Below, piece by piece: positions 1 to 64,000 of a stretch of DNA of 64,000 nt (the first letter of the stretch is position 1; each line of letters begins with the position of its first letter). The translations under genes and the position numbers were made by a program. The notes beneath the pieces are model-generated. The model ran no database searches, was not told where the DNA came from, and saw only the letters and a list, made by a program, of their open reading frames with translations. Source of the DNA: Paenibacillus dokdonensis (lineage in GTDB: Bacteria; Bacillota; Bacilli; Paenibacillales; Paenibacillaceae); the NCBI RefSeq assembly GCF_004916975.1, contig NZ_STGQ01000001.1:3775674-3839673 (forward strand). The letters are read 5' to 3'.

Positions 1-3
1 AAT

Positions 4-204
4 TTAATTTTTCTCAGCTAGCTTTTCGGGTTCAATCGATGCCTCGTTTGTAATTTCCTCGACAACGCCTTTTGTCGATGAACGGAATTCCCGCAATGTA
101 TCTCCTACAGCCCTTCCGAGTTGTGGAAGCTTGGATGGACCGAATACAACCAGAGCAATCGTCAGAATAATAAGCAGCCCCGGTAATCCGATATTGTTAA
201 ACAT
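4..204 (-). CDS. tatA: Sec-independent protein translocase subunit TatA
   Basis: Pore-forming subunit of the twin-arginine translocase, which exports folded proteins across the cytoplasmic membrane. The 66-residue protein has one N-terminal membrane helix, then the family hinge and amphipathic helix ([14 protein letters not shown]), then a short charged tail. An in-frame start exists 24 bases upstream, but the ATG at 204 is chosen because AAAGGAGG lies just before it and the protein then begins MFNNIG like other TatA proteins. The start overlaps the end of tatC by 8 bases, so the pair is a translationally coupled two-gene Tat system (tatC first) typical of Bacillota. A TatA-type protein that also does TatB's job in a minimal TatAC system is the expected role. 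Confidence 0.95.
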
Positions 205-955
205 GGTTGGTGCCTCCTTTCGGATCAATTAGTGGATTCTCCATCTCCTTCCGGTGCAGGTACCACCGGGAAACAAGAATACTGAGTTCAAACAGCATAA
301 TCAGCGGAATGGTCACGGACAGATGGGAAACAAAATCTGGGGGTGAAATCATTGAGCCGACAACAGCGAGAGCTAGATAGACATATTTCCTGGCTTTTCT
401 CAGCAATGCAGGCCTGAGAATGCCAAGCCGGGTCAGGAACAGGACAACTGCCGGCATTTCAAAAGCCAAAGCGAGTGGAAACACGACGCTGAACATCAGT
501 GAAAAATACCTGTCCATTCCATAGGTCTCCACCGCTCCAACCGTTTTGTTCATCTTGGATAGAAAAGAAACCATCATTGGAAATGCGACATAAAAGCTGA
601 ATGCCACCCCGACGGAAAACAAAACAAAAGCCATCGGAACAAACCAGAAGGTTTTTCTTGCCTCATCATCGGTCAGACCGGGCCGGACAAATGCCCATAC
701 ATGATAAAGCGCCAGCGGAACGGTGAAAAACACAGCCACCAGAAAGCCGCATTTCATGTAAATGAACATGCCATCCGTCAAGGAAAACACATTCCATGCG
801 ATATCCGTGGCAGCAGGCCGGTTTTTAATGTACAGCAGCACTTTAGGCGACATATACAAGCCCGCAGCCAGTGTCAGGATAAAAAAGAGCATCACCCAGA
901 TCAGACGTTTTCGAAGCTCTGTCAGGTGGGTGATCCACTCATCACTGTTAATCAA
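197..955 (-). CDS. tatC: Sec-independent protein translocase subunit TatC
   Basis: Receptor subunit of the Tat translocase, which recognises the twin-arginine signal peptide. The 252-residue protein shows the expected hydrophobic segments for six membrane helices and the conserved N-terminal family start ([11 protein letters not shown]). The start at 955 is preceded by GAGGAGG. It is the first gene of tatC-tatA, and its 3' end overlaps the tatA start. The Tat substrate is not encoded next to the pair within the window. The gene on the other side, the SDR gene at 1201, is divergent and shows no twin-arginine signal. Confidence 0.95.
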
Positions 956-1126
956 TGAACCGCCTCCTCTTGTAGCGCCTGCCGTGACAAGATTCAGTCG
1001 AGGTCTGGCGCTCAGCGATAATGTATATTGTATCCAAAATTTGCAGAATTATAGCTGAATATGTCGGAAATACGCGAGACATATGATTAACGCGATGTCC
1101 AGTGATGTCACAGGTTCTCCACAGAT

Positions 1127-1172
1127 TTGATTTACTGATAAGTAACATTACAATAAACAAGTAAGTTACTTA
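1127..1172 (+). promoter_or_regulatory. Candidate promoter and operator dyad for the SDR gene
   Basis: TTGATT at 1127-1132 and TACAAT at 1149-1154 are separated by 16 bases, a plausible sigma-A promoter reading into the SDR gene. An 8-base inverted repeat, TAAGTAAC (1139-1146) and GTTACTTA (1165-1172), brackets the -10 box. This is where a repressor dimer could bind. No regulator gene lies beside it in the window. Confidence 0.45.
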
Positions 1173-1200
1173 ATTATCTATTTTTTGAGGAGGCCTGTAC

Positions 1201-1950
1201 ATGAAATTTACAGACAAAACAATCCTTGTTACCGGCGGCGCAGGCGGTATTGGTAAAGGTATCGTCACAGCACTGGCTAAAGAAGGAGCACGCGTTGTTT
1301 TCTTTGATATTAATGAGGAAAAGGGTAAAGCTACTGAAGAGGAAATCAGCAAAATTTCCGAGTGCATGTTTGTAAAAGTGAACTTGATGGAGAAAGACGA
1401 CGTCGTAGCAGGCTTTCAAAAGGTGATTGATAAATATAAGACCATTCATGGTCTCGTAAACTGCGCACAAGCATCCAAAAATGTACCTTTCTTGGACACT
1501 ACGGAAAAAGAATTCGAGCTTGCCTTCGGCACAGGTTTCTGGCCAACATTCCATCTTATGAAGCTTAGCTATCCACACTTAAAAGAAAACGAAGGTTCGA
1601 TCGTCAACTTCGCTTCCGGCGCAGGGCTGAAGGGCATGTTAACACAAACGTCATACGCCGCAGCCAAAGAAGCCATTCGCGGCATTTCCCGCGTTGCAGC
1701 GAACGAATGGGGTCCAGACAACATTAACATCAACATCGTGTGCCCGATCGCCAATTCGGAAGGCGTTGCAGAATGGAGAGAGCACAATGCTGAAGCCTAC
1801 GATCAAATGGTGAGCGCGATTCCGGTCCGCCGACTCGGCGATCCGGAGCAGGATATCGGCCGCGTTGTTTGCTTCCTCCTGAGTAAAGATGCCAAATTCA
1901 TGACAGGCCAAACGATTATGGTTGACGGCGGAAGCGTCATGATGCGCTAA
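1201..1950 (+). CDS. Short-chain dehydrogenase/reductase (SDR) family oxidoreductase
   Basis: NAD(P)-dependent oxidoreductase with a Rossmann fold; substrate unknown. The 249-residue length is usual for classical SDRs. The cofactor motif TGGAGGIG is at residues 11-18. The catalytic set is Ser139 (NFASG), Tyr152 and Lys156 (YAAAK). The normally conserved NNAG motif reads NCAQ (about residues 87-90), a mild deviation. GAGGAGG precedes the ATG. A C-terminal MVDGG segment matches the family end. It is a monocistronic gene between the tat pair and a strong terminator, with its own candidate promoter and operator. Family assignment is firm; no specific reaction can be named. Confidence 0.92.
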   Translation: MKFTDKTILVTGGAGGIGKGIVTALAKEGARVVFFDINEEKGKATEEEISKISECMFVKVNLMEKDDVVAGFQKVIDKYKTIHGLVNCAQASKNVPFLDTTEKEFELAFGTGFWPTFHLMKLSYPHLKENEGSIVNFASGAGLKGMLTQTSYAAAKEAIRGISRVAANEWGPDNININIVCPIANSEGVAEWREHNAEAYDQMVSAIPVRRLGDPEQDIGRVVCFLLSKDAKFMTGQTIMVDGGSVMMR

Positions 1951-1970
1951 ACTTACAGGCTTCCACGATT

Positions 1971-2020
1971 AAAAACAAAGGCATCCGGTCTCTGATGACA
2001 GACTGGATGCCTTTGTTTTA
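1971..2020 (+). terminator. Rho-independent terminator after the SDR gene
   Basis: Near-perfect inverted repeat of about 20 bases (arms near 1972-1992 and 1999-2020) ending in a T-rich run, 20 bases past the SDR stop. Confidence 0.9.
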
Positions 2021-2056
2021 TGATGAATCATATATGTGAAGAGAGGATGCTGCATC

Positions 2057-2470
2057 ATGAATGAACAGATTACAGTTGGCTATGAGCCTCCAGAAGCGGA
2101 AGAGTATGTAGATCTGCGCCTCAAGGCAGGCTTAAGCGGCAAAGATATGGGGGCATCCCGCCGCGGACTGTCTAATTCCCTGTTCGCCGTTACCCTCAGA
2201 CTGGGCGGCGAGCTGATCGGCATGGGCCGGGTCATCGGCGACGGCGGCTGCATGTTTCACGTCGTTGATATCGCCGTATCTCCTGCGTATCAAGGCAAAG
2301 GGCTTGGTAAAAGGGTGATGTCTGAGATTACCGCCTACCTGGACCGGAATGCGACCAAAGGGGCTTACGTCAGCTTAATGGCAGACGTACCTGCAGACCG
2401 CTTGTACCAGCAATTCGGCTTTGAATACGGAGCGCCTGCGTCCGTCGGCATGTATAAAAAATACCCTTAA
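2057..2470 (+). CDS. GNAT family N-acetyltransferase
   Basis: Predicted acetyl-CoA-dependent acetyltransferase of 137 residues; acceptor unknown. The acetyl-CoA pyrophosphate loop is clear: IAVSPAYQGKGLGKRVM (Q/R-x-x-G-x-G/A type). The C-terminal YQQFGF segment is the usual beta5-helix signature. A GTG start 21 bases upstream is possible, but the ATG at 2057 sits at normal distance behind AGAGAGGA and gives the normal family N-terminus. It converges on the pentapeptide-repeat gene, and the two stop codons overlap by 4 bases. No terminator fits between them. Confidence 0.9.
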   Translation: MNEQITVGYEPPEAEEYVDLRLKAGLSGKDMGASRRGLSNSLFAVTLRLGGELIGMGRVIGDGGCMFHVVDIAVSPAYQGKGLGKRVMSEITAYLDRNATKGAYVSLMADVPADRLYQQFGFEYGAPASVGMYKKYP

Positions 2471-3072
2471 TCCACCTTGGCCCCATAGGAGCGGGCCACA
2501 TTCACGGCCTGCTCCAAATCGATCCGCACACCGGTAAGATCAAACGCACGATAGTCTATCCTATCCATCTTCGCCCCTCTGAGATCGGCTCCTTTTAACA
2601 CCGCCTTGGAGAGCTTGGCCCCTGTCAGATCAGCCTCTCGCAAATCAGCCTTTTGAAGATTGCTCTCACAGAGGTCTGCTTCTATCAATCGGATCCCCTT
2701 CAGCTGCTGCTTGGACAAATTCACCTGCCGCAGATTCGTGTATGACCAGTCTCCCCCTTGAATCGTAATCCCGTCCAATTGAGCCCCGGAGAAATCACTG
2801 CCGATCATCTTGCAGTCCTCAAATTTGGCTACGAATAGATTGGTTCCAGCAAACCGGCAGTTTGTAAAAGCAGAACGCGCATGTAAGGATGCATTAAAAG
2901 TCGCTCCGCCAAAATCACATTCAATAAACTGGCAGCCTCTTGTCCATATTTCATCCATCTCCGTGCCGCGGAAGATACATTTTATAAAGGTGCAGCCCTT
3001 CAGTTCTCCATTCTTCAAATCTGACTGATTGAAATCCACTCTCTCATATTCCTGGTCTATGTATTGGAACAT
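2467..3072 (-). CDS. Pentapeptide-repeat protein, Qnr-like
   Basis: 201-residue protein built almost wholly of pentapeptide repeats (pattern A/C-D/N-L/F-x-x), which fold as a right-handed quadrilateral beta-helix. Examples are TFIKCIFRGTEM, ADLREADLTGAKL and AVLKGADLRGAKM. The C-terminus (GVRIDLEQAVNVARSYG) resembles the dimerisation tail of Qnr-type proteins, which mimic DNA and protect gyrase from quinolones. That resemblance is from memory, and the role is inference. A GTG 12 bases upstream overlaps the Shine-Dalgarno, so the ATG at 3072 behind GAGGAG is the better start. No membrane segment or signal peptide is visible. Confidence 0.85.
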   Translation of the reverse strand: MFQYIDQEYERVDFNQSDLKNGELKGCTFIKCIFRGTEMDEIWTRGCQFIECDFGGATFNASLHARSAFTNCRFAGTNLFVAKFEDCKMIGSDFSGAQLDGITIQGGDWSYTNLRQVNLSKQQLKGIRLIEADLCESNLQKADLREADLTGAKLSKAVLKGADLRGAKMDRIDYRAFDLTGVRIDLEQAVNVARSYGAKVD

Positions 3073-3265
3073 AATAATTTTCACTCCTCATTATTCATGA
3101 ACCTGTATTTTTTCGATCTTTTTCTTCATCGTAACAAACATACGTTCCTTCCACAATGACGTATCCGGCATATTATTTTTGCAAGACCCGAAAAATGCAA
3201 CCCTAAAAACGAAATTTCACACCTGTTTCTTCCTTCCATCCCAGCCTACAATGGAAAGTACATAA

Positions 3266-3279
3266 TGAAAGCACTTACA
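3266..3279 (+). promoter_or_regulatory. Candidate cre site (CcpA) upstream of sugar system 1
   Basis: TGAAAGCACTTACA matches the cre consensus TGWAANCGNTNWCA with one central mismatch. It lies 77 bases before the first permease gene, downstream of a TACAAT box (3247-3252), so CcpA binding would be expected to repress the importer during glucose excess. Confidence 0.55.
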
Positions 3280-3355
3280 CTAGGATTTTGCAAAAATGCC
3301 ATTAGGCGGTTTACAAAGCGGCGTTAGCATTATCCCACACAGGAGGATGAATCCC

Positions 3356-4324
3356 ATGAGTGCCAAACTAGGCGCTGAGCTCACGCAGCCCCAACCCCAT
3401 ATCTCTGAAGGCAAACAGAGAACATTGCTGCGAAGGCTGCTGAGTCAGAAGTATTTGCAGGTGATGGCACTGCTCGGCGTCGCCTGGATCATTATTTTTA
3501 GCTACATACCCATGTACGGGGTCATTATCGCATTCAAACAGTACGTTATCACCCATTCCATATCTGATGCACCATGGGTAGGACTTGAAAACTTCAAAGC
3601 TTTTCTGGATGACGATGAACTGCCGAAAGTCATATGGAACACGCTCGGCATGAGTTTTTTTAAGCTCCTCATCGGATTTCCTCTTCCGATTCTGTTTGCA
3701 CTGTTTCTGAATGAACTGAGGTCACTCCGTCTGAAGAAGGCGGTGCAGACGATCTCGTATCTGCCCCATTTTCTGTCCTGGGTTATTCTTGGCGGCATAC
3801 TTGCTACCTGGCTCGCGGATGTCGGGATTATCAATCACATCCTTATGGGTCTCCACATCATCAAGGAGCCAATCAGTTATCTTGCAGAGCCCAGCTATTT
3901 CTGGAGTATCATTATTACCTCGGATATCTGGAAGGAGCTTGGTTGGTCGGCGATCATCTATCTCGCAGCCATCGCCGGAGTGTCACCCGACCTGTATGAA
4001 GCAGCCACCATCGATGGTGCAGGGCGTTTTCAGAAAATGTGGTATGTGACTCTACCGGGCATCAAGGGAACGGTCTCGATCCTTTTCATCTTGGCAATCA
4101 GTGGCGTTCTGAATTCGAACTTCGACCAGATCCTGGTACTTCGTAACTCGCTAAATGAAAGCGCGAGTAATGTTATCGACATCTACGTGTATCAAACAGG
4201 CCTCGTGAACAGCAGATACTCCTATTCGGCGGCCGTCGGGTTAATCAAATCGCTAATTGCATTGGTACTGCTTCTGATCGCCAATTCTGTATCCAAAAAG
4301 TTAAATGACACATCCCTATTCTGA
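3356..4324 (+). CDS. Carbohydrate ABC transporter permease, LplB/YtcP-associated type
   Basis: First membrane subunit of a CUT1-type sugar importer (322 residues). It shows six predicted membrane helices and the EAA loop that docks the ATPase (YEAATIDGAGRFQKMW). The phrase SYIPMYGVIIAFKQY near the N-terminus is characteristic of the LplB subgroup. A longer reading from 3296 exists, but AGGAGG at 3341-3346 places initiation at the ATG at 3356, giving MSAKLG. It is the first gene of the operon permease-permease-binding protein (spacing 20 and 67 bases), followed by a kinase and regulator. In this subgroup the ATPase is not encoded locally. Substrate unknown; oligosaccharides or uronate-containing saccharides are typical of the subgroup. 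Confidence 0.92.
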   Translation: MSAKLGAELTQPQPHISEGKQRTLLRRLLSQKYLQVMALLGVAWIIIFSYIPMYGVIIAFKQYVITHSISDAPWVGLENFKAFLDDDELPKVIWNTLGMSFFKLLIGFPLPILFALFLNELRSLRLKKAVQTISYLPHFLSWVILGGILATWLADVGIINHILMGLHIIKEPISYLAEPSYFWSIIITSDIWKELGWSAIIYLAAIAGVSPDLYEAATIDGAGRFQKMWYVTLPGIKGTVSILFILAISGVLNSNFDQILVLRNSLNESASNVIDIYVYQTGLVNSRYSYSAAVGLIKSLIALVLLLIANSVSKKLNDTSLF

Positions 4325-4344
4325 GAAAAGGTGGTTGGAACCCC

Positions 4345-5232
4345 ATGCTTAAACTGAATCGAAGAACCGCCGGGGATGCAACGTTTGATGCCATCAACGT
4401 GATTATCATGCTTGCGGTATGCTTTATCACGCTCTACCCGATCTGGTATGTGCTGGTTAACTCCTTCAATGAAGGACAAGATGCCATGCGGGGTGGAATT
4501 TACTGGTGGCCGCGTGTATTCAGTATCGAGAGCTATCAAGCGGTATTCAAGAGCAGCGGTATTATGACCGCGATGGGTGTAACGGTAGCCAAGACACTGC
4601 TGGGCACAGCCCTCCATGTGTTTTTCACCGCCATGGTTGCCTACGCCTTCTCTCGTAGGGAGCTCGTTGGGCAGAAGGTGTATATCTTGCTCGGTACAGT
4701 GACGCTGTTCTTCAACGGAGGCCTGATTCCTTATTATCTGCTCATCCGTGATTTGCATTTGCTGGATAACTTCTTAGTCTATATCATCCCGGCTATGTTC
4801 AACTTTTTTGACCTAATCATATTCATGACATTCTTCCGGGAGATTCCAGATGGCCTGGAAGAGGCCGCAAGAATTGACGGTGCCAATGATCTGTCGATCT
4901 TTGTTCGTATTATTATTCCGGTATCCATGCCTGTAATCGCTACCATTGCCCTCTTTCACGGGGTATATCAATGGAATGATTACTTCACCGGTATGATTTA
5001 TATCAATAATATGGACCTGCAGCCGATCCAGACGTATTTGTACCGGATCGTTGCCCAGTCCAGTTCGAATCAGATGGCTGCTGCGATGCCTGGCGGAATT
5101 TCAAAAAACGTTACGTCGCAATCCATTAAGCTGGCTACCATGGTTGTTACGACCATGCCAATCGTTCTTGCCTATCCATTCCTGCAGAAATATTTTGTTA
5201 AAGGTCTCATGATCGGTTCGATAAAAGGATAA
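4345..5232 (+). CDS. Carbohydrate ABC transporter permease, YtcP/LplC type
   Basis: Second membrane subunit of importer 1 (295 residues). Six helices are visible and the EAA loop reads LEEAARIDGANDLSIF. The C-terminus PFLQKYFVKGLMIGSIKG is the usual end of the YtcP/LplC group. Its start has AAGGTGG 10 bases upstream, and it follows the first permease after 20 bases. It pairs with the 3356-4324 product as a heterodimeric channel. Confidence 0.93.
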   Translation: MLKLNRRTAGDATFDAINVIIMLAVCFITLYPIWYVLVNSFNEGQDAMRGGIYWWPRVFSIESYQAVFKSSGIMTAMGVTVAKTLLGTALHVFFTAMVAYAFSRRELVGQKVYILLGTVTLFFNGGLIPYYLLIRDLHLLDNFLVYIIPAMFNFFDLIIFMTFFREIPDGLEEAARIDGANDLSIFVRIIIPVSMPVIATIALFHGVYQWNDYFTGMIYINNMDLQPIQTYLYRIVAQSSSNQMAAAMPGGISKNVTSQSIKLATMVVTTMPIVLAYPFLQKYFVKGLMIGSIKG

Positions 5233-5299
5233 GAATAAGGAATTTTTTACCTGGACGGTAACACAGGAATCACCAAATATATCAAGAGGGGTAAATAAG

Positions 5300-6979
5300 A
5301 TGAGAAAAAGCTATTTCCGCAAAAGCAGCATACTGCTCGTTGCCTTCACACTGATGCTGTCGCTCGCCGCATGCGGCGGTTCTTCCAAGGATGAACCCAA
5401 AGCTGCAGAGCAGCCGGAAAACAAAACCGAACCGGCAGCTGAAACGAAAACAGTATCGGCAGATGAGCCGGGCTGGAAGGCCGACACATCACCGATCACA
5501 TTTGACTGGTACCTCAACTTCTCCTGGTTCGCCAACAAATGGGGTGTCGATCCGACCTCCCAATATGTTACGAAGAAAACCGGCGTCAATCTTAACTTTA
5601 TCGTGCCTGCCGGTAACGAAAACGAGAAGCTGAACACCATGATCGCTTCCGGAAGTCTGCCTGACTTCATTACGCTCGGCTGGTGGGAAGACGGCGTGAA
5701 ATCCATGATCGAAGGCGATCTGGTGCTCCCGCTGAACAAGCTCGCGGATGAATACGATCCTTATTTCATGAAGGTGGCTGATCCGGCCAAAATGTCTTGG
5801 TATAAGCAGGATGACGGCAATACGTACGTTTATCCGAACTCCTCCTCTTCGCCAAAGGATTTTGAAAAATATTCGGGAGAATATCTGTCGAACCAAACCT
5901 TCCTTGTCCGTAAGGATATGTACGAGGCGCTCGGCAAACCGGATATGCGCACGCCGGAAGGCTTCCTGAACGCGCTGAAAGCCGCGAAGGAAAAATACCC
6001 TGAAGTTGAAGGCCAGCCGCTGATTCCATTCGGTTTGACCGAATTCGGCGACACGGGCAATGGCAGCCTTGAAGGCTATCTGCAGAACTTCATGGCTATC
6101 CCGTATGAGAAAGACGGCAAGCTGTACGACCGCACGACCGATCCGGAATATATCCGCTGGCTGAAAACCTTCCGTCAGGCCAACGAGCAAGGTCTGCTCG
6201 CGAAAGACGTCTTTATCGACAAGCGTCCGCAAATGGAAGAAAAAATGGCTCAAGGCCGCTACTTCGCCATGATGTACCAGCGCAGCGACCTGACAGCTCA
6301 GGAGAATGCTTTGTACGCGAAAGATCCGAATTCCGTTTACATCGCGGTTGACGGCCCTGCCAACTCGAAGATGGATCCGCCTACCTTGGCTGGCCCTGGC
6401 ATCTCCGGTTGGACGGTAACGCTGATCTCGAAAAAAGTAAAAGACAAAGCCAGAGCGATCAGCTTCCTGGAATACTTGATCAGTGAAGAAGGCCAAAAAG
6501 ACCTCTTCCTCGGTGAAAAAGGCGTCAGCTACGACAACATTGACGGCAAGGACCAATTTAAGCCCGAAGTGCTGGAGCTGCTGAACAAAGACCGCTCTGC
6601 TTTTGACAAAAAATACGGTTCCTCCCTCACCTTCTGGATGATGCAGGATACAAACATGATTTTGCAATGGCAGCCGCAAAGTGTCGAACCATTCAAGCAA
6701 ATGGAGGACTGGACCAAAGGTAAAACGAAGAGCTTCTCCCAATACGATAATATTAATCCGACAGGAAACTCTGAGGAAGGCGTCGCCAGCAATAAAATTG
6801 CCCAAACCTGGGGCAAAACGCTGCCGAAGCTTCTGCTCAGCAAATCGGATGAAGATTTCGATAAGACCTTCAGTGATTTCCTCGAAAAGCGGGATAAAGC
6901 AGGCTTCGATAAAGTTGAAGCCTTCAAGCAAACCAAGTTTGAGGATAACGTAAGCAAGCTTCAGGAGTTTCTGAAATAA
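5300..6979 (+). CDS. Extracellular solute-binding lipoprotein (LplA-like) of sugar importer 1
   Basis: Captures the substrate outside the membrane and delivers it to the permease pair. The 559-residue length is typical of the large LplA-type binding proteins that accompany LplB/YtcP permeases. A lipoprotein signal peptide is clear, with a basic start, a hydrophobic core and the lipobox LAAC at residues 22-25. A Ser/Lys/Glu/Pro-rich linker follows to about residue 55. The gene is last in the transporter operon and is followed immediately by a strong terminator. GAGGGG lies 7 bases before the ATG. Confidence 0.93.
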   Translation: MRKSYFRKSSILLVAFTLMLSLAACGGSSKDEPKAAEQPENKTEPAAETKTVSADEPGWKADTSPITFDWYLNFSWFANKWGVDPTSQYVTKKTGVNLNFIVPAGNENEKLNTMIASGSLPDFITLGWWEDGVKSMIEGDLVLPLNKLADEYDPYFMKVADPAKMSWYKQDDGNTYVYPNSSSSPKDFEKYSGEYLSNQTFLVRKDMYEALGKPDMRTPEGFLNALKAAKEKYPEVEGQPLIPFGLTEFGDTGNGSLEGYLQNFMAIPYEKDGKLYDRTTDPEYIRWLKTFRQANEQGLLAKDVFIDKRPQMEEKMAQGRYFAMMYQRSDLTAQENALYAKDPNSVYIAVDGPANSKMDPPTLAGPGISGWTVTLISKKVKDKARAISFLEYLISEEGQKDLFLGEKGVSYDNIDGKDQFKPEVLELLNKDRSAFDKKYGSSLTFWMMQDTNMILQWQPQSVEPFKQMEDWTKGKTKSFSQYDNINPTGNSEEGVASNKIAQTWGKTLPKLLLSKSDEDFDKTFSDFLEKRDKAGFDKVEAFKQTKFEDNVSKLQEFLK

Positions 6980-7000
6980 TTTGTTAACAATAAACATCAT

Positions 7001-7033
7001 CCAAAAAGCCCCATTTTTGCGTGGGCTTTTTGG
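7001..7033 (+). terminator. Rho-independent terminator after importer 1
   Basis: Arms CCAAAAAGCCC and GGGCTTTTTGG (7001-7011, 7023-7033) form a perfect stem with T residues. Any start of the following kinase reading frame inside this hairpin is therefore unlikely. Confidence 0.9.
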
Positions 7034-7071
7034 ATTTTCGTCTTGTAATCCCAAATATTCTCCCGGATGTG

Positions 7072-8985
7072 ATGATATTGCTCAGACGCTTACGCTCATT
7101 GGTACAGTATTTCATACAAAGGCTTGAGCATTATTCTCTACAGCAGCGCCTTTTTTTCTCCTATATCATCATCATTTTGATTCCGAGCATTGTGTTCTCA
7201 CTGATTATTTTCAGGCAGCTGAATGAAAGCTTCACCAAGGAAGTGGTACGCAAAAGCGAGAGTTCGATCGAAATTGAGAAAACCAACATCAGGAACAACA
7301 TGGAAACGATGGAACGGGCAGTGCAGCTGGTTCTTTCCGACCGTGAGGTCATGTATTATCTCGACCGTTCGAGTGAGCCGGATACATCTGAGTTGATTGA
7401 GTTCAGTAACAGCACCGTGAACAATATTTTGCGGCTCCAATTCAATAATCCGGATATTGAGCATATCCGCATTTTCTCGGATAACCCGTTCATCAGCGAG
7501 ATTTGGCCGGTTTTTTTGAAAGAAAGCCGCGTTCAAATTGAGCCTTGGCATGAGGAGCTGAACCGTCTGGATGGGGCTGGTTTATGGCAAATCTCCGAAC
7601 GGGATAAGGAACCCATTCATAATCTCATTCTGGATGAAAAAGAATTCCGCCAGAAAATCTCCCTGCTACGCGAACTTGAATATCCCAAAGGAAAACATGT
7701 GGGCTTGATCCAGATTGATATGCTGCTGACTAGTTTTTTTCCGAGTACCTATAAGATTCACGATAGCGAGCAATCGCAAATGCTCATCATGAATGACGCC
7801 GGACGGTTGTATTACGCTGATGATCATCCCCTGCTTACCGTCACTGAACTTGCTGATGCGAAGCTTAATGAGAAGCTCTACCATACAGACGAGAAGACCT
7901 TGTCCCACTTTAAACTGAGCTTGTCCGGCAAGCCTTATCTCGTCGTTTATACGTACATAGACAGCATCCAAGCGTACGTGGTGCATATGACATCCATGCA
8001 GGCCGTGCTGGCTGAGCTGAATAATACACGCAATACCATTTTGCTCGTGAATGTAATCCTGATTGCGATCCTGTCTGTCTCCACCTTTTTTCTCAATTCA
8101 CTGATTTTGAAGAAATTGCGGCAGCTGACGCTTTCCATGAAAAAAATTCGTCTCGGCGATTTCAATATCCAGCTCCCGGTGGGCGGGGGCAGCGAAGTCG
8201 GTGAGCTCACCCATCACTTCCGAAAAATGATCAACAAGATCAATGAATTAATTGCCGATGCCGTCAATAAGCAATCCGCTACGAAAGAAGCCGAACTAAA
8301 AACACTGAAAAATCAGATCGATTCTCATTTTCTTTACAACACGCTGGAAAATATCAAAATGATGGCCGAGGTGGAAGATCAGCGGCCGATATCCGACGCT
8401 TTGACCTCTCTTGGAAGCATGATGCGTTATAATCTGAGATGGAGCAGCGAGTATGTGCGTTTACGTGAGGAAATGAGTCATATCCGCCATTATATTGCTT
8501 TGATGAACCTGCGTTTTGACCAGCGGATTTATTTCCATACGGAACTGCAGGAGCAGGATCTCGACCTTGAGGTTCTGAAAATGTCCCTGCAGCCAATCAT
8601 TGAAAATGCGGTTAAACACGGCCTGCGCAGCAGTGCTTCAGGCAATGACGATTTGAACATCTCGCTAAGAACCTTTGCCGTCAACAGGACACAGGTCATT
8701 GTCATTGAGGATGATGGAGCAGGAATGTCATCAGGGAAGACCAAACTGTTAAACAATAAAATCCGTTCCTTGGAGACCGATGATCCGGTTACCTCATTGA
8801 TGGAGACAAGTTCTTCCCCACACGGCATGCGCGGCGGCAACGGTATCGGCTTACGCAATGTTCACCAAAGGCTGCAGCTATTCTACGGTCATGAGTACGG
8901 CTTGTGGGTCGAGAGTGAGGAAGGAAAATACACGCGGGTTATGATGAGAATCCCCTACTTCAACTTGAATGGAGGCGCATCCTGA
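7072..8985 (+). CDS. YesM-type sensor histidine kinase
   Basis: Membrane sensor kinase of the LytS/YesM class. N-terminal helix at about residues 25-45, an extracellular sensing region of about 270 residues, a second helix near residue 330, a HAMP linker (LTLSMKKIRLGDFNI), the His_kinase region with phospho-acceptor His419 in HFLYNTLE, and an ATPase domain (PIIENAVKHGL, then GNGIGLRNVHQRL). The frame is open from 7021, but that lies in the terminator. The ATG at 7072 is the first sensible start, although no good Shine-Dalgarno is seen and the GTG at 7069 is equally possible. The stop is one base before the regulator's ATG. Presumably it senses the importer 1 substrate or its complex. Confidence 0.92.
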   Translation: MILLRRLRSLVQYFIQRLEHYSLQQRLFFSYIIIILIPSIVFSLIIFRQLNESFTKEVVRKSESSIEIEKTNIRNNMETMERAVQLVLSDREVMYYLDRSSEPDTSELIEFSNSTVNNILRLQFNNPDIEHIRIFSDNPFISEIWPVFLKESRVQIEPWHEELNRLDGAGLWQISERDKEPIHNLILDEKEFRQKISLLRELEYPKGKHVGLIQIDMLLTSFFPSTYKIHDSEQSQMLIMNDAGRLYYADDHPLLTVTELADAKLNEKLYHTDEKTLSHFKLSLSGKPYLVVYTYIDSIQAYVVHMTSMQAVLAELNNTRNTILLVNVILIAILSVSTFFLNSLILKKLRQLTLSMKKIRLGDFNIQLPVGGGSEVGELTHHFRKMINKINELIADAVNKQSATKEAELKTLKNQIDSHFLYNTLENIKMMAEVEDQRPISDALTSLGSMMRYNLRWSSEYVRLREEMSHIRHYIALMNLRFDQRIYFHTELQEQDLDLEVLKMSLQPIIENAVKHGLRSSASGNDDLNISLRTFAVNRTQVIVIEDDGAGMSSGKTKLLNNKIRSLETDDPVTSLMETSSSPHGMRGGNGIGLRNVHQRLQLFYGHEYGLWVESEEGKYTRVMMRIPYFNLNGGAS

Positions 8986-8986
8986 T

Positions 8987-10528
8987 ATGTACGGACTTCT
9001 AATCGTCGATGACGAGAGAAACATTCGAACAGGCCTGAAGGGCATGATTGAGAGAGAGTACCCTTCCAAGTTCAGCATCAGGCTGGCCGCTGGAGGATCT
9101 GAGGCGCTTGAACTGTATCGCGGGGAAAAGGCGGATATTATTATTACCGATATACGGATGCCAGGCATGGATGGCTTGGAGCTGATCCAGGAGCTGAATC
9201 GTGAAGCCTTGCCTCCGGCGTTCATGATTTTAAGCGGTTATGATGATTTTCAATATGCAAAAGAAGCTATCACATATAAAGTCCGAGAATATTTGTTGAA
9301 ACCTATTGTTCGCGAAGAATTACATCAGGCTTTAAACCGGATTACGGGTGAGTTGCAGCAGATTCAGGCTTTAAACCGTGAACGGGAGGAAATGAGTAAA
9401 CACCGGGAAGAACATGCGGCTGACCAGCTGAACTATATATTTCTTCATCCGGATCTTCCAGAGTTTGAAATTAAGCGCCGTGTTGCCAAAGCCGGCCTTC
9501 AGTTCTTCAATCAGCCTTATTTCACAGCCGTTATGAAGGGTGAGCAGCAGCAGAACAATGTCTTGAAAAAGCTTTGGTCTGAGTATTTTAACCATGATCA
9601 TTCCATCTGCTTCGAGGATAAAGATCAAAACCTGATCGTTATCACTTCCGATGAGGCTGCTTTTCCCGCCTTTACTGAACATCAGCATGACAAACGGCTC
9701 CTTGTCTGGATCGGTATCAGTGCAAAGACCGCAGGACCGGGACAGGTTAAATACAGCTATATTCAGGCGAAGCAGGCTCTAAAATATAAAATTCTGCAAA
9801 CGAAGCCAGGCACCGCCCTGTTCTATTATTCGGATATCCACTATCTCTCCATACCGCAGGAGCTTCCAGAGGAGAAAATCCGCAGGCTGGCCAATTTGCT
9901 GGGAACTGGAAGAAAGCAGGAAATCCAAGAACTTTGGCATGAGATTATGGACCTGCAGGAAATCAAACGCAACGCCATCTCCTATCTTGAGAATCTCAGC
10001 CGTCTGCTCAATGAGCTGGTGTTTGACCAGGTGTTCACAAGCTATGGTGAAGCCTCGGTAGAAATTCTGAAAAGCTATAAAAAAATAGGCTATCTATATC
10101 ACAACGAGACCATTAGCTGCTATATTCACGATGTGGGGGATCTGCTGCTGCGGCTGGACGGTTATATCAAAGACATTAAGGATGCGCATATCGGGCATGC
10201 CGAAATGAAAGCAGCCATCGATTATATCGGGCAAAATTACGATAAGCCGCTCAACATGGCCACCGTCTCCAATCATGTGTCGCTGAATTACTCCTACTTT
10301 AGTGAAACCTTTAAGCATGTTACAGGAATGAGCTTTGTCCCTTATCTGAAAAAAGTCCGAATTGATAAAGCCAAAAGCTTGCTGGAGGGAACACACTGGA
10401 AGGTATATGAAATTGCGGAGCAGGTCGGGTTCGAGAATGTCAAGCAGTTCAACCGGGTATTCCGTGAACTCGAAGGAAACTCTCCCATGGAATACCGTGA
10501 AAAAGTATGGCTTCATTCCTCAAATTGA
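8987..10528 (+). CDS. YesN-type response regulator with AraC DNA-binding domain
   Basis: Partner of the 7072 kinase. The N-terminal receiver domain has phospho-acceptor Asp55 (TDIRMPG) and the usual conserved Lys later (LLKPI). A helical middle region of about 270 residues follows, then an AraC/XylS double helix-turn-helix over the last 100 residues (YSYFSETFKHVTGMSF and VYEIAEQVGFENVKQFNRVF). The ATG at 8987 has GGAGG at 8971-8975; 513 residues. The expected target is the importer 1 promoter upstream of 3356, judged from the usual YesMN arrangement. A bidirectional terminator follows. Confidence 0.94.
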   Translation: MYGLLIVDDERNIRTGLKGMIEREYPSKFSIRLAAGGSEALELYRGEKADIIITDIRMPGMDGLELIQELNREALPPAFMILSGYDDFQYAKEAITYKVREYLLKPIVREELHQALNRITGELQQIQALNREREEMSKHREEHAADQLNYIFLHPDLPEFEIKRRVAKAGLQFFNQPYFTAVMKGEQQQNNVLKKLWSEYFNHDHSICFEDKDQNLIVITSDEAAFPAFTEHQHDKRLLVWIGISAKTAGPGQVKYSYIQAKQALKYKILQTKPGTALFYYSDIHYLSIPQELPEEKIRRLANLLGTGRKQEIQELWHEIMDLQEIKRNAISYLENLSRLLNELVFDQVFTSYGEASVEILKSYKKIGYLYHNETISCYIHDVGDLLLRLDGYIKDIKDAHIGHAEMKAAIDYIGQNYDKPLNMATVSNHVSLNYSYFSETFKHVTGMSFVPYLKKVRIDKAKSLLEGTHWKVYEIAEQVGFENVKQFNRVFRELEGNSPMEYREKVWLHSSN

Positions 10529-10562
10529 TTGAATACGATCCTATGAATACATTAGAGAAAAC

Positions 10563-10604
10563 AAAAAGGCAGTCCCAAGTCAAAATGTCTTGGACTGCCT
10601 TTTC
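10563..10604. terminator. Bidirectional terminator between regulator and pgmB
   Basis: AAAAGGCAGTCC and GGACTGCCTTTT arms around a short loop, with A and T runs on both sides. It serves the plus-strand regulator and the converging minus-strand sugar operon. Confidence 0.9.
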
Positions 10605-10613
10605 TTGAAGGCT

Positions 10614-11282
10614 CTATATCATATGGGCTGCAGCAAGCAGCCGCTGAAGAGTAAGCTCCTCAGTGGATCGAAAGACGATATCGGCTCCAGACGGCTTGAG
10701 AATTCTGTCATCGCCAATTCCTACCGCATACATGCCGGCTGTTTTGATAGCCTCAATACCAGCCTGGGAATCCTCAATCCCGATGCAAAATGACGGCTTG
10801 GCTCCTGCCTGCTCTGCACCCTTCAAGAAGATATCCGGCTTTGGTTTGCCGGGAACCCCGCTTGGATCTACAATGGAATGAAAATAAGTATTCAGCTGCA
10901 GTGCCTCCAGAATCAGCGGTGCATTTTTACTGGCCGACGCAATCACTGCCGTAACCTTGTTCTCCCGAAGTTCTAGAAGAAGCTCCTTAATCCCAGGGTA
11001 AGTATCTTCAGGCGTAAGGTTTGCCAAAAGAGATACATACTCATCATTTTTTTCCCGGGCAAGGCCTTCCTTCTCAGCCTGTGAATACTTCTGCTCCTGC
11101 TGCCCGTGAATCAAGATCCGCTCCAGTGACTGCATACGCTCGATGCCTTTAAGCGACTCATTAAAATCACTATCAATCTCTATTCCGATCCGATCCGCCA
11201 TCTGCTTCCATGCTGTAAAATGATATTTTGCTGTGTCGGTGATGACCCCATCCAGATCGAATAATACAGCCTGCAATTTCAT
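10614..11282 (-). CDS. pgmB: Beta-phosphoglucomutase
   Basis: HAD-superfamily mutase converting beta-glucose 1-phosphate to glucose 6-phosphate in the cytoplasm. The nucleophile motif FDLDGVITDTA is at residues 8-18. A helical cap follows, then HAD motif II (VIASAS), motif III region (GKPKPDIF) and the Asp pair of motif IV (IGIEDSQAGIEAIK). A longer open frame exists upstream, but AAGGAGG lies 7 bases before the ATG at 11282, giving 222 residues, the normal length. It is the last gene of the operon headed by a GH65 phosphorylase, whose product is its substrate. Confidence 0.95.
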   Translation of the reverse strand: MKLQAVLFDLDGVITDTAKYHFTAWKQMADRIGIEIDSDFNESLKGIERMQSLERILIHGQQEQKYSQAEKEGLAREKNDEYVSLLANLTPEDTYPGIKELLLELRENKVTAVIASASKNAPLILEALQLNTYFHSIVDPSGVPGKPKPDIFLKGAEQAGAKPSFCIGIEDSQAGIEAIKTAGMYAVGIGDDRILKPSGADIVFRSTEELTLQRLLAAAHMI

Positions 11283-11320
11283 TGTTATGCCTCCTTGATT
11301 GCCTACCCCACATCTAGGCT

Positions 11321-13519
11321 TTACAGCGTAATCGACATCTGCGTCTCTTCCGATATATAAGTGTGACCATTCCACTCCAGAACAATCTTGTATCCGGATG
11401 AATTGATGATATCCGCCTGCAGCGTTCCCTGATTACACAACAGCATAATATCAACCGTTGCGTCTCCGATCCGCATATGTTTTAACGCAATTTTTTTGCC
11501 TTCCCATTCCGTTGGGATCAGCGGTGCAATATGCAGCGTACGCATATGTGCCATCGGCTTGATCCCTATAAAATGACGAATGAGCGGAACCGCCATCGCG
11601 TACACCGTCCAAGCCTGCACTGCACAGCCATAATCCGGTGACATTTCGTTCATGGAACCTGGCAAAGCCATGGAGAATGTGTCCATCATCCGCTGCAGCA
11701 AATCCAGAGCTGCATCCGCATTGCCGTAAGCAGCCTCCGCGGCGGCATGCACTCCTGTAGAGATCGTCATGATCTCATTCTGGTATAACCCGGATAAATA
11801 CGTGCCGTAATTTCCGATAAACTCACCGGTGCGCATCCGCTCCAGAGCACGTCTTCCCTTCTCTTTGTCAGCAATTCCCGTTTCCATCGGAGTCACGATG
11901 ACCCAGTTTTTGTTGAGAAGCCAGCCGCGGTCAGCATTCTCATCTTCATGACCGCCGAGCAGCCCTTCCAAATACTCACGATATCCCGAAATACCATGTT
12001 TTTCAGCAATACGGACCAGGTGATCCACCTTCGGAATAATATCCTTTTTCGGAGCGACCGCATCAGCGAAGAGGCCTTCGCCTTCTAACCAGTACATATC
12101 GTTAATTGCTGTTTTCATCCGGTTTGCGAGTGCTTCATATTCATCAGCATTCCCTGTATCCCCGAGCGTCCGGCTCATTTGAGATAATGCCCCTGCTGCT
12201 TGTGCCGTATATACTGCGGAGTCAATCAATTCCATGTTAAGTCCGGAGATTTCGATGATGCCGTAGCCCGAAGGGAATAAATCCTGGTCCGGATCCATTT
12301 CCTGAAGCAGCCAGTCAAAACCTTTGACGCAAATCTGGTAATTTTCCTGCAAAAAGGCGATATCTCCCGTCCAGCAGAACATATCCCAGATCAATGCAAT
12401 AAAATGAGCCGTTTCCTGCGTGTTTCCAGGATTCGCTACGGCACCCATCGTCGTAATTTCATGGACAATCCTCCCGTTGCCGTTGGTTTCCCAAGACATC
12501 CTGCGCAGAATATCCACGGTATCTTTCGCAAGCTGGAAATCCCCGATAGCCATCAGCCCTTGAATGGAATAAGAGTTGTCACAGCCAAACCACCAAGGAT
12601 AATGCGGTGAACCAGCGGTCAGCCCCCTTCCAATAAAGTCCACACGCTGTACGAGCCACTGGGTGTTCCATTTTACCCAACTGAAAATATCATTGAGCCG
12701 ACTCTCGCCTTCCACCTCAAAATGGGACATCGAGTCAACTTGCTCGTACTTCTCCATCTTTTCGGCGAACAGCTGTTCATGGCTCTGCAATCGGGCATAC
12801 GTGGCTTCACAATCATCCCTTGAGGTATAAGATCCGGCAATATAAATATAAAATGTGTACACCGTACCTGGTGCAAGTGTTATCTCTGATGTGATTGATA
12901 GCCCCGTTCCTTTGCCCGCTGTCCATTCCGGTCCAATCAGATCATCCCCCGAGTTCAGCTGCTGCCCCGTGACACCAGGCATATCTGCTCCAACCATAAC
13001 GTACCATTCATTTCCACTGTCTTTAGCCATTCCGGTCCAATCGGATGCCGCTACAAGGCTATCCTTCTGCCCGTCCTGAATTCCGATTTCCTCTGAAAAC
13101 CATACAGGCCGGAGGTCGGTTCGGCAAAGCAGTTCAAGCTCAAGCTCCGTAGGCTGATCCGAATAGTTATGAAGTTCGTAGCGTACGACCATGCCCTTTT
13201 CAAGCTCCGGTGCAAACTGGGTTCGTTTAATCGAAATCGGAATATGCCCGAGGCCATGGTCGTAGCGGAATTCACTTCCCCACGCGTAATTAATGAATTC
13301 ATCGGCTTTTGCCCACACGGAAATATCACGTTTTTTATCTTTTACCCGAAGCCAGAAGCCGTCCAGCAGCTTGATCGGATGAAGCCAAATACCGCCCATT
13401 TCTCCTGCAAGATGATGCCCGAAATCCGGGAAATATCCATCCTGCGTCCCGATGGTTTTGATATATTCTCCTGACGTTAAATAAACCGGAAACGGATGTC
13501 TGCTGCTCACCTGCTTCAT
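11321..13519 (-). CDS. Six-hairpin (alpha/alpha)6 glycosidase, glycogen-debranching-like
   Basis: 732-residue intracellular protein (no signal peptide) with an N-terminal beta-sandwich-like region and a C-terminal six-hairpin catalytic barrel. The segments WWFGCDNSYSIQGL and IVHEITTMG resemble the Asp- and Glu-bearing loops of amylo-1,6-glucosidase-type enzymes, so a glucosidase or debranching role on an imported oligosaccharide is likely. The precise GH family was not determined from sequence alone. The ATG at 13519 follows GAGGGG; a TTG one codon earlier is possible. It lies between the permease genes and pgmB in the GH65 operon, so its product probably trims the same substrate or feeds the phosphorylase. 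Confidence 0.7.
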   Translation of the reverse strand: MKQVSSRHPFPVYLTSGEYIKTIGTQDGYFPDFGHHLAGEMGGIWLHPIKLLDGFWLRVKDKKRDISVWAKADEFINYAWGSEFRYDHGLGHIPISIKRTQFAPELEKGMVVRYELHNYSDQPTELELELLCRTDLRPVWFSEEIGIQDGQKDSLVAASDWTGMAKDSGNEWYVMVGADMPGVTGQQLNSGDDLIGPEWTAGKGTGLSITSEITLAPGTVYTFYIYIAGSYTSRDDCEATYARLQSHEQLFAEKMEKYEQVDSMSHFEVEGESRLNDIFSWVKWNTQWLVQRVDFIGRGLTAGSPHYPWWFGCDNSYSIQGLMAIGDFQLAKDTVDILRRMSWETNGNGRIVHEITTMGAVANPGNTQETAHFIALIWDMFCWTGDIAFLQENYQICVKGFDWLLQEMDPDQDLFPSGYGIIEISGLNMELIDSAVYTAQAAGALSQMSRTLGDTGNADEYEALANRMKTAINDMYWLEGEGLFADAVAPKKDIIPKVDHLVRIAEKHGISGYREYLEGLLGGHEDENADRGWLLNKNWVIVTPMETGIADKEKGRRALERMRTGEFIGNYGTYLSGLYQNEIMTISTGVHAAAEAAYGNADAALDLLQRMMDTFSMALPGSMNEMSPDYGCAVQAWTVYAMAVPLIRHFIGIKPMAHMRTLHIAPLIPTEWEGKKIALKHMRIGDATVDIMLLCNQGTLQADIINSSGYKIVLEWNGHTYISEETQMSITL

Positions 13520-13555
13520 CAAATTCCCCTCTTCTCTCCGTAATCATTTCACAGC

Positions 13556-14395
13556 CTATCCCTTCATGGCTGACGACAAGGAAATACCTTCGATAAAGTA
13601 TTTCTGTAGGAAGAAAAATACGATAATGGCCGGGAGCATAATCAGCACCGTTGCCGCCATCAACATATTCCATTCCACATTGTACAAGCCCTTGAACATG
13701 GATAAGCCGAGTGCAAGTGTATACTTTGTATTCGTATTCAGATAAATGAGCGGTCCCTGGAAGTCATTCCACACACCCATAAAGGTAAAGATGGAAACCG
13801 CAATCAGCGGAGGCTTGCTCAGCGGCAGCATTATCCGTGTGAAGATGCTCCAGCGAGATGCCCCATCCATGAATGCTGCTTCATCGAGGTCCTTAGGAAT
13901 GCCGCGCATGAACTGACGGATCAGGAAGATGTTAAATGCCCCTCCCCCAAAGAACGCCGGAATGATCAGCGGCAAGAAGGTGTCCACCCAGCCGACTTCC
14001 TTGAACATGATAAACATCGGGATCATGGTGACCTGTCCTGGCAGCATCATTGTCGCGAGCAGGACCAGGAACAAAAACTTCTTCCCTCTAAATTTGAAAC
14101 GAGCAAAACCGTAACCGCACAGCGCTGAAGAAAACACCGTTCCGATCATGACCGGAATGAGGATCAACACCGTATTTTTAAGGAACAGAAAAAATGGAAC
14201 GGCTGTAACCGCATTTTTATAGTTATCCCAGTGCCATATCTTCGGAATGAAAGAGTCCTGGAACACTTCCGCCGGTGATTTCAGCGAGGTAGACACCGTC
14301 CAGAGCAGTGGAACAAGAACAATCGCGGCCCCCGTAAGCAATAGAAGAAGTGTAATGATCCGTGCCAAACTCCACTTATGATGTATGGTATGCAT
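13556..14395 (-). CDS. Carbohydrate ABC transporter permease (MalG-like) of system 2
   Basis: 279-residue CUT1 membrane subunit with six predicted helices and the EAA loop LDEAAFMDGASRWSIF. The C-terminus FFLQKYFIEGISLSSAMKG is the usual MalG-type end. AAGGAGG precedes its ATG by 9 bases. It follows the other permease after 14 bases and precedes the glycosidase gene. Works with the 14410 and 15414 products. Confidence 0.93.
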   Translation of the reverse strand: MHTIHHKWSLARIITLLLLLTGAAIVLVPLLWTVSTSLKSPAEVFQDSFIPKIWHWDNYKNAVTAVPFFLFLKNTVLILIPVMIGTVFSSALCGYGFARFKFRGKKFLFLVLLATMMLPGQVTMIPMFIMFKEVGWVDTFLPLIIPAFFGGGAFNIFLIRQFMRGIPKDLDEAAFMDGASRWSIFTRIMLPLSKPPLIAVSIFTFMGVWNDFQGPLIYLNTNTKYTLALGLSMFKGLYNVEWNMLMAATVLIMLPAIIVFFFLQKYFIEGISLSSAMKG

Positions 14396-14409
14396 AGCGT
14401 TTCCCCTCC

Positions 14410-15306
14410 TTAGTCTCGTTCATCATCGCCATTGTAGTAGACCCACATGGAAGAGCTGCGGATGACAATGAGGGTGAAGATCATGATGATAGCGAACAAT
14501 ATCCAGGATAATGCCGAGGCATAACCCATTTCATAGCTCACGAACGCCTTGTTGTACAAATACAGGTTATAAAAGAGTGTTGAATTCAGCGGCCCACCGT
14601 TGGTCATAACAAAGGCCTGCGTGAAGTATTGAAACCCGCCGATAATCCCCATGATGAGGTTGAAAAAGATCGTCGGCGAAATCATTGGCACGGTTACGCT
14701 CATAAATCGCCGGATCGGACCCGCACCGTCGAGCTGAGCTGCCTCATACAGCTCATCCGGAACGCCTTGGAGACCGGACAAATATATGATGATGGTATTG
14801 CCCACGCCCCAAATTCCCATAACGATTAATGCCCCGAGCGCATAGCTTGGATCCTGCAGCCATGCTGGCCCGTCGATGCCGAACCATTCCAGCGCACGGT
14901 TCAGGATGCCATACTCCGGATTAAAAATCATGATCCACATCATGGAAACGGCCACGGCTGGGATAACGGAAGGCATAAAATAAATCATTCTGAAAATCTT
15001 CATACCCCGCGTGCGCATATTAAGCAGTAATGCAATCAGAATCGAAACGACTTGGTACAGCGGCACCGACACCAGTGCAAAGATAAACGTGACTTTAAGC
15101 GATTGGTAGAATAACTCATCATGAAAAATCGCCTTGAAATTATCCAGTCCTACAAACTCGATGGAGCCAATCCCCGTGATGATGTCCCATTTGCTGAAGG
15201 AGAGTACAAGAGAAAACAGCATCGGTCCTAGTGTAAATATTAATAATCCGAGAAACCAAGGAAGAATGAATAAGTAGCCAGCTCTCTCTGATCGTGAATT
15301 TCGCAT
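14410..15306 (-). CDS. Carbohydrate ABC transporter permease (MalF/UgpA-like) of system 2
   Basis: 298-residue CUT1 membrane subunit with six predicted helices and the EAA loop YEAAQLDGAGPIRRFM. The SFSKWDIITGIGSIEFVGLDNF segment after the first helix is typical of this subfamily. AAGGAGG precedes the ATG. It is separated from the upstream binding-protein gene by about 107 bases that contain a stable stem-loop. Confidence 0.93.
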   Translation of the reverse strand: MRNSRSERAGYLFILPWFLGLLIFTLGPMLFSLVLSFSKWDIITGIGSIEFVGLDNFKAIFHDELFYQSLKVTFIFALVSVPLYQVVSILIALLLNMRTRGMKIFRMIYFMPSVIPAVAVSMMWIMIFNPEYGILNRALEWFGIDGPAWLQDPSYALGALIVMGIWGVGNTIIIYLSGLQGVPDELYEAAQLDGAGPIRRFMSVTVPMISPTIFFNLIMGIIGGFQYFTQAFVMTNGGPLNSTLFYNLYLYNKAFVSYEMGYASALSWILFAIIMIFTLIVIRSSSMWVYYNGDDERD

Positions 15307-15375
15307 GGAGACCTCCTTGACTGTACAGATGCAGTAACGGTCCAGATACGGACCGCCTCATCCAAAGTAGCGCAA

Positions 15376-15407
15376 AGGGTGAAACGGTTTTACCGCCGCT
15401 TCACCCT
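15376..15407 (-). terminator. Intercistronic stem-loop after the binding-protein gene
   Basis: AGGGTGAA (15376-15383) and TTCACCCT (15400-15407) form an 8-base stem, extended inward by G/C pairs. It sits between the binding-protein stop and the first permease start. With no long T run it is more likely a partial terminator or 3' mRNA stabiliser that raises binding protein over permease, a usual arrangement in sugar operons. Confidence 0.6.
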
Positions 15408-15413
15408 GCCGCC

Positions 15414-16730
15414 CTATTTCTTAATTTTGCTATCTACTGTTTTAGCTGCTTCATCCAATGCATCCTTGACCGTGGATTTATCGAGCAGTACTTTTTCAAT
15501 CGCTTTATTGAATTCTTCTGTAAAGATTGGAGCATTGGCAGAACGCATGGAAATCGGTTTTTTCGCATAATCCATCATCTCGATGACAGGCTTGTCGACG
15601 ACTTCCTTGCTCTTCACTTGATCAAGCTCAGCAACGGTAGCAGGCAGCACTTGACCTTTTTCGGAACGGGCCTTCTGTGCTTCAGTGCCGGACAACCATT
15701 TCATCAGCTCAAAGGCTTCCTTCTTATGCTTGCCGTTGGCATTCATAGCCCAGCCGGCTGCTGCGATAATGCTGGCGCGCTCGCCTCCCTCACCCGTAGG
15801 AATGAGAGCTGATCCGTACTGTACATCCGACTTATCGAGATCACCCTTAACCCAGCGTCCCGTAACCATCATGGCCAGCTTATCCGTCATGAACATGGAG
15901 GAATCCCCGCCAAGCGTCTCGGTATCCTGCGGAGTTGGAGATACGCGGTCATCTCCCTTTGTCATCGCCACATATTTCTCCATCGCTGCAACCGTTTTGT
16001 CACTGTTCATGAAGCCTTCCGCTTTTGTTCCATCCTCATTACCGATATCCGTACCATTCAGCCACAGATAAATGTAGATTGGATATTCCCATTTCGTCGC
16101 ATTGAAGCCGAATTCCTTAACCTTGCCTTTATCATCCTTCTTGGTCAGCTTCTTCGCCGCGCTGATCATATCATCCCAAGTCCATTTAGCATCCGGATAA
16201 GGGATTTTCGCCTCATCGAACATCCGCTTGTTATACCAGAGAGCAAGCGGGTTAAAGTCTTTTGGCAGATAGTAGAGCTTATCATTGATCTTGCCCATAT
16301 TAATCAGATCAGGCTGGAAGATATCCGTCTTGAATGAACTGTCTGATTTTAAGTAATCGTCTAATGGCTCAACAACGCCCTTATCAACATATTTGAAGTA
16401 ATCGCCTTCGCCGATCAGGAAGACATCAGGTGCCTGGCCTGCTGCGAGCGATGTCGTCAGCTTTGTTCCGTAACCGTCACCTGGTACCGGCTCAAAGGTA
16501 ACCTTGATATTGGGATGGGAGTCATTAAATTGATCAGCCAGCTTTTTCTCTACTGAATCGGCTGTGAGCTCTCCCCAAGTCGTAAATTTCAATTCAACGA
16601 CTTTATCAGTACCACCATCATTTTTGTCATCCTTGCCAGAGCCGGCTTCTTTGGAAGTTCCGGATGAACATGCGCTCAGCACCACGCTGAACATTAAAAT
16701 AAATGCGAGACCTGCAGACCATTTTTTCAT
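15414..16730 (-). CDS. Extracellular sugar-binding lipoprotein of system 2
   Basis: CUT1 family solute-binding protein of 438 residues. It has a lipoprotein signal peptide with lipobox LSAC at about residues 18-21, a Gly/Asp/Lys-rich linker, then the two-lobed fold with family landmarks (KLTTSLAAGQAPDVFLIG, YYLPKDFNPLALWYNKRMFDEAKI). GGGAGG precedes the ATG. It lies directly downstream of the GH65 phosphorylase gene. A maltose- or kojibiose-like disaccharide, or a short gluco-oligosaccharide, is inferred from the enzyme content of the operon. Confidence 0.93.
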   Translation of the reverse strand: MKKWSAGLAFILMFSVVLSACSSGTSKEAGSGKDDKNDGGTDKVVELKFTTWGELTADSVEKKLADQFNDSHPNIKVTFEPVPGDGYGTKLTTSLAAGQAPDVFLIGEGDYFKYVDKGVVEPLDDYLKSDSSFKTDIFQPDLINMGKINDKLYYLPKDFNPLALWYNKRMFDEAKIPYPDAKWTWDDMISAAKKLTKKDDKGKVKEFGFNATKWEYPIYIYLWLNGTDIGNEDGTKAEGFMNSDKTVAAMEKYVAMTKGDDRVSPTPQDTETLGGDSSMFMTDKLAMMVTGRWVKGDLDKSDVQYGSALIPTGEGGERASIIAAAGWAMNANGKHKKEAFELMKWLSGTEAQKARSEKGQVLPATVAELDQVKSKEVVDKPVIEMMDYAKKPISMRSANAPIFTEEFNKAIEKVLLDKSTVKDALDEAAKTVDSKIKK

Positions 16731-16755
16731 AAAAATTGACCTCCCCGAATGATAA

Positions 16756-19098
16756 TTAAATGTGTATCATTTCAAATTGCAGCTGCCCGGTAAAACTCAC
16801 CTTTTTTCCATAAATGACAAGATGTACTTCGTCTGTGCAATCGGTTTTGATCTCCAGCTGATTCTTCGTGATGATACACTCCAGCTTCGATCCCTTCCAA
16901 TACAGTGGAAAGGCGAGCCGATGCCATGATTCAGGCATTCTCGGATGAAGGTGAAGCTCTCCATCCAGCATTCGTACGCCTGCGAATCCCATAACAACGC
17001 ATTGCCAAATCCCGCCGAGGGAAGCGGCATGAACGCCAGCATCTGATGAGTGCTCATGCGGTCCCAAATCGATTTCGGTAGCCCTGCGGAAAAGCTCATA
17101 CGCCAATCTTTTATCATCAAAATCGCTTGCCAGAATACTGTGTGTCGAAAAAGATAATGAGGAATCATGCAGCGTTTTGGGTTCGTAATAATCATAATTC
17201 GCCCGCTTCAGTTCGGGTGCAAACCGGTTCTCCAGCAGATAAAACAACATCAGAATGTCAGCCTGCTTGGATACCTGCATTTCATTAACCTGATCAAGAC
17301 TGTAGTCCTGGAATAACGATCCGACCTTGCTCTGCGATTTATACGGTGTCAGATCAAGAAGCTGCTTCTGCAGATAGTTGTCATCCTGAGCAATAATTCC
17401 CCGTTCATCCGGCTTCGGAAGGTAAATCGCATCCGCCTTCTCCTGCCATTCTTGTGAAGAATGCGCCAGATTGAGTATGGAATCCAAGCGGCTAAGCAGC
17501 TCTGGATTACGGGTCTTCAGCTCATCATAATAGTGGAGCGCTAGCTGCATATTAAAATGCGCCATATAATTTGTAAACGCATTGTTGTCCACATGCTCCT
17601 TGTATTCATCCGGACCGATAACCTCGTTGATCTCATATCTGGAAGCCTCTTCATTCCATTCCAAACGGCTGGCCCAGAAGGTAGCCGTATCGAAGATCAT
17701 CTCGTAACCGCATTCATCCATGAAACTCTGATCCCCGCTAGCCTGATAATAATGCCATACTGCATACGCAATATCAGATGTGATATGCTGTTCGATAAAA
17801 CCTGACCATATCTTGGTCTGTTTACCTGTAACGATATCTACAGCACCCCATACGGGTGTCACTTCTCCATCGCTTGGCCAGGCCACTTCCCAAGGATACA
17901 TTGCTCCTTCAAATCCGTTCTCCTTTGCCTTCCTTCTCGCACCCTCAAGACCAAGATATCTGTATTCAAGGAGCGATCTAGCAATTTTCGGCTCACTGTA
18001 AATAAAGAATGGAAGGATAAAGATCTCGGTGTCCCAGAAGGAATGCCCTTTATAACCTTCGCCGCTGAGCCCCTTGGCTCCGATTCCCATACGGTGATCA
18101 TGTACCGGAGTCATCACCATCAAATGATAGATGGCGAATCTGAGGGCCAGCAAATCAAAGCGGTTCGTGGAATCAATCTCAAAGCTGTATCTGTCCCATA
18201 TTGCCGCCCATTCCTGCTGATGCTGTTCAAACAACCTGTCATACCCCGCCGCTTCTGCCTGCTTAAGCGCTTCCAGCGAACAGCTGCGAAGACTTTCGAG
18301 ATTTGCAGATGCATGGGAATCCGAATCGCGGCTGGTATGAACCTGGACCAGCTTGTGCATCTCAAGTGTCTGCCCGGCCTTCAGTTCCATGGTGTATGCC
18401 ATTTCCATCTTGCGGCGTTCAATCTCCATTTGCGGTTCCAGATCAGCTTGGCATCCGTCAATCCAGAACTGATGCAGGGCGCTCAGAACAAAATCAACCT
18501 TGGATTCCGTCGTCGTCTGAACCAGCTGGAGATATTTTTTATTAAATATGCGCTTTTCGCCTTCATGAAAATGCTGGCTGCCCGAGTTGCTCATCTGTGC
18601 ATTAATACCAGATGCCAGGCGGAGCGTTATACCTTCATCCAGCGGTGTGACCTGAAGCTTTATTCCAATCAGATGAAGATCATGCTTTGAGACAAAACGC
18701 CTGAACTCAAATTGGATTCTCTTTCCCTTATCACTCCTCCATACGAAGGTACGGATCAGCTCGGCATCACGCAGATTCAGTGTGCGGTTATAATCGGTGA
18801 CATTTCCGGTCTCCAGGGAGAACCGCTGCCCGTCAATGAACAGTTCCACCTGCGTCACATCTGCTGCATTCGGAAGCTCCGTTACCTCCAATTCGTCAAA
18901 TCTGTTGAACGTTCCGTTCACAAACAAATTCCGGGTTGCCCCTATATAGGCTTCCTCTGTTGCCGAACGAAGGCCCATATATCCATTGCCAAGGGACATG
19001 ACCGATTCGCATTTGCCTTGAGCCAGTGAATTAAATTCCGTCTCCGTAAAGCTCCACTGCTCCAGTTCGGACCTCTGTATGGCATTGTAGCTAAGCAT
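16756..19098 (-). CDS. Glycoside hydrolase family 65 disaccharide phosphorylase (maltose/kojibiose/trehalose type)
   Basis: Cleaves an alpha-linked glucose disaccharide with inorganic phosphate, giving beta-glucose 1-phosphate and glucose. 780 residues, the usual size for GH65. An N-terminal beta-sandwich opens with SLGNGYMGLRSA, and the (alpha/alpha)6 catalytic domain carries the general acid Glu498 in VIGPDEYKEHVDNNAFTN. The phosphate loop and a C-terminal beta-sheet domain follow. The TTG of the longest frame is ignored: AGGAG lies 9 bases before the ATG at 19098. It is first in the operon that ends with pgmB, which uses its product. Which disaccharide is cleaved cannot be read from the sequence with confidence; maltose is the default. 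Confidence 0.9.
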   Translation of the reverse strand: MLSYNAIQRSELEQWSFTETEFNSLAQGKCESVMSLGNGYMGLRSATEEAYIGATRNLFVNGTFNRFDELEVTELPNAADVTQVELFIDGQRFSLETGNVTDYNRTLNLRDAELIRTFVWRSDKGKRIQFEFRRFVSKHDLHLIGIKLQVTPLDEGITLRLASGINAQMSNSGSQHFHEGEKRIFNKKYLQLVQTTTESKVDFVLSALHQFWIDGCQADLEPQMEIERRKMEMAYTMELKAGQTLEMHKLVQVHTSRDSDSHASANLESLRSCSLEALKQAEAAGYDRLFEQHQQEWAAIWDRYSFEIDSTNRFDLLALRFAIYHLMVMTPVHDHRMGIGAKGLSGEGYKGHSFWDTEIFILPFFIYSEPKIARSLLEYRYLGLEGARRKAKENGFEGAMYPWEVAWPSDGEVTPVWGAVDIVTGKQTKIWSGFIEQHITSDIAYAVWHYYQASGDQSFMDECGYEMIFDTATFWASRLEWNEEASRYEINEVIGPDEYKEHVDNNAFTNYMAHFNMQLALHYYDELKTRNPELLSRLDSILNLAHSSQEWQEKADAIYLPKPDERGIIAQDDNYLQKQLLDLTPYKSQSKVGSLFQDYSLDQVNEMQVSKQADILMLFYLLENRFAPELKRANYDYYEPKTLHDSSLSFSTHSILASDFDDKRLAYELFRRATEIDLGPHEHSSDAGVHAASLGGIWQCVVMGFAGVRMLDGELHLHPRMPESWHRLAFPLYWKGSKLECIITKNQLEIKTDCTDEVHLVIYGKKVSFTGQLQFEMIHI

Positions 19099-19142
19099 GT
19101 GTCTCAACTCCTGTCTGTGTCTAAAGCCTTGATCCCATTAAA

Positions 19143-19158
19143 TCGAAATCGATTTCGA
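19143..19158 (-). promoter_or_regulatory. LacI-family operator candidate
   Basis: A perfect 16-base palindrome, TCGAAATC-GATTTCGA, in the 107-base gap between lacI and the GH65 start. Its form (even palindrome with central CG) is that of a LacI/GalR operator, and the adjacent LacI-type gene is the natural binder. Confidence 0.65.
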
Positions 19159-19185
19159 ATCCCTCAAAAAAATATTCACTTATTC

Positions 19186-19199
19186 TGAAAGCGCTTCCG
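19186..19199 (-). promoter_or_regulatory. Candidate cre site (CcpA) of the GH65 operon
   Basis: TGAAAGCGCTTCCG matches the cre core (AAAGCGCTT) well, with deviation at the last two bases. It lies 28 bases from the palindromic operator, upstream of the GH65 gene, consistent with dual control by substrate and by carbon catabolite repression. Confidence 0.6.
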
Positions 19200-19205
19200 G
19201 TGAGA

Positions 19206-20216
19206 TTATAGCATCGCCACAGATTCCCTGTCAACCAGCTGATAGGAAATTCTCTGATGCCGTCCTGCTTCCTTCTTTTCAAGGATACGAATAACCTGCT
19301 CGAAAGCCATAAAAGCCATGTGTTGAAAATCCTGATGAATGGTTGTAAGCCTTGGAGTTGTATAGCTGGATAAAACGATGTCATCGAAGCCGACGATAGA
19401 TAATTTCTCAGGAACATGAATATGAAGTTCACGACACCTGCTCATGAATCCGATCGCCATCAAATCACTGGCAAAAAAAACAGCCGTCATCTCTGGATGG
19501 GCCTGCAGATAGGTTTCAGTCAATTCATAAGCATATTCCTCGGTATAATCACCATTCACGACAAGAGATGAATCGTAAGCTATGCCGCTTTGTTCCAGTG
19601 CCTGACGGTATCCTTCCTGACGCTCCTTACTTACAACTGCATAGTTGTGTCCGTTCACCATACCGATATGGCGGTGACCATGGTTGATCAAATGCTTTAC
19701 GGCGCATTTTGCCGCTTCAACGTTATCAGTCATTATGGAGCCGGTATGAGTCCCGGTAATATCCGCATCAATAACGACGCAAGGAAAATTGCTGTCCACG
19801 ATTTCCAGAAAATACGGATCTGTCGTCTTTAACCCGGTAATGACGGCTCCGGATACCTTATGCTCTTTGCAGAACTGCCAGTAGGATTTATCCTGCTGTT
19901 CAGACAAGCTGCGGGTGTAGAGCAATACTTCATAATTGTAATGTGACGCCGCCTCAAAAATCCCCGTCATCATCTTGAACAAAACGCCATCTTTGCCGTT
20001 GGAATACTCAAAATTAGAGAATATAAGTGCAATGGATTTTGTTACCTTTTGCTTCAGATTTTTGGCCAGCATATTCGGAGAATAGTTCAGCTCCTCAACG
20101 GCCCTCAGCACTTTCTTCCTTGTCTCTTCACTTACATCGGTATATCCGTTTAATGCTTTGGAAACGACGGTAGTCGATACATTCGCATGCTTTGCCACAT
20201 CTTTGATGGTTGTCAT
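19206..20216 (-). CDS. LacI/GalR family transcriptional regulator
   Basis: 336-residue repressor. The N-terminal helix-turn-helix is TTIKDVAKHANVSTTVVSKAL, followed by the hinge helix (YSPNMLAKNLKQ) and a periplasmic-binding-type ligand domain (FASDLMAIGFMSR, IVGFDDI). The GTG three codons upstream overlaps AGGAGGTGA, so the ATG at 20216 is used. It is upstream of and in the same direction as the GH65 operon, and divergent from the system 3 response regulator. The palindrome and cre-like site just past its stop argue that it controls the downstream sugar genes. Confidence 0.95.
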   Translation of the reverse strand: MTTIKDVAKHANVSTTVVSKALNGYTDVSEETRKKVLRAVEELNYSPNMLAKNLKQKVTKSIALIFSNFEYSNGKDGVLFKMMTGIFEAASHYNYEVLLYTRSLSEQQDKSYWQFCKEHKVSGAVITGLKTTDPYFLEIVDSNFPCVVIDADITGTHTGSIMTDNVEAAKCAVKHLINHGHRHIGMVNGHNYAVVSKERQEGYRQALEQSGIAYDSSLVVNGDYTEEYAYELTETYLQAHPEMTAVFFASDLMAIGFMSRCRELHIHVPEKLSIVGFDDIVLSSYTTPRLTTIHQDFQHMAFMAFEQVIRILEKKEAGRHQRISYQLVDRESVAML

Positions 20217-20335
20217 GAGGTTCACCTCCTGTATTCAGAATTTGTGCATTGATCACATATTCACATATTAAATCATAGTGCCGATATCCTGTCAAAATTG
20301 AAAATGCAAGCATGGTATAGCTGAGAAATCCAGTA

Positions 20336-20362
20336 TTCACAAATCTCCTTTTAAAGTATAAT
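20336..20362 (+). promoter_or_regulatory. Candidate promoter of the system 3 regulator operon
   Basis: A consensus TATAAT lies at 20357-20362, 50 bases before the regulator ATG. TTCACA at 20336-20341 is a weak -35 at a short 15-base spacing, so the promoter may need an activator. Confidence 0.4.
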
Positions 20363-20412
20363 TATTCCAGATGAAGCCTTACGAAATCGCAAATAGACAA
20401 GGGGGGACACCG

Positions 20413-22020
20413 ATGTACAAGGTTTTTATCGTCGATGATGAAGCGGTTGTCCGGGATGGGTTAAAAAGAACGATCAACTGGCAGGAGCATGGCTTTGAGC
20501 TCATCGGAGACTATGCGAATGGACGCGAAGCGCTCGATGTCATGGAACATATGGTACCGGATGTGATCATATCCGATATATCCATGCCGTTTATGGATGG
20601 TCTGGAGCTCGCTGCCGCCGTGTCGAGAAAATATCCATATGTGAAGATGATTATCCTTACCGGCTTTGATGAGTTTGAATATGCACAGCAGGCCATCCGG
20701 CTGAAGGTGTCCGATTTCATTTTGAAACCGATTACGGCTCATGAAATGAGAGATTTGCTGCACAAGGTCAAGCGTGAAATGGACGAGGTAGCCCAGCAGC
20801 ATGAGGACTTAAGCCGTCTGTACCATCAGCTGAAGCAAAGTCTGCCACTGCTTAAGGAGCGCTTTTTGGAGCGGCTTGTCGTGAATGGCCTCAGGACTTC
20901 AGAGATCGAAGAACGTTTTCAATATTTCGGTCTCGCCCCGCTTTCTCCGCTTCAGCTCGTGATGGTGGCAGATATCGATGATTTCGGCATGCGAACCATC
21001 CGGACCGATACCGGACATGATACCGAAATTCTGCGCTATGCCGCATTTAATGTTTTCGAGGAAATAGCCATCCGTGAGAATTTGCTGCTTTTTCGGACAC
21101 GGGAAGAGCGGCTGGTTTTGGTGTTCTCCGGTGAGGCAGAGGAAAGCGCTCTCTACGAGCGATCCTATCAAATTGCTGAAGAAGCCCGGTTTTATATCGA
21201 TAAATTTTTAAAATTCACCGTCAGTATCGGTGTCGGACAAGCCTGCAGGTCGGCTGAGGAGCTGCCACTTTCATATCGAAGCGCCCTTTCCGCGCTGGAT
21301 TACCGTTTTTTGCTTGGCAAAAACCGCGTGCTCAGCATTTTGGACTTTGAAGGCAGGCCGGCATTTGAGAACCATTCCCGGAGCGATTGGGACCGGCAAT
21401 TGGCCTCCGTGGTCAAGACTGGCTCCGTGCAGGAGGTTCATCAGCTCATTCATGAATTTGTAGCGGATCTAAAAGAAAGCATGGCGCCGCTCGACTCCTG
21501 TCTTTTGCATATTCAGAAGGTGATCCTTTCACTGATGAATACGACACGGGAGCTGGGTCTTGAGGGCAGTCGCCAGATCCAACTGACTGATGTGTATAAA
21601 TTCAAGACCTTGGACGAGATCGAAGTTTGGCTTGAAGAGACGGTATCCTCCGTCATGACATCCATCGCGGATAACCGCAACCACTACACCCTGACACAAA
21701 TCCGCAGAGCGGTTGAATATATCGAAACCCATTATGCTGAAGAAAAAATGTCGCTGCAGGATCTATGCCGCCATGTGTTGATGAGTACCAGCTATTTCAG
21801 TCTGGTGTTCAAGCAGCATACCGGCGAAACCTTTGTCGAATATCTGACCCGGATCCGGATGGAGAAGGCCAAGGAAATGCTCCAGCACACAACCATGAAG
21901 TTTTACGAAATTGCCGGGAAGGTCGGCTACGGGGACCCGAATTATTTCAGCATTCTGTTCAAAAAGCATGCCGGCATGACACCAAGGGAGTACCGTGACC
22001 GGCACGCCAAGGAGAGCTGA
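20413..22020 (+). CDS. Response regulator with AraC-type DNA-binding domain (YesN-like), system 3
   Basis: 535 residues. Receiver domain with Asp55 (SDISMPF) and the conserved Lys (LKPI), a long middle region, and a C-terminal AraC double helix-turn-helix (MSLQDLCRHVLMSTSYFSLV and FYEIAGKVGYGDPNYFSILF). The frame is open 42 bases further upstream, but AAGGGGGG precedes the ATG at 20413. It heads a gene string with the kinase (5 bases apart), the anchored binding protein (6 bases) and a lipoprotein (37 bases). The likely targets are its own operon and the transporter starting at 26468. Confidence 0.94.
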   Translation: MYKVFIVDDEAVVRDGLKRTINWQEHGFELIGDYANGREALDVMEHMVPDVIISDISMPFMDGLELAAAVSRKYPYVKMIILTGFDEFEYAQQAIRLKVSDFILKPITAHEMRDLLHKVKREMDEVAQQHEDLSRLYHQLKQSLPLLKERFLERLVVNGLRTSEIEERFQYFGLAPLSPLQLVMVADIDDFGMRTIRTDTGHDTEILRYAAFNVFEEIAIRENLLLFRTREERLVLVFSGEAEESALYERSYQIAEEARFYIDKFLKFTVSIGVGQACRSAEELPLSYRSALSALDYRFLLGKNRVLSILDFEGRPAFENHSRSDWDRQLASVVKTGSVQEVHQLIHEFVADLKESMAPLDSCLLHIQKVILSLMNTTRELGLEGSRQIQLTDVYKFKTLDEIEVWLEETVSSVMTSIADNRNHYTLTQIRRAVEYIETHYAEEKMSLQDLCRHVLMSTSYFSLVFKQHTGETFVEYLTRIRMEKAKEMLQHTTMKFYEIAGKVGYGDPNYFSILFKKHAGMTPREYRDRHAKES

Positions 22021-22025
22021 GCCTG

Positions 22026-23828
22026 ATGTCCAAATATAAAAAACGAGCCTCCTTCATTCCCTTCCTGCCGTTCAAGAGCATTCAGTCGAGCATTTTTTTT
22101 ACTTTCTCCTGTCTTATTCTGGTTACGGTCATGGTCATCAGTTTGAACAGCTATCATTTATCCGTTGATGCGGTTGAAACAAATTCTCAAAGCTATGTGC
22201 AGGAAATTATCAAGCAGGTTAATTCCAATATTCAGTCCTACATCGACAACATGGAAAATATCAGTATTCTGGCGATGACCAATAAAGACGTCAAATACTA
22301 TATTTCAAACAACAGCTTTATCAGCAAAAGCGACCGCAGGCCTTACGAGAAACGGATCTCGGACTTATTCCAGGCCATCCTATATTCGCGCAAGGACATC
22401 TCGGCTATTATGGTCTTCGGTTATAACGGCTTTTCCGTTTCGGATCGAAGGATCACCCTCCTTAATCCGTACACTAAGCTCGAAGAGCAGTCCTGGTACA
22501 AGGAAGCGAAGAGCAAGGGCGGCCAATCGGTCATCTCTCCTCCGCATGTCCAAAACATTATCCAAAATGAGTACCGCTGGGTCGTATCCCTGAGCCGGGA
22601 GCTGAAAAGCACGGACGGGATCCGCGGTGAAGGTATCTTTCTCGTCGATTTGAACCTTAGCATCATCAACGACATTTGCAACCAGATCAATATGGGCAAA
22701 AAGGGTTATGTCTTTATCGTCGACAACAACGGCAATATTGTTTATCATCCGCAGCAGCAGCTAATATACAGTAATTTACGTTCTGAACAGATTTCGAGGG
22801 CGGCTGCGGCCAAGAGCGGCACCTCTTTTACCGTCGATGATGATAAAGGCAAACGCATTTATTCTGTCCAAGACACGAATTTCGGCTGGAAAATTGTTGG
22901 CGTTGCTTATACGGAAGACTTGATTGCCAATGAAGGCACGATCCGCAATTCGATTGTAATGTACGCCATTATCGGTATCCTTTTTTCACTTTTATTATCA
23001 CTGTTCCTATCGTACCGCATGTCCAAGCCTTTGCGGATATTGCAGCGTGATATGAAGAAGGTTGAACGAGGCAATTTCGATGTCCGGACCAATATTGAAC
23101 CCATTAACGAAATCGGCCAGCTCGGACGTTCTTTCAATTTGATGCTCGCGCAGATCAAGAATTTGATGCAGGAGATCATCAACAATCAGGAAAGCAAAAG
23201 AAAAAGCGAGCTTATGCTCCTCCAATCTCAGATCAATCCCCATTTCCTGTACAATACACTCGACTCGATCATCTGGATGGGCGAACAGAAAAAGAATGAA
23301 GAAGTCGTACTGATGACTTCGGCTTTGGCAAAGCTTTTCCGTGCAAGCATTACCAAGGATAAGGAGCTTGTTCCCATCCGGGTGGAAGTGGAGCATATCA
23401 CCAACTATCTTTTGATTCAGAAAATCAGGTATGACGAGCAGCTTGAATACGAGATCGATATTTCTGAAGATATTATGCATTACAAGACCCTGAAAATCCT
23501 TTTGCAGCCATTTGTGGAAAACGCGATTTACCATGGCGTGCGCAATAAGGCGGAACCGGGTAAAATTACGATTCGCGGGTGCGAGAAGGATCAGGTTATC
23601 ATTTTTGAAGTCGAGGATGACGGCATGGGCATGACTCCGGAACAGCTGGAAGGCATCTGGACGATACATGACAAAGAGCACAGAACGAAGACGACAAGCG
23701 GAATCGGAATCGGTAACGTGAACGAGAGGGTCAAGCTGTTCTTTGGCAGCATGTATGGTATTCAAATCCAGAGCGAGCCGGAAGAGGGTACGACCGTGAC
23801 CATCACCATTCCGAAAATAAAGGAGTAG
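22026..23828 (+). CDS. YesM-type sensor histidine kinase, system 3
   Basis: 600 residues. First helix at about residues 22-42, a Cache-like extracellular domain to about residue 310 (with FIVDNNGNIVYHPQ near residue 235), a second helix, a HAMP domain (MSKPLRILQRDMKKVERGNF), phospho-acceptor His406 in INPHFLYNTLDS, and an ATPase domain (PFVENAIYHGV, GIGIGNVNERVKL). GGAGA lies 11 bases before the ATG. It is immediately followed by a membrane-anchored periplasmic-binding-type protein that may hand it the ligand signal. Confidence 0.94.
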   Translation: MSKYKKRASFIPFLPFKSIQSSIFFTFSCLILVTVMVISLNSYHLSVDAVETNSQSYVQEIIKQVNSNIQSYIDNMENISILAMTNKDVKYYISNNSFISKSDRRPYEKRISDLFQAILYSRKDISAIMVFGYNGFSVSDRRITLLNPYTKLEEQSWYKEAKSKGGQSVISPPHVQNIIQNEYRWVVSLSRELKSTDGIRGEGIFLVDLNLSIINDICNQINMGKKGYVFIVDNNGNIVYHPQQQLIYSNLRSEQISRAAAAKSGTSFTVDDDKGKRIYSVQDTNFGWKIVGVAYTEDLIANEGTIRNSIVMYAIIGILFSLLLSLFLSYRMSKPLRILQRDMKKVERGNFDVRTNIEPINEIGQLGRSFNLMLAQIKNLMQEIINNQESKRKSELMLLQSQINPHFLYNTLDSIIWMGEQKKNEEVVLMTSALAKLFRASITKDKELVPIRVEVEHITNYLLIQKIRYDEQLEYEIDISEDIMHYKTLKILLQPFVENAIYHGVRNKAEPGKITIRGCEKDQVIIFEVEDDGMGMTPEQLEGIWTIHDKEHRTKTTSGIGIGNVNERVKLFFGSMYGIQIQSEPEEGTTVTITIPKIKE

Positions 23829-23834
23829 CAGCCT

Positions 23835-24818
23835 ATGCGAATACAACGTGCCACTCTACTCATGACAATCATTTTTATTGCATCTGTTGTCTATATCATT
23901 TTGTACTTCAAGCTGTTTATCCCGACTCCGGAGCAGGAGCGCAATATCACAGTGATCCTTAAGGAGCATAATATCCATTCGGATTTTTGGCAGACCGTAA
24001 GTGCCGGGGCCGAAGCGGCTGCCAAGGTATCCGGAGCAGAAATTACGATTACCGGCCCGCTTCAGGAAACCGATATCGAAGCACAAATCAGGCTTTTGGA
24101 AGAGGTTCTGGAGCGAAAACCGCAGGCTGTCGTGATCGCACCGATCAATGATGACCGGGTCACAACGGAATTAAATAAGATTCAAGAGGCCAAAATACCG
24201 CTGGTCATCATTGATACACCGGTTAGTCTGAACGCCGCCCCGGCCATAGTCTCCAATGACCATATTGCTGCAGGCATGCAGGCAGGAAAAGTGACGCTAG
24301 AGCAGACCGCAAACCATCCTAAATCGGTCATCATCAGTGATTTCGTCACTTCGGGTGTATCCAAGGAGAGGGAAAAAGGTGTCCACAAGGCTCTTCTCCC
24401 CTATACTGAAAGCGTATACGGCACTTATTACTGCTCAGATTCCGAGGAACGCGCCTATATGATTGCCAAAATGATGATGAAAGATCATAGTGATCTGAAC
24501 GCGATTATCGCCCTGAACGAATCGGCGGCACTGGGAGCTGCCAAAGCCATTAAAGATGCCAATAAAACCGGTCTTGTCAAGCTCATTGGCTTCGATACAT
24601 CTATTTATGAGATTCGCCTGCTGGAGGAAAATACGCTGAATGCGACCATAGTACAGCAGCCGTTCAACATCGGTTATTTGGGAGTACAGACCGTGCTGGA
24701 TCTTCTGGACGGAAAAAGGGTCAAGCCGGTAACCTACACGAACTCGATCGTTGTTACGAAGGAAAATATGTATTCTCAGGAAAATCAAAAGCTGTTATTC
24801 CCTTTTATCGATAAATAA
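23835..24818 (+). CDS. Membrane-anchored sugar-binding (Peripla_BP_4/RbsB-like) protein, probable sensor component
   Basis: 327-residue protein with the ribose-binding-protein fold: NITVILKEHNIHSDFWQ start, VVIAPINDD, the inter-lobe NESAALGAAKAI and LIGFDTS motifs. Instead of a lipobox it has one uncleaved-looking N-terminal helix (residues 8-28), with no cysteine at the expected place, so it should stay tethered outside the membrane. No permease of the ribose type is nearby. Its position directly behind the kinase (6 bases, AAGGAG start) fits an extracytoplasmic sugar receptor for that kinase, as known for XylFII-LytS-type systems. Function inferred from fold and context. Confidence 0.85.
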   Translation: MRIQRATLLMTIIFIASVVYIILYFKLFIPTPEQERNITVILKEHNIHSDFWQTVSAGAEAAAKVSGAEITITGPLQETDIEAQIRLLEEVLERKPQAVVIAPINDDRVTTELNKIQEAKIPLVIIDTPVSLNAAPAIVSNDHIAAGMQAGKVTLEQTANHPKSVIISDFVTSGVSKEREKGVHKALLPYTESVYGTYYCSDSEERAYMIAKMMMKDHSDLNAIIALNESAALGAAKAIKDANKTGLVKLIGFDTSIYEIRLLEENTLNATIVQQPFNIGYLGVQTVLDLLDGKRVKPVTYTNSIVVTKENMYSQENQKLLFPFIDK

Positions 24819-24855
24819 CCATCCATGGATCCTAAAAGAAAGGGGTGTGAGCCAG

Positions 24856-26157
24856 ATGAACTCCCGCCTGCTAACCAGCCTGGCAAAGTTATCCTTCTTC
24901 CTCTTGGTCATACCACCAATGCTCCTCTCCTGCTCAAGCACGGATCAATCTAAACAAACAGTGAAGCCAAAAGAGGATCCGCCGGCGCTCATTAACTTTG
25001 TGGCATCGGAATACAGCTCGCAAACCAGACCACTGCTCGAAAATCTGGTACAGGACTTCATGCTTAAAAATCCGGATATCGTGATTAACCTTCAGGTTGC
25101 GAACTGGGATATTCTCGATATCATCTATACCACCATGATCAGCAAAAATCAGCCGCCGGATCTCCTCAATACGAATGTCTACACTCATTTCGCCAATGAT
25201 GGTCTGCTGAATGACATGGATGATATCATCTCACCCGAGTTGAAGAACAAGTTTTATCCTGATCTGCTGAAGCTGGACAGCTGGAACGGAAAGCAGTATG
25301 CCATTCCTTATGTATCTTCGACCCGAAAGCTGTATTACAATAAGGAACTCTTCCGTGAAGCGGGCATTGCCTCATCTCCGAAAACATGGTCCGAGCTTAA
25401 AGTGGATGCCGGCAAAATCAAAAAGACCGGCAAGGCCCGTGGCTTTGGGGTTGATTTGACCGACAATGAAATCCAGGCCTATCTCTCATACTTTTTCCTC
25501 GGCGCAGGCGGCGGCTGGATCAAAGACGGAAAGTGGACCATCAATTCGCCTGAAAATGTGGAAGGACTGACTTTCCTAAGGGACATGTATGTTGAAGGCT
25601 TAACCGATTCCGATCCAACAGTGACCACCCGGGACGAGAAGCAGCGCGTGCTTGGTGACGGGAAGCTTGGGATGATGATCTCGGGTAATTATTTCAATTT
25701 GGTCGTTCCCCGTGAATTTCCGGATTTAGAATACGATAAAGGACCGATCCCCGTAAAGGATGGGGTCAAGCCGATTAATTTTGGTGTCCAAGACACGTTG
25801 GTTTCCTTCAAAACCGATCATACGAACAAGCAGGCCCTTTCCAAATTTCTGGACTATCTGTACTCCAGCCCGATCTATGAGGAAATTATCCAGCAAGAAG
25901 GCTTCTTGCCTGTAACTCAGCTTACGGGCGAGCGTTTGGGATCAGCCAATATGGATATGAAGGCAGATTTAGCCGCTTTGCGAAGCGCGAGCTACTATCC
26001 AATCCAACAGCCCGAATGGCAAGCCGTGATGGATACGGCACGGAAAATGGGAGATGCGGTCCTCCATGATCATGTTTCGCCCCAGCAGGCGTTGGATCAG
26101 CTTCAGAAGTTTGCCGAAGAGGAGCAGCAGGAGATTAAAAGCCATCATCGGCAGTAA
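24856..26157 (+). CDS. Extracellular solute-binding lipoprotein in the sensor operon
   Basis: CUT1-type binding protein of 433 residues. The longest frame starts earlier, but the ATG at 24856 behind GGGGTGTGAG gives a proper lipoprotein signal with lipobox LLSC (about residues 20-23). Family landmarks are present (TRKLYYNKELFREAGI, GDGKLGMMISGNY). It ends the regulator-kinase-receptor string and is closed off by a terminator before the complete transporter at 26468, which has its own binding protein. It may be a second specificity unit for the same permease or part of the sensing module. Confidence 0.9.
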   Translation: MNSRLLTSLAKLSFFLLVIPPMLLSCSSTDQSKQTVKPKEDPPALINFVASEYSSQTRPLLENLVQDFMLKNPDIVINLQVANWDILDIIYTTMISKNQPPDLLNTNVYTHFANDGLLNDMDDIISPELKNKFYPDLLKLDSWNGKQYAIPYVSSTRKLYYNKELFREAGIASSPKTWSELKVDAGKIKKTGKARGFGVDLTDNEIQAYLSYFFLGAGGGWIKDGKWTINSPENVEGLTFLRDMYVEGLTDSDPTVTTRDEKQRVLGDGKLGMMISGNYFNLVVPREFPDLEYDKGPIPVKDGVKPINFGVQDTLVSFKTDHTNKQALSKFLDYLYSSPIYEEIIQQEGFLPVTQLTGERLGSANMDMKADLAALRSASYYPIQQPEWQAVMDTARKMGDAVLHDHVSPQQALDQLQKFAEEEQQEIKSHHRQ

Positions 26158-26209
26158 GGAAAGGCATCTATCGACCGTTCTTCATACGCTGCATTCTTCA
26201 TGAATCTCT

Positions 26210-26241
26210 AAAAGAGCCGGACAAACGTCCGGCTCTTTTTT
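26210..26241 (+). terminator. Rho-independent terminator after the sensor operon
   Basis: AAAGAGCCGGAC and GTCCGGCTCTTT arms with a 4-base loop, then T residues. The remaining bases to 26467 hold no gene; they must contain the transporter promoter, but no clear sigma-A boxes were identified. Confidence 0.93.
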
Positions 26242-26467
26242 CGTGTTCTTACGAGCTTTTTTCAGCATCCCTTCTATTTTGGATTGTCCCGAATAAGTTA
26301 TGAGTAGATTTATACGGAAAATTTTCGAGAAAAGAAAATAACAAAGAATTCGTGGAAGAATTTCGATGGAGCCGCACGTCCAGTCTCACTATGATAAATG
26401 TAGGCGCTGTAATTCAAGACAGTAGACAAATATAGCGTTGAACATTATCTAAGGGAGGTTAGCCTTT

Positions 26468-27844
26468 ATGGTTTCAAAAACAAGATTGGCTGCGCTGGGT
26501 ATTGCGGCTTTGTTGGCTGTAGCTCCACTTGCAGGCTGCGGAAGTTCCAAAGACGAAGCTACCAAACAACCGGAACCCGCAAAATCAGAAGAACCGGCTA
26601 AAACAACGGATGAAGGAACGAAAACAGCAACTGACGACGGCGCGAAGAAACTGACAGGTGATTTTGAAATCCAGTACTTTGTTGGCGGTTACGGCGACAA
26701 ATGGTGGAAGAAAGTCATCGCTGATTTCCAAGCTGCAAACCCGGATCTGAAGATCAAAGAAAGCGGCGGCCCTAAAATCAACGATCAAATGAAGCCCCGC
26801 TGGGTTGGAGGCAATCCGCCGGATTTCGTATACATCGACGGACCTAACTTGAACGACCGCCAAATGGTTGAAGACGGACAGCTCGAAGATCTGACCGACT
26901 GGCTGAAGGATGCCAAAAATATCGATGGTGAGAAAATCACGGATATTCTGGCACAACCTGCTCAGGAGTTTGACGGTAAGGTGTTTGACATCCCTCTCGT
27001 ACTAAACTCTTGGGGCGTATTTTGGGATAAGGCACTCTTTCAAGAAAAAGGATGGGAAGAGCCAACCGACTGGCAGTCCTTCCTGGCTGTGAGCGATAAG
27101 ATCAAAGCCGCCGGAACGACACCTTTCATCCATACAGGTAAATATCCTTATTACATCAACGGTGCTATTCTGTATCCGGCTATCGTTTCTGCTAATAACA
27201 ACGACATTTCAATCCTTCAGGACATGGCTGCTTCCAAAGTCGAAGCGTTCCAACAACCAGCCGTGCTGACAGCATTGAAAAAAATCGTGGAGCTTCGCGA
27301 TAAAGGGTTCATTGACAAAGCTTCCATCCAAATCAACCATACGGATTCCCAAATGCTGTTCCTGCAGCATAAAGATGCTTTCATTCCGAACGGCCTCTGG
27401 CTGCCAAACGAAATGGCTAAAGACATTCCAGGCGGATTCTCCTTCGGCTTCATTCCTTCGGTTACTCAAGATGCCGGCGGCAAAGTCGTTGCGAACACTT
27501 CCACGGCTAACGTAGCTATTGCGAAAAATGCGAAAAACAAAGATGCAGCAAAAGCATTCTTACAATTCGTATTCTCCAAAGCTCAAGCTTCCCAATGGGC
27601 AGAGCTTAGCGGCGCTCCTTCCAACATCAAAGGCGATATCAGTGCTTCCAACGCGCCTAGCCATGTTAAAGACGCAGCTAAATACCTGACCGATGCTAAC
27701 ACTGTCGTTGTACCTGCCATCACGTTCAACGCCGATGTTGATAAAGCAATGCAGGATGCTACCGACGCTTTGACTATCAGCAAAATCACCCCAGAACAAT
27801 GGGTTGAACGTGTAGTAGAAGTAGCAAAAAAGGCAGCTAAATAA
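26468..27844 (+). CDS. Extracellular sugar-binding lipoprotein of importer 3
   Basis: CUT1 solute-binding protein, 458 residues. Lipoprotein signal peptide with lipobox LAGC at about residues 21-24, then a Lys/Glu/Thr-rich linker of about 40 residues. The mature protein has the family pattern (QMLFLQHKDAFIPNGLWLPNEM). AAGGGAGG precedes the ATG. Codon choice is strongly biased and regular compared with the neighbouring lipoprotein, suggesting high expression. It is separated from the permeases by a stem-loop. Confidence 0.93.
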   Translation: MVSKTRLAALGIAALLAVAPLAGCGSSKDEATKQPEPAKSEEPAKTTDEGTKTATDDGAKKLTGDFEIQYFVGGYGDKWWKKVIADFQAANPDLKIKESGGPKINDQMKPRWVGGNPPDFVYIDGPNLNDRQMVEDGQLEDLTDWLKDAKNIDGEKITDILAQPAQEFDGKVFDIPLVLNSWGVFWDKALFQEKGWEEPTDWQSFLAVSDKIKAAGTTPFIHTGKYPYYINGAILYPAIVSANNNDISILQDMAASKVEAFQQPAVLTALKKIVELRDKGFIDKASIQINHTDSQMLFLQHKDAFIPNGLWLPNEMAKDIPGGFSFGFIPSVTQDAGGKVVANTSTANVAIAKNAKNKDAAKAFLQFVFSKAQASQWAELSGAPSNIKGDISASNAPSHVKDAAKYLTDANTVVVPAITFNADVDKAMQDATDALTISKITPEQWVERVVEVAKKAAK

Positions 27845-27871
27845 TCATAAATAGCTACAGACGATAGAGAC

Positions 27872-27907
27872 GGAGGATGACGAGGATATACTCTTCGGTC
27901 ATCCTCC
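27872..27907 (+). terminator. Intercistronic stem-loop after the importer 3 binding protein
   Basis: GGAGGATGAC (27872-27881) and GTCATCCTCC (27898-27907) form a perfect 10-base stem with a 16-base loop. It has no long T run, so partial termination or 3'-end protection is likelier than full termination. It mirrors the stem-loop of system 2. Confidence 0.65.
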
Positions 27908-27939
27908 TTAAATTATTTTGGAAAGGCAGGTTTAACCGG

Positions 27940-28842
27940 ATGAAATTGGGAACAACCAAGTGGCAGCGTAACCTGTTTATCGCAACCTTCATACTGCCTA
28001 CGTTTCTGTTCTTCTGCGTGTTTACAATATATCCCGTTGCACAGGCGATGTATTATTCATTGTTTGACTGGTCCGGATCGTCGGATAACAAAAAGTTTAT
28101 CGGTCTGGACAACTTCAAAGAAATGATTCACGACCCCATTGTATGGAACGCGATGGGCAATGATTACTTCCTCGTCATCGGGAAAATTATCGGCATTATG
28201 ATTCTGGCAACCTTTTTTGCCATAGCATTGACCCGGTTTCGCTTTAAGCTTTCGAATTTTTTTCGGTCCATCTTTTTTATTCCGAATGTTATTTCCGTTG
28301 TCGTTATCGGCGTACTTTGGAACTTCATTTATAACCCTCAGATCGGATTTTTGAATTCTTTCCTCTCCTTGTTTACGAAGGATAAGGTAGACATTACTTG
28401 GCTCGGCTTCACGAATCATACGATTTGGATGCTGCTGCCGCCGGCCATCTGGGCCGGGATCGGCTTTTATATGATTCTCCTGATCGCAGCCATTCAAAGC
28501 ATTCCGGAATCCTATTATGAGGCATCGGGTCTGGAAGGCGCAGGTCAATGGACACAGTTCCGTTACATCACCCTGCCGCTGATCTGGGAGCAAATGAAAG
28601 TATCTATTTTGAATATTATGATGACAACGCTAAACGGATCCTTTGTCATCGTTTTGATTATGACAAATGGCGGACCCGACAATTCGACACAGGTCATGGG
28701 TTCCTACCTATATCAAATGGCGTTTAGCCAGTACCACTTCGGTTATGGTGCAGCTATCGGCGTATTGATATTGATCGCTTCACTCATTACAACCGTTATC
28801 ATGCAAAAATTAATGCATCAGGAAACTATTGAGGTCAGCTGA
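27940..28842 (+). CDS. Carbohydrate ABC transporter permease (MalF-like) of importer 3
   Basis: 300-residue CUT1 membrane subunit with six predicted helices and the EAA loop YEASGLEGAGQWTQFR. The frame is open to 27877, inside the stem-loop; the ATG at 27940 follows GGAAAGG. The MYYSLFDWSGSSDNKKFIGLDNF segment after helix 1 is typical. The second permease follows after 27 bases. Confidence 0.92.
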   Translation: MKLGTTKWQRNLFIATFILPTFLFFCVFTIYPVAQAMYYSLFDWSGSSDNKKFIGLDNFKEMIHDPIVWNAMGNDYFLVIGKIIGIMILATFFAIALTRFRFKLSNFFRSIFFIPNVISVVVIGVLWNFIYNPQIGFLNSFLSLFTKDKVDITWLGFTNHTIWMLLPPAIWAGIGFYMILLIAAIQSIPESYYEASGLEGAGQWTQFRYITLPLIWEQMKVSILNIMMTTLNGSFVIVLIMTNGGPDNSTQVMGSYLYQMAFSQYHFGYGAAIGVLILIASLITTVIMQKLMHQETIEVS

Positions 28843-28869
28843 TTTCCAAATGCCCAGGAGGAACCAATT

Positions 28870-29715
28870 ATGAAATCAGGCATTTCAAACCCGATTATCA
28901 AAATCATATTCTATGCCATTCTAGTGATATGGGGAATTTCCGTTCTTTATCCGCTTCTTTGGACGCTGCTGGATGCCCTTAAGAACAACGATCAATTTTT
29001 CCGGAAAATGCCATGGTCGCTGCCGGACTTCCCGCTGCTCTGGAGTAACTTTACTTATGTGTGGAGCGAATTCAGCTTCGGTACGTACTTCACGAATTCG
29101 GTTGTCGTTACCCTTGGTTCGACTCTGCTAGGATTGTTTCTGGCAGCCTCAACCGCTTATGTTTTGGCACGCTATCCTTTTAAAGGAAGCTCTGCGCTTT
29201 TCCTGCTGTATATTTCTTCCATGATGATTCCTTTCAGCTTGGCATTGATTCCTTTATTCTTCTTGTTAAATTCCATGCACCTGACGAACTCTTCCTTTGG
29301 TCTGACTCTGGTATATGCGTCTACCCTGATCGCCTTTGGTATCTTCGTATTGGTTGGTTTTTTCAAGAGCTTGCCTAAGGAATTAGAAGAAGCGGCTTCT
29401 ATTGATGGTGCATCATACTACGGAATATTTTTCAGAGTTATGCTCCCTCTTTCCCAGCCTGGACTGATCACCGTCGGCATCGTCAATGTTCTGAATATAT
29501 GGAATGAATATATCATCGGAACCATACTGGTGAATGATCCTGTACACTACACCTTGCCTGTCGGCATCGCTATGATGCAGGCACAGATGCAATACCGTAC
29601 GGAATGGGGTCCACTCTTTGCAGGACTACTTATCACGATCGTTCCTATACTGGTTATGTATATGTTCTTCCAGAAGCAGATTGCCAGCGGAATTACGGCA
29701 GGCGCCGTGAAATAG
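28870..29715 (+). CDS. Carbohydrate ABC transporter permease (MalG-like) of importer 3
   Basis: 281-residue CUT1 membrane subunit with six predicted helices and the EAA loop LEEAASIDGASYYGIF. AGGAGG precedes the ATG. It is the last gene of the transporter; a terminator follows at 29759. No ATPase gene accompanies it. Confidence 0.93.
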   Translation: MKSGISNPIIKIIFYAILVIWGISVLYPLLWTLLDALKNNDQFFRKMPWSLPDFPLLWSNFTYVWSEFSFGTYFTNSVVVTLGSTLLGLFLAASTAYVLARYPFKGSSALFLLYISSMMIPFSLALIPLFFLLNSMHLTNSSFGLTLVYASTLIAFGIFVLVGFFKSLPKELEEAASIDGASYYGIFFRVMLPLSQPGLITVGIVNVLNIWNEYIIGTILVNDPVHYTLPVGIAMMQAQMQYRTEWGPLFAGLLITIVPILVMYMFFQKQIASGITAGAVK

Positions 29716-29758
29716 CCGGAATACGGCTGATTACTAGCCATGAATATCATATTGAACA

Positions 29759-29799
29759 AACCTTAGTCTGGTGAATCCATGCTAAGGTTATTGTTTTTT
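29759..29799 (+). terminator. Rho-independent terminator after importer 3
   Basis: AACCTTAG (29759-29766) and CTAAGGTT (29782-29789) with a T run ending at 29799. It separates the transporter from the MFS-like gene. Confidence 0.75.
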
Positions 29800-29847
29800 C
29801 GGGGCTTAATTTACATTTATCTCCATCATGAAAAGGGAGCGGGCAAC

Positions 29848-31071
29848 GTGTCAAACGATATACGAAAACTGCTGATCATGAACATCATCAGCTCGATCAT
29901 CTCCATATATATCGCCATCTTCGTTAATTTGTATATATGGGAGTCCAATCATGGAATCGGTGAAGTTTCCCTTTATAATCTGTCCATGTACATATGCTGG
30001 GGGTTGACGTTTGCGCTAGCCTCAAAGCTCATCAACAGATATTCCATCCGGGTGCTGCTTGCGATATCAGCTGTATGCGGAGCCTTGGCGTTCATCTATT
30101 TAATGACCGTTCATCTCGATAACCGGCTGCTCTGGATCACGCTGCTCGGGATTCCGGTTGGCATGATGTTCGGATTTTCCCAATCCTCGCAGAACTTAGG
30201 AATCGCCATGCAGGGAAAGGAAAACGAGCTCGCGCCCTACTTTGCCGCTGTTAATATTACATCACAGGCGCTGAATATGGCCGTTCCCATCCTTTCTGCT
30301 GCGGTCATCCAAGGTTTTGGCTATAGGGGATCATTTATTACAATGTTGATCTTTATCATTGTGATGCTTATCTATTCGTCGAGAATGCCGCGGATCTATC
30401 TGCCCCCTCAGGCTTCGGCCATCGAGATACGTGAACCTATCTATACCTTAGGCTTCCGATCGGCCTTTGGCTATCCTGGTGCCAAATGGGTTCTGCTTTC
30501 GCTGCTTGCAGCCGGAATCTTTCTCCAGTTTCAGAATTTGTTCGCCCTTCTGTTCACCTTTTCCGTCACACAGAACAAACTATGGATTTCATTATTGAAT
30601 CTACTCTATACCCTGTCTTCCCTGCTTGGACTTTTGCTGTACCGCCGTATCAAATTCAATGAAATGAAGTGGCTTTGGATAGGGACGCTGCTGCTTGCCT
30701 TCGGGTTTCTGATCGCTCTTCTTCACAATCCCATCATGCTGATCGCATCCAATGTCTTTACCTCCGTCGGCATGTTCTACTTTTCTATCGTATGGAACGC
30801 GCAGCAGTTCAAATATATCAAGCATCTGAGCCCCGCCACCAAGCGAACCTTTCTCGTGTGGAGAGAATGTATTCTCGTATTTACACGCTGTCTGCTGCTA
30901 AGCCTGACCTTTTCGCTGACCGAAATGCGGGGCATGGCCTTCGGTATCATCGTGATGATCACGATTGCGTGCCTGGTCGCTATCCCTGTATTCCAGAGGC
31001 TTGCCGGACGTGAGAACAGTAAAATGAATCAAACACCTAACTCCAGTAAAACCGAGCAAATGACAGTGTAG
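29848..31071 (+). CDS. MFS-like multi-pass membrane transporter
   Basis: 407-residue protein with about 12 hydrophobic segments and the spacing of a major facilitator. Short loop motifs such as GIPVGMMFGFSQSSQNLGIAMQGKENELAPYFA are consistent with a sugar or drug exporter, but no diagnostic substrate motif is visible. GTG start at 29848, chosen because AAGGGAG lies 8 bases upstream and the earlier ATG of the open frame sits inside the preceding terminator. The C-terminal tail is polar and Lys/Asn-rich. It converges on the chemoreceptor gene across a bidirectional terminator. Location beside importer 3 may be incidental. Confidence 0.75.
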   Translation: MSNDIRKLLIMNIISSIISIYIAIFVNLYIWESNHGIGEVSLYNLSMYICWGLTFALASKLINRYSIRVLLAISAVCGALAFIYLMTVHLDNRLLWITLLGIPVGMMFGFSQSSQNLGIAMQGKENELAPYFAAVNITSQALNMAVPILSAAVIQGFGYRGSFITMLIFIIVMLIYSSRMPRIYLPPQASAIEIREPIYTLGFRSAFGYPGAKWVLLSLLAAGIFLQFQNLFALLFTFSVTQNKLWISLLNLLYTLSSLLGLLLYRRIKFNEMKWLWIGTLLLAFGFLIALLHNPIMLIASNVFTSVGMFYFSIVWNAQQFKYIKHLSPATKRTFLVWRECILVFTRCLLLSLTFSLTEMRGMAFGIIVMITIACLVAIPVFQRLAGRENSKMNQTPNSSKTEQMTV

Positions 31072-31085
31072 ATTGGTTTATAAAC

Positions 31086-31140
31086 GAAAAAAAGACTCCC
31101 GCCCGGAGTTAAATCTTAAACCGGGACAGGGAGTCTTTTA
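31086..31140. terminator. Bidirectional terminator overlapping the 3' end of the chemoreceptor gene
   Basis: AAAAGACTCCC-GCCCGG and CCGGG-ACA-GGGAGTCTTTT arms around a 14-base loop. The loop contains the chemoreceptor stop codon (31109-31111), so the right arm encodes its last residues. Confidence 0.85.
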
Positions 31141-33157
31141 ACACTCCGGAAAGTACTTGAAGCTTCTTGGACAGATGAACCAGACCTGTGCTGATGCCAA
31201 GCTGTTCGTTACTGAGTGATGCTACTTCTTCAGAGGTAGCCAGTGATTGATCCGATACGATACTGACACCCATCATCGCATCTGACAGCAGCAGTTGGGA
31301 CTGCTCCAGATCAAGGATAGAACTGTTAACAAGCGCTAAATGACTCATCAGCTCACCCATTTGCGAACCTACCTGATTAAAGAGCATGTCGGCGTTTTTC
31401 ACCGATGAGATTTGCTGCATAAAGATAGGGCTTGAATCACTTAACACCAAGGCGGTTTCCTCTATATCCTGTTGAATGGCTTCTGTGATCTGACCAACGG
31501 CATCTACCGACCGCTTGGCCTGCTCGGACAGGGCACGTATTTCGTCAGCCACCACTCTGAAGCCGTTGCCATAACTCCCCGCTCTGGCTGCTTCAATCGT
31601 AGCATTCAGGGACAATACGTTTGTTTGCTTCATCAATTGTGTCAGCATTTCCAGTACCTCGGAAATAGACTCCGTGCTTTTCTGCAGCTTCGAAACCTTG
31701 CCGGTGATGGAGCTAATTCGTTCCTCCATATCCCCGGTTTTCTGAATCAGCTCGTCCATATACTCCGTTCCCATACGGCTGGTTCCATTTACATCCTCCG
31801 CAAGATTCTGCATTTCCCTGCTGGTCTGGACAAGGGTTGCCGTCTGTTCCTTAGACCTTTGCGCCAACAGTTTGCCATGCTCTGCATCGCTTGCCAGCCC
31901 TTCGCCGCCTTTGGCGATATCTGAGGTGGCAGATGCAATTTCCTTTGCAGTCTCTTCTGTATTCAGGGATACATGAGAAAGTTCACTAGCCATTGCCAGC
32001 ATCTCAGCAGCAGAGTCTCCTGTATGATGCACTAGATCGGTTAAATGCAGCATCATTTCATCAAAGCTTCTGCCTACCTGGCCGATTTCGTCCTTCGATG
32101 ACGCATTGGTTCTGACCTGCAGGTTGCCGTCGGCCCCCTGTTTCATCAGCTCCCGCAGACTGTTTAGCGGTTTACCAATCATTCTGGCCACCAGCCAGCC
32201 CATCAGAATAGCCAGAATAAACGCACAGCCAACCACCCACAGCGTTGCTTGGAAAATCAGCTTTGTATCCTTCAGCATCTCACTCACCGGAATCATTCCG
32301 ATGGTGAACCATCCGTTCGTTTCTGATTTAGCCATCACAACCTGTTTGGATTTATCCGGAGTGAGAAAAGAATACTTTGGATTGCTCATCCCTTCGGGAG
32401 GAAGTGAAATACCGGACTTTTTACCAAGCTGTGAGGATGCGTTACTGTAAATAATCTGGTTCTGGGGGCTAATGACCTGAATGGCGCCTCCGTCACCCAT
32501 ATGCACATTCTCTACCTGTTCCTTAATGGCTGCCAGGTCGATATCAATAAGAATGACACAATATCCGGTGGATACTCCTTCCCCGGAAATCACTCTGCCC
32601 AGCGTAATGGTCGGATTCGTATTCCGGTTTCCATCCAGATTGTGATCGATCCAAACGGATTGTCCGCCGCTCCCCATGATTTTCTTAAACCAGTCTTCAC
32701 TGCTGTAATTTTTACTCGCCAGGAGTCCGGATAGCGTTGGAACGATCGTCCCATCGGTTTGCAGCACTTCAATGGAAGTAATATAAGTATCTGAAAACAT
32801 GTACGATTGCAGTATGGTATCCAGTGTATCCGCAAGCTGCGTATATTCAGCAGGATTATCCCTTTGATCTAACATTTCAAGGACTGTATTCTGCATCGGT
32901 TTGTCGACCATCATCTGCAGCAAAATCTTATTAAATGAATTGTACAGAAAATCGAGCTTCTGACTCGTTTGCAAAGCGGTCTCCAGATAAGCACTGGTGA
33001 CTTCACGTTCTAACGCTCTCTTGGAGATTTGATAAGATACTACGCCTGTAACCGCCACAAAAGCAATGATGGCTGCGACAATAATCAGCGCAATCTTCGT
33101 TCCGATTGACCGCAGCGGGTTCCATCGGAACGGTTCTCTTATAGATTTCCCATGCAT
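31109..33157 (-). CDS. Methyl-accepting chemotaxis protein
   Basis: Transmembrane chemoreceptor of 682 residues. N-terminal helix at about residues 20-42, a Cache-type extracellular ligand domain to about 290, a second helix, a HAMP domain (RMIGKPLNSLRELMKQGADGNLQV) and a long cytoplasmic signalling coiled coil. The hairpin tip (VLSLNATIEAARAGSYGNGF, then VADEIRALSEQ) is the binding site for CheW and CheA. AGGGGG lies before the ATG at 33157. The ligand is unknown. A 14-base copy of part of the LacI operator of system 2 lies about 130 bases upstream of its start. Confidence 0.95.
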   Translation of the reverse strand: MHGKSIREPFRWNPLRSIGTKIALIIVAAIIAFVAVTGVVSYQISKRALEREVTSAYLETALQTSQKLDFLYNSFNKILLQMMVDKPMQNTVLEMLDQRDNPAEYTQLADTLDTILQSYMFSDTYITSIEVLQTDGTIVPTLSGLLASKNYSSEDWFKKIMGSGGQSVWIDHNLDGNRNTNPTITLGRVISGEGVSTGYCVILIDIDLAAIKEQVENVHMGDGGAIQVISPQNQIIYSNASSQLGKKSGISLPPEGMSNPKYSFLTPDKSKQVVMAKSETNGWFTIGMIPVSEMLKDTKLIFQATLWVVGCAFILAILMGWLVARMIGKPLNSLRELMKQGADGNLQVRTNASSKDEIGQVGRSFDEMMLHLTDLVHHTGDSAAEMLAMASELSHVSLNTEETAKEIASATSDIAKGGEGLASDAEHGKLLAQRSKEQTATLVQTSREMQNLAEDVNGTSRMGTEYMDELIQKTGDMEERISSITGKVSKLQKSTESISEVLEMLTQLMKQTNVLSLNATIEAARAGSYGNGFRVVADEIRALSEQAKRSVDAVGQITEAIQQDIEETALVLSDSSPIFMQQISSVKNADMLFNQVGSQMGELMSHLALVNSSILDLEQSQLLLSDAMMGVSIVSDQSLATSEEVASLSNEQLGISTGLVHLSKKLQVLSGVLKDSLSRFKI

Positions 33158-33285
33158 TGGCAAGTCCCCCTATATTACCGTACAGTCTATTTAAATGGTA
33201 TAATCTTACTATATCGGTCTTTACGGGCGCTCTCTATGGATTATCTTCTTCATTTTCTTGAAATTATTCTCTTACCGATCCGTTC

Positions 33286-33299
33286 ATTCGAAATCGATT
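33286..33299. promoter_or_regulatory. Half-operator-like match to the LacI site of system 2
   Basis: ATTCGAAATCGATT here is identical over 14 bases to the minus-strand reading of the palindromic site near 19143-19160, though the second arm is not completed. It lies between the divergent chemoreceptor and trhO genes. Confidence 0.3.
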
Positions 33300-33347
33300 A
33301 AACCTTTGTTTCGTTGCCGATAATGGAAATGTTCCATACTTTTTAAG

Positions 33348-33377
33348 TTGACTATGTGCGGCAGATTCATCTACAAT
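33348..33377 (+). promoter_or_regulatory. Candidate sigma-A promoter of trhO
   Basis: TTGACT (33348-33353) and TACAAT (33372-33377) with an 18-base spacer, 37 bases before the trhO start. Confidence 0.6.
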
Positions 33378-33413
33378 GAAATATGATAAATTTACAAGAC
33401 AGGTGAAAAAATA

Positions 33414-34313
33414 ATGACAGCATCCAATGATTACCGTATTTTGCTATATTATAAATTTGTAAGCATTCCTGATCCAGAACAGTTTACAGCTGAGCACCTT
33501 CAATATTGTAAGGATCTTGGCGTCAAAGGACGCATTTTGATAGCTTCGGAAGGCATTAACGGAACTTTGTCCGGCACTGTGGAACAAACCGAAAAATATA
33601 TGAATGATATGAAGGCCAATCCATTGTTCGCCGACACCGTCTTCAAAATCGATGAGTCCGAAGGACATGCGTTCAAGAAAATTTTTGTGCGCTACAAGAA
33701 GGAACTGGTCACTTTCCGTTATGAAGAAGAGCTTGACCCCAATGTCATCGGTGGCAAGAGACTGTCTCCGGCAGAATGGCATGAAATGCTGCAGAAGGAA
33801 GACGTTGTTGTCATTGATGGCCGTAATGATTATGAGTATGAAATCGGCCATTTCAGAGGCGCCATCCGTCCTGATGTTGGTTCGTTCCGCGAGTTCCCTG
33901 AATGGATTCGCAACAACATGAGTGAATACAAGGACAAAACGGTACTCACTTACTGCACAGGCGGCATCCGCTGTGAAAAGCTGACCGGCTTCTTGATTAA
34001 AGAAGGCTTCCAGGATGTATCCCAGTTGGAAGGCGGCATTGTCACCTATGGTAAGGACCCTGAGGTTCAAGGCCATTTATGGGACGGCAAATGCTACGTG
34101 TTCGATGAGCGCATTTCGGTGCCGATCAACCGCACGGAAGAGGATACGATTATCGCCAAATGCCTTCACTGCGGCACAACAGAAGACCGTTACATCAATT
34201 GTGCGAATCCGGTATGTAACAAACAGCATGTTTGCTGCACCGATTGTGAAGAAGAGCATCAATCCTTCTGCTCGGATGAGTGCAGAGAAGCTGTTTTGGC
34301 TGTGCAGGCGTAA
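33414..34313 (+). CDS. trhO: tRNA uridine(34) hydroxylase, rhodanese family
   Basis: 299-residue protein of the former UPF0176 family. TrhO oxygenates uridine 34 of certain tRNAs to 5-hydroxyuridine, the first step of wobble modification. The N-terminal domain begins [12 protein letters not shown] and includes the hallmark [11 protein letters not shown]. The rhodanese domain carries the catalytic Cys in [11 protein letters not shown]. The C-terminus holds clustered cysteines ([25 protein letters not shown]) that may bind zinc. AGGTG precedes the ATG. It has its own candidate promoter and terminator. Confidence 0.95.
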
Positions 34314-34334
34314 ATTACAAGTTCGCTAAATAAT

Positions 34335-34391
34335 CAGGTGGCTGTACTGTGGGAATGTTTTGATTCCTTCGGGATGGCCACCTGTTTTTTG
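34335..34391 (+). terminator. Rho-independent terminator after trhO
   Basis: CAGGTGGC (34335-34342) and GCCACCTG (34377-34384) with an inner GGAAT/ATTCC helix, followed by TTTTTT. Confidence 0.8.
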
Positions 34392-34400
34392 TTTGGAGCA

Positions 34401-34690
34401 TGTGGAGCGTTTGGAGCGCTGCGAGGTCAGACGATGCTCCCATCGCTGTTGTCAATCCGGAGACAAAGGCGACCGCTGCCGCTTGTCCGCATTCGTCTGT
34501 CCTCTTCGCTACTTCGAGAATACCCATTCTTTATAGCATTCGGTAGTACCGCATAGTAGCGGAGAGAACGAAACGATTCCGAAAAAGCGTAGCGGTCGCC
34601 TTTGTCATCAAATTTCTACTTCAGATAAATTAATTCAGGAAATTTGATGACAACAGCGATTGTAGGAACGTTTCGTACTCGGAGCGTCTC
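34401..34690. repeat. Structured intergenic element with nested inverted repeats
   Basis: No plausible gene in about 370 bases. Outer arm ATCGCTGTTGTCA (34442-34454) pairs perfectly with TGACAACAGCGAT (34648-34660). Next inward, GACAAAGGCGACCGCT (34462-34477) pairs with AGCGGTCGCCTTTGTC (34591-34606). A separate hairpin ATCAAATTTC/GAAATTTGAT lies at 34607-34648. CGCTACT (34507-34513) pairs with AGTAGCG (34555-34561). The flanks (AGACGATGCTCC, GGAGCGTCT) extend the dyad imperfectly. The whole can fold into a branched structure. It may be a genome-wide intergenic repeat or a non-mobile MITE-like element; copy number cannot be judged from one window. Confidence 0.6.
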
Positions 34691-34766
34691 ATCAAGCGCT
34701 AAGTCCTATTTAAAGAGCCATTTCATTCTAATGTTAACTTCTTAGCAATATGTACACTACAAAAAT

Positions 34767-34800
34767 AAAGGCTGTCCCGTTAGTTACGGGACAGCCTTTT
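34767..34800. terminator. Bidirectional terminator before the AAA ATPase 3' end
   Basis: AAAGGCTGTCCCGT and ACGGGACAGCCTTT arms with a 5-base loop and A/T runs at both sides. It serves the minus-strand ATPase gene. Confidence 0.9.
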
Positions 34801-34811
34801 CGCATACAACT

Positions 34812-35573
34812 CTATGTCTCTTCCTCCAGCAAAATCTCCAGCATTTGCTCACGGTCATTCATCATTTTCCGGGTAATAATGTAATGCTCTGTTTCCTCCA
34901 GAGCAACCTGGCGCATACCCTCTTCGTCCAGCAGCCAGATCTCGGCATGCGGGTAAGTCATCAAGATCGGTGAATGCGTAGCGATCACGAATTGCGACTG
35001 TTTGGTGACCAGCTGATGCATGCGCGTCAGCATAGACAGCTGCTTCAGGGGCGACAAGGCTGCCTCCGGTTCGTCCATGAGATAAAGTCCCCGACCTCCG
35101 AAACGATTCATAAAGGTCGCGAAAAAAGATTCGCCATGAGACTGTTCATGAAGAGATTTGCCGCCATATGAATCCCTGATGAGAGGTCCGGATCCCCACT
35201 CGGCATCGAGCTGATCAATGTTGGTTGCCACGTTATAATAGCTCTCCGCACGAAAAAAGAAACCGTCCCGTGGACGAACTACTCCCTTGGCGAGCCGCAT
35301 ATAGCGGTACAGCTCCGAATGTGATGACTTGGTTTCGAAAGAGAAGTTCAGCGTTCCACCTTCAGGATTAAAGCCCCAGGCAACAGCCATCGCCTCAAGA
35401 AGCGTAGACTTTCCCGATCCGTTCTCCCCGATAATGAATGTCACCGGCTTTTGAAACGAGAGACTGTAGAAATCGTGAACTGCCGGCAGACTAAAGGGAT
35501 AGGTCCGGAAGGAAGGTACCTCCTCCCTTTTCAGCATCATACTCCGCAAATATAATGAACGCGGGTCTAACAT
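34812..35573 (-). CDS. AAA-family (SMC-like) ATPase
   Basis: 253-residue cytoplasmic ATPase with an ABC-type head. Walker A GENGSGKST is at about residues 49-57, the ABC signature region SHGESFF at about 148, Walker B GLYLMDEPEAALSP at about 163-176, and the switch His in ATHSP at about 200. There is no coiled-coil arm and no membrane segment, so it is a compact stand-alone member of the predicted-ATPase group related to RecF/OLD heads. AAGGAG lies upstream of the ATG. No nuclease partner or toxin gene is next to it, so a defence role is not supported here. Function unknown. Confidence 0.85.
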   Translation of the reverse strand: MLDPRSLYLRSMMLKREEVPSFRTYPFSLPAVHDFYSLSFQKPVTFIIGENGSGKSTLLEAMAVAWGFNPEGGTLNFSFETKSSHSELYRYMRLAKGVVRPRDGFFFRAESYYNVATNIDQLDAEWGSGPLIRDSYGGKSLHEQSHGESFFATFMNRFGGRGLYLMDEPEAALSPLKQLSMLTRMHQLVTKQSQFVIATHSPILMTYPHAEIWLLDEEGMRQVALEETEHYIITRKMMNDREQMLEILLEEET

Positions 35574-35626
35574 GAGGACTTCAGCTCCTTATGTCTCTTA
35601 CTTATCACACTGTATACATGATCAGA

Positions 35627-35669
35627 AAAGGACATCATCCAACCTTATTATGGATGGAATGATGCCCTT
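35627..35669 (-). terminator. Terminator after ddh
   Basis: Imperfect stem (AAGGACATCATCC against GGAATGATGCCCTT) followed on the minus strand by a T-rich stretch. Confidence 0.6.
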
Positions 35670-35691
35670 GATACGACTTGTCCAGTTAAAA

Positions 35692-36666
35692 TTACAGCAA
35701 TTTCTTGCGGAGCTGCTCTGCAGATTTAGGCGACAGCAGTCCAAACGGAATGTCAAATACGGTCTTGGCGCCTTTATCTCCCTGTGCAGACAGCTTCGCA
35801 GCCGCACGAGCATAAGCTACCAGTACGCTGGCAGTAAATTCAGGGTTGCTGTCCAGCTTCAGGCCGAATTCGATGATTTGGGTGCTGTTCTCACCAGTGC
35901 GTCCGCTGCGCAGCACGGTACCGCCGTGAGGCATAGCGGAGTGGTTAGCCTTCAGCTCATCTTCACTGATAAAATTCACGGTTGTGTCATAGTCAGAGAA
36001 GTAATTTGGCATTTCTTTAATTTCTTTTTCGATGCGGGCTTGATCCGCTCCTTCTTCTGTCACCACGAAGCACTCACGCAAATGCTTTTGACGGGTGGTC
36101 AGCTCCGGATTTTCGCCGGCGCGTACTTTGGCAACCGCATCTTCAACAGGAATGGTATACTGGACGCCATTTTTTACGCCTTCAACGCGGCGGATCGCAT
36201 CGGAATGCCCTTGGCTGACGCCGCGGCCCCAGAAGGTATATTCCTTGCCTTCAGGCAGGATAGCCTCTGCCAGCATCCGGTTCAGTGAGAAGAGACCTGG
36301 ATCCCAGCCCGTAGAGATGACACTAACATGCCCAGCTGCAGAAGCCTCCGCGTCCACAGTAGCAAAATACTCAGGAATACGCGCATGCGTATCAAAGCTG
36401 TCGACCGTGTTGAACATTTTGGCAAACTCCGGACCTTGTTCTGGCAAATCTGTAGCGGAACCACCGCATAGAATCATCACATCGATTTTACCGATGTATT
36501 TTTCCGCTTCCGAAATATGTACAACAGGCACGCCAGCCTCTACGCCCTTTGGCTCGCGGCGGGTGAAGATGGCTTCAAGCTGCATATCCTGATTTTGACG
36601 GATCGCCTTTTCCACACCTTTGCCCAAGTTTCCGTATCCAACAATACCTACCGTAATCTGTTTCAT
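35692..36666 (-). CDS. ddh: Meso-diaminopimelate dehydrogenase
   Basis: NADPH-dependent enzyme making meso-2,6-diaminopimelate in one step from tetrahydrodipicolinate, for lysine and peptidoglycan. 324 residues. N-terminal Rossmann motif GIVGYGNLGKGVEKAI, then FTRREP, the substrate-binding FDTHARIPEYF and STGWDPGLFSLNR, and WGRGVSQGHSDA, all diagnostic of the family. An upstream in-frame ATG is ignored because GGGAGG lies just before 36666 (short 5-base spacing). It is monocistronic. Confidence 0.95.
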   Translation of the reverse strand: MKQITVGIVGYGNLGKGVEKAIRQNQDMQLEAIFTRREPKGVEAGVPVVHISEAEKYIGKIDVMILCGGSATDLPEQGPEFAKMFNTVDSFDTHARIPEYFATVDAEASAAGHVSVISTGWDPGLFSLNRMLAEAILPEGKEYTFWGRGVSQGHSDAIRRVEGVKNGVQYTIPVEDAVAKVRAGENPELTTRQKHLRECFVVTEEGADQARIEKEIKEMPNYFSDYDTTVNFISEDELKANHSAMPHGGTVLRSGRTGENSTQIIEFGLKLDSNPEFTASVLVAYARAAAKLSAQGDKGAKTVFDIPFGLLSPKSAEQLRKKLL

Positions 36667-36787
36667 ATAATCCTCCCAAAGCACTCAATATAGTGTCTTT
36701 TCTCATTCTTTCTGTTTTCTATTATAAACAGATTTGTGGATACATGTCATCCGATGTGAGAAAAAGCACAAATTTTCCGTATAATAA

Positions 36788-36811
36788 TACAGGGACTAAA
36801 AAGCCCCTGTA
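36788..36811 (-). terminator. Possible terminator overlapping the DUF2207 gene end
   Basis: TACAGGG (36788-36794) and CCCTGTA (36805-36811) form a 7-base stem whose loop holds the stop codon. An AT-rich stretch follows on the minus strand. Confidence 0.5.
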
Positions 36812-38712
36812 CCTCCACCGCCCCCTCCTCCACCGCTGAAGCTGCTGCTGTTGGAGTTCGATGAACTCGAAGCAATGAAGCCGAGATGACTTTGCGTGTA
36901 CATCATGGACGACAGAATATCGGCGCTGAATAAAAGAGGAATGGCAGCGGCGTAAGCTGCGGTATTGCCCTCTTCCTTCATCCGCTTTACATATCGAGGA
37001 ATGACACCAAGCAGAACAGCGTGTTCTGCATCCCGTTCTGTATGGGCCGGATCCCATTCTGCTGTATCTCTGCCTCGTCCAAGCTCTCTTCTCCAAGTCT
37101 TGAGAGCATACCGATACTGCTGTGTCTTCCTGGACATGAGGTATCTCGGAAGAAGCGCGGCGAAGAATGCGGAACATATAACTAGAAGCATGTAGGAGCT
37201 GCAAGCTTCCTCATGGACGATCTGGGTTCCGACCGCTAAGCAGGCAGCATGGTAAAGCAGAATCCATAGCTTGGATTTATATTTGAGGCAGGTCCAAATC
37301 CCTCCGGCGCCCAGAAAAATAGCAGTCAGGAGTATGCTTAAGCGGGAAGCGACATCCACGTAGTAAAGATAAATCAGCATAAGATAAAGAATGATAACCA
37401 TCAGTGGAATCAGCAGTCTGAGCAGCTTGTTCGTTCGCACCTCTTCCGCATATGGCTCTGTGTCTGCTAATGTTTTGCTCCAAGTTCTAAACTGCTTGGC
37501 ATGCTCCTCCGACTTTTTGCGGTATTGCGCAATCAGCTTCGAATCCTGCTTTTCTTTAAATGTGGGCCCTGCGACGGAGTCCAGCCGGAATACATTTTCC
37601 TCGTTAAACAGCCATTCGACCAACAGACGGTCGGCCTCATTCAGCTGCTCCACATTACCTTGAAAAGTGAACATCAGAGTTGTGTCCGGCGCTGTCGGCT
37701 CCTCCAAAAAACGTTTTGATGACGGCACTTCCCGGACCGTAACGAGTCCACGCCTGCGCAGGGACAGAAGGCCTGCGATAAAGTCTTTCTGCTTCAGCTT
37801 GCTCTTGCGAAGAATATACGTTTTCAACAGGGGATCCAGCTTCTCCAGCTCATCCTTGGTAACCTGACGGCGGCTTGACCAGGCTGATATTCTTTTCCAT
37901 GACAACAGGTACAGAATTGAACCCAGAAGGGAAATAATTGTCAGCACCTGAATGACCTTAACCGCTTCCTGCATTCTCCCCTCCCGGAGCTGCATCCGGT
38001 CTTCCCGCTTCTGTTCATTCGCGAGCAGCTGTTTTAGAGATATATCCTTCTGGTTACTTTTCATTTGAGTTAACTGATCTTGCGGGAAGAGGACCAGCAT
38101 CTGGGCATCCCCATACTTCGAAAGATTTTCGTTTTCGTAATGAACCGCGGGTTCTTCTGCGGTCGTAATACTTCCTCCCGTTCGATCATGCAGATAGGCA
38201 TGCACATCGGATTTTTTGTAATCAGACGGCAGATATACATCTACTTTGACATGATGAATGTCCTGATTGCTTTTCTTAAAAAAGCTATAATCCAGCTTAC
38301 CTGCATCACTATATCTAACAGCAGCCTGGTCGATGCGATACCGGTAATAGACCTGCTTCATCTCATCATTAGCAGCATTGTAAATATAATAAGTATCGTT
38401 ATCTCCATCCCATTTCACATTCAGGGGCTCCAGATTTTCATCGTTGAATTCACCCAGCTTCTTGCCTGGCGGCGGAACATAGGCTTCAAAAAACTCGATC
38501 CCATTCTGTTCGCCCTGATCGATATACCTGCTGGTGCCTTGAAAATTGCCTTTGAAATTGTATGTGAATAATTCCTCCACATATAAATCCCCATCGGGCA
38601 TGACATAAGCTCTCGTATCAACCTGATCCATGGAGAAGCTTTTTTTGTCGCCACAGCCTGTCATGACCAATATGAAAACAAGACATACCATCGCCAGCAT
38701 CCATTTCTTCAT
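36796..38712 (-). CDS. DUF2207 domain-containing membrane protein
   Basis: 638-residue predicted membrane protein. Signal peptide with a lipobox-like MTGC at about residues 17-20, then an extracellular DUF2207 domain (residues about 30-230; DLYVEELFTYNFKGNFQGTSRYI), a membrane helix near 255-275, a cytoplasmic winged-helix-like region, two to four further helices around 430-520, and a low-complexity Ser/Asn- and Gly-rich C-terminus ending GTGAF, a hallmark of this family. AGGAG precedes the ATG. No biochemical role is established for the family. Confidence 0.88.
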   Translation of the reverse strand: MKKWMLAMVCLVFILVMTGCGDKKSFSMDQVDTRAYVMPDGDLYVEELFTYNFKGNFQGTSRYIDQGEQNGIEFFEAYVPPPGKKLGEFNDENLEPLNVKWDGDNDTYYIYNAANDEMKQVYYRYRIDQAAVRYSDAGKLDYSFFKKSNQDIHHVKVDVYLPSDYKKSDVHAYLHDRTGGSITTAEEPAVHYENENLSKYGDAQMLVLFPQDQLTQMKSNQKDISLKQLLANEQKREDRMQLREGRMQEAVKVIQVLTIISLLGSILYLLSWKRISAWSSRRQVTKDELEKLDPLLKTYILRKSKLKQKDFIAGLLSLRRRGLVTVREVPSSKRFLEEPTAPDTTLMFTFQGNVEQLNEADRLLVEWLFNEENVFRLDSVAGPTFKEKQDSKLIAQYRKKSEEHAKQFRTWSKTLADTEPYAEEVRTNKLLRLLIPLMVIILYLMLIYLYYVDVASRLSILLTAIFLGAGGIWTCLKYKSKLWILLYHAACLAVGTQIVHEEACSSYMLLVICSAFFAALLPRYLMSRKTQQYRYALKTWRRELGRGRDTAEWDPAHTERDAEHAVLLGVIPRYVKRMKEEGNTAAYAAAIPLLFSADILSSMMYTQSHLGFIASSSSNSNSSSFSGGGGGGGGTGAF

Positions 38713-39191
38713 CCACTCACTCCTATTCCAGTACTCTCGGTGTTTTTCTCTCTGGTTTTATTTAATGTTTCTTTATATATTAACAAATGATACCTATGGT
38801 GAATCAAGAGGATAAGGTACCAATATGCGATAATCAACCATCCTCTTCCAAACACCAAAAAAGAAAAGCCCCGCACACTGCATTCATTCCTTTTGCAGCG
38901 GTACAGGGACGCAGTTTGGCGGGTTAACCGCATTATCGATTCATAGTAATATTGGGATCTGCCCAAACCGAACTTTAGGCACACGGTCATAGGTGAGCAT
39001 TCCAAAATTTCCTGTTTCACATCCGTGAGCTGTTTATAACAGAAGCCGTGAATAATCAGAGTACGGTGAATCGGTCCGATCATGACCTGCAGACTTTTCA
39101 AATCATTCTCATCATGGTCTGCTTTACCGTAAAAAAGCCGCTGCCATGTGTGTATTTGCCTCTCTGATATACCTATCAGGCTAAATACCAC
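38709..39191 (-). CDS. Hypothetical protein, possibly frameshifted or decayed
   Basis: Not recognised. The frame gives 160 residues. The first 110 look protein-like, with a helix-turn-helix-like stretch (TVCLKFGLGRSQYYYESI). The last 45 are unconvincing and run through AT-rich DNA to the DUF2207 start, ending in a 4-base overlap that may be chance. The GTG at 39191 lies inside a palindrome and has no Shine-Dalgarno. A shift to another frame after YYYES would end at a stop at 38884-38886, just before a GC-rich hairpin and T run. A frameshifted or decayed small regulator is one reading; chance is another. Confidence 0.35.
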   Translation of the reverse strand: MVFSLIGISERQIHTWQRLFYGKADHDENDLKSLQVMIGPIHRTLIIHGFCYKQLTDVKQEILECSPMTVCLKFGLGRSQYYYESIMRLTRQTASLYRCKRNECSVRGFSFLVFGRGWLIIAYWYLILLIHHRYHLLIYKETLNKTREKNTESTGIGVSG

Positions 39192-39202
39192 AAAACAGCG
39201 GC
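39131..39202 (-). terminator. Long near-palindromic hairpin with T run
   Basis: GCCGCTG (39137-39143) pairs with CAGCGGC (39196-39202). Inside, GTATTT pairs with AAATAC, GCC with GGC and GATA with TATC, so almost 66 bases fold into one interrupted hairpin. On the minus strand it ends in TTTTTT (39131-39136), 18 bases after the stop of the 39220-40206 gene, so it probably terminates that gene. It is larger than a usual terminator. Confidence 0.7.
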
Positions 39203-39219
39203 GTGATTATTTATTTTTT

Positions 39220-40206
39220 TCAGGGCCATGTCAGCTGCTCTACCGGACCAAAGCCTGTGGAAGAATCGTATTTGATATGATGTCGAAATTGCTCCAGCAG
39301 CTGTGGACATGCCTCCTGCTCCATATCCACATTGGACAACATGCCCCGTTCAAATTCAACTGAGAGCACAGTCACATATTCCTCCTGCCCCGTATCCCGT
39401 ACAACCTTCGTATCCCTGGCATGAACGAGTACCGTATCCAGCGGCAGCACGGCGAACAGCTCCCTGGCAATCCGCAATACGGAACCGCATACATATTTAC
39501 GCTCCATTTCATGCTGTTCCTCTATGTTAAGCGGACTCGCCGTCAGGATCCCTTCCTCAGTCAGCTGCTTCGACTCTACTGGAATCATCTGCCCTGAGTT
39601 CACATCCATCTCAACCTCTACTGCGGCCGCATTCAGAACGTTAAACTCCAGACCGCTTCCCAAGGTCAGCAGATCTTCCAGCGGAGCCATTTCTTCAAGC
39701 ACACGCAGGTATGCCGTTCGGTTTCCCTCGAGAATGCTGTGGGCAAAATCCGTCAGATTTTTCCACTGCAGATAATCTTGCTGATCCTGCTCTCTGGCCT
39801 GCGTTATCTGATCACTTAGCTCCTGCATCATTCCGGCATCCTGTTTCAGAAGCTTTTGCATCCGTGTCGGTTTGAAATCCCTGTAGTTCTCCTCGGCCAG
39901 CTTTTCGCGCGGTCCCGCCTCTCCTCTTCGGAACGGCGCAGCCGCGGCCGCAATCTGATCCCAAGAAATCGGTTCCCCGCATATTTGATGGATGGATGTA
40001 ATCCATTCCAACTGATTTTCGTACCATTCAACTTCAAACGCCGATTTCTCGGCTTCGCTCCAATCAGCCTGTTCTTTTTGTCTGACATTTCTTTTGAATA
40101 TCAACTCCTGACGTTTCAAACAAGCGCTGCTTTGGACTCTACGGTCGAGAAATGGCTGCATGAACGATACACCTGACACTGCCGCTTCATCGTATCTATA
40201 TCCCAT
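39220..40206 (-). CDS. Hypothetical protein, acidic, cytoplasmic
   Basis: Not recognised. 328 residues, acidic, with no signal peptide and no membrane segment. The first half is charged and probably helical (RQELIFKRNVRQKEQADWSE, then a run of Glu/Gln/Asp around 125-160). The second half looks like a mixed alpha/beta domain containing two possible beta-strand stretches (AAAVEVEMDVN, VLVHARDT, EEYVTVLSVEFERGML). The ATG at 40206 behind GAGGAG is preferred over a start 39 bases upstream. Its neighbours (SNF2 helicase upstream, an unclear ORF downstream) give no pathway. Coding is well supported by length, ribosome binding site and terminator. Confidence 0.75.
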   Translation of the reverse strand: MGYRYDEAAVSGVSFMQPFLDRRVQSSACLKRQELIFKRNVRQKEQADWSEAEKSAFEVEWYENQLEWITSIHQICGEPISWDQIAAAAAPFRRGEAGPREKLAEENYRDFKPTRMQKLLKQDAGMMQELSDQITQAREQDQQDYLQWKNLTDFAHSILEGNRTAYLRVLEEMAPLEDLLTLGSGLEFNVLNAAAVEVEMDVNSGQMIPVESKQLTEEGILTASPLNIEEQHEMERKYVCGSVLRIARELFAVLPLDTVLVHARDTKVVRDTGQEEYVTVLSVEFERGMLSNVDMEQEACPQLLEQFRHHIKYDSSTGFGPVEQLTWP

Positions 40207-40351
40207 ATCATTCTTCTCCTCACAACAAATCCATGAATTGATCACAGATAATAGGTCAAATATACTAGTGCTATGTAGGTAAATTTCGCCATTCCCTCCG
40301 GAAATCCTTCACAAATCCTTATAAGGAAAAATAATTCGATTACATATGAAC

Positions 40352-40395
40352 AAAAAAGAGGAAAAACCCAATGTCGAAACAGGATTTTTCCTCCT
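40352..40395 (-). terminator. Terminator after the SNF2 helicase gene
   Basis: GAGGAAAAA and TTTTTCCTC arms (about 40358-40366 and 40385-40393), followed on the minus strand by TTTTTT. Confidence 0.85.
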
Positions 40396-40414
40396 TATTT
40401 ATGCAGAGCAGTTC

Positions 40415-43400
40415 TTACAGAGCAAGCAGCTCGCGGATTTCCTGTTCCGAGAGTGCAGTCTGCACCTCTTCGCCAGGCTCCATCACTTCGCGAATCAAAT
40501 CTTTTTTCCGTTTCTGGAGCTCCAGCATTTTTTCCTCCACCGTACCTTTCGTCACCAACCGGATGACCTGAACGACATTCTTCTGTCCCATCCGGTGAGC
40601 CCGCCCTGCAGCCTGCTCTTCAACAGCTGGATTCCACCATAGATCATATAAAATAACAGTATCCGCCCCAGTAAGGTTCAGTCCCGTACCTCCGGCTTTG
40701 AGTGAAATAAGGAACACATCATTCTCCCCGCTGTTGAAGCGTGCACAGGTATCCACACGTTCTTTGGCCGGTGTCTGTCCATCGAGATAAAAAACCGGAA
40801 TGCCCAGCTTGCTGAGCTCACTCCGGATCATGCGCAGCATGCTGGTGAATTGGGAGAAAATCATTATTCGTCTGCCGCTGTCCAGGCAATCCTGGGCAAC
40901 CTCCAGCAGCTGCTGCAGCTTCCCGGACTCACCTTCATAGCCGTCAACAAACAAGGCAGGATGGCAGCACAGTTGGCGAAGTCTCGTAATACCGGCCAAT
41001 ATTTTCATCCGGCTCCGCTGGAAGCCCTCGAATTCTAGATCACGCATCGTTTCTTCCTTAAATTCCTCCAGATATGCAGCATAGAGCTTCTTCTGTTCCT
41101 TGCTGAGCTCGGACTGCTGCACCGTCTCGATCCGCTCAGGCAGCTCTTCCAGCACATCAGCACGCAGCCGCCGCAGAATGAAGGGCTGCACAATCCGTGC
41201 TATCCGGTCACGCGAGAGACCACGAAAGTTTTTAAGTCCGGTAAAGAGCCCCGGAAATACAGCATCGAATATGGACCACAGCTCATCAACGGAATTTTCA
41301 ATTGGCGTTCCGGTCAGCGCAAATCTGCGCCCTGCCGTTACTTCCCGCACAGCCTGAGCCGTTTGGGTAGATGAATTTTTGATGGCTTGAGCTTCGTCCA
41401 GAATCAGTGTACTGAATGTCATTTCCCGGTAGATTCGGATATCCTTGCGCAGTGATGGATAGGATGTAATGATGACATCCGCATCATAGTCAGGCATGTT
41501 GTCTCTGTCTTCATCATCCGCTTCAGGACCTGCCTCCGCATCCGCCATACGCAAAAGCATGTCATTCCGTTCTTTCTTCGCTCCCAGAGCCACTTGAATG
41601 TTAAGGGTTGGAGCAAACCGGTGAAACTCATTTTCCCAATTGTAGACGAGCGACGCAGGGGCAACAATCAGCACAGGTTGACGCGTCGGCTGCTCACGAA
41701 TTTCTGATAGAATAAAAGCAATACTCTGAAGCGTTTTTCCCAGCCCCATATCATCCGCCAGAATTCCGCCAAAGCGGTATGATCCAAGCGTTTTTAGCCA
41801 CTGGTAGCCTTCCTTTTGATAATCACGAAGCACATTAGTAAGCTCTGCCGGAATAGGAAATTCCCCATGCTCAGGACGCAGCATATGATCCAGCAAACCG
41901 CGCAGTGATTTTCCGAGCTGGAGACTGCCGCTATCTCGGTCCCTAAGCTGGAGTCCCCTGAATACAGGAAGCTGCATTCGGCTGCCGGTGATATCCCCTT
42001 TTTTCATTCCCATCTCATCGTACAGCTCACCGAACAACTGGAAGGCATCGCCTTCAAGCGACAGGTATGATCCCTCAGGAAGTCGGTAAAATTTCTTCTT
42101 CTCCACAATGCTCAGCAGAATCTTGCGGATATCCTTTTCGCTGATTCCGTCCAGCTCAAAGCTGATCTCCAGCCAGTTCGTCGTCTGGTCCGTATCCGCC
42201 TTGATTTTGGGAGCCTTTCGGCCCGTATGCATTATCTGTTTTACTCTGTCCGTTGCGTAAACCTCAACCCAGGCATCAAGCTTCGGCAGCATATGGAATA
42301 ACACATCGTACATGCTTTCCTCCTCGGAAAGATCGAGCGACCACTCCTTGTCGAAACGGATAAACTCGCTCGCATTCAGCATGTCCAGCAGCCTTTTCTC
42401 CTTTTCCGTATCTCTTACCAAAATCAGGTCTATATCTTTGCGAGCTTCCCAATCATCGGCGAGCGCATCAATGACAATCCCACCGTACACAAATTCCACT
42501 CTGGCGAAAAGGGATGTTTCATCCCGGTCCAGATAAAGCTTGGCAGACAGTGCAGGCTGCACAATTCGGTCACGAATAGCCGAATCCACCGATACTCTTC
42601 CGATTTTACGGAGGCCGGGAACAACCCTTTCCATCAGGGCATCCATTTGATGAGGGGAAACCTGAATCTTGGTATGATCCTGGCGGTACAGCATAGACTT
42701 CATCTCCGACAGAAGATAAAGCTCCCGTTCCGCAAGAAGAAATATCTTCCCTTCCAGAACGGCACAACTGTAGGCGTTCATCACCATGACCTTTTTTAGT
42801 CCCCGAATTTCAAGACCGTAAGCATCGCCGTTTCCACTGCTGATTTCAAAAGAGATTGGCAGCTTGTCCTCTGCCGCTACCATCAGGACCGGTTCGCCGA
42901 TGTCCCGCTCCAGAAGAGCTTCTGCGGCAATCAAACGCGGCAGCAACGCCCCCCAGGCAAGAGGGGGTACGGTCAAGAGACGCTGATTCCCGGAAGATGA
43001 GAAACCGCCGTAGAACCTCCCCGTCTCGTCATAAGCAAATTCGCTGTCTGCGATACACATCAGTTGTTCTATGACTGACCAGTCCTCATCCCGGAATGTA
43101 TGCAGGCTTGGATCGTAAGTGAACAGCTTGGTGAACGGAAGCTGCTTTCCTTCCTCGATATGAAGCAGCAGCTGCCGAATGTTCTGCACGACATACAGCC
43201 GTTTCAGTCCTACCTTCATTTCAATCCTGAACTTGGGATCGGGCAGGTATTCATCCGTAATTTTGCAAACAAATTCGACGCTGAGTGTTTCCTTCAGGGC
43301 ATTTGCTAGCCGCTGCCCCGCTTTGATGCGATTGTGATCTGCAGCTTTGTCAAACAATTCAATTAAGCCACCAGCCAGACGGATATCACGGGAAGTAATA

Positions 43401-43738
43401 CCGGGTGTGGGAAGGGGCAATACCTCGCCTCTGCGATGGCCCTCCTCCACTCCGTTTTTCTCTTCCTCAAGCATGTTGATCATCACGGCTGCAATATGTT
43501 TGCAGTACGGATAGTAACCCCCATATGCGGCACATTCGCATTCCGCACTAAAATCTGCCCCGTCAATATCGATATGAACATGAAAGACCTCCTGGTCCTG
43601 CACAACAGCCTTCTGGCAGCGCTCCTCTTCGTCGCGTTCCAATACCATAACCTGTCCCTGCTCTACCATCGTCTCTCCGCGTTTGAAGCCTGTGACTCCG
43701 CAAAGAGTCTTGATTCGTTGAGCGGTAAATGCCAGCAT
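40415..43738 (-). CDS. SNF2-family helicase with N-terminal SWIM zinc finger
   Basis: 1107-residue ATP-dependent DNA translocase. An N-terminal SWIM-type zinc site (C-x-C ... C-x-H, read as CECAAYGGYYPYCKHIAAV) lies at about residues 65-85. Then comes a long region with a bacterial SNF2-associated domain, then the helicase core: motif I DDMGLGKT, motif II DEAQ in LDEAQAIKN, motif III LTGTPIEN and motif VI AGRAHRMGQK. GGAAAGGA precedes the ATG. It is monocistronic with its own terminator. Bacterial members of this group are common in Bacillota and are thought to act on nucleoprotein or transcription complexes. No methylase or nuclease partner is present. Confidence 0.92.
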   Translation of the reverse strand: MLAFTAQRIKTLCGVTGFKRGETMVEQGQVMVLERDEEERCQKAVVQDQEVFHVHIDIDGADFSAECECAAYGGYYPYCKHIAAVMINMLEEEKNGVEEGHRRGEVLPLPTPGITSRDIRLAGGLIELFDKAADHNRIKAGQRLANALKETLSVEFVCKITDEYLPDPKFRIEMKVGLKRLYVVQNIRQLLLHIEEGKQLPFTKLFTYDPSLHTFRDEDWSVIEQLMCIADSEFAYDETGRFYGGFSSSGNQRLLTVPPLAWGALLPRLIAAEALLERDIGEPVLMVAAEDKLPISFEISSGNGDAYGLEIRGLKKVMVMNAYSCAVLEGKIFLLAERELYLLSEMKSMLYRQDHTKIQVSPHQMDALMERVVPGLRKIGRVSVDSAIRDRIVQPALSAKLYLDRDETSLFARVEFVYGGIVIDALADDWEARKDIDLILVRDTEKEKRLLDMLNASEFIRFDKEWSLDLSEEESMYDVLFHMLPKLDAWVEVYATDRVKQIMHTGRKAPKIKADTDQTTNWLEISFELDGISEKDIRKILLSIVEKKKFYRLPEGSYLSLEGDAFQLFGELYDEMGMKKGDITGSRMQLPVFRGLQLRDRDSGSLQLGKSLRGLLDHMLRPEHGEFPIPAELTNVLRDYQKEGYQWLKTLGSYRFGGILADDMGLGKTLQSIAFILSEIREQPTRQPVLIVAPASLVYNWENEFHRFAPTLNIQVALGAKKERNDMLLRMADAEAGPEADDEDRDNMPDYDADVIITSYPSLRKDIRIYREMTFSTLILDEAQAIKNSSTQTAQAVREVTAGRRFALTGTPIENSVDELWSIFDAVFPGLFTGLKNFRGLSRDRIARIVQPFILRRLRADVLEELPERIETVQQSELSKEQKKLYAAYLEEFKEETMRDLEFEGFQRSRMKILAGITRLRQLCCHPALFVDGYEGESGKLQQLLEVAQDCLDSGRRIMIFSQFTSMLRMIRSELSKLGIPVFYLDGQTPAKERVDTCARFNSGENDVFLISLKAGGTGLNLTGADTVILYDLWWNPAVEEQAAGRAHRMGQKNVVQVIRLVTKGTVEEKMLELQKRKKDLIREVMEPGEEVQTALSEQEIRELLAL

Positions 43739-43876
43739 GTATCTGTCCTTTCCGAAATATCCATATTCCTATATAAATTGAGCAAAAGAAAGCCTGCCTT
43801 AATATTTTGATTATCTTTTCAATATACCATAAACAGATCAAAGGAAGCGAAAAATAGAGAACTCCCGTTCCCTCAT

Positions 43877-44947
43877 TTATCTATGTCTTGCCGTCTCCTT
43901 GATTAATTGGAATACAGAGGAAAGGGCTTCAGATTGTTTATTTTTTCTCATATTGCCAATGAAACCTTCACGTTTGTTATATACTTCCATCACGCCAGCA
44001 ACAAGAGAAATCACGGTCATCTCTTCCTCTTCCAAAACCTTGCAGTATCCGGATTTTTCGAAAGAACGAGCATTCAGGATTTGATCGCCCCTGCTCTGCT
44101 GCTTGGTCAGCGGAATGAGAAGCATTGGCTTTTGAAGCGACAAAAACTCAAATATGGAATTGGAACCAGCCCGGGAAATCACCATATCAGACATAGCTAA
44201 AACATCCGGCAGTTCTTCGTTTATGTATTCATACTGCTGGTATCCACTGAGTCTTATACTCGTGTCCAACTGACCTTTTCCGCATAGATGGACAATCTGG
44301 AACCGCTCCAAGAGATCTGTGAGAGCAGTTCTGACGGCTTCATTGATTTTACGGGCTCCGAGGCTTCCACCCATAATCAGAAGAACAGGCTTATTCGCAT
44401 GAAATCCGCAATACTTTCTTCCTTTATCCGCATGACCCTGATGAAGTTCCTTTCGAATAACAGCACCTACATAGCGAGTTTTTGCCTTGCTGATTTGTTC
44501 TGCTGTTTCTGGAAAAGTCGTGCATACGGCAGCCGCGAGCGGAATGGATATACGGTTTGCAAGGCCGGGCGTAATATCTGATTCATGAATGATAACAGGT
44601 ACTTTATTTAACCATGCCCCTATGACGACCGGAACAGATACGAATCCCCCTTTTGAAAATAACACCTGCGGCTTCCGTCTGTTTATCAATCGATAGGCTT
44701 GAAATACTCCTTTGGCGATCTTGAACGGATCCTTCATGTTTTGAAAGTCCAAATACCTGCGCAATTTGCCTGTTGATATTGGAAAATAGTCCACATTGGG
44801 AAGGGAGCTGACAAGCTGTCTCTCAATTCCCTGTGCAGAACCTATATATTCCACAGACCAGCCCTCATCCAGAAAAAGCGGCATCAACGCCATATTAACG
44901 GTAACATGGCCTGCGGAGCCGCCGCCGGTAAACATAACCTTCTTCAT
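43877..44947 (-). CDS. murG: UDP-N-acetylglucosamine--undecaprenyl-PP-MurNAc-pentapeptide GlcNAc transferase (MurG paralogue)
   Basis: GT28 glycosyltransferase that adds GlcNAc to lipid I, making lipid II on the inner membrane face. 356 residues. N-terminal GGGSAGHVTVNMAL, the acceptor-site ESDITPGLANR, the donor domain LIMGGSLGARKINEAV, and the UDP-GlcNAc motif SRAGSNSIFEFLSLQKPMLLIPL. AGGAGG lies 7 bases before the ATG. It stands alone rather than in a mur/dcw cluster, so it may be a second MurG copy. The family also includes related lipid-linked sugar transferases, so lipid I specificity is probable but not certain. Confidence 0.88.
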   Translation of the reverse strand: MKKVMFTGGGSAGHVTVNMALMPLFLDEGWSVEYIGSAQGIERQLVSSLPNVDYFPISTGKLRRYLDFQNMKDPFKIAKGVFQAYRLINRRKPQVLFSKGGFVSVPVVIGAWLNKVPVIIHESDITPGLANRISIPLAAAVCTTFPETAEQISKAKTRYVGAVIRKELHQGHADKGRKYCGFHANKPVLLIMGGSLGARKINEAVRTALTDLLERFQIVHLCGKGQLDTSIRLSGYQQYEYINEELPDVLAMSDMVISRAGSNSIFEFLSLQKPMLLIPLTKQQSRGDQILNARSFEKSGYCKVLEEEEMTVISLVAGVMEVYNKREGFIGNMRKNKQSEALSSVFQLIKETARHR

Positions 44948-44964
44948 AAGTACCTCCTGCTCGT

Positions 44965-44992
44965 TGACTTCTTGTTATTTTATTGTATTATA
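44965..44992 (+). promoter_or_regulatory. Candidate sigma-A promoter of the ABC-F leader transcript
   Basis: TTGACT (44965-44970) and TATTAT (44987-44992) with a 16-base spacer. It would give a leader of about 350 bases before the ABC-F start. Confidence 0.6.
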
Positions 44993-45113
44993 CAGCTGAA
45001 TTTTATATAAGTACCGGTGGCTCCTTCACCCATGCCTGATGACTGCCCCTTGCTATCTGAGGGCAAAACATATAGAATAAACATAACTTTTTTAAACAGG
45101 AGGTGAGGTAGCA

Positions 45114-45263
45114 GTGGCACAACATTTTTCGAACAACCGGATTGATCAGCTTCCGATGACGTTATCCGGCATTTTTTACAGAGCAGCACTCAACGGGATC
45201 CGTCTGTCCAATTTTAAATATCCGGTTGTTCTAAAAAAATGTGAAATGCCGCTCCTACCTTAA
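45114..45263 (+). CDS. 49-residue upstream ORF in the ABC-F leader
   Basis: GTG start at 45114 behind AGGAGGTGA (45098-45106), an exact match to the anti-Shine-Dalgarno with good spacing, so translation is likely. The product, starting MAQHFSNNRIDQLPMTLSG and ending CEMPLLP, has no recognised family. It lies wholly upstream of a strong terminator and overlaps competing hairpins: GAACAACCGGAT (45131-45142) pairs perfectly with ATCCGGTTGTTC (45220-45231), or in part (CCGGAT) with ATCCGG at 45164-45169, which precedes a T run. It may act as a leader whose translation controls attenuation. Confidence 0.6.
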   Translation: MAQHFSNNRIDQLPMTLSGIFYRAALNGIRLSNFKYPVVLKKCEMPLLP

Positions 45264-45293
45264 CTTCAACGGAAAATAAGCGTTGAACGTTCA

Positions 45294-45324
45294 GCCGCAG
45301 GGACATTTCCCTGCGGCTTTTTTT
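45294..45324 (+). terminator. Attenuator-type terminator upstream of the ABC-F gene
   Basis: GCCGCAGGGA and TCCCTGCGGC form a perfect 10-base stem with a 4-base loop and then TTTTTTT. It stands between the leader ORF and the ABC-F start, 32 bases before it, so read-through would be needed to express the gene. A TTCAACG/CGTTGAA hairpin (45265-45287) lies just upstream. Confidence 0.9.
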
Positions 45325-45355
45325 CTGTAGTTCCGGCATCTATGGAGGAAAAACA

Positions 45356-47257
45356 ATGATGATTCAATGTAAAAATGTGCAAAAATACCACGGCGCCCAG
45401 TTGGTGCTGTCAGATATCAGCTTCGAAATTGCAAATGGGGAAAAGGCCGCTCTCATTGGACGCAACGGCTGCGGCAAGACGACCTTATTCCATTTATTAA
45501 AGGGAGAAGATGCCCCCGATCAAGGGAGCATTGCTATCCAAAAGGGAGCGCGTGTCGGTCTCCTCGCGCAGATTCCGGAGGCATCCGCTCAAGAAACGGT
45601 GTATGAAGTGCTTCTCAGGCCTTTTGCAGCCGTACTCGAATGGCAGAGCCGGATGCGCTCGCTGGAAATGCTCATGTCAAATCCTGCCGAGGCCGGTGAT
45701 CCCGCAATCCTCACAAGCTTGCTAGAGGAATACGGCAAGCTGCAGGAATTGTTCGAAAGAGCAGACGGATATGAGATCGAGTCTGCCATCGCCCGTGTGG
45801 CAGGCGGACTGGGCATTCCCTTCCAGCAGTTTTCGCAACCTTTCCCCTCCCTGTCCGGCGGGGAGAAAACAAAAATTGGACTGGCGGCACTGCTGCTTGA
45901 AAAGCCTGATGTCCTATTGCTGGATGAACCGACCAATCACCTGGACATGGCCGCCATTGAATGGCTGGAGCAGTTTCTCGCTGAATATAACGGTACCGTA
46001 TTGGCTATCTCTCATGACCGTTTCTTTCTCGACAGGCTCGTAACCAAAGTAATTGAAATCGAGGATGGAGAAGCCCTCATCTATCATACCAACTACAGCG
46101 GTTATCAAAAGGAAAAGGAAGAACGTCTCCTGCTGCAGATTGCACATTACCAGGAACAGCAGAAAAAGATTAAGCAAATGCAGGAGAGCATCAAACAGCT
46201 GATTCAATGGGGTAACGAGGCCAATCCGCCGAATGCGGGCTTCCACCGCCGGGCAGCATCCATGCAGAAAGCACTGGACCGCATGGTCAAGCTGAAACGG
46301 CCTCTGCTCGAACGCAAGAAAATGGATCTGCAACTGCAGCAGGATGACCGATCCGGCAAGCAGGTGCTTCTCTTTGATCAAGTGGGTAAAGCTTTCGGGG
46401 ACCGTTACCTGTTCCACGATGTCAACGGACTGCTCCGTTACGGGGAAACCGTCATGCTCCTGGGGCCAAACGGCTGCGGCAAAAGCACACTGCTTCAAAT
46501 GATTCTTGGGAAAGAAGAAGTTTCAGAAGGAGCCATTACCCTGGGCTCCCGCGTCCTTATAGGCTATCTAGCTCAGCAGGAGCATCCGGAGAACACGCGG
46601 CAATCTGTGCTTCAATTTTATCGTGAGCATGCAGGGATCGAAGAAGGAGAAGCCCGTGGCAAGCTTGCACGTTTTCTGTTTTATGGAGCCGATGTGTTCA
46701 AAGGTGTCTCCAGCCTCTCCGGAGGCGAATGGACGCGTCTGCGATTTGCCATATTGATGGAACTGAAGCCAAACTTGCTGATTCTCGATGAACCGACCAA
46801 CCACCTGGATATTGACTCCCGGGAGGTGCTCGAGGAAGCACTAGAGGAGTTTCCTGGGACCATCCTTTCGGTATCTCACGACCGCTATTTCATAAACCGG
46901 CTCGCCGATACGATATGGAATCTGGAGCAGGGGAAGCTGCGGATGATCGCGGGTGGATTTGATGAATACCAAACACGTACACGTTATGAAAATGCACAAG
47001 TGATACCAGAAGCGAAGACTGTCCCTTCCGCCCCCGTTTCCGGGAAGCAACGCTTGTCCACACCAAAATCCGCACCGATATACTCGGAAAAGGATATCCT
47101 GGAAGCAGAGCAAAGGCTGCAGGAGCTGGAAACGCAGATGATGGATGAGACCATCGCCTGCGATGCAAAACAACTTGCGGAGCTTCATGAGGAGAGCGAA
47201 CAGCTAAAAGAACAGATTCAGAAACTGTACGAAGCCTGGATGAGTTCCGCGGAATAA
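45356..47257 (+). CDS. ABC-F family ATPase (candidate ribosome protection factor)
   Basis: 633-residue soluble protein with two ABC domains and no membrane part. Domain 1: Walker A GRNGCGKTT at about 36-44, LSGGEKTKIG, Walker B VLLLDEPTNHLD. A linker of about 70 residues (ERLLLQIAHYQEQQKKIKQ ... FHRRAASMQKALDRM) is the region that reaches the ribosomal exit site in ABC-F proteins. Domain 2: GPNGCGKST, SSLSGGEWTRLR, LLILDEPTNHLD. A C-terminal coiled coil follows. TGGAGG lies before the double ATG. Family members either protect ribosomes from antibiotics (Vga, Lsa, VmlR types) or are housekeeping factors (YdiF, EttA types). The attenuated leader favours an inducible resistance role, but length and C-terminal tail also fit the YdiF group. 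Confidence 0.88.
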   Translation: MMIQCKNVQKYHGAQLVLSDISFEIANGEKAALIGRNGCGKTTLFHLLKGEDAPDQGSIAIQKGARVGLLAQIPEASAQETVYEVLLRPFAAVLEWQSRMRSLEMLMSNPAEAGDPAILTSLLEEYGKLQELFERADGYEIESAIARVAGGLGIPFQQFSQPFPSLSGGEKTKIGLAALLLEKPDVLLLDEPTNHLDMAAIEWLEQFLAEYNGTVLAISHDRFFLDRLVTKVIEIEDGEALIYHTNYSGYQKEKEERLLLQIAHYQEQQKKIKQMQESIKQLIQWGNEANPPNAGFHRRAASMQKALDRMVKLKRPLLERKKMDLQLQQDDRSGKQVLLFDQVGKAFGDRYLFHDVNGLLRYGETVMLLGPNGCGKSTLLQMILGKEEVSEGAITLGSRVLIGYLAQQEHPENTRQSVLQFYREHAGIEEGEARGKLARFLFYGADVFKGVSSLSGGEWTRLRFAILMELKPNLLILDEPTNHLDIDSREVLEEALEEFPGTILSVSHDRYFINRLADTIWNLEQGKLRMIAGGFDEYQTRTRYENAQVIPEAKTVPSAPVSGKQRLSTPKSAPIYSEKDILEAEQRLQELETQMMDETIACDAKQLAELHEESEQLKEQIQKLYEAWMSSAE

Positions 47258-47267
47258 ATGCATTTAA

Positions 47268-47297
47268 TAAAAAGCCCGGCCAAATGGCCGGGCTTTT
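47268..47297. terminator. Bidirectional terminator between ABC-F and L25 genes
   Basis: AAAAGCCCGGCC and GGCCGGGCTTTT arms with a 4-base loop. Confidence 0.93.
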
Positions 47298-47321
47298 AGA
47301 CATGTATATTAACGTTATAAG

Positions 47322-47945
47322 TTATTCCTTCGATTCTTCTGCAGAAGCTTCCGGAGCTGCTTCTTCTTCGGTTCCCTCATCGCCTTGTGCTTCCAGAACC
47401 GCACGAGGAGCAGTTACATGTGCAATCAGCTCTTCAGGAGAAGCGATCAACGTTACACCTTCAGGCAGCTTGATTTCTGATGCCACAAGTTTGTCGCCCA
47501 TGTTCAGATGGCTAACGTCCACTTCGATGGAAGCTGGTAGGTTCGCCGGTAATGCTTCAACCTCAAGTTCTGTTTCCAGATGCTGAATCACGCCACCCGA
47601 CTTGGTTCCTTCCGCAGTTCCGTGGAATTCAATCGGAACACGAACCTTAAGCGGCTTATTAGCGGAAATTTGCAAAAAGTCGACGTGGCTCCATACCCCG
47701 CCTTTTTTCTGGAAATCCTTGATAATAACATTCAGATCAGAGGAGCCCTCTACTTTAAGCTTGAACATTTCCGTACGGCCCGTTCTGGCAATCTTCACGA
47801 GTTCCTTAGCGTCCACGCTAAGCGGAATGTTCTCGGTTTGTGATCCGTACACAACGGCGGGAATACGACCGCTTTCTCTGAGGTTGCGCAAGCTCGAATG
47901 TTTGTTGTCGTTTCTTCGTTCTGCTGTAAGTGAATGAGATGACAT
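47322..47945 (-). CDS. ctc: 50S ribosomal protein L25/general stress protein Ctc
   Basis: 5S-rRNA-binding protein of the large subunit, long (TL5/Ctc) form. 207 residues: L25 domain (RNDNKHSSLRNLRESGRIPAVVYGSQ), the C-terminal TL5 beta domain (LEVEALPANLPASIEVDVSHL), and an acidic Glu/Ala tail. A longer frame begins 54 bases earlier, but AAAGGAGG precedes the ATG at 47945. In related bacteria the gene is general-stress induced. No sigma-B-like promoter was identified here. Confidence 0.95.
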   Translation of the reverse strand: MSSHSLTAERRNDNKHSSLRNLRESGRIPAVVYGSQTENIPLSVDAKELVKIARTGRTEMFKLKVEGSSDLNVIIKDFQKKGGVWSHVDFLQISANKPLKVRVPIEFHGTAEGTKSGGVIQHLETELEVEALPANLPASIEVDVSHLNMGDKLVASEIKLPEGVTLIASPEELIAHVTAPRAVLEAQGDEGTEEEAAPEASAEESKE

Positions 47946-48076
47946 CTTGAATAACCTCCTTTGATAGTTGCATATCTGTTGCCGCAAGTTAGACGGCATA
48001 TCTATGTATTACCCATTCCAGAGACAATACAAACGTTTCTGCCAGAAAGGATTCCCCATAAGGCTTATCTTTACGC

Positions 48077-48114
48077 AAAAACCCTGCTGCGAAATGCTCA
48101 CAGCAGGGTTTTTG
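48077..48114 (-). terminator. Terminator after the cupin gene
   Basis: AAAAACCCTGCTG and CAGCAGGGTTTTT arms around a short loop. Confidence 0.9.
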
Positions 48115-48138
48115 TCAATAAACAGTAGAATGGCTAGT

Positions 48139-48591
48139 TTAGTCAATCATGGTAAAGTCATCAAAATGAAAACCCGGAGATACAACGCAGGACACGAGAA
48201 CCGGTTCATCTCCAAGTGGACGGGCTTCCTGCCACACATTGGCCGGAACCAAGGCCTGAGGAACCTGGCCGTTTTCCAAATCCATGCCGAGAATGATTTC
48301 CTGCCGCTCAGCCGGGTCCTCTCCGTCGCCGCCAAGCGCAAGCATCAGCGGACTTCCAGCATGCCACATCCATAATTCATCGGAGTAAACCCGATGCCAT
48401 TTGGAAAATTCCTGCGGATGCAGCAAAAAATAAATGGATGTCGCTGCCGGACGGGGGCCGGAATATTTGGGATCCAGTACTTCCTTGGGTATTTCAAACG
48501 ACGCCTCCCAAAGCCTCTTGTACCAGCCGCCTTCAGGATGGGGCTGAAGATCCAATGTCTTTATCAAGGGGGACAATAATGTCTCAGTCAT
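48139..48591 (-). CDS. Cupin family protein (DUF985/cupin_5)
   Basis: 150-residue beta-barrel protein. Landmarks: LQPHPEGGWYKRLWEA near the start, TSIYFLLHPQEFSKWHRVYSDELWMWHAG for the first cupin box and QEARPLGDEPVLVSCVVSPGFHFDDF for the second, the usual cupin_5 pattern including its final GFHFDDF. The ATG at 48591 is preceded by AAGAAGG; the longer frame has no better site. The family has no agreed substrate. It appears monocistronic. Confidence 0.88.
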   Translation of the reverse strand: MTETLLSPLIKTLDLQPHPEGGWYKRLWEASFEIPKEVLDPKYSGPRPAATSIYFLLHPQEFSKWHRVYSDELWMWHAGSPLMLALGGDGEDPAERQEIILGMDLENGQVPQALVPANVWQEARPLGDEPVLVSCVVSPGFHFDDFTMID

Positions 48592-48815
48592 GTTCTGCCT
48601 TCTTTCTGTGTCAGGATTTTGCAAAATCCTCATGTAAGTAACCCTGTCCCGACAGGGAATCTGCCATTTACTTTATCAAATGTGGTACAAGGTTGTAAAT
48701 CGTCAGATTCCAATTATGATGAAGGTGCTTAGCCCCTTCATTTATGATTCCCCGTTTTTTCTCCTTTTTTCAAAAACTAGCTGCTGTGCGCGCTTGTCCA
48801 CCCTGTTCATATGGT

Positions 48816-50303
48816 TTAGTTTCCTGCTGTCAGCTTACGCCGTTTTCCGGCTTCCGGATCCGCATCAACCCGGCTTTCTTCAGCAAACAGCATGGTCCAA
48901 CGCTTGTCGCTGTCATAAGCTGGCCATTCCAATGTTTCCGTTGACGGATTACCTCTCTTCGCAAAAGCCACCCATGCATCCTGCATCTGTTCAGCCATAG
49001 CCCGCATTCTCTCATCGACAGGAAGCCCCGCTGCTTGAAGAAGCTCCAAGTTGTTAAGCACAAATGGAATTTCCGCTGAATGGAATGCTTTGCCCAGCAA
49101 AGGATGTCCGGGAATCATTGCAAAATCATAGCGATACATCCACACTGACGCGTGACTGCGCTGGGCATCGGCAAATAGCAGTGCTGATCTTAAGAAGTAC
49201 AGATCCGTCATCGCCTGACGCTGGCCTTCAACCGTAACCGCATAATCTTCAATCCAAGAAGCTGCTTCTGGCGTTCCCGTCATTGCAGTATATGCTTTGG
49301 CATTTTCCTCCATAGATAAGAGCGGTGCGCCATCCTTAATAAACAGAGCCCCTTCGTCCTTGTTAATACCAATGATGATCTCTACTCCAGCCGCTGAACC
49401 TTGGGAGATTGCCTGCAGAGGAGAAAGGGGTAATTCCTTACCGTCAATAACAGGCTGAAATAGCATGACTGCACTGGCACCTGCAGCCTGTTTCAGCCTG
49501 TCCCCTGCCCGCAAAATCTCTTCGGTCGGCACAGATGTGAGCTTTTCCAATCCATCGTCCGATACGTCAAGCATATCAAGCAATGCCTTCACCAGAAGCC
49601 GTCCCTGCTGATCCGGAATAGCCTGTGAAGCACCGCTCTGCATAATAGCCCGGCTGAACAGCCCCTTAGCCGCGGGCATCGCCAATAGTGCCGCAATACT
49701 CATGCTGCCGGCCGATTCACCGAATACCGTCACCTGCTGCGGATCCCCGCCGAAAGCGGCTATATTGCCCTGAACCCACTCCAGCGCCGCGATCTGATCC
49801 AGCAGTCCGGCATTGCTGACATACCCGTCTTCTTCTCCATTGGCATAAGGTGCCCAATGCGCAAATCCAAGCGGACCAAGCCGGTAGCTCAAGGTGACAA
49901 CAATCAAGCCGCCCCGCCTTGCGAGTACAGAACCATCATAGATCGGCAGACCGCCGCCACCCGTAACGAAAGCTCCACCGTGTATCCATACCATGACCGG
50001 CAGCGGCTCCTTCGACGGATGATCCGGCGCCCAGACATTGACATACAGGCAGTCTTCCGACTGGGGAATATCACCGCGCTTCAGACCGAAGGCTCCTCCT
50101 GCCGGGTCCACCGGCTGAGGTGCAAGAGGACCCGGGGTATCCGCATTTCTTGTTCCCTGCCATGACTGGACGGGAGCAGGTCTCCGAAATCTCCGTTCAC
50201 CGACAGGTGGTTCAGCGTACGGGATTCCCTTCCATGTTTTTACTCCGTGCTGTCTAATTCCTTGTATTACACCGCTATGTATGCGAATGATGAGATCGTC
50301 CAA
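48816..50303 (-). CDS. Type B carboxylesterase (para-nitrobenzyl esterase-like)
   Basis: Alpha/beta-hydrolase of 495 residues that cleaves carboxylic esters. N-terminal GVKTWKGIPYAEPPVGERRF, oxyanion-hole HGGAF, EDCLYVNVWAP, catalytic Ser in GESAGS, a Glu in the region around NKDEG, and catalytic His in GKAFHSAEIPF. No signal peptide, so cytoplasmic. An ATG at 50312 directly abuts the Shine-Dalgarno (AAAGG), so the TTG at 50303, 8 bases downstream, is the better start. Confidence 0.9.
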   Translation of the reverse strand: MDDLIIRIHSGVIQGIRQHGVKTWKGIPYAEPPVGERRFRRPAPVQSWQGTRNADTPGPLAPQPVDPAGGAFGLKRGDIPQSEDCLYVNVWAPDHPSKEPLPVMVWIHGGAFVTGGGGLPIYDGSVLARRGGLIVVTLSYRLGPLGFAHWAPYANGEEDGYVSNAGLLDQIAALEWVQGNIAAFGGDPQQVTVFGESAGSMSIAALLAMPAAKGLFSRAIMQSGASQAIPDQQGRLLVKALLDMLDVSDDGLEKLTSVPTEEILRAGDRLKQAAGASAVMLFQPVIDGKELPLSPLQAISQGSAAGVEIIIGINKDEGALFIKDGAPLLSMEENAKAYTAMTGTPEAASWIEDYAVTVEGQRQAMTDLYFLRSALLFADAQRSHASVWMYRYDFAMIPGHPLLGKAFHSAEIPFVLNNLELLQAAGLPVDERMRAMAEQMQDAWVAFAKRGNPSTETLEWPAYDSDKRWTMLFAEESRVDADPEAGKRRKLTAGN

Positions 50304-50417
50304 ACCTAACATCCTTTCTGAATGAAATATGGTACTTTCATATTACCACCAATTTTAAGGCTAACCCAATGTCGACCTGACGGTTGATTTCTATCAGATA
50401 CATCTAGATTGCCCTAT

Positions 50418-50452
50418 ATAAAAAAAGAACCTGCCTCACGGCAGATCCTTCA
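50418..50452 (-). terminator. Terminator after the thi operon
   Basis: On the minus strand, CTGCC-GTGA-GGCAG with flanking AAGGA/TTCTT pairs, then TTTTTTT. Confidence 0.85.
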
Positions 50453-50473
50453 TCTTATTTCTGTTGGATCATC

Positions 50474-51163
50474 CTATTGATGTGAAAGGGAACTGCCCCG
50501 CCGTTCTAAAGAAGCGGTAACCTCGCAGACAAGCTTCTGCGCTGCGGCACCATGATCATCCGCCCCCGTAATCGCGGAAATCACGGCAATTCCATCTGCT
50601 CCAGCATGGATCACTTCCGCAGCACGCTCAATCGTAATTCCACCAATGCCTACTATAGGCAGCGTCACCTTATTCAGCTTCATTTCCCGGATCACGCCAG
50701 TTCCCTGAGCCTGCCGGGCATCGTCCTTGGACAAGGTCGGAAAGATCGGTCCAACACCCAAATAATCCACGATCCGATGATCCGCGAGCTCTGCTTCCTC
50801 CATGGAATGAACCGATAATCCCAATATTTTATCTCCGATTCGTTTCCTCACTTGATCCGCAGGCTCATCCTCCTGTCCGATATGAACTCCCTCGGCATCG
50901 ATTGCAATGGCGAGGTCAACATCATCATTGATGATAAGCGGGATGCCGAATCTGCGGCATACGGTTTGAATGCGCCTCGCAAGCTCCTCCTTCTCAGCTC
51001 CCTTTAGTGCATTCCCGCCCTTTTCACGAAATTGTACCAGCGTAACTCCGCCGCGGATCGCTTCCTCCACCACGATCGCGGGATCAATCTTGCAATTTGC
51101 ACTGCCGAGCACAAGATAAAGCCGCAGAGAGTCCTTTAACTGAGATACTTCAAGACGGCTCAT
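50474..51163 (-). CDS. thiE: Thiamine phosphate synthase
   Basis: Joins HMP pyrophosphate and thiazole phosphate to form thiamine phosphate. 229 residues, TIM barrel. Key segments: LVLGSANCKIDP, VTLVQFREKGG, FGIPLIINDDVDLAIAIDAEGVHIGQED, YLGVGPIFPTLSKDDA and VGIGGIT. The ATG at 51163 overlaps the thiD stop by 4 bases and has AAAGGA upstream; a longer frame is ignored. It is last in tenA-thiM-thiD-thiE. Confidence 0.95.
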   Translation of the reverse strand: MSRLEVSQLKDSLRLYLVLGSANCKIDPAIVVEEAIRGGVTLVQFREKGGNALKGAEKEELARRIQTVCRRFGIPLIINDDVDLAIAIDAEGVHIGQEDEPADQVRKRIGDKILGLSVHSMEEAELADHRIVDYLGVGPIFPTLSKDDARQAQGTGVIREMKLNKVTLPIVGIGGITIERAAEVIHAGADGIAVISAITGADDHGAAAQKLVCEVTASLERRGSSLSHQ

Positions 51164-51972
51164 CGGACAGAGTCCTTTCTGCGGCTGTATGCCCAATGAT
51201 TCGTTGGCCCATTGCCTTCTCCAATTCCAAGCGTATCCTCAATTGCAGCCTGGATAAAAATCCGGGCCGTATGGACGGCTTGCATCATGTTCGTACCTTT
51301 AGCGAGTTCTGCCGTAATGGCTGCTGAGAAAGTGCAGCCTGTCCCGTGAGTATGCCTTGTTGCAATTCTCCCGCCTTCAAGCAGCGTGAATGAGTGTCCG
51401 TCATACAGCAGATCCACGACTTTGTCCGTTACTGGATCATGACCACCCTTAATGACGACCGTACGCGTACCATATTCGGATATCTTTATGGCCGCTTCAC
51501 GGCGGTCTTCCATGGTCGTTATCGGCATGCCCGCGAGTGCTTCCGCCTCCGGTATATTAGGTGTGACTATCAGAGCTAGCGGTAGAAGTCTGTTCTTCAG
51601 CGCATCAGCAGCATCTTTGCGCAGCAGCTCCGCCCCTCCCTTCGCCACCATAACGGGATCAACAACAACATTCTTCCATCCGAAAGCTTCAATCTGGTCA
51701 GCTACAGCCCCGATAATATCAGCGCTAAACAGCATACCTGTCTTAATGGCATCGACACCCAAATCTGTGCCAACTGTGTTGATCTGCTCTGCTACTGCCG
51801 CAGCCGTTAAAGGAAATACGCCATGGACACCGAGCGTATTTTGAACCGTTACTGCCGTAATAGCCGACATTCCAAACACATTCAGCTCCTGAAATGTTTT
51901 GATATCTGCCTGAATCCCTGCGCCTCCGCCGCTATCTGAGCCTGCAACCGTCAATGCTCTGGCTATGCTCAT
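51160..51972 (-). CDS. thiD: Hydroxymethylpyrimidine/phosphomethylpyrimidine kinase
   Basis: Phosphorylates HMP twice to HMP pyrophosphate, the thiE substrate. 270 residues, ribokinase fold. N-terminal [43 protein letters not shown] and the catalytic [16 protein letters not shown]. It overlaps thiM and thiE by 4 bases on each side, which argues for translational coupling. Confidence 0.95.
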
Positions 51973-52802
51973 TGCAAGAATCCCCTTCCCGCGGAAATCC
52001 GGTGACAGGTTACCGCCTCTTCCGAAACCGGATATTGATCTATTTCGGATAAGGCATCCAGGAATGCCGCTTGGAAGCTGCCGGGTCCTCGGTAGCCGGC
52101 TGCCTGATAAGCGCGTGCTGCAGCCTCACCATAAAAAGCCAAAGCAGCAGCTCCAGCTGTCAGCAGATCAGGTTCTACGGCGGCAAACGCACCCATGATG
52201 GAGGTCAGCAGACATCCCGTGCCTGTTACCTGAGTCATGATCGGATGTCCTCCACGGATCACATAGCCTTGCATGCCATCCGTAATCACATCTTCCTTTC
52301 CTGTAATGGCAACGATGGTGCCCATCCGATTTGCAGCCCGCGCGGCAAGATCAACCGGAGCTTCATCCTCAAGACCATCCGCATCGACCCCCTTGATGAC
52401 AGCTGCTTCACCGATCAAGTGCGCGACCTCCGCTGCGTTGCCGCGCACCATGGAGATGCGGACTTCCCGCAATATCTCCAGAGCTGATATCGTCCGGAAT
52501 GGGGTGGCACCAGCCCCTACAGGATCAAGGAGCACAGGGACGCCATGCAAATTTGCCGAGCGCCCCGCGATAATGGCCGCTTCGACCAACTCTGCGCTAA
52601 GCGTGCCCAGGTTCAGCACCAAGGCACCCGCTATTTTGGCCATATCTGCTACTTCCTCGCGGGCGTACGCCATTACGGGTGACGCACCCACTGCAAGCAG
52701 TCCGTTTGCCGTGAAATTCGTGACGACCACATTCGTCACGTTATGTACGAGGGGCCGCTGCTGCTTGACGATGCGGGGAAGATGCTGCATATCAGAGATC
52801 AT
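51969..52802 (-). CDS. thiM: Hydroxyethylthiazole kinase
   Basis: Salvage kinase for the thiazole half of thiamine, giving hydroxyethylthiazole phosphate. 277 residues. Family motifs: [30 protein letters not shown] (as [14 protein letters not shown]) and [15 protein letters not shown]. It overlaps tenA and thiD by 4 bases each. Confidence 0.95.
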
Positions 52803-53497
52803 CGTCCCACCTCTTTTGCTTCCAGCAGGTCAACCGGCCAAGCCTCCAAGGCAAAGGCCATGTCCCAGAACATATATTCCAGCTGACAGCTGGTCAGAAA
52901 ATGTTCCTTCAGCCGGTCTTTGCGTGCCTGGGGTAAAGGCTCTGCCCACTCATCAAGCAGACGGCGCAGCTGCTCCGTAATTCCAAATTCCCTGTCTCCG
53001 TAAAAATGCATCCATTCATAAAACGGATGGGATTCATCCGGATTCACTTCTTTGAGCAATTTTTGTCCAATCTCCGTATAAGTCCAAGGGCATGGCAGCA
53101 ATGCAGCAATCATGTCTTCCAGTGTTCCCTCATGAGCGACATTAAGCATATGGCGGATATAATGATTGGCAGATGGGGCAAGAGGAAATCCTTGCATTTC
53201 TTCATAGGTCACGCCTGCAGCACAGCAAAAGTTCTGATGCGGATGCGTTTCACTATTGAGGATAAACGAAATTTGTTCATTAAAAAGAGCCATGATTGCA
53301 CGGTCTTCGCATCTGGAAATCGCAATTCCGTAAATTCGGATATAAGCGTTCAGATATTCAAAATCCTGCTTCACATAATGGATCAGCTGTTCCTTTCGTA
53401 ACGTTCCATCGGCAATTCCCCGGACGAACGGATGATCAAAGATCGCTTGATAGATCGGATCCGCTGCGCTTCTGAGTTCTTCGGTAAAACGGGTCAT
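52799..53497 (-). CDS. tenA: Aminopyrimidine aminohydrolase/thiaminase II
   Basis: Hydrolyses amino-HMP (and thiamine fragments) so that the pyrimidine can be salvaged. 232 residues, all-helical. N-terminal [33 protein letters not shown], catalytic Cys region [12 protein letters not shown] and the C-terminal FWDMAF. It is the first gene of the operon behind a TPP riboswitch; GGAGGTG precedes the ATG. With thiM and thiD it makes this cluster a salvage-type thiamine operon without thiC or thiG. Confidence 0.95.
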
Positions 53498-53557
53498 TTA
53501 GAGCACCTCCGTATACATTTGGATGAAATCCATACAGGGAGCACCGGGGCAGCATAC

Positions 53558-53587
53558 AAAAAAAGCCGCCCCGAAATGGAGCGGCTT
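53558..53587 (-). terminator. TPP riboswitch expression-platform terminator
   Basis: AAGCCGCTCC and GGGGCGGCTT arms with a short loop, then TTTTTTT on the minus strand, 60 bases before tenA. Confidence 0.9.
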
Positions 53588-53635
53588 CGCCTAGTCATCA
53601 TGAAAAAAACATCAATCAGAAACATGTGAAGTCCG

Positions 53636-53725
53636 TCTCCACTTCCCTACGCCGGTATGATCCGGATCAGGTTCAAAGGGTCCAAGCATCCTTGTCTCAG
53701 CCGCTCTTAGCGCGGCTCCCCTAGT
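53636..53725 (-). ncRNA. TPP riboswitch (THI element)
   Basis: Minus-strand reading has the conserved parts of the thi box in order: AGGGGAGCC, GGCTGAGA, ACCCTTTGAACCTGATC, GGATCATACC, GCGTAGGGAA. A terminator hairpin with T run follows before tenA. Ligand-bound RNA is expected to terminate transcription of tenA-thiM-thiD-thiE when TPP is ample. Confidence 0.96.
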
Positions 53726-53807
53726 GGATTTCATATGAAGTTCGATTTCACGTTATACTTTAGCTTCGTTTATACATCTTGTCAAACCCATTCTCCATCA
53801 TGATCCA

Positions 53808-56150
53808 TCAGCTGATCTTCTTCCAATCATCCGAACCACTGCGGATTAAAACAGTAATGGCACTTTGGCTGTGGCCTAGCTCAATAAAACAATCCTGGTC
53901 CACATCCTTCGCTTCCCAATCATTCAGACGCACGATGTAACCGATTCTCTTCACATAGGCCGGGACAGTAAAAGAAGCAACGGCTCTGCCATTTTCCGTC
54001 CGTTCAAAATCAACCCGCTGTTCGCGGAGGCCGGTGCCCCATACCCACAGGTTCCAGCCGTCATATTTGCCGTCGGGACGCTCGTATTGCACCTCGACTC
54101 GTTTGGTTGGCCGCGGCACACCACCGACTTCTTCGAACAGCACCATCATCGACAATTCCGGTACGCTCACCTGTTCATCCACCAGAAAATCAAGCGCCTG
54201 GTTTCCGGCTTGCTCCTCATTCACCGCAATCTTCCATCCGGTTTTGGAGAAAGGGAGCTCCATCTTAATCTCATGATGGTTGGCATTATAGATCACAACG
54301 ATATTTTTCCAGACATCATCATTCGCAAAATCTTTCAGCATATATGCCACCGTGTTATCCTGACAGCGGAGTACCTCCAGATGCTTCTCTATCTGCTCCT
54401 TCGAAGTCATGCGGAATGCAGGATGTGTTTTTCGAAGATCGATCAAGCCGCGATAATAATCGAAGACGGGTTTAAATCTCCGCTTATTCTCCCATCGGAT
54501 CGCATTGACGAGATCACCGCTGCGGTAGCTGTTATGGTCGCCGTATTTCGTGCGCAGCAACTCATCGCCGGCCTGGATCATGGGAATGCCCTGCGAGGTG
54601 AGCACGATTCCATTAGCCAAAATAGCTCTCTTCACGGACTCGCTTTTCATCAAATAATCCCTGTCTACGCTTCGGTATGGCTCTGAATGCTTCACAGCTT
54701 CCTCCAGGCTTCCCCCGTTCGTCAGCTCACCATTCCGGATCTCCTCGAATCCTGCCTCATTGCGAAGACCCTGCGTGGTCAATACTTTATCCCACAGGTT
54801 TAGGTTATCGTGGACGGTTACATAATTTATCGTTTCCAGTGGGGAAGCGGTAAAATCATGCACCGCGCCTTTTACCCCTTCAAGAATTGCCGCTTCCATT
54901 TCGGGTTGACCTGTGGCAAAGCCTTTTCCTCCACCATCGCTATCCCCTTTGATGGCTCCTCTAAAATGATCATTGAATACGGCAAAGCCTTTATTCATTT
55001 GGCTGCCCTTCAACGTTTGCTGCTGCAGAGGCGTATCGCCTCCTGTCCATGGTTCACCATAGATTAAAATCGAAGGGTCTACCTCGCTGTGCAGCTCCCT
55101 GGCGACCTGGATAATCGTCTCGGTGTCGATCAATCCCATTAGATCAAATCGGAAGCCGTCGATGTGATATTCCTCAGCCCAGTACCGGACCGAGTCCAAA
55201 ATGTACTTCCGGACCATCGGCCGCTCCGTCGCCATTTCATTACCCACGCCGGAACCATTCGTCAGTCTGCCCTGAGCATCCCTACGGTAAAAATAGCCGG
55301 GTACAATCGCCTCAAAAGGCCCGTCTTCCACGCCAAAGGTGTGATTATAAACGACGTCCATAATGACGCGGATACCTTTACGGTGTAATGCCATGATCAT
55401 TTCCTTGAATTCAAGGATCCGTACTCCCGGAATTTGCGGATCGGTCGCATAGGATCCCTCAGGCACATTGAAATGCTGCGGGTCATATCCCCAGTTGTAC
55501 TTCGTTTCGGTCGAATCGGGATCATCCACAAGGAGCTCATTCACCGTTTTAAAATCAAATACCGGGAGCAGATGAACATGGGTCACACCAAGCTCCTGCA
55601 GATGATCGATACCCACCTTGTTTCCTTCCTTGTCCCGAAGGCCGGTTTCCGTAAAGGATTTAAATTTTCCATGATATTCAAATCCTGATTCCGTATCTGC
55701 CGAAAAATCCCGTACATGCAGCTCATACAGCACGGTATCCTGAAGTCCCTCTAACGGTGGCCGCTTTTCTCCCTCCCACCCTGGAGGACTCCAATACTGC
55801 AAATCAACAACAGCCGATCTGGCCCCGTTGGCGCTCACACCTTTGGAATAAGGGTCTGTTACATAACGAATACTGCCGTCCGGACCTTCTATTTTATACA
55901 TATAGTATCGACCGGCGAGATCTCCATAGAAACGTAGAAACCAGACACCGGCTTTCCAATTCTTCATGCCGATCTCCAGCCCGTCCGTATGAACAGTAAC
56001 CTCTCCTTGGGCATTATAGCTCCCCGCATCCTGATAGAGAGCCAGCGTTACTTTTACCGCGCCCGGAGCCCAAAGTTTAAAGATGCTTTCTGTTCTGGAA
56101 TAATTGCAGCCCAGATCACGGCCATCATAATAATCTGTTTTTTCATTCAT
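53808..56150 (-). CDS. pulA: Type I pullulanase
   Basis: Alpha-1,6-glucosidase of GH13 (780 residues) that debranches glycogen, pullulan or amylopectin. N-terminal CBM48-like beta domain (to about 115), then YELHVRDFS, the type I signature YNWGYDP, and the four GH13 regions: MDVVYNH, DGFRFDLMG (nucleophile Asp), YGEPWTGG (acid Glu), VTVHDN. A C-terminal beta domain follows. No signal peptide, so intracellular. The Shine-Dalgarno (GGTGGTG) is weak. It is not in a glycogen operon in this window. Confidence 0.95.
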   Translation of the reverse strand: MNEKTDYYDGRDLGCNYSRTESIFKLWAPGAVKVTLALYQDAGSYNAQGEVTVHTDGLEIGMKNWKAGVWFLRFYGDLAGRYYMYKIEGPDGSIRYVTDPYSKGVSANGARSAVVDLQYWSPPGWEGEKRPPLEGLQDTVLYELHVRDFSADTESGFEYHGKFKSFTETGLRDKEGNKVGIDHLQELGVTHVHLLPVFDFKTVNELLVDDPDSTETKYNWGYDPQHFNVPEGSYATDPQIPGVRILEFKEMIMALHRKGIRVIMDVVYNHTFGVEDGPFEAIVPGYFYRRDAQGRLTNGSGVGNEMATERPMVRKYILDSVRYWAEEYHIDGFRFDLMGLIDTETIIQVARELHSEVDPSILIYGEPWTGGDTPLQQQTLKGSQMNKGFAVFNDHFRGAIKGDSDGGGKGFATGQPEMEAAILEGVKGAVHDFTASPLETINYVTVHDNLNLWDKVLTTQGLRNEAGFEEIRNGELTNGGSLEEAVKHSEPYRSVDRDYLMKSESVKRAILANGIVLTSQGIPMIQAGDELLRTKYGDHNSYRSGDLVNAIRWENKRRFKPVFDYYRGLIDLRKTHPAFRMTSKEQIEKHLEVLRCQDNTVAYMLKDFANDDVWKNIVVIYNANHHEIKMELPFSKTGWKIAVNEEQAGNQALDFLVDEQVSVPELSMMVLFEEVGGVPRPTKRVEVQYERPDGKYDGWNLWVWGTGLREQRVDFERTENGRAVASFTVPAYVKRIGYIVRLNDWEAKDVDQDCFIELGHSQSAITVLIRSGSDDWKKIS

Positions 56151-56383
56151 GATTTATACACCACCATATAATTGACATTCGATGTATGCAAAATCGCCTT
56201 CAACACATCCTATGTGTCTTTGTTGCCATTTGCAAGGGTTTATATGCGTAATATCGGCCCAAATTCGAGCTAACTGAATAGCTTAGAGCATATTGGGCGA
56301 GCAGCAGTTGCACATAGATTCAAAAAAAATACATAATAGAGACAGAAAAACTAGTGCAGGCTGCCAGGTTGGGAGGAACGTTA

Positions 56384-56788
56384 ATGATTGAAAAAGCGGG
56401 CCGGAATGAAGTCAAACGCTTCATTCGCTTTGGCATTGTCGGCGTGATGAATACAGTGGTGGACTTTATCGTATTTTTCCTTATGCATTCCTTTCTCGGC
56501 AGCATAGCGGGTCAAATCGTTTCTTATGCGGCGGGAATGCTGAACAGCTATTTCTGGAACCGTCGCTGGACTTTCGGACAAAAACGAACACGCGACTATG
56601 TTCAGATGCTTCGTTTTACCGCTGTGAATGCGGCCATAGCCGCAGGGACAGCGCTCCTGCTGTATCTGCTGGAAGGCCATCTGCCGCTTGTGGCAGCCAA
56701 GCTCCTTGTCACAGCCGCAGGCGTTTTCATTAATTACTTCCTGAGCCGTGCATGGGTGTTCCGTCCACATAAAATTGAAGATCAATAG
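56384..56788 (+). CDS. GtrA-like membrane protein
   Basis: 134-residue protein with four predicted helices and the GtrA family signature (RFIRFGIVGVMNTVVDF, YAAGMLNSYFWNRRWTF, INYFLSRAWVF). GtrA proteins are thought to help flip lipid-linked sugars for cell-envelope glycosylation. GGGAGG precedes the ATG at 56384; a start 30 bases upstream is less likely. It stands alone, with no partner glycosyltransferase in the window. Confidence 0.9.
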   Translation: MIEKAGRNEVKRFIRFGIVGVMNTVVDFIVFFLMHSFLGSIAGQIVSYAAGMLNSYFWNRRWTFGQKRTRDYVQMLRFTAVNAAIAAGTALLLYLLEGHLPLVAAKLLVTAAGVFINYFLSRAWVFRPHKIEDQ

Positions 56789-56790
56789 AT

Positions 56791-56838
56791 AAAAAAATGG
56801 CGTGCCGGATGACTAAGTCATTCCAGCACGCCGTTTTT
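56791..56838. terminator. Bidirectional terminator between the GtrA-like gene and gcvH
   Basis: GGCGTGCCGGATGACT and AGTCATTCCAGCACGCC arms, flanked by A and T runs. Confidence 0.9.
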
Positions 56839-56849
56839 CCGCTCAGATA

Positions 56850-57242
56850 TTACTCTTCTAGGAACTTCTCATACTGCTCTGCACTCAGCAGTGTCGACAG
56901 ATGCTCATCCAGTTCTCCCTCGACTTCAATCTCTGCCATCCAACCGCCTTCATAAGGCTCGCTGTTAACGAGTTCAGGCTCATCATTCAAGTTTGAGTTG
57001 ATTTTCATGATTTGACCGCCAACAGGGCTGAACAGATCCGATACGGTTTTTACGGATTCAATCGTTCCGATCGTCTCCTCGGCTTTGACCTCTGTACCTT
57101 CATCCGGGAGCTCTACAAACACAATATCACCCAGCTGATGCTGTGCAAAATCGCTGATACCGATCCGCACGACGTTTCCGCTTACCTTTTCAACCCATTC
57201 ATGATCCTTGCTGTACCAACGGTTCTCTTTCACATTGCTCAT
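56850..57242 (-). CDS. gcvH: Glycine cleavage system H protein
   Basis: Lipoyl carrier that shuttles the aminomethyl group between the P, T and L proteins. 130 residues with the lipoylated Lys65 in ETIGTIESVKTVSD. Family start WYSKDHEWVEK. The ATG at 57242 (AAAGGAGA upstream) is preferred over a longer frame. It lies 59 bases after sdaAA on the same strand with no terminator in between, so it is probably the third gene of the glycine-riboswitch transcript sdaAB-sdaAA-gcvH, rather than part of the gcvT operon. Confidence 0.96.
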   Translation of the reverse strand: MSNVKENRWYSKDHEWVEKVSGNVVRIGISDFAQHQLGDIVFVELPDEGTEVKAEETIGTIESVKTVSDLFSPVGGQIMKINSNLNDEPELVNSEPYEGGWMAEIEVEGELDEHLSTLLSAEQYEKFLEE

Positions 57243-57301
57243 TCTTTTCAACTCTCCTTTGATTAGTGTAATCATCTATGACTAGTACTGTAGATGAGCC
57301 A

Positions 57302-58225
57302 TTAATTCATGTCTGACGGCGGCTGCTTGGCTTCTTTGGCTTTTCTGCGGCGCTGCTCCACCAATTCTTTTGTCAGCTTCCGCCCCGTAGGTGTTGCGGC
57401 CAAGCCGCCCTTGCCAGTTTCCCGGTGCTTGGTCGGCATGGCACTACCGACTTCCAGCATCACGCCGATGACCTCATCGGCGGGAATAACACTTCCCACG
57501 CCGGCCAGAGCCATATCGGCAGCCGCCAGCGCAGTAACTGCACCCAGGCCATTGCGCACTATGCAGGGTATTTCCACAAGCCCGGCTACCGGATCGCAGA
57601 TTAGGCCAAGGCAGTTTTTCAAGGCGAGACCCACAGCGTGCACCGCCTGCTGTGGTGATCCGCCTCTTAGCTCTACCATGGCCCCGGCCGCCATACCAAT
57701 CGCCGAACCAACCTCGGCCTGGCATCCACCTTCCGCTCCTGAGATGGAAGCGTTATTGGCGATCACAAATCCGATTGCACCGGCAGTGAATAAACCGTGA
57801 ACCAGCTTGTCGTCATCCCAGCCGAAACGTTCCTGTGTACTGACGAACACGCCAGGGATAATTCCGCATGACCCCGCCGTAGGCGTGGCTATGATTCTTC
57901 CCATAGAAGCGTTCACTTCGGAAACAGCAAGTGCGTAAGCCATCGCAGTGGCAGAAGGCCCACCAAGGCATGGCTCACCCTGCTGCATGTAATCCGCCAC
58001 CTTTTTAGCGTCTCCGCCCGTCAGTCCGCTTCGTGATTTCGTGTTGCCGGTCAGCCCCTTCTGAACGGCCTCCTTCATGACCTGGTAATAATCGGCCATC
58101 TGCCGGAATACCTCATCCACAGGGATATTGGTTTCCTTGGCCTGATCCTCCATCATCACTTCAGCAATTGTTTTGTTCTCCTTCAGGCAGATGTCTGCCA
58201 GCTGTTCCAGCGTTTCAAATCTCAT
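57302..58225 (-). CDS. sdaAA: L-serine dehydratase, iron-sulfur-dependent, alpha subunit
   Basis: Catalytic subunit that deaminates L-serine to pyruvate and ammonia. 307 residues. Iron-sulfur ligand and active-site segments: GEPCLGGPSATAMAYA, ATPTAGSCGIIPGVF, EGGCQAEVGSAIGMAAGA, NCLGLICDPVAGLVEIPCIVRN. AAAGGAG precedes the ATG. It is 7 bases after sdaAB. Together with the glycine cleavage system and serine hydroxymethyltransferase it would turn glycine into pyruvate. Confidence 0.96.
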   Translation of the reverse strand: MRFETLEQLADICLKENKTIAEVMMEDQAKETNIPVDEVFRQMADYYQVMKEAVQKGLTGNTKSRSGLTGGDAKKVADYMQQGEPCLGGPSATAMAYALAVSEVNASMGRIIATPTAGSCGIIPGVFVSTQERFGWDDDKLVHGLFTAGAIGFVIANNASISGAEGGCQAEVGSAIGMAAGAMVELRGGSPQQAVHAVGLALKNCLGLICDPVAGLVEIPCIVRNGLGAVTALAAADMALAGVGSVIPADEVIGVMLEVGSAMPTKHRETGKGGLAATPTGRKLTKELVEQRRRKAKEAKQPPSDMN

Positions 58226-58232
58226 CGGTCAA

Positions 58233-58907
58233 CTAGCTCCTTTGGGTTAAGTCTATCATCGTCACTTCCAAAATAAACGGCTGATTAATCATCTCTTTGA
58301 TGATGTTCTCCGCAGGAGCCGAATCCAGCTCAAATACCGTCATGGCTGCTCCGCTGCGTCCCTTGCGGTCCACATCCATATAACCGATGTTGATATCTTC
58401 CCGGCTGAGCAGAGCCGTCAGGTTGGCAAGCACTCCCTGGCTATCAGAGTGGGTGACGGCGATCGTTGGATACTCTCCGGTAATCTGTACATCAAAACCG
58501 TTCAGGGAGTAAACCGCAATCGTGCCGCCGCCGATGGAAGCTGCAACAATCTCTGCCTTATTCTCTCCCGCCCAAAGTGTAATTTTTACAGAGTTCGGGT
58601 GAGGTCCGTTGCCTTTTCCCTGCACCCATTCCATGCTCATGCCAGTCTTTTCTGCCTCGATATCCGCCTCCGGAATCCGTTCATCATCCGTATCAAAATT
58701 AAGTAATCCGGCCGTTAAAGCCAAATCCGTTCCATGTCCCCAATACGTCTCTGCAAAAGATCCGAACAACGTGATTTGCGCCTTCTCCGGCTGACAGCCG
58801 AGCAGCTGGCGAGCCACTCTTCCGATGCGCACGGCACCGGCAGTATGGGAACTAGAAGGCCCTACCATGGACGGACCAATGATGGAAAATACATTTTTGA
58901 ATCTCAA
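58233..58907 (-). CDS. sdaAB: L-serine dehydratase, iron-sulfur-dependent, beta subunit
   Basis: Partner of the alpha subunit. 224 residues. N-terminal catalytic-type segment IGPSMVGPSSSHTAGAVRIGRVA, and a C-terminal ACT domain (PTIAVTHSDSQGVLANLTALL) that may bind serine. The start codon is TTG at 58907 with AGGAG 11 bases upstream. It is first in the riboswitch-controlled transcript. Confidence 0.95.
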   Translation of the reverse strand: MRFKNVFSIIGPSMVGPSSSHTAGAVRIGRVARQLLGCQPEKAQITLFGSFAETYWGHGTDLALTAGLLNFDTDDERIPEADIEAEKTGMSMEWVQGKGNGPHPNSVKITLWAGENKAEIVAASIGGGTIAVYSLNGFDVQITGEYPTIAVTHSDSQGVLANLTALLSREDINIGYMDVDRKGRSGAAMTVFELDSAPAENIIKEMINQPFILEVTMIDLTQRS

Positions 58908-58969
58908 GGTCTTCCACGCTCCTGTATGGATATTGAAGTCAGGATATTGTTAAGTCTTCGCATGGCAGC

Positions 58970-59016
58970 AAAAAAAGGACAGCAAAAAAAGGTATGCAGC
59001 ACCTTTTCTCTGTCCC
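58970..59016 (-). terminator. Glycine riboswitch expression-platform terminator (sda)
   Basis: GGACAG (58977-58982) and CTGTCC (59010-59015) arms with an inner AAAGGT/ACCTTT hairpin, followed on the minus strand by a T run. An alternative, smaller hairpin (58983-59006) could form instead. Confidence 0.8.
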
Positions 59017-59195
59017 TTGTACCTGAGAGTTTAAACGGAAATTCAACGTTTCCGCGTTCCCCTTGGGTGGCTGACGCTCTCTCCAGAGCCGCGTCCGGCG
59101 ACGGTTCCTTGTACCTGAGAGATTAGCTGCCTGTATGTGCGTACCTGCAGCTTGCTCCTTCGGTGCCGCCCTTTCCAGGGCAGTCTCTCCCGTTC
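59008..59195 (-). ncRNA. Tandem glycine riboswitch upstream of sdaAB-sdaAA-gcvH
   Basis: Two glycine aptamers in series on the minus strand. The first (about 59100-59193) begins GGAGAGAC and has GCACCGAAGGAGCAAGC and ATCTCTCAGGTACAAGGA. The second (about 59010-59097) has TCTGGAGAGAGC, GCCACCCAAGGGGAA and ACTCTCAGGTACAAGGGACAG. The repeated CTCTCAGGTACAAGGA signature is diagnostic of the gcvT motif. An expression-platform hairpin follows. Confidence 0.95.
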
Positions 59196-59397
59196 GCTTT
59201 CATCCGCTAATATATGGAAATCCATGATATCCTGGAACCATTTACAATCCTATTCCCCTTTAGAATAAAGCAGAGCGAACAGCGGTGTCAATATAACACA
59301 ACCCCCATTTTGATGTTTCGCCGAAATCCCCTTTTCAAGATATATGTAAATATAATATTAGAAGACTCCGCTTCCTTATCCATCAGGAAATTCCCGC

Positions 59398-60234
59398 CTA
59401 TAGCTGCATGCCGCTGCGCATATATTCCATAGCTCCGAGAGCTACAATGCGTTTGTTGTCTTTTGCCGGAGCGATCAAGCAGTGGTTGAACATATCCGGC
59501 AGTGTATGTTTTTGGGCGGTTTCAAGCGCTTGCTCCATATAACCGGGATAAGTAGCCGTACTTCCACCGATCACGATTACATCCGGATTGAACAAATGTA
59601 TCACATTCGTCAAAGCCAGCCCGAAGTGAAAACCCGCCTCGGTCAGGAGCTTCTCTGTGCCTGAATCCTTGCTGCTTATCCGTTCGAGAAATTCCTCAAT
59701 ACCGCATCCTGCCTGCATCAAAATTCCGATGCCGCCTGCCAGGCTGTCCAAAGTTTTCGGCCCGTTTTCCGTTGATGTTACACAATACCCCAGTTCTCCG
59801 GCAAAGCCGTGCGCCCCTTTAAACATGCGTTCTTTCGAATAAACGCCCAGCGCAATGCCGGAACCTGCCATAATAACAGCAATCGTGTCCTTGTCCGTGT
59901 AATTAACGGTTTCCGCCACAGTAGCGGCTTTGACATCATTGATGAACCGGACCGGAAACCTTCCCCCGCCAAAATAATCTGTCGTTATGCCTGTCAATGA
60001 ACTGATATCCGAAAGCTTCACCCGGCTATCTCCCTCCACAAGACCCGGCACTGCCATACCAAGACCTTCAGGCACAAAAGGCAGACCCTCAAGGAAGGTG
60101 TCAATATCATGCTTCAGCTGCTCCCTGGGACAATCCAGCCCCGTCGATACTTTCTGTTCCACATGCTCCCCGTTCACCTGCGCATAAAGATACATTTTCG
60201 TACAACCGATATCGACACCGACCACTCTCTCCAC
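59398..60234 (-). CDS. ROK family sugar kinase or regulator-like protein lacking the zinc motif
   Basis: 278-residue actin-fold protein of the ROK type: DIGCTKMYLYA at the N-terminus, AVPGLVEGD, VIMAGSGIALG, and HGFAGELGY. The consensus GExGH is GELGY here, and the C-x-C-G-x-x-G-C zinc site that normally follows is absent. No helix-turn-helix is present, so a kinase for a glucose-like or N-acetyl amino sugar is likelier than a repressor. GTG start at 60234 behind GGGAGG. It lies between the two riboswitch operons but has no functional link to glycine that can be shown. Substrate unknown. Confidence 0.8.
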   Translation of the reverse strand: MERVVGVDIGCTKMYLYAQVNGEHVEQKVSTGLDCPREQLKHDIDTFLEGLPFVPEGLGMAVPGLVEGDSRVKLSDISSLTGITTDYFGGGRFPVRFINDVKAATVAETVNYTDKDTIAVIMAGSGIALGVYSKERMFKGAHGFAGELGYCVTSTENGPKTLDSLAGGIGILMQAGCGIEEFLERISSKDSGTEKLLTEAGFHFGLALTNVIHLFNPDVIVIGGSTATYPGYMEQALETAQKHTLPDMFNHCLIAPAKDNKRIVALGAMEYMRSGMQL

Positions 60235-60451
60235 GCTTGATCCCTCCCGGAATAAATAAATCGTGCTTGGATGACTCTATAAACATTGTACCGTGTCCAT
60301 TTAGAAATCAATACACTAAAATGGATGGAAATCCGTATTTTTACTTATACCTCCTCCTTGCCGCTGATCATGTCTCCCCTTATAATCTTGTTGACATTAC
60401 AGTGGCCTTTGAGTATTAATGATATTAAGACAATTCAATAGCGGATGAAGG

Positions 60452-60682
60452 TAATGGGAGAGATTACTGAACCTTAGTGACGCCGAAGGAGTAAGCCCTT
60501 GCAAGGGTGAATCTCTCAGGCAAAAGGACCATTATTGGACGCATCTCTGGAGAGAATTCTTAAGCGAAAGAATCACCCAAGGGGAAATTTGCTGGCCGGT
60601 GCAGGAATCGTATGAACGCCTTTTGTTATCCCTTTTTTTGCCCGGAATCAGCAAGGTAACTCTCAGGTACCAAGGACAGAGC
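60452..60682 (+). ncRNA. Tandem glycine riboswitch upstream of gcvT
   Basis: Two aptamers in series. The first (about 60455-60530) has GGGAGAGATT, GTGACGCCGAAGGAG and GTGAATCTCTCAGGCAAAAGGACC. The second (about 60540-60680) has CATCTCTGGAGAGAA, AATCACCCAAGGGGAAA and GTAACTCTCAGGTACCAAGGACAGA. The second aptamer has an unusually long side arm closed by TTGCTG/CAGCAA (60588-60593 and 60648-60653). It controls gcvT-gcvPA-gcvPB. Confidence 0.95.
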
Positions 60683-60736
60683 ATGAAGATCAGTATGCCA
60701 GAAAACGGCATGCTTGTTCTTCTGCCTGTCCTTTTT
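60673..60736 (+). terminator. Glycine riboswitch expression-platform terminator (gcv)
   Basis: GGACAG and CTGTCC arms enclosing a TATGCC/GGCATG hairpin, then TTTTT, so the 3' part of the second aptamer can be used in either structure. Confidence 0.75.
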
Positions 60737-60882
60737 GTGTTACGAAAAACGTCTACTGACATACTTTCGCAGAAGCATGGAGCATTTTTAGAGGTTGTTT
60801 TTCTTGCAATTACGAATTGTTCAGCTGGGTTGAAAACGTATTAATTCTATATTTTTCAAAAATAAAAAGAGAAGGTGATCTC

Positions 60883-62004
60883 GTGTCCGAGCTTAAACGA
60901 ACCCCGCTTTACCCTCTTTACGCCGAAATATCCGGAGTACGCTGCATCGATTTTGGCGGCTGGGAGCTGCCTGTCCAGTTCAGCGGTATTCATAAAGAGC
61001 ATGAGGCTGTCCGTGAAGCCGCCGGTTTATTCGATGTATCGCATATGGGCGAATTCATGGTGAGTGGTCCTCAGGCTGAAAGTTTTATTCAGCATGTGAC
61101 TGTCAATGATGTAACCACCCTTACCTCCGGACAGGCGCAGTACAGCGCGATGTGTTATCCGGATGGCGGCGTGGTCGATGATCTGCTGGTTTACAAGCTG
61201 GGCGGGCAGTCTTACATGCTGGTCGTGAATGCATCGAACCTGGATAAGGACTGGGAATGGCTGCAGCAGCATCTTATGGATGGAGTTCAGATGACGAATG
61301 AGTCTGATGGAACAGCTCTCCTTGCACTTCAGGGACCCAAAGCAGAGGAGATTCTCGCTCCGCTCGTTGATACGGATCTTACTCAGCTCGGGGCATTTCA
61401 CTTCCTGCAGCAAGTCCCCCTCCTCGGCGCATCAGTACTCATCTCACGCACCGGTTATACCGGTGAAGATGGCTTTGAGATTTATCTGCCTGCTGGAGAT
61501 GCTCCCGCTGTATGGAAGGGACTGCTTGAACACGGTGAAGCCCATGGTCTTCTTCCTGCTGGACTCGGTGCCCGCGACACGCTCCGTTTTGAAGCCAAGC
61601 TGCCTCTTTACGGACAAGAGCTGTCCCGAGATATTTCCCCGCTGGAAGGCGGCATCGGTTTTTTCGTGAAACTGAACCAGGCCGATGATTTTATTGGCAA
61701 AGAGACCCTTCGGCAGCAAAAAAATGATGGTGTACCACGTAAATTGGTTGGGATCGAAATGATCGATCGGGGAATCCCGCGCTCGCATTATCCGGTATAC
61801 TCCGGTGACACGCAGATAGGTGAAATTACTACAGGAACGCAGTCTCCCACGCTAAAGCGAAATCTGGGGCTTGCTCTGATTGAGAGTGGTCATGCCGCAA
61901 TCGGCACACAGGTTGAAGTGGATGTCCGCGGCAAACGACTGAAAGCTGAAGTTGTAAGTGTTCCCTTTTATAAAAGAGCCCAAAAAGGAGCTGACTCCAA
62001 GTGA
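60883..62004 (+). CDS. gcvT: Glycine cleavage system aminomethyltransferase (T protein)
   Basis: Transfers the methylene group from the H-protein aminomethyl adduct to tetrahydrofolate, releasing ammonia. 373 residues. N-terminal [28 protein letters not shown], then [19 protein letters not shown] and [21 protein letters not shown]. The GTG at 60883 follows AAGGTGA, and a longer frame starting upstream is rejected. It ends in a 4-base overlap with gcvPA. Confidence 0.96.
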
Positions 62005-63353
62005 AGCACCGTTATCTGCCTATGACCGAGCAGGATCAGCAGGATATGCTGAAAACCGTCGGAGTGAACTCTATTGAAGAGCTGTTTAAAGATATTCCTG
62101 AAGAAATCCGTTTTAAGGGCGAACTGCCTGTCTCCAAAGGTTTGGACGAATATGCCCTCACCAGCCATCTATCCGCACTAGCCGCCAAAAACGCCAATAC
62201 CGACCAGTACCCAAGCTTCCTTGGTGCCGGCCTGTATGACCATCATGTTCCCTCAGTGATTAACCATGTCGTATCGAGATCCGAATTCTACACTGCTTAT
62301 ACGCCCTATCAGCCTGAAGTCAGCCAAGGCGAGCTGCAGGCCATTTTTGAATTTCAATCTTATATTTGTGAGCTGACAGGTATGGCTGTAGCCAACGCCA
62401 GTATGTATGACGGTGCAACCGCTCTTGCTGAAGCTGGTTCGCTGGCAAGTGCCGCCACCAAGCGCAGCAAGCTCGTGGTTTCCACCGCAGTTCATCCGGA
62501 ATCGAGGCAGGTGCTTCTCACCTATGCGCATGGTCTTGGTCTTGAAATCATTGAGGTGGGCACGAAAAATGGCGTGACGGATATGGATGAGCTTGCGAAG
62601 GCTATTGCTGATGACACCGCAGCCGTTCTGGTGCAAAATCCTAACTTCTTCGGCTCGATCGAGGATCTCACTTCCATCGGTGAACTGGTGCATGCTCAAA
62701 AAGGCCTGATGATCGTAAGTACGAATCCAATATCTCTCGGACTTCTGGAAGCCCCCGGCAAGCTCGGCGCAGACATCGTCGTCGGAGACGCACAGCCGCT
62801 TGGTATTTCTTCCTCTCTCGGCGGTCCGACATGCGGATTCTTCGCTGTTTCGAAGGATCATATGCGCAGAATGCCAGGCCGCATTGTAGGCCAGACGGTC
62901 GACCGAAACGGCAAGCGTGGCTTTGTGCTGACGCTGCAGGCCCGTGAACAGCATATCCGCCGTGAGAAGGCGACCTCGAACATCTGCTCAAACCAGGCGC
63001 TGCTTGCGCTCTGCGCTTCCGTATACATGTCTGTAATGGGCAAGCAGGGCATGATCGAGGTCAGCCAGTTGAATCTGCAGAAAAGCCATTACGCCGCAAA
63101 GCGCCTTGCAGATGTGCCAGGAGTGACAATGCCGTTTACATCCCCTTACTTCAACGAGTTTGTTGTTAAACTGCCTGATGGCATTTCCGCTTCCGCAGTA
63201 AATTCCAAACTGCTGGAAGAAGGCTTCCTCGGTGGCTATGACCTGGGCCACTCTTATCCGGAGCTTGAAGGCCATATGCTGATTGCTGTCACGGAACGCA
63301 GAACCAAGGAACAGATAGACCAATTCACATCACGGCTGGAGGGCTGTTTATGA
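62001..63353 (+). CDS. gcvPA: Glycine dehydrogenase (decarboxylating) subunit 1
   Basis: N-terminal half of the split P protein, which decarboxylates glycine and loads the aminomethyl group on GcvH. 450 residues. Begins [19 protein letters not shown], and has [53 protein letters not shown] and [24 protein letters not shown] start overlapping the gcvT stop (GTGA), and stop overlapping the gcvPB start (ATGA), so translation of the three is coupled. Confidence 0.96.
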
Positions 63354-64000
63354 TACAGGAAAAAGCATTGATATTTGAGCTTAGTCACCCCGGCCGCATT
63401 GCCTATTCCCTGCCGGAACTCGACGTGCCTGCCCTGGATGCTGCGTCCGTCATTCCAGCCTCCATGCTGCGCAGCGAGCCTGCGGCTTTGCCGGAAGTTT
63501 ATGAAGTGGATGTCATCCGCCATTACACGGAGCTCTCCCGCCGCAATTTCGGTGTAGATAACGGGTTCTATCCTTTGGGCTCCTGCACGATGAAATATAA
63601 TCCGAAGGTCAATGAAGATGTGGCCCGTTATGCCGGATTCGCTAAAATTCACCCTTATCAGCCCGAAGAAAGCATTCAGGGAGCTTTGGAGCTGCTGTAT
63701 CAGCTGCAGGTAGACCTGGCCGCACTCACAGGCATGGATGCAGTCACATTGCAGCCTGCCGCCGGTGCTCACGGCGAGTGGACCGGTTTGATGATGATCC
63801 GTGCTTACCATGAAAGCCGCGGAGAACATCGCGACAAGGTCATCGTACCTGATTCGTCACATGGCACTAATCCGGCAAGTGCTTCCGTTGCCGGCCTACA
63901 GACCATTACCATTCCGTCTACGGATAAAGGACTTGTCGATCTGGATGCACTCCGCGCAGCTGTAGGAAGCGATACGGCTGCCCTGATGCTGACCAACCCG
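63350..64000 (+). CDS. gcvPB: Glycine dehydrogenase (decarboxylating) subunit 2, truncated by the window end
   Basis: C-terminal half of the P protein, carrying the PLP site. 217 residues are visible before the window ends. Starts [21 protein letters not shown] at 63350; family segments [38 protein letters not shown] and [13 protein letters not shown] are present. The PLP-binding lysine lies beyond the window. GGAGGG precedes the ATG. Confidence 0.95.

Follow-up and report, generated by a model that had tools for sequence, protein, structure and literature searches.

The window, a stretch of 64,000 nucleotides from Paenibacillus dokdonensis, contains an ABC-F gene whose upstream region we read, with a probability of roughly 0.55, as a control region composed of a leader ORF of the RAxF-45 type, an 18-nt element (consensus AAYGGGANNNGTNTGYCC) acting as a pause that times ribosome loading, a long-range helix (P1) and a terminator (Table 1). 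That the arrangement is more than chance is confirmed by homologous leaders in other genomes, by terminators in 66/67 of these and by long-range pairing in 63/64. According to the proposed mechanism, RNA polymerase would transcribe the Shine-Dalgarno (SD) sequence and start codon of the leader and then pause at the element while the anti-SD strand is not yet made, which would leave a ribosome the time it needs to load on the leader before P1 closes. With normal translation the polymerase would leave, P1 would close and transcription would stop at the terminator; a drug or another translation fault would hold the ribosome on the leader, P1 would be blocked and read-through into the ABC-F gene would follow. 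This last step is without support, since almost no antiterminator pairing was found (1/63 leaders, see below). As to the element itself, a polymerase pause that lets the ribosome load before P1 closes is our best guess at its function. More tentatively, and at somewhat less than even odds, AAYGGGANNNGTNTGYCC may serve as a general signal at the nucleic-acid level, most likely by making RNA polymerase pause, and would time ribosome loading some 40–85 nt past the leader starts of at least 10 gene types of Bacilli (this ABC-F, VmlR-type ABC-F, Msr, Erm, Mef, Mph, an RlmA-like methyltransferase, FexA, Cfr, an MFS pump and a GNAT/pentapeptide protein), such that one leader design would fit different drug-sensing peptides.

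Layout of the locus and the RAxF-45 leader ORF

Table 1. Features of the ABC-F control region, with positions in the window.
Feature	Position	Strand	Evidence
Sigma-A type promoter TTGACT-N16-TATTAT (-35 TTGACT 44964-44969, 16 nt spacer, -10 TATTAT 44986-44991)	44964..44991	+	sequence, consensus match only
Leader ORF Shine-Dalgarno AGGAGGTGA	45098..45106	+	sequence
Leader ORF, GTG start, 49 codons, RAxF-45 type	45114..45263	+	NF041642 score, homologues
Helix P1, 5' strand: SD, start codon, first codons; top = GAACAACCGGAT	45098..45142	+	shuffle test, MFE fold, swap test
18-nt element AACGGGATCCGTCTGTCC (consensus AAYGGGANNNGTNTGYCC), codes N-G-I-R-L-S; putative RNA polymerase pause	45192..45209	+	
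Helix P1, 3' strand with anti-SD; encodes C-terminal CEMPLLP, extends beyond stop codon	45220..45268	+	
Intrinsic terminator AGCCGCAGGGA-CATT-TCCCTGCGGCT (45293-45318), T tract to 45324	45293..45324	+	11-bp stem, 4-nt loop
ABC-F gene Shine-Dalgarno GGAGGA	45344..45349	+	sequence
ABC-F ATPase, ribosomal protection-like, ATG start, 633 aa	45356..47257	+	NF000355, PDB relatives

An earlier note on this DNA had named a promoter, a strong SD, a 49-codon ORF, a terminator and an ABC-F gene, and all of these parts are present in the sequence: the ORF and its SD lie as claimed, the TTGACT-16-TATTAT promoter starts one base before the 44965 given there, and the terminator has a stem of 11 bp from 45293 instead of 10 bp from 45294. 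The 12-bp pairing described between GAACAACCGGAT (45131-45142) and ATCCGGTTGTTC (45220-45231) is real, but it is merely the upper part of P1, a helix of 22–38 bp; ATCCGG is found at 45164-45169, although it is followed by CATTTTTT and not directly by ATTTTTT. The leader is conserved in other genomes: 67 distinct homologous leader ORFs lie 5' of ABC-F orthologs, and they come from other Bacilli as well as from four families within the order. Lincosamides, streptogramins and pleuromutilins as inducers of the window leader are a guess.

From its sequence, the product of the downstream gene is a ribosomal protection-like ABC-F protein: it scores 470.2 bits against the broad model NF000355 (cut-off 380), which was the only model above its cut-off amongst the best 25 of 195 families, with the named ARE models Vga, Msr, Lsa, Sal, OptrA and CplR all below theirs, and its relatives in the PDB include EttA, VmlR (ExpZ) and PoxtA.

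Whilst the product of the leader ORF had been described as without a recognised match, it is in fact a probable, sub-threshold member of RAxF-45 (NCBIfam NF041642; 26.7 bits, cut-off 27), and proteins named RAxF-45 by NCBI are amongst its homologues. In a profile search, relatives above the cut-off of 27 bits were present in 15/100 genomes, and in all 30 of the best RAxF-45 loci (L031-L060) the match ends ~97–329 nt before the ABC-F start. A match of at least 7 nt to AAGGAGGTGA serves as leader SD in 59 of the 67 distinct leaders; as these were found via the motif (at most 4 mismatches), their conservation is partly ascertained, and only the count over 29 ABC-F loci given below is free of this. 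A Pfam search with five leader peptides returned no match; PF28050 is listed by the protein database for the window leader peptide. The name RAxF-45 was not found in the literature searched and exists only as a protein family name in NCBIfam.

The 18-nt element and its distribution

Inside the leader ORF, AAYGGGANNNGTNTGYCC is conserved at the level of the bases, with varying amino acids: amongst 19 representatives, conservation reaches 95–100% at 12 of its 14 specified positions, synonymous third positions included, and the distance from the start codon is 78 nt in 58/64 leaders, 75 nt in five and 81 nt in one. The element is found with at most two mismatches in 27 of the 29 usable ABC-F loci (L028 was dropped, as it lies at a contig edge), the remaining two having four, whilst the shuffle control for these loci reached this level once in 580 shuffles; a broken element with four mismatches is seen in two leaders (L006, L009). 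Judged by this pattern, the conserved unit in the ORF is one that acts at the nucleotide level.

The same element occurs in Erm-type, Msr, Mef, Mph, VmlR, FexA, Cfr and other leaders, in a different frame or untranslated: FexA and MFS leaders translate it in another frame than the RAxF leaders, and it is untranslated in Erm-type, VmlR-type, second ABC-F and GNAT leaders (cross-gene comparison of 61 loci, 2 of them, L171 and L269, unparsed; L133, L148 and other Erm-type loci are excluded). A genome scan gave at least 118 stretches, and amongst the matches listed 101 of the 118 classified sites precede a gene of a resistance panel (68/80 and 33/38) that was itself drawn partly from the loci of the scan. 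The other 17 comprise, amongst the same matches, 7 whose downstream sequence is shorter than 320 nt and 10 true misses (L097, L099, L112, L125, L134, L135, L153, L188, L189 and L206). With regard to naming by NCBIfam, the Erm, FexA, Msr and Cfr panel members lie above the cut-offs, Mef, Mph and the RlmA-like member below theirs, the VmlR-type member above the broad NF000355 only and the second ABC-F (L217) outside this naming; the GNAT protein has no NCBIfam model at E ≤ 1e-40, and one (L126, 55 bits) of the five VmlR-like assignments is weak.

In Bacillus, 23/23 element sites precede a panel gene and the reversed control pattern gave 0; in the window's own family the element is found in 6/7 genomes with 0 control matches. 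Within the window's own genome it is also located before a Cfr-family gene, an MFS pump and a second ABC-F gene, and it is carried by the plasmid leaders of cfr, cfr(B) and fexA (Staphylococcaceae/Enterococcus), with nothing better than 4-mismatch matches in case of cfr(D) and fexB. In a phylum-wide sample of 398 genomes the motif alone is about as frequent as expected by chance, with 24 exact sites versus 21 for the reversed pattern; 8 of these 24 precede a panel gene, and in eight genomes chosen for holding the element a panel gene follows 10/11 sites. A helix masking the uORF accompanies the element in most leaders tested, and with both found before other resistance genes the window leader would be one of a larger group of leaders that share a timing signal. 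The element is not named in the passages of the literature searched.

In favour of a pause at the element are the following observations. In the vmlR leader, Takada 2022 (PMC9226507) places NusG-independent pauses opposite the uORF, near the bottom of the helix SL-1, and in VmlR-type leaders of Bacillus genomes (B. subtilis 168 not among them) a variant of the element, AATAGGATTAGTCTGCCC, makes up the 3' side of the corresponding helix. A pause that leaves enough time to begin leader translation is likewise described for tlrB (PMC6851288). The elemental pause consensus G-10, Y-1, G+1, as given in PMC12288461, fits one register in 65/67 RAxF leaders, although this consensus is loose and weak evidence alone. 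Instead of a polymerase pause, the element might be the binding site of a protein or RNA factor of the antitermination or repressor type, which we hold to be rather unlikely: conservation over 18 nt exceeds the needs of the elemental pause consensus, and the element occurs whatever the reading frame or pairing partner, yet there is no candidate factor, and the pauses reported for vmlR, which are NusG-independent, fall at the corresponding stretch.

Helix P1, the terminator and further alternatives

In P1 the 3' end of the ORF pairs with the SD and the start codon of the leader: this helix is stronger than in shuffles (p ≤ 0.05) in the 63/64 leaders mentioned above, is also present in the MFE fold of the window leader, and its anti-SD strand begins 20–48 nt 3' of the element in 64/64 leaders. 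Support for the pairing itself is taken from the swap test (positive in 56/64), since pair-level 'compensatory' counts are biased when pairs are defined by each leader's own duplex; three of the 67 leaders (L032-L034), for which an internal start was chosen, are omitted from the P1 and antiterminator tests. RNAalifold found no consensus structure for all 67 leaders together, this alignment being too diverse. Searches of Rfam returned nothing above gathering score for the window leader or seven other loci, and in E-value mode only weak matches far under the gathering scores.

The earlier note had read the locus as antibiotic-sensing attenuation in which a stalled ribosome shifts the RNA fold. 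Of this reading, the ribosome-sensing type of leader, conserved and with SD-led uORF, terminator and ABC-F gene, is supported; the switch at the terminator is not. Pairing of the leader with the 5' arm of the terminator that lies between leader stop and ABC-F beats shuffles at p ≤ 0.05 in only 1/63 RAxF leaders (median p 0.72), in still 1/63 with a longer terminator arm, and folds of the partially transcribed leader reveal no consistent partner for this arm. The same test is positive in 15/18 leaders of the VmlR-type control set, and a VmlR-like antiterminator in RAxF leaders is thus not supported. The Erm-type set (5/25) is uninformative, distal terminators having been picked for many loci; a terminator was found in 1/8 of the VmlR2-like set and 0/3 of the GNAT set, and pairing at p ≤ 0.05 was seen in 0/3 FexA and in 0/1 each of the Cfr, MFS and second ABC-F leaders. 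A three-way switch of the VmlR kind, in which P1 would be the anti-antiterminator and the strand freed by a stalled ribosome would pair with the 5' arm of the terminator, is unlikely given this count at either arm length. It would suit the strength of P1 and the VmlR-type leaders, in which the partner of the terminator arm is the element itself, and CTTTCCTGCC stands opposite the arm GCGGGGAAA in some leaders of group B, though not beyond shuffles (best p 0.13).

In this conserved ORF, N-G-[I/R]-[R/S]-[L/M]-S and the C-terminal CEMPxLP could also act as an arrest peptide that stalls the ribosome via the exit tunnel. We consider this improbable: within the motif bases are kept while residues vary, in the other leaders described above the element is read in another frame or not at all, and the CEMPxLP codons are the 3' strand of P1, complementary to the SD region. 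The peptide motif NGRSLS was therefore rejected as the main cause of the conservation, whilst A-G-I-[V/F], 5' of the motif, is conserved although its third codon positions vary more freely, and some selection at the peptide level is possible there. A NusG-dependent pause at TTNTTT, with the element as pause hairpin, is very improbable. This sequence follows the element in 28/41 other leaders, a selected set, but in only 6/67 RAxF leaders (the window has AATTTTAAAT), and the 3–4 bp GGGA/UCC stem is not conserved: at position 16 T is replaced by C while position 7 stays unchanged. An independent function of RAxF-45 as a small protein, with the ABC-F gene a mere neighbour, is hardly credible, in spite of the NCBI annotation as a protein family, given the fixed position before ABC-F, the constraints of motif and P1, and a C-terminus that is explained by SD pairing.

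Relation to known resistance leaders

In the literature searched, the leaders of cfr, fexA, erm, msr and vmlR are treated as separate cases linked by the idea of a stalling uORF; the common 18-nt element suggests one mechanism behind the inducibility of all five. It would also give a role to the orphan protein family RAxF-45, and a sequence handle for resistance genes that have so far escaped notice, the GNAT/pentapeptide and MFS genes found here being examples.

Of the traits of uORF-controlled ABC-F attenuators (VmlR/CplR/MsrD type), the window exhibits the adjoining ABC-F gene, the SD-led uORF, the terminator and the masking helix, with no antiterminator pairing detected. The vmlR leader (Takada 2022, PMC9226507) is alike in its helix-masked uORF (SL-1), its pauses, its terminator and the ABC-F gene downstream, but exhibits a uORF of 3 codons (MIN) versus 49 in the window, a published antiterminator where none is detectable in the RAxF leaders, and an untranslated element. 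CplR, VmlR2 and LsaA share a uORF before the ABC-F gene, cplR also the terminator; their uORFs have only 3–4 codons, and the element is unmentioned in the available text of PMC10201436. In case of the tlrB (yxjB) leader of B. subtilis, a polymerase pause lets leader translation start before the SD is sequestered, this pause however being NusG-dependent and the uORF 9 codons long (PMC6851288). ErmD/ErmK-type leaders (MTHxMRLRFPTLNQ; PMC4335068, in part) exhibit the 18-nt element 81–85 nt past the start codon and an SD pairing just 3' of it; they differ in that their uORF, mostly 13–14 codons long, carries the macrolide arrest motif RLR, and in an element that is untranslated. Amongst the plasmid leaders, cfr and cfr(B) combine AAAGGGAGTAGTCTGTCC with a long uORF that encodes other peptides, and fexA combines AACGGGATCAGTATGTCC with a long uORF for yet another peptide, in which the element lies in frame 2.

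Leader ORF and its relatives

Re-reading of the sequence placed the parts of the leader where the earlier note had put them to within one base; the terminator also stands at its assigned place, although its stem comprises 11 bp and not the 10 claimed. The leader ORF follows an SD of consensus type, and because the neighbouring MurG-like glycosyltransferase gene lies on the opposite strand, the leader has an intergenic promoter of its own. Scored against NCBIfam, the ABC-F product passes the cut-off of the broad model for ABC-F proteins of ribosomal protection-like type but falls, among the best matches listed, below the cut-off of every named resistance-family model. Riboswitch aptamers in the window exceed their Rfam gathering scores.

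Features of the window with coordinates
Feature	Coordinates	Strand	Remark
MurG-like glycosyltransferase	43877-44947	-	NF009102, 522 bits vs 339; transcribed away from leader
Leader ORF	45114-45263	+	49 codons, GTG start
Element AACGGGATCCGTCTGTCC	45192-45209	+	translated as N-G-I-R-L-S
ABC-F gene	45356-47257	+	
TPP riboswitch and glycine riboswitch aptamers	53627-53732; 60445-60681; 59093-59202	-; +; -	

Against the RAxF-45 model (NCBIfam NF041642), the leader ORF reaches 26.7 bits (cut-off 27). Searches for the ABC-F protein in 60 relatives and for RAxF-45 in 100 relatives converge on the same loci, and at the 30 highest-scoring RAxF-45 loci the match ends approximately 97–329 nt upstream of the ABC-F start. 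The conservation of the leader and its ORF in other genomes, proposed as a check by the earlier note, was found: the fetched loci contain 67 distinct leader ORFs, spread over four families of the order and each 41–55 codons long (a range that leaves out three leaders with a wrongly called start), with an SD match of at least 7 nt in 59/67 and a terminator 3' of the ORF in 66/67. A protein search gave 159 leader-peptide relatives, the 120 listed carrying mostly Paenibacillus names but also Cohnella and Gorillibacterium; among the matches listed in the named-genome contig scan, the same kind of ABC-F with the element also occurs in Gottfriedia, Lysinibacillus, Gracilibacillus, Oceanobacillus, Sporosarcina and Brevibacillus. 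On sequence evidence, this is a genuine, conserved leader ORF. Stalling uORFs are already known to precede ABC-F genes, as described in the accessible parts of PMC9226507 and PMC10201436, and the RAxF leader is a long form of this arrangement that bears an orphan family name. Two further loci encode an ABC-F 43.6% identical to that of the window: L199, titled Arthrobacter, has the element (transfer or contamination), and L299, a Staphylococcus epidermidis plasmid, has a leader ORF of 48 aa together with the degenerate element AATTGGTGAAGTCTGTCT.

Helix P1 and the 18-nt element

The pairing of GAACAACCGGAT with ATCCGGTTGTTC that had been noted earlier is present, yet in the window it forms just the upper end of the longer helix P1, which joins the SD and start-codon segment to the 3' end of the leader ORF (22–38 bp; -26.6 to -43.2 kcal/mol). 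P1 is significant against dinucleotide shuffles (p<=0.05) in 63/64 leaders, with at least four SD-zone bases paired in all 64 and start-codon bases in 63; when strands were swapped across leader groups, the own partner was better than all foreign ones in 56/64. The conserved CEMPxLP codons are the strand pairing with the SD region, and therefore a peptide function is not needed to explain their conservation.

Within 19 representatives chosen below 80% identity, 12 of the 14 specified element bases are 95–100% conserved, third codon positions included (weaker: first A, 68%; last C, 79%), while the encoded residues vary (N/D/Y, R/I/T, S/G/R, L/V/M/A): selection therefore acts mainly at the nucleic-acid level. 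As the 67 leaders were found partly through the motif, the 29 usable ABC-F loci form the unbiased set: 27 have the element with at most two mismatches, compared to one occurrence in 580 shuffles. The distance from start codon to element is 78 nt in 58/64 leaders.

The element upstream of other genes

Scanning genome contigs with the pattern AAYGGGATNNGTNTGTCCNWTTT returned at least 118 stretches; judging by record titles, we take 109 of these 118 to be from Bacilli, and 101 have a gene of our resistance-type panel no more than 2.6 kb away on the same strand: window-type ABC-F (37), Msr (26), Mef and Erm (10 each), VmlR-like (5), FexA (4), GNAT/pentapeptide and RlmA-like (3 each), Mph (2) and VmlR2-like (1). 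Names were assigned from NCBIfam scores against cut-offs, which are exceeded for FexA (1056.6 vs 900), Erm (260.6 vs 212), Msr (766.2 vs 680) and the Cfr family (601.9 vs 530); Mef, Mph and RlmA-like fall under theirs. No panel gene follows the element at L112, L153, L206 and L188 (Paenibacillus, Lentibacillus, Siminovitchia, Sporomusa). Five clostridial, Oscillospiraceae and Finegoldia loci match as TCCCATTT, with no resistance gene 3' of the site at L125, L134, L135 and L189, and L150 too short to tell; these are probably unrelated coding sequence. A somewhat broader pattern gave 23 sites in 31 genomes from the genus to which B. glycinifermentans belongs, all before genes of four types (VmlR-like 13, Erm 8, Mef 1, MFS 1), versus none for the reversed control pattern. 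On plasmids, the element lies upstream of cfr, cfr(B) and fexA; cfr(D), fexB and the Staphylococcus ABC-F have degenerate matches only (3–4 mismatches). An element shared among resistance leaders is not named in the accessible parts of the literature searched.

The window's own genome has eight sites with at most one mismatch, versus two for the reversed pattern, including the window leader and the leaders of three other genes, which encode a Cfr-family protein, an MFS pump and a second ABC-F; three of the remaining four sites lack a panel gene, and at L218 the sole match, to an ABC ATPase, is at 25%. The Cfr-family 23S rRNA methyltransferase (L216, C1:2317901) has a leader uORF and the same element as plasmid cfr/cfr(B). 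The MFS transporter of approximately 389 aa (L215, C1:1515471; also L298) exceeds the cut-off of no named resistance model, and L215 has a FexA-like leader. In the second ABC-F leader (L217, C1:3904216, minus strand), the stop codon of the uORF MEILSTVLRRELA abuts the element. Four Paenibacillus loci (L119, L120, L172, L221) combine the element with a GNAT plus pentapeptide-like protein, domain names that we take from reading the protein sequence; P1 and a uORF MPDFS are present in all three leaders of sufficient length for the test, and the gene is a candidate for an unrecognised resistance gene.

Architecture differs between leader types: the element lies 36–42 nt past the uORF stop in Erm-type leaders (MTHxMRLRFPTLNQ), 39–44 nt past it in VmlR-type leaders (MIN) and immediately 3' of it in the second ABC-F leader, whilst FexA and MFS pump leaders translate it in frame 2 and RAxF and Cfr leaders in frame 0. 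Across types, the uORF start lies 42–85 nt 5' of the element. Pairing of the uORF start region with the element, with the bases immediately 3' of it, or with both, reached p<=0.05 in 18/25 Erm-type, 12/16 VmlR MIN, 2/7 VmlR2-like, 3/3 FexA and 3/3 GNAT leaders, in the single Cfr, MFS, second ABC-F and MDN leaders, and in 0/1 MKF leaders.

A putative pause compared with vmlR and tlrB

From these sequence patterns we infer that the element may be a polymerase pause that times ribosome loading. Polymerase would halt at the element with the SD and start codon already exposed but the anti-SD strand, which begins 20–48 nt past the element in RAxF leaders, still to be made; ribosomes could load only during this pause, with P1 closing afterwards. 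The general pause consensus G-10, Y-1, G+1, as given in the accessible part of PMC12288461, fits a single register in 65/67 RAxF leaders. A protein-binding site would have the same appearance in these data.

The attenuator of the earlier note survives in its conserved leader ORF and terminator, but not in an RNA-fold switch at the latter: the freed strand pairs with the terminator 5' arm at p<=0.05 in only 1/63 RAxF leaders, and again in 1/63 with a longer arm. As a positive control, the same test detected pairing in 15/18 VmlR-type leaders, for which type an antiterminator is published (Takada, PMC9226507, accessible part). Given this difference, the leader of the ABC-F gene in the window would not work exactly like vmlR, or would act via direct ribosome contact. 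As regards pausing, the same portion of Takada describes NusG-independent vmlR pauses opposite the uORF, close to the base of SL-1; in the VmlR-type leaders retrieved from Bacillus genomes (B. subtilis 168 not among them by name), the element is the 3' strand of the uORF-masking helix. For tlrB, the accessible part of PMC6851288 reports a pause allowing time for leader translation.
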